From the NCBI GenBank assembly GCA_005887855.1, contig VBQB01000075.1, forward strand, positions 1 through 8,479: a DNA stretch of 8,479 nucleotides, read 5' to 3'. This document shows positions 1 to 8,479 of the stretch, one piece after another (position 1 is the stretch's first letter; each line of letters starts with the position of its first letter). A program made the position numbers and the translations under genes. The DNA comes from Verrucomicrobiota bacterium (GTDB lineage Bacteria > Verrucomicrobiota > Verrucomicrobiae > Chthoniobacterales > UBA10450). The notes under the pieces are model-generated. The model did no database searches and was not told the DNA's origin. It saw nothing but the letters and a program-made list of their open reading frames with translations.

Positions 1-215
1 TGAGCGCCATCTGGGGCGAGCCGGTCGATTGCATCCATACGGCAGGGCAATCGCGGTCGCGAATGGGCCTTCATTTGACCCGCAACGATCCCGATCTGGC
101 TCCAGCGCGCGCAATCGCTAGGGTAGCGCATGCGTCTCGCATGTTGGCTGCGGCGTCGGCGCCGCAGCGGTCTTTCCTAAAGCGGCGGGCGTATCGCCTG
201 CATTTCCAAAACTAG
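1..215 (+). other. Unassigned upstream segment: open frame entering from the left, running into repeat-like DNA
   Basis: Frame 3 is open from the window edge to a TAG at 213-215, about 70 codons. The translation matches no family I recognise. It could be the 3' end of a gene that begins outside the window. From about 121 onward the sequence looks like non-coding dispersed repeat (GTAGCGCATGCG... to ...GGCGTATCGCCTGC), so the frame may simply have drifted into it. A reverse-strand frame is also open over the first 120 bases, so strand is not secure. I see no start codon with a ribosome binding site and no conserved motif. Confidence 0.25.
147..168. repeat. GC-rich hairpin in repeat-like DNA
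   Basis: GCTGCGGC (147-154) pairs with GCCGCAGC (161-168). An additional G155-C160 pair leaves a TCGG loop. No T-run follows directly (the next bases are GGTCTTTCC), so it is a poor intrinsic terminator. It lies within sequence resembling short interspersed repeats. It could still mark the boundary between the upstream unit and the sel locus. Confidence 0.4.
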
Positions 216-242
216 CAGCCGGCTCGGCTACCTCTGCATCTC

Positions 243-271
243 TTGACCGCATTTAATCGCACCGATAGCTT
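243..271 (+). promoter_or_regulatory. Candidate sigma70-type promoter for the SelW-like gene
   Basis: TTGACC (243-248) is a good -35 match and is followed after 17 bp by TAGCTT (266-271), a weak -10. The site is 23 bp upstream of the GTG start at 294. The weak -10 keeps confidence low. Confidence 0.3.
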
Positions 272-280
272 CATTCTCGG

Positions 281-287
281 AAAGGAG
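281..287 (+). promoter_or_regulatory. Ribosome binding site that decides the SelW-like start
   Basis: AAAGGAG at 281-287 is a strong Shine-Dalgarno sequence. It is 6 nt before GTG 294 and only 3 nt before GTG 291. It supports initiation at 294 and shows that translation begins upstream of the in-frame TGA rather than after it. Confidence 0.7.
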
Positions 288-293
288 CTCGTG

Positions 294-530
294 GTGAAAA
301 CCGAGGTGTCGATCGAATACTGCGTCGTTTGAAACTACACGCCGAAGGCCGTCAGTTTGGCGACCCAAATTCTTGAACTCGGCGAGCGCGTTAAGTCGCT
401 CACGCTCATTCCCTCGAGCGGCGGCGCTTTCGAGGTTCGCGCCAATGGCAAACTCCTCCACTCTAAACTCGACTCCGGCGACTGGCCGGACTTCGACCAA
501 ATCTTCAGCGCGATCAAAAAGATCAAGTAA
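294..530 (+). CDS. SelW/Rdx-family thioredoxin-like selenoprotein (CxxU)
   Basis: This is a probable redox selenoprotein of the SelT/SelW/SelH (Rdx) family, a small thioredoxin-like fold. Translated from GTG 294 it gives 78 residues, with TGA at 330-332 read as Sec13. The N-terminus has beta strand KTEVSIEY followed by C10-V-V-U13, the family's CxxC/CxxU position, then NYTPKAVSLA. The C-terminal half carries the other family hallmarks: a SGGAFEVRANG strand-turn with GKLLHSK, then G-D-W-P-D and a terminal helix with FSAIKKIK. Length matches bacterial Rdx proteins (about 70-100 aa). The frame has no other stop, and similarity continues on both sides of the TGA, which argues for recoding rather than termination. 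It lies 92 bp upstream of selC, so its decoder tRNA is encoded next door. The substrate of bacterial members is unknown. GTG 291 is an alternative start. Seen: frame, motif, RBS. Inferred: Sec insertion. Confidence 0.85.
340..362 (+). promoter_or_regulatory. Candidate bacterial SECIS hairpin of the SelW-like gene
   Basis: CGCCGAA (340-346) can pair with TTTGGCG (356-362), including one G-T pair. The 9-base loop GGCCGTCAG starts with G. Only 14 nt separate the TGA (330-332) from the loop, slightly below the 16-37 nt I recall for bacterial SECIS elements. An alternative fold, GCCG 348-351 with TGGC 358-361, places the loop 19 nt from the TGA but has a weaker stem. The element is plausible but not clear-cut. 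Confidence 0.4.
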
Positions 531-542
531 TCATCAATCCTT

Positions 543-597
543 CTGTAGGGGAAGCTGTCAGCTTCCCGTGACGGGAAGGCAACGCCTTCCCCTACAG
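543..597. repeat. Palindromic interspersed element (REP/MITE-like)
   Basis: A perfect 12-bp inverted repeat, CTGTAGGGGAAG (543-554) and CTTCCCCTACAG (586-597), bounds this 55-bp unit. Inside are two smaller hairpins: GGGAAGCT/AGCTTCCC (549-567) and GGAAGGC/GCCTTCC (574-590). The unit can thus form either one long stem or two adjacent stem-loops. It has no coding capacity and no T-run, and it sits between the SelW-like gene and selC. The form is typical of short non-autonomous dispersed repeats; copy number cannot be judged from one window. Confidence 0.8.
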
Positions 598-622
598 CTG
601 CTCCATTACTCCAACATCATCC

Positions 623-719
623 GGAGAGTGAAGGGTGCCTGGTGGCCTTCGCGGTCTTCAAAACCGTTGTCGATCCCGCAGACGCTGGGTCGAGGTAGGT
701 TCGATTCCTATCCTCTCCG
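623..719 (+). tRNA. selC: tRNA-Sec (selC), anticodon TCA
   Basis: The 97-nt gene has the hallmarks of bacterial tRNA-Sec. The anticodon stem GCGGT/ACCGT (651-655/663-667) encloses loop CTTCAAA with TCA at 658-660. The long variable arm is TCGA (670-673) with TCGA (690-693), extended by CCC/GGG. The T arm is GTAGG/CCTAT (695-699/707-711) around TTCGATT. A compact D arm (about 633-650) has a TGGT loop; its stem contains G-T pairs and one T636-C647 mismatch. The acceptor GGAGAG (623-628) pairs with CTCTCC (713-718). G719 is the discriminator and CCA is not encoded. T629 opposite C712 is unpaired, and one A between 712 and 713 would complete an 8-bp stem. SerRS charges this tRNA, SelA converts it and SelB carries it. 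Confidence 0.93.
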
Positions 720-725
720 CTGTTT

Positions 726-759
726 CATTTTCGATTTTCGATTTCCGATTTTCGATTGG
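726..759. repeat. CGATTTT 7-bp tandem repeat
   Basis: Four to five imperfect copies of a 7-bp unit run from 726: CATTTT, CGATTTT, CGATTTC, CGATTTT, CGATTGG. The AT-rich unit begins 7 bp after the end of selC. It contrasts with the GC-rich surroundings. Similar arrays are common between genes in Verrucomicrobiota and Planctomycetota, which I recall but cannot verify here. Confidence 0.75.
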
Positions 760-775
760 TCGCAAAGATGCGCCG

Positions 776-809
776 CTGAAATCCAGATTTCAGCTTGCCG
801 CCATGGCGG
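776..809. promoter_or_regulatory. Two dyad-symmetric motifs upstream of selD
   Basis: CTGAAAT (776-782) pairs with ATTTCAG (787-793) around CCAG. The 12-bp palindrome CCGCCATGGCGG (798-809) follows. Both lie in the selC-selD gap. They could be an operator or an mRNA structure affecting selD expression, but nothing identifies a binding protein. Confidence 0.3.
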
Positions 810-831
810 ACATCTAGCACTCAGCATCGAG

Positions 832-840
832 AAAGGGGGT
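832..840 (+). promoter_or_regulatory. selD ribosome binding site
   Basis: AAAGGGGGT lies 7 nt before ATG 848. It fixes the selD start upstream of the TGA at 899-901 and thereby supports the Sec reading of that codon. Confidence 0.65.
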
Positions 841-847
841 GAATCCG

Positions 848-1820
848 ATGTCGCGTGAGCAAATTCGTAAACTGACTTCGCTCTCATCGTGCGCTGGGTG
901 AGCTTCCAAGTTGAGCCAACAGGCCCTGCGGCAAGTTTTGCCGCAGCTTCCCATTTCGTCGGACCGGAAAGTGCTTGTGAACTCGAACACTTTCGATGAC
1001 GCCGGCGTTTATCGTTTGGATCGGCATCGTGCTCTCGTGCAAACCGTTGATTTTTTCACACCTATAGTTGACGACCCATTTTCCTACGGGCAAATCGCCG
1101 CGGCCAATTCGCTTTCCGACATCTTTGCGATGGGCGGACGCCCGTTGACCGCGCTCAACATCGTTGGTTTTCCGGCTGATCTCGTTCGACCAAGAGTGAT
1201 TTCCGCGATTTTGCGCGGCGGCCTGGCTAAGGCGGCCGAGGTCGGCTGCGCGCTCGTCGGCGGCCATTCCATTCGTAATCCGGAACCGATTTACGGTCTG
1301 GCCGTCACCGGAATTGTCGATGTTCGCCACGTCACGACGAATGCTAACGCGCGCCCCGGTGATCTGCTCGTTTTAACGAAACCGCTCGGCACTGGGATTG
1401 CCACCACCGCGATCAAACGCGGATTAGCTTCGCGCGCGCTCGAGAAAAGAGTGATCGCGCTCATGTCGAAGATAAATACAGTGCCGCGCCAGTGACGTGT
1501 CGGCGGATATCGATCCAAACGCGGTGCCGATGATTAGCGATGAGATTAGCGATCTAATCGAATTGGGCTCCGTCCCCGAAGGGAGCCGACAAAATCTTTA
1601 TGCAACGACCGTCGTCGTAGATTGGGGAAGGACCGATCAAATGCACAGAATTCTCCTAACTGATGCTCAGACCAGCGGCGGATTACTACTTTGTGTCGCC
1701 GAAGCCAAGCTCGAGAAGATGCTGAAATTCTTGCGGCAGGCGCGCACGCCCTGCGCTGCCGTAATTGGAAGAATCGTCCCGTCTCGACGACGACGCCCGT
1801 TGATATGCATGACCAGGTAA
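848..1820 (+). pseudogene. selD: selD, selenide water dikinase: Sec-containing, with internal deletion and frameshift
   Basis: SelD makes selenophosphate from selenide and ATP. From ATG 848 the frame reads into TGA 899-901 as U18 within C15-A-G-U18-A-S-K21, matching E. coli Cys17/Lys20. FDDAGVY (D51), SDIFAMGG (D91) and GGHSI follow at positions that align with E. coli without gaps. After LMSKINTV (M206-V212) the frame stops at 1493-1495. Homology resumes in another frame at about 1482 (CRASDV, SADIDPNAVP) and continues through TDAQTSGGLL and PCAAVIGRIVP to TAA 1818-1820. Compared with E. coli, 28 codons plus 2 nt (about 86 bp) are absent, including the DVTGFGLLGH segment with the Mg-binding Asp227. 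As written, the product would be truncated at 215 residues and inactive. The 3' end overlaps selA by 16 nt. This could be true decay or a sequence error; a second selD elsewhere is possible. Confidence 0.88.
902..946 (+). promoter_or_regulatory. SECIS-like hairpin for selD Sec18
   Basis: Downstream of TGA 899-901, CTGCGGCAA (926-934) pairs perfectly with TTGCCGCAG (938-946) around loop GTT. The stem is 9 bp, the loop starts with G, and 33 nt lie between TGA and loop. These values fit the bacterial SECIS consensus I recall (loop 3-14 nt, G in the first two positions, 16-37 nt spacing). This is the element SelB domain IV would bind to recode the TGA. Confidence 0.7.
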
Positions 1821-3229
1821 AAGCTCGCTCACGCCGGGAGATTCCAGCGGTAAACAAGGTTCTTGATGCGCTCGGCCATTACGATCTGCCGCGACCGTTA
1901 GTTGTCGATCTTGTCCGCCGCGAACTTTCGCGGCTTCGCGTGAAGACGGAGATCCCCGAATTTCGGTCGATTGTCGATCTTGTCCGCCGCTCGCTTGCGG
2001 AGCTTCGCGCCAGCCGGCTCCGGCCGGTCATCAACGGAACCGGCATCGTTATTCACACGAACCTTGGACGCGCGCCGCTTCCGGCCGAAGCGATTCGCGC
2101 GCTCTGTAAGACTGGTTCGACCTATTCGAATCTCGAATATGATCTCGAAACCAGCGAGCGCGGTGGACGCGGCAATTACATCGAGAAGGCGCTCGCATTA
2201 CTTTGCGAAGCGGAATCGGCCACCGTTGTCAATAATTGCGCGGCCGCGTTGGTGCTAATCGTTCGGCATTTTACCAGGAACAAACCAGAAATTGTGATCT
2301 CGCGCGGCGAACTGATCCAAATCGGCGGCGGTTTTCGCATCGGCGAAATTATCGAGGCGGCCGGGGCGAAACTGCGCGAGGTCGGCGCGACAAATAAGAC
2401 CACGCTCAATGATTACGCGAAAGCAATTGGACCAAACACCGCGCTCATTCTCAAAGTTCATCGCAGCAATTTTTTCATGAGCGGTTTTGTGGAATCGCCT
2501 TCTTCAGCTGCGATCGCTGCATTGGCGCGGAAAAAACGTGTTCCTTTCGTCGAGGACTTGGGCAGTGGCGCGATTGTTGCGACGGAGCAATTAGGAATAG
2601 CCGAACACGAGCCGACGCCTGCTGAAGCATTGAAAGATGGAGCCGATCTCGTTTGTTTCAGTGGCGATAAATTGTTCGGCGGCCCGCAAGCGGGAATCAT
2701 CGCTGGAAAAAAGCGATTCATTGCCGCGTTAAAGCGCGAACCGTTATTTCGCGCGTTGCGCTGCGACAAACTGATTTTCGCGGCCCTGCAAGCGACTGTC
2801 GATCTTCACCTCAATCAATCGACCTCGGAAATTCCTGCGATTGCGCTCTTGCAAGTCTCCGAGGATGAACTGCGCGCTCGGGCCGCGGCGATTGCCAGCC
2901 GGCTGGAGGACTCGCCACTGCGAATCGCGATTGGCCGCGGTGCCGTCAAAGTCGGCGGCGGGACCTTGCCAAAATCGACAATGTCTTCGGTTACTATCGA
3001 CATTGTTCCCGGGAACTGCTCGCTAGTCGATTTCGCTCCGCGTCTTCGCGCCTCAAATCCACCGGTCATCGGCTATATCGCGAACGCGCGTTTCAAACTC
3101 GATCTGCGCACAATTTTCCCGCAACAAGATGACGCCGTGGTCGACGCGATTCGCACCGCCTGTACAAAACAGCATCAAGCACCACGAAGATCGCGAAGAT
3201 GGAATTTGATGAGCTGTCCCGAAGTGTGA
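1805..3229 (+). CDS. selA: SelA, L-seryl-tRNA(Sec) selenium transferase
   Basis: SelA is a PLP-dependent, homodecameric enzyme in the cytoplasm that converts Ser-tRNA(Sec) to Sec-tRNA(Sec) with selenophosphate. ATG 1805 gives 474 aa (E. coli 463). The N-terminal domain shows REIPAVNKVLD and LPRPLVVDLVRREL. The catalytic domain begins at R73PVINGTG and HTNLGRAPL. It continues through LEYDLETSERGGRG, VNNCAAALVL, SRGELIQIGGGFRI and KVHRSNF. The PLP lysine is K289 in SGDKLFGGPQAG. VIGYIANARFKLDLR closes the fold. No Shine-Dalgarno sequence is visible; the 16-nt overlap with selD suggests translational coupling. The frame is also open upstream to 1691, but that part reads as selD in another frame. 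The last 16 residues (459-474) are encoded by the left end of the GxxExxY cassette, so the native stop has been replaced. The core looks complete and functional. Confidence 0.95.
   Translation: MHDQVKARSRREIPAVNKVLDALGHYDLPRPLVVDLVRRELSRLRVKTEIPEFRSIVDLVRRSLAELRASRLRPVINGTGIVIHTNLGRAPLPAEAIRALCKTGSTYSNLEYDLETSERGGRGNYIEKALALLCEAESATVVNNCAAALVLIVRHFTRNKPEIVISRGELIQIGGGFRIGEIIEAAGAKLREVGATNKTTLNDYAKAIGPNTALILKVHRSNFFMSGFVESPSSAAIAALARKKRVPFVEDLGSGAIVATEQLGIAEHEPTPAEALKDGADLVCFSGDKLFGGPQAGIIAGKKRFIAALKREPLFRALRCDKLIFAALQATVDLHLNQSTSEIPAIALLQVSEDELRARAAAIASRLEDSPLRIAIGRGAVKVGGGTLPKSTMSSVTIDIVPGNCSLVDFAPRLRASNPPVIGYIANARFKLDLRTIFPQQDDAVVDAIRTACTKQHQAPRRSRRWNLMSCPEV
1902..1990 (+). repeat. 20-bp direct repeat inside selA
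   Basis: TTGTCGATCTTGTCCGCCGC occurs at 1902-1921 and again at 1971-1990, exactly 69 bp (23 codons) apart. Both copies are in frame and encode V-D-L-V-R-R. The following bases are also similar (VDLVRRELSRLR versus VDLVRRSLAELR). The first copy matches the usual SelA N-terminus, so the second may have arisen by local conversion or duplication. Confidence 0.8.
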
Positions 3230-3564
3230 TCGGGCGCGCGATCGAAGTTCACCGCAATCTCGGGCCGGGATTGCGAACTCTCGCATGCCGGTATTCCATT
3301 CAGATGGAGATGCCGCTGCCCGTTCATTACAGGGACATTCTGCTCGATTGCTATCGGATCGATTTGCTCGTCGGTGACGATCTCATCGTTGAAATCAAAA
3401 GTATCGAAACACTTCTCCCAATCCATCACGCGCAAATTCTTACGTACATGCGCCTGGCGAAACTTCCACTTGGACTGCTTATCAATTTTAATGTCCCGAA
3501 ACTGCAAAACGGCATCAAGCGTTTCGTTCTGTAATTCTTCGTGCTCTTCGTGTCCTTCGTGGTG
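3180..3564 (+). mobile_element. Mobile-looking GxxExxY cassette with terminal inverted repeats
   Basis: The left end CACCACGAAG (3180-3189) is the exact reverse complement of CTTCGTGGTG (3555-3564), with looser similarity extending about 10 bp further inward (GCGAAGA against TCTTCGTGT). The 385-bp unit holds one gene and separates selA from selB. The left end is translated as the SelA tail. The selB Shine-Dalgarno sequence and start lie just outside the right end. TCAA occurs immediately outside both ends (3175-3178 and 3565-3568, one base offset on the left), a weak hint of target duplication. No transposase is present, so movement would need help in trans or the encoded nuclease. That it is mobile is an inference from structure and position. 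Confidence 0.55.
3199..3534 (+). CDS. GxxExxY-family PD-(D/E)XK nuclease-like protein, degenerate
   Basis: This 111-aa protein belongs to the GxxExxY family of small putative PD-(D/E)XK nucleases of unknown role. The N-terminal helix SRSVIGRAIEVHRNLGPGL is typical, as are the core YRIDLLVGDDLIVEIK (D55, E65, K67 as metal/catalytic residues) and the end LLINFNVPKLQNGIKRFVL. The family's naming motif (GLLESAY-like, directly after LGPG) is absent. Between L25 and Q35 stands RTLACRYSI, whereas shifting one base reads ELSHAGIPF, the expected sequence. So about 32 bp were lost and a second 1-bp loss restored the frame, 11 codons short. A Gly is also missing in LDC(G)YRIDLL. ATG 3199 lies inside the left inverted repeat, overlapping selA by 31 nt. 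The protein is probably non-functional. Confidence 0.75.
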   Translation: MEFDELSRSVIGRAIEVHRNLGPGLRTLACRYSIQMEMPLPVHYRDILLDCYRIDLLVGDDLIVEIKSIETLLPIHHAQILTYMRLAKLPLGLLINFNVPKLQNGIKRFVL

Positions 3565-3576
3565 TCAAAAGGAGAC

Positions 3577-5517
3577 ATGACTGAAAAGCATTTCATTCTC
3601 GCGACGGCCGGCCACGTTGATCACGGCAAGAGCGCCCTTGTCAAAGCGCTTACCGGAATTGATCCCGATCGCCTGCCCGAAGAAAAAGCCCGACAAATCA
3701 CGATCGAGCTCGGCTTCACGCAATTGACTCTCAACGGGCCTAACGAGCAGCGGTTTCATATTGGAATTGTCGATGTACCCGGCCACGAAGATTTCGTCCG
3801 GAACATGATCGCTGGTGTGGGGTCAATCGATCTCGCCCTCTTCGTTGTTGCAGCGGACGATGGCTGGATGCCGCAAACCGAGGAACATTTACAAATCCTG
3901 ACCTACCTCGGAGTGCAACGAGCTGTCATTGCGCTTACGAAAAGTGACTTGGGCGACGCCAGCCGCATCACCGCACAAGTTCGCGAGCGCCTGCATGATA
4001 CCGCCTTCGCGCGATCTCCGATTATTCCAACTTCAGTGCGCACTGGCGAGGGAATCGAGACTTTGAAGAGCGCCCTCGCCTCGGAGTTGTCGACCATGCA
4101 ACCACAACGCGATGTCGGAAAACCGCGCCTGTTTATCGACCGCACCTTCATACTGCGCGGAATCGGCACGGTCGTGACCGGCACGCTCACTGGCGGGCGT
4201 CTCCATCGCGGCGAGAGCGTGGTTATTCAGCCGCAAAATTTCGACGCGCGCATCCGCTCGATCCAGAGTCATGGTTGCGAGGTGGATTACGCGCAGCCGG
4301 GAATGCGCACGGCCATCAACCTACCGGATGTCGGGATCGGCGACGGTCCCGGCCAGATCAAGCGCGGCGACGTGATCACTGTTGCCGATCCTTCGGCTTC
4401 GCTCAGGACAAGTCTTGGCAGCAGAGCGAATTCGACTCTGGTTGTTCTTCTCGAAAAATCGCATCGGCTTAAACCAAAAGATCCCGCCGCTCGTCCGCTT
4501 AAGAATGGCACTTCGGTCAATTTGCATCACGGCACGTCGCGATTCCGGGCGAAGATTTATCTGCTTGATAGTGATGCGCTCGACCCTGGCAAACAAATGA
4601 TCGCGCAACTAAAACCGGAATCACCGATCTTTGCATTTCTCGGCGATCGCTTTGTCCTTCGCGATGCATCGGAGCAATACACAATCGGGGGCGGAGTGGT
4701 TCTTGATCCAGATGGCGACCGCAAAGAATTTCGTGACGAGGAGAAACGCAAATTACTGATGGCTCGCGCTATCGCCCCGGATGATATCGATCTTTGTGTT
4801 CGCTCCGAAATTGGACTGCGCGGATTTGTGCCGATACAAACGGTTCTTGGCAAATCTCACTTCAGCCGCGTCGAGATCGCTGGCGCCCTATTGCGCCTGC
4901 AACATCTTAAGGAAATTGTCGTCCATGGCAAAATCGCGGCGAACACCGGGAGCTGGCAGGCATTACGAAACCGCGCCACTCTCCTGATCGACAATGCGCT
5001 CAGTAAGAATCCCGAACGCATTGGTTTCGACTTGAGTCAGCTGCGCGCCGCGCTGCGCGATCAAGCCGGACATATCTTCGAGGCACTCATTGAGGACATG
5101 TGCTCGGATGATTTTGTTCGCAGAGAATCAATGATCTCACGCCGTTCGCACCAGCCAGCGTTGCCCGATACACTGCGACCTGCCGCAGCGAAAATTCGCG
5201 AAACGCTGTCGAAGAAGCCATTCGACCCGCCCGCGCGCAGAGAGATCGAATCAGACCCACATACGCAGCGAGTGCTCAGATTCTTGATCGAAAGTGGAGA
5301 AGTCATCGAAATCGCCTCGAATGTGGTGTTATCACGCGAGAATTTCGAACGGATGAAAAACACTGTCGCCGATTTCATTTCCAAAAACGGACCAGCGACT
5401 GTGAGCGAGCTGCGGCAGGCGCTCGAGAGCTCGCGCCGGACTATGGTGCCATTTCTCGAGGCGCTGGATCGACAAGGCGTGACGCGCCGCATCGGCGACA
5501 AGCGCGTGCTCGCGTAG
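3577..5517 (+). CDS. selB: SelB, selenocysteine-specific elongation factor
   Basis: SelB is a GTPase that carries Sec-tRNA(Sec) to the ribosome at UGA codons by binding the SECIS hairpin. ATG 3577 gives 646 aa (E. coli 614). Domain I shows G1 at G12HVDHGKS19, [16 protein letters not shown]3 D66VPGH70 and G4 T121KSD124. Domain II begins around [22 protein letters not shown] and domain III around [20 protein letters not shown] to [15 protein letters not shown]. The remaining 240 or so residues are the winged-helix SECIS-binding region, ending [11 protein letters not shown]. The ATG was chosen because the family starts a few residues before [13 protein letters not shown] codons at 3541-3562 in the same frame lie in the cassette end. 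AAAAGGAG (3567-3574) is a good SD sequence but only 2 nt from the ATG. A repeat-derived insertion lies between domains II and III (see 4390-4412). No catalytic residue is missing. Confidence 0.95.
4390..4412 (+). repeat. Interspersed repeat inserted in frame in selB
   Basis: CCTTCGGCTTCGCTCAGGAC followed by AAG is a familiar interspersed bacterial repeat core; its complement reads as the VLSEAEG and PERSRR signatures in other frames. Here it encodes PSASLRTS at about residues 272-279, in the linker between SelB domains II and III. Compared with E. coli this linker is about 9-10 residues longer. The frame is kept. Confidence 0.65.
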
Positions 5518-5542
5518 CGTAGCGGCGAGGCTAAATTGAGCG

Positions 5543-7705
5543 ATGGAGCGATCGCGACCAGTCCTGCTCGTTGTGCCGTCACTACGGGAAGCGTGGGAAG
5601 ATGCGATTGCTCCTTGGTTCGAACGAGTTTTGCCCGAGACGTGGAAACGCACCTTGCCTTCGCTGGTCGTCGTCCCAACGCGAGGGCAGGCCAACGATCT
5701 GAAGGCGCGCTTGATTGCAAAAGGCTATTCACATCTCGGTCTGCAGTTTGTCACACCGGCGAGTTTGTGGGCATTGCTCGCGCGAGATGATGCGACGCCA
5801 CATGCGCAGCCGGAACATCTGCGCTTGCTCCTCGCAATTGCTGCGAGTGAAATGGAAGATCGGCCTAACGAATCAGAATCACTCGCCGCCAAAGCCGTTG
5901 CCCGTGCGCCGGCGTTGCTGTTGCGGGCATTGGATCGTCTGGAAACTGCCGGATGGAAATTCAAAGAACTCGCGCTGCCGGCGTTTACACCAGTCGTTCA
6001 ACGTTTCAACGAGCTCTTGAAAAAATGCGATTTTGTTCTGTTGGGCGAAGGCAATCGACGGCGTTTGCGACAAGCGGCGCGTGGCGAGCGAAAATTTTCT
6101 CACGTGCTCATTACCGGGTTCGATGGAGCACATTGGCGACAGTGGTTTCTCCTGCGCAACGCGGTCGAGCTTGCGGAAAACGCTACGATCGTGGTCGAAG
6201 AACCGGGTGGCGACTTTTCCGACATCGACCTTTGTTGGATCGGGTCGTGGGAAGAAGTCTGCGGCGAAGCGCAACGCGCGCCAAAATCGGCACACGCGCC
6301 TAGCGATTCGTTTTTTAGCGAAACGGAAATGCGCGGTGGCGCGGCACCTGCAAAGAGTTTCGATTTTCTCATTGGCACAAACATCTCGGAACAAGCCGAA
6401 GCGATCGCGCGGAAATGCGTTCGTTATTTGTCGGAGGAAAAATGCAAGCGGCTCGGCGTGATTTTTTCCCGCAACGGTGCGTTGCCACGGCTGGTCTCAA
6501 ACTCGCTAGCGCAACTCGACATCCCGCACAACGACGGGCTCGCGCACATCGTTCCCGGCATCTTCGAATCAGCGGAATGGCAAGCATGGATCGAATTGCA
6601 ACGCGCGCCGAGACTCAATTCTTTCCTGCGCTTTTTAGACGCGTTCTCCGATCCCGCGGTTTTATCGCCGTCTCTCAGCCGGTCCACCTTCGAAAACATT
6701 CTGCGCGAAAGTTATAGCGAAGTGTTGCTGGATGATCTCGAAATTCTGCGCGAATTCTGCGCCGCACGCACCGATAAGAAATTTCAATCGGCCGCCGAGG
6801 CGTTGCGCGCGTTGCCGTTTCTTCCCCCGCGCGCCACGCTGGCGCAGTTTCTCGAACAAACGCACGCCGCGCTCGCGTATCTCGATTGGAAGCAACACGC
6901 GCTCGAAATTGCCAGCGTCACGCGCGATTGGCCGCAACATCTCGATGCGGAATTCCCGCGCACCCTCTTTCTGCGCTGGCTTGAAGAAACTGCTGCGACC
7001 TTTGGCGCGGCGCGTTCAGCCGAGGGCGATCATCCGTACGCGCGCGTGCAGTTGCTCACCGTGGCGCAGGCGCAAAATCAGGAATGGTCTCACCTGATTT
7101 TTGCCGGCTGGAACGAAGGCGCGTGGCCGCCGCCGGCCGGCGCGGAGTTCGCCCGCGCCGAAGAAATTCGCGCCTTCAATCGCAGCGTGCAGCAGCTCAA
7201 TAAACGCGCCGCGCGCCAGGGAAGTCAGGGCGAAGGCCACACCAGCGTGCGCGAAAATCATTCGCTCTATCTCGGCCCCAGCGAGCAACGCGCGATCGCG
7301 TTGCGACAATTCGATGCGCTGCTCGAATCGGCCAGCGAAGGCGTAACGCTCGCGGCCAGTCTGGTGCAGGAAGACGCGCCGGAACGTTGGTGGAACCCAA
7401 GCGAATGCTTCAGTCAGCTCTATCTCACGAAGAGGCGCGAACCGCTTACGCAAGCGAGGTTGAAATATTTGCAACGCGCGACTGCGCGATTCATCAATGA
7501 TCCGCGCCTGTTCACTTACGAATCCGAGCCGCCACACGCGGATGTACAGCAAACTGTGATCGCATTCAACGCGCGCCGCGATGCTTCGAAACCTGCAAGC
7601 GAATACGATTTCGCGTTGCGGACTAATCAGTCGTATCGGCCAATGCCTACGCTGAGTGTCAGCAAAAGAAAGCTGGAAAAATATTCGCGGCGTTTCCTTC
7701 ATTGA
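5543..7705 (+). CDS. AddB-like inactivated helicase subunit, upstream part of a split helicase/nuclease
   Basis: A 720-aa protein resembling AddB or PD-(D/E)XK-family exonuclease subunits, which process DNA ends with an AddA/UvrD-type partner. It has no Walker A motif. Recognisable parts are LVVVPTRGQANDLKARL (about residues 40-56, motif Ia-like), FSHVLITGFDGAHWRQW (about 186-202), FLIGTNISEQAEAIARK and, near residues 501-530, VQLLTVAQAQNQEW with HLIFAGWNEGAWPP, the usual helicase motif V/VI region. It ends with PTLSVSKRKLEKY, the sequence that normally leads into the nuclease domain, then stops seven codons later at TGA 7703-7705. The nuclease motifs lie in the next frame. Start ATG 5543 is 25 nt after selB with only a weak SD. 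Function is inferred from motifs and the downstream helicase. Confidence 0.75.
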   Translation: MERSRPVLLVVPSLREAWEDAIAPWFERVLPETWKRTLPSLVVVPTRGQANDLKARLIAKGYSHLGLQFVTPASLWALLARDDATPHAQPEHLRLLLAIAASEMEDRPNESESLAAKAVARAPALLLRALDRLETAGWKFKELALPAFTPVVQRFNELLKKCDFVLLGEGNRRRLRQAARGERKFSHVLITGFDGAHWRQWFLLRNAVELAENATIVVEEPGGDFSDIDLCWIGSWEEVCGEAQRAPKSAHAPSDSFFSETEMRGGAAPAKSFDFLIGTNISEQAEAIARKCVRYLSEEKCKRLGVIFSRNGALPRLVSNSLAQLDIPHNDGLAHIVPGIFESAEWQAWIELQRAPRLNSFLRFLDAFSDPAVLSPSLSRSTFENILRESYSEVLLDDLEILREFCAARTDKKFQSAAEALRALPFLPPRATLAQFLEQTHAALAYLDWKQHALEIASVTRDWPQHLDAEFPRTLFLRWLEETAATFGAARSAEGDHPYARVQLLTVAQAQNQEWSHLIFAGWNEGAWPPPAGAEFARAEEIRAFNRSVQQLNKRAARQGSQGEGHTSVRENHSLYLGPSEQRAIALRQFDALLESASEGVTLAASLVQEDAPERWWNPSECFSQLYLTKRREPLTQARLKYLQRATARFINDPRLFTYESEPPHADVQQTVIAFNARRDASKPASEYDFALRTNQSYRPMPTLSVSKRKLEKYSRRFLH

Positions 7706-8418
7706 CAATAATCGATGAGCGTGTCCGTGTTTCTGCCGACGAACGCCGCGCGGCGCTTCAGCAACTTTGCAACTCGTTAGGGCGAGTTGTGCCCGACTGG
7801 TGGAATTCGGGCTGGCTGAACGCGCGTTTTCTCGCGCGGCATCTCGGCGGAAAAATCGCGAGCGCGAACGGCTGGACCAGGATGGCAGCGGAGTTGCCCA
7901 TTGGTCACGACGGCGCGGTGAAAATAGCCGACGGAGTGGAACTTCAACTGCGCGGCCAGATCGATTTGGTGCTCGCGCAAAACGACTCAGCCGATTTCGC
8001 CGGGCAAAAGATTTGGATCGTCGATTACAAAACCGGTTCGACCAAGGAACTGAAATCTTCCGATTTGCACGACAGTCTTGTTAAAGGGACAGCATTGCAG
8101 CTCGGACTCTATTCGCTGGCGATGCGTGAGCTTGGCGCAGCGGAAGTGAGCGTGAGCATTCTTTCGCTGGCGGTGAAAAATGTCGGGCCACAGTTGTCCG
8201 TTGTCGATCTGGCGCCCCACACAAACGTCTTCGCCGATCTCGCGGAAATGCAACGCACCGGCGTTTTCGGAATGAAAGGCGAGATTCGTCCCGCGTTTGG
8301 TTACAGCGCACCATATCCGCTCGCGACATTGCAAATCGATAACGACATTTTGGAGGATAAATGGGGGCTAACCCATCCCGCGCTCGTACTCGAAAAAGAG
8401 GAGTGGGAAACATGGTGA
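7702..8418 (+). CDS. PD-(D/E)XK nuclease module (RecB/AddB C-terminal type)
   Basis: A 238-aa reading frame starting with TTG 7702 that overlaps the previous stop by 4 nt (TTGA). It contains the nuclease core: LRGQID (D88), IVDYKTG (D108, K110) and QLGLY (Q133, Y137). The C-terminus AEMQRTGVFGMKGEIRP and PALVLEKEEWETW looks complete. WWNSGW and ARFLARHLGG match the segment preceding the core in such proteins. What is absent is the N-terminal nuclease helix with the conserved GxxxH-type His that should follow the end of the 5543-7705 product. The two frames were therefore most likely one gene of about 1,000 codons that lost some tens of codons at the joint. Separate translation by overlap coupling is possible but would still lack the motif. 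Confidence 0.72.
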   Translation: MTIIDERVRVSADERRAALQQLCNSLGRVVPDWWNSGWLNARFLARHLGGKIASANGWTRMAAELPIGHDGAVKIADGVELQLRGQIDLVLAQNDSADFAGQKIWIVDYKTGSTKELKSSDLHDSLVKGTALQLGLYSLAMRELGAAEVSVSILSLAVKNVGPQLSVVDLAPHTNVFADLAEMQRTGVFGMKGEIRPAFGYSAPYPLATLQIDNDILEDKWGLTHPALVLEKEEWETW

Positions 8419-8479
8419 GGCTGAGTGACGAATCTGCTCGCGCGCGATTCGCCGATGAACTGGATCGAAATTTTTCGGT
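8412..8479 (+). CDS. Start of a probable UvrD/AddA-type helicase (partial)
   Basis: ATG 8412 overlaps the end of the nuclease module by 7 nt, as in an operon. The 22 visible full codons read MVRLSDESARARFADELDRN then FS, and run off the window. An acidic/aromatic lead-in followed by NFSV is what usually precedes the Walker A motif (APAGxGKT) of AddA/UvrD-like helicases paired with AddB-like proteins. The Walker motif itself is outside the window, so the call rests on context and a short match. Confidence 0.55.
   Translation, partial: MVRLSDESARARFADELDRNFS

Follow-up and report, generated by a model that had tools for sequence, protein, structure and literature searches.

A conserved +1 reading frame joins a putative SelW-like selenoprotein gene to selD through the tRNA-Sec gene in Verrucomicrobiota

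The stretch of DNA analysed here, called the window throughout, comprises 8,479 nucleotides from a Verrucomicrobiota bacterium (contig VBQB01000075.1, assembly GCA_005887855.1). Its + strand carries a selenocysteine (Sec) gene cluster in the order rdx-selC-selD-selA-selB with rdx at the head, and all four of selA, selB, selC and selD lie within the window, selD being interrupted as sequenced. The features are the following.

281..287, + strand: Shine-Dalgarno motif AAAGGAG of rdx, read from the sequence
294..530, + strand: rdx (selW-like), putative selenoprotein gene of 78 residues, GTG start 294-296, TAA stop 528-530
321-323, + strand: codon TGC of Cys10 of rdx, read from the sequence
330..332, + strand: in-frame TGA, kept among related loci and probably read as Sec13 (CVVU)
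347..365, + strand: predicted bSECIS hairpin of rdx, GGCCGUCA-GUU-UGGCGACC, from covariation in 35 distinct sequences and low synonymous change in codons 14-23
445..858, + strand: bridge ORF, shifted by +1 relative to rdx, 137 residues, from ATG 445-447 within rdx codons 51-52 across the spacer and the whole of selC to the stop TGA 856-858, which overlaps the beginning of selD
543..597, + strand: palindromic element of the rdx-selC spacer (CTGTAGGGG...CCCCTACAG), read from the sequence, with no stop in the bridge frame
623..720, + strand: selC, tRNA-Sec with anticodon TCA, by ARAGORN and Rfam (tRNA-Sec 61.2 bits, cut-off 47)
848..1820, + strand: selD, ATG 848, Sec TGA at 899-901 (CAGU), frames 848-1495 and 1497-1820
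926..946, + strand: predicted bSECIS hairpin of selD, CUGCGGCAA-GUU-UUGCCGCAG, from covariation in 37 distinct sequences
1805..3229, + strand: selA (TIGR00474, 491 bits)
3199-3534, + strand: GxxExxY (PDDEXK_3) gene between selA and selB
3577..5517, + strand: selB (TIGR00475, 307 bits)
5543-7705, + strand: long frame without a family match in the profile search
7702-8418, + strand: PDDEXK_1 frame, from the profile search

A sequence-only reading of this DNA had placed AAAGGAG, the GTG at 294, the TGA at 330-332 and a frame from 294 to 530 exactly where we find them. It had also set rdx immediately upstream of selC, and the two genes do adjoin, selC beginning 92 nt past the rdx stop; that description has to be corrected in that a second reading frame, the bridge ORF, also joins rdx to selC. 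The motif AAAGGAG stands directly 5′ of the rdx start in the 37 loci L001-L037 as well, L038 having GAGGAGG, and a nearly identical palindromic element occupies the rdx-selC spacers of L010 and L036. An Rfam match to isrG reached only 15.5 bits against a cut-off of 100 and was taken as chance. Relative to L036, selD of the window has an 86-nt gap near 1480 (1480-1500), which results in a frameshift and hence in two frames, and is either a lesion or an error of contig assembly. The GxxExxY gene also lies between selA and selB in L004 and L020, with a partial match in L008 and L121, and was not reported there in the other loci examined for cluster content; it looks like an insertion. Within selB, CCTTCGGCTTCGCTCAGGACAAG occurs in frame at 4390-4412, a putative dispersed repeat element.

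With TGA translated as U, rdx encodes VKTEVSIEYCVVUNYTPKAVSLATQILELGERVKSLTLIPSSGGAFEVRANGKLLHSKLDSGDWPDFDQIFSAIKKIK. Its proposed membership of the Rdx/SelW family was borne out by profile HMMs, with 67.2 bits for PF10262 (cut-off 22.6, E 1.5e-18) and 56.4 bits for TIGR02174 (cut-off 34.2); it stays below the equivalog cut-off of SelTWH_Campy NF041051 (72.6 versus 88 bits). Solved relatives by sequence include 2fa8 (E 9.3e-8), which is also the best PDB match of the AlphaFold model in Foldseek (TM 0.90), mouse SelW 2npb following with TM 0.72. This model, built with 19 sequences, has a mean pLDDT of 95.4, a strand at residues 3-10 and a helix at 16-27, and the predicted structure fits a thioredoxin-like fold with the CxxU motif after the first strand. 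We infer from sequence and model that Rdx is a small thioredoxin-fold thiol/selenol oxidoreductase that would use Cys10 and Sec13. SelW-like selenoproteins are an already known bacterial family, and the kind of protein is not new. According to the available parts of the respective papers, full-length translation of Campylobacter jejuni SelW is backed by Ribo-seq and proteomics (PMC11955535), and SelW-like proteins rank among the most abundant prokaryotic selenoprotein families in the GOS data (PMC2398784). Our Rdx shares with C. jejuni SelW and the marine SelW-like proteins the Rdx family, the CxxU motif, a length of about 80 residues and the fact that annotation missed it. In contrast to these proteins, the present clade is characterized by CVVU-NYTPKAV in Verrucomicrobiota records and scores below the NF041051 cut-off, and its rdx is usually followed directly by selC (44 of 49 distinct loci).

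Peptide patterns that exclude residue 13, run against 84,980 species genomes, yielded 38 rdx loci, each of which carries TGA at codon 13. In a wider collection, 113 Rdx hits were reduced to 67 distinct proteins, and the residues after the motif separate these completely: all 47 with NY or DY have TGA at the Sec position and all 20 with RW, HW or KW have Cys. The homologs align across the TGA, as had been claimed for a full Rdx frame, with Cys at the matching position in the CxxC relatives. Selection was analyzed at the codon level with 41 ungapped main-clade sequences out of 49 distinct rdx DNA sequences; since the 49 were picked for U in the motif, they are uninformative on how often the TGA is kept. 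For codons 2-12, pS was 0.467 and pN 0.048 (pN/pS 0.10), and hence the stretch 5′ of the TGA evolves as protein. The protein databases seem to show conservation only 3′ of position 332, a pattern that the sequence-only reading had named as speaking against itself, but this impression is contradicted by the DNA of codons 2-12 (pS 0.47, pN 0.05). It is also true that standard annotation mostly misses the full gene: 113 among the 120 listed of 448 database matches are 57-aa products that begin past the TGA and lack its region. Against the Sec reading stand the database proteins P0002 and P0003, with Cys and Leu at position 13.

The 57-aa database proteins are what could be said for TGA 330 being a true stop, with the gene beginning at TTG 357 as in the databases, or for rdx being a pseudogene. 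The protein-level selection on codons 2-12, the Shine-Dalgarno motif upstream of the GTG, the SECIS-like hairpin 3′ of the TGA, the position of the first strand and the active site before residue 14 of the model, and the association of TGA-type Rdx with SelA described below all argue against this, and we consider it scarcely credible. The reading of 294-530 as a gene for an Rdx/SelW selenoprotein is supported, and UGA 13 is probably read as Sec. In 6 of the 48 loci with a visible rdx end (L016, L024, L036, L037, L118 and L123) the next in-frame stop is again TGA, so that, provided rdx ends at this codon, UGA would have both meanings, Sec and stop, within a single gene.

Synonymous change in rdx is not evenly spread: pS in the 41 sequences is 0.401 for codons 24-50 and 0.452 for codons 51-76, compared to 0.114 for codons 14-23. 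At codons 19-23, all of which are 4- or 6-fold degenerate, the 41 sequences contain a single synonymous change; these codons fall in the stem GGCCGUCA-GUU-UGGC(G/A)CC, the loop of which lies 22 nt past the TGA and which contains one C-A mismatch in the window. Across 35 distinct 48-nt sequences, 93.9% of the cells pair, and 11 cells changed on both sides (shuffle mean 4.5, 0 of 500 shuffles as high). The doubly changed cells are mostly third positions of codons 18 and 24 (G-C 19, A-U 9, G-U 4); the pair formed by columns 20-34 is lost in 9 of the 35 sequences, of which the window is one. Counted by pairs instead of cells, two changed on both sides, a number reached by 36 of 500 shuffles, and the window's own fold is not unusually stable, a fraction of 0.06-0.08 of 2000 codon-resampled sequences being as stable. 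A first candidate, CGCCGAA/UUUGGCG, taken from the MFE fold of 42 nt of the window, was discarded on visual inspection, as its pairing is disrupted by third-position changes in the alignment. The predicted hairpin 3′ of UGA 13 fits a bacterial SECIS element.

The selD gene of the window is a second Sec gene, with TGA 899-901 in the motif CAGU. Among 46 loci with a recognised SelD motif, a count that leaves out 6 of 51 loci without one, 43 have TGA and three have Cys (L125, L147 and L149). The predicted selD hairpin shares with that of rdx in the window a GUU loop closed by A-U. In 37 distinct sequences, 20 of its cells are doubly changed, a number that none of 500 shuffles reached (their mean being 6.6), and the changes are kept even where the encoded protein is altered (ALRQVLPQ, ALTQVLRQ); one pair is broken in 18 of the 37 sequences, and the number of pairs changed on both sides is two, as many as 445 of 500 shuffles reached. 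In the three loci with a Cys SelD, the A-GUU-U hairpin is missing from the MFE fold and the TGA of rdx is still present. A formate-dehydrogenase-like stretch with one in-frame TGA was found in 24 of 31 genomes searched, in all of them below the TIGR01591 cut-off. The five such loci that were read (L082-L086) all contain ARIUHSSTVPGLG, with a GGUCU-loop hairpin in the MFE fold of three, and this gene is probably a third client of the Sec machinery. Rdx as the sole client of that machinery was considered and dropped in view of the TGA in 43 of 46 selD genes and in the formate-dehydrogenase-like stretch of 24 of 31 genomes. Linkage of a selenoprotein gene to the Sec machinery is likewise seen where fdhA adjoins selABC in Proteobacteria; the client there is fdhA and here rdx, and the available part of the report on the proteobacterial linkage describes no overlapping frame (PMC1794560).

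We compared the occurrence of rdx at three taxonomic levels. In the family sample, Rdx is present in 49 of 83 genomes, and in the order sample in 21 of 147, each time with one TGA (49/49 and 21/21). SelB exceeds its cut-off in 24 of the 147 order genomes, 18 of which have both proteins; on the opposing side, Rdx occurs without SelB above cut-off in three (G008, G144, G147) and SelB without Rdx in six. In the phylum sample, Rdx is found in 41 of 337 genomes, five with TGA and 36 without a stop; 20 of the latter genes were fetched and all encode CxxC. For 39 of these 41 genomes (G002 and G003 left out), SelA was above cut-off in 3 of 3 with TGA-type Rdx versus 0 of 36 others, six of which have weak matches below the cut-off. 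The L018 contig, labelled Acidobacteria gp4, carries an Rdx protein identical to that of Verrucomicrobia L017 and is probably misbinned.

The frame joining rdx to selC was analyzed in two sets of loci. With ARAGORN, selC was found downstream of rdx in 44 of 49 loci; the remaining five are L019, in which selC is shortened, L124, which ends at the contig end, and L038, L118 and L119, which have no selC nearby. The selC of L019 (833-904) is only 72 nt long, scores 32.6 bits in Rfam, below the cut-off, and is possibly degenerate or misassembled. Counted from the rdx stop, selC begins at a distance of 2 modulo 3 in every one of these 44 loci (in two after a 1-nt ARAGORN offset), and all 44 spacers are free of stops in the +1 frame, compared to 21 and 23 in the other frames. 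In the second set the 5′ end of selC was placed by one motif, which gave 51 loci, with the selC length on 50 and selD distances on 44; L012, in which the motif reads VEYC, is absent from it (gap 35, +1 frame open). In this set, the gap is 2 modulo 3 in 51 of 51 loci over 30 distinct lengths from 14 to 194 nt. Frames 0, +1 and +2 of the spacers contain 31, 0 and 35 stops, and the 51 open +1 spacers compare with 21.2 expected from mononucleotide-shuffled spacers. Runs of TTGGACG-like heptamers vary between the spacers of loci such as L013, L128 and L020, with the reading phase unchanged. Mapped on a SelD tree of 48 loci, the gap must have changed its length at least 36 times; if each change kept the phase with a chance of one in three, our own arithmetic gives about 7e-18.

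The frame likewise continues through selC to the start of selD. The length of selC is a multiple of 3 (90, 93 or 96 nt) in 46 of 50 loci and 92 or 95 nt in four. Over the 50 loci, the three frames of tRNA-Sec hold 0, 57 and 43 stops; since tRNA-Sec thus has one largely stop-free frame, openness inside selC follows from the correct phase. In all 50 loci with a defined selC end, one ORF is open from the position of rdx codon 51 to the selC 3′ end. From there to 18 nt before selD, the bridge frame is open in 42 of 44 loci (16 and 26 for the other frames), and in 41 of 44 its stop falls between -20 and +30 nt relative to the start of selD. The bridge ORF proteins P0160, P0185 and P0224 run in frame into selD up to the Sec codon. 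The bridge stops short of selD by 329-411 nt in L012, L026 and L120 and by 54-86 nt in L027 and L037; the first three have 376-482 nt between selC and selD, with a second selC in L120. That locus, the same as L028, contains two tandem selC copies between rdx and selD, and the protein P0154 likewise spans the 5′ part of the tRNA twice. L117 has its selD in another place, and in this locus the bridge runs to the estimated selA start, as read from the coordinates.

These observations bear on a rival explanation, namely that rdx-U, selC and selDAB form a plain co-transcribed selenoprotein operon in which the +1 frame is an accident of composition, descent and tRNA sequence. All loci are related, the TTGGACG-like repeats of many spacers are stop-free in every frame, and a shuffled spacer is open with a mean chance of 0.42, all of which would make such an accident easier. 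An accident would nevertheless have to preserve a single phase in 51 of 51 loci through the many length changes on the SelD tree, and to spare one spacer frame from the stops found in the other two. Moreover, the selC-selD gap of the same loci is spread over the phases (20/16/8 in 44 loci, p 0.08) with no single one kept, and seven distinct loci from the same and a related group, fetched after the pattern had been noticed, conform in phase and openness in 7 of 7. We therefore regard a fortuitous +1 frame as very improbable. Phase and openness of the bridge frame are conserved.

By synonymous resampling of rdx, the +1 frame should be free of stops from codon 52 onwards in 24.3 loci and have an ATG or GTG at offsets 145-151 in 28.6; each of the two is observed in 51 loci. 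Over codons 17-50, this frame is open in 17 loci, with 8.2 expected. In the seven later loci the start is ATG at offset 151 in four and GTG at 148 in three. The Shine-Dalgarno sequence before the bridge ATG is weak. As controls, CxxC Rdx loci have no ATG or GTG in an open +1 frame at offsets 145-160 (0 of 20), and in six of them (L063, L064, L065, L070, L071 and L072) the +1 frame still runs for at least 700 nt past the stop. Among the TGA loci with no selC nearby, L038 has no bridge-like start and its +1 frame closes 6 nt past the stop; in L118 and L119 this frame stays open for 117 and 141 nt, L119 having an ATG at 145. In L130 and L131, which have selC-selD-selA-selB and no rdx, the bridge frame is open for just 28 and 19 nt upstream of selC, and in L130 a bridge-type frame continues downstream of selC into selD. 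Hence, selC does not need the bridge.

Another possibility we considered is that the product of the bridge ORF is a small basic protein with a function, its sequence being under selection in its own right. Predicted proteins matching it number 630 at E ≤ 0.001, and the block read from tRNA-Sec is nearly invariant in an alignment of 28 sequences (the window and 27 chosen by hand from the 120 matches listed). In the same alignment, however, the peptide is conserved mainly over the rdx overlap or the tRNA and poorly elsewhere. No Pfam domain was found among the 120 listed of the 630 matches, whose source name, where given, is 'hypothetical protein', and AlphaFold gave no structure for the bridge protein (pLDDT 54.4, pTM 0.14). 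The synonymous sites of rdx under the bridge (codons 51-76, pS 0.45) also vary as freely as those of codons 24-50 (0.40), without extra constraint. Since poor peptide conservation is here combined with the lack of a predicted structure and free synonymous sites, openness and phase rather than the peptide appear to be selected. A protein with a role of its own is accordingly an improbable explanation, if less so than the chance frame, and the bridge peptide is probably without function of its own.

What openness and phase might serve can be put as a model. The bridge ORF would be translated and would carry ribosomes across a tRNA region that would go untranslated without it in the shared transcript, thereby protecting this transcript, and would hand them to selD through termination and re-initiation. 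Folding and excision of tRNA-Sec would remove the bridge from that transcript, so that tRNA-Sec and SelD/SelA/SelB would be partly alternative products of one RNA. Translation of the bridge and any regulatory role are here inferred from the pattern of frames. As a joint statement, we think it quite probable that UGA 13 is Sec in Rdx, that a translated bridge couples selD to upstream translation and that tRNA excision is a competing fate of the RNA.

A narrower alternative is that bridge translation acts solely against polarity, keeping Rho off an untranslated stretch so that selDAB are transcribed, with no trade-off against tRNA processing. It requires openness and frame alone, which is just what is conserved. 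No sigma-70-like promoter was found in window 1-900, and in L123, L147 and L149 the spacer is only 14 nt long, so that any selC promoter would sit inside rdx. Sequence cannot tell this alternative from the trade-off, but by itself it leaves the bridge stop at the selD start in 41 of 44 loci unexplained; we see it as a serious possibility on the less likely side. More speculatively, and with slightly less confidence still, the locus may be a selenium-sensing switch built of three overlapping codes: a frame-0 selenoprotein needing Sec-tRNA, a +1 frame through tRNA-Sec, and a tRNA whose excision breaks the SelD/SelA/SelB message. Ribosome traffic at UGA 13, that is readthrough or termination, would then set the use of the +1 start and thus balance tRNA-Sec against the Sec-making enzymes.

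Our preferred reading, with a translated bridge and a competing tRNA excision, has a close precedent. According to the accessible portion of Mukai 2021 (PMC8124441), selB of Alphaproteobacteria is an ORF that contains tRNA-Sec, the length of selC preserves the reading frame, the host ORF often stops at the start codon that follows, and the RNA is proposed to be either processed to tRNA or used for protein expression. As far as that portion goes, both cases have an entire selC within one same-strand ORF and a selC length that is mostly a multiple of 3, an ORF that stops where the following gene begins (here in 41 of 44 loci), and, as a proposal, one RNA used either as tRNA or as mRNA. The host here, by contrast, is a +1-frame ORF from rdx to selD instead of selB, which follows selA; the phylum also differs from the Alphaproteobacteria, Gammaproteobacteria and Nitrospirae that the same portion names. 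The available parts of reviews of 2022 and 2026 name the selB-nested case only. In the open-access literature on nested tRNA, selC and Verrucomicrobia we found no report of an rdx-selC-selD bridge, and the sole match for Udaeobacter with selenocysteine appears, from its accessible part, to concern another subject. A SelW-like selenoprotein and a selB-nested tRNA-Sec being already known, it is the bridge frame beside rdx that looks new.

For the family, the finding means that a selenoprotein present in 49 of 83 genomes and mostly deposited in truncated form gets re-annotated. Beyond this, the locus looks like a further instance, with a host other than selB, of a tRNA-Sec gene held in an open frame that is kept by selection, and the conserved arrangement suggests that one RNA may serve both as message and as source of tRNA-Sec. 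The bridge thereby allows a direct test of whether, in bacteria, a single transcript can be either tRNA source or message as a means of balancing the Sec machinery.
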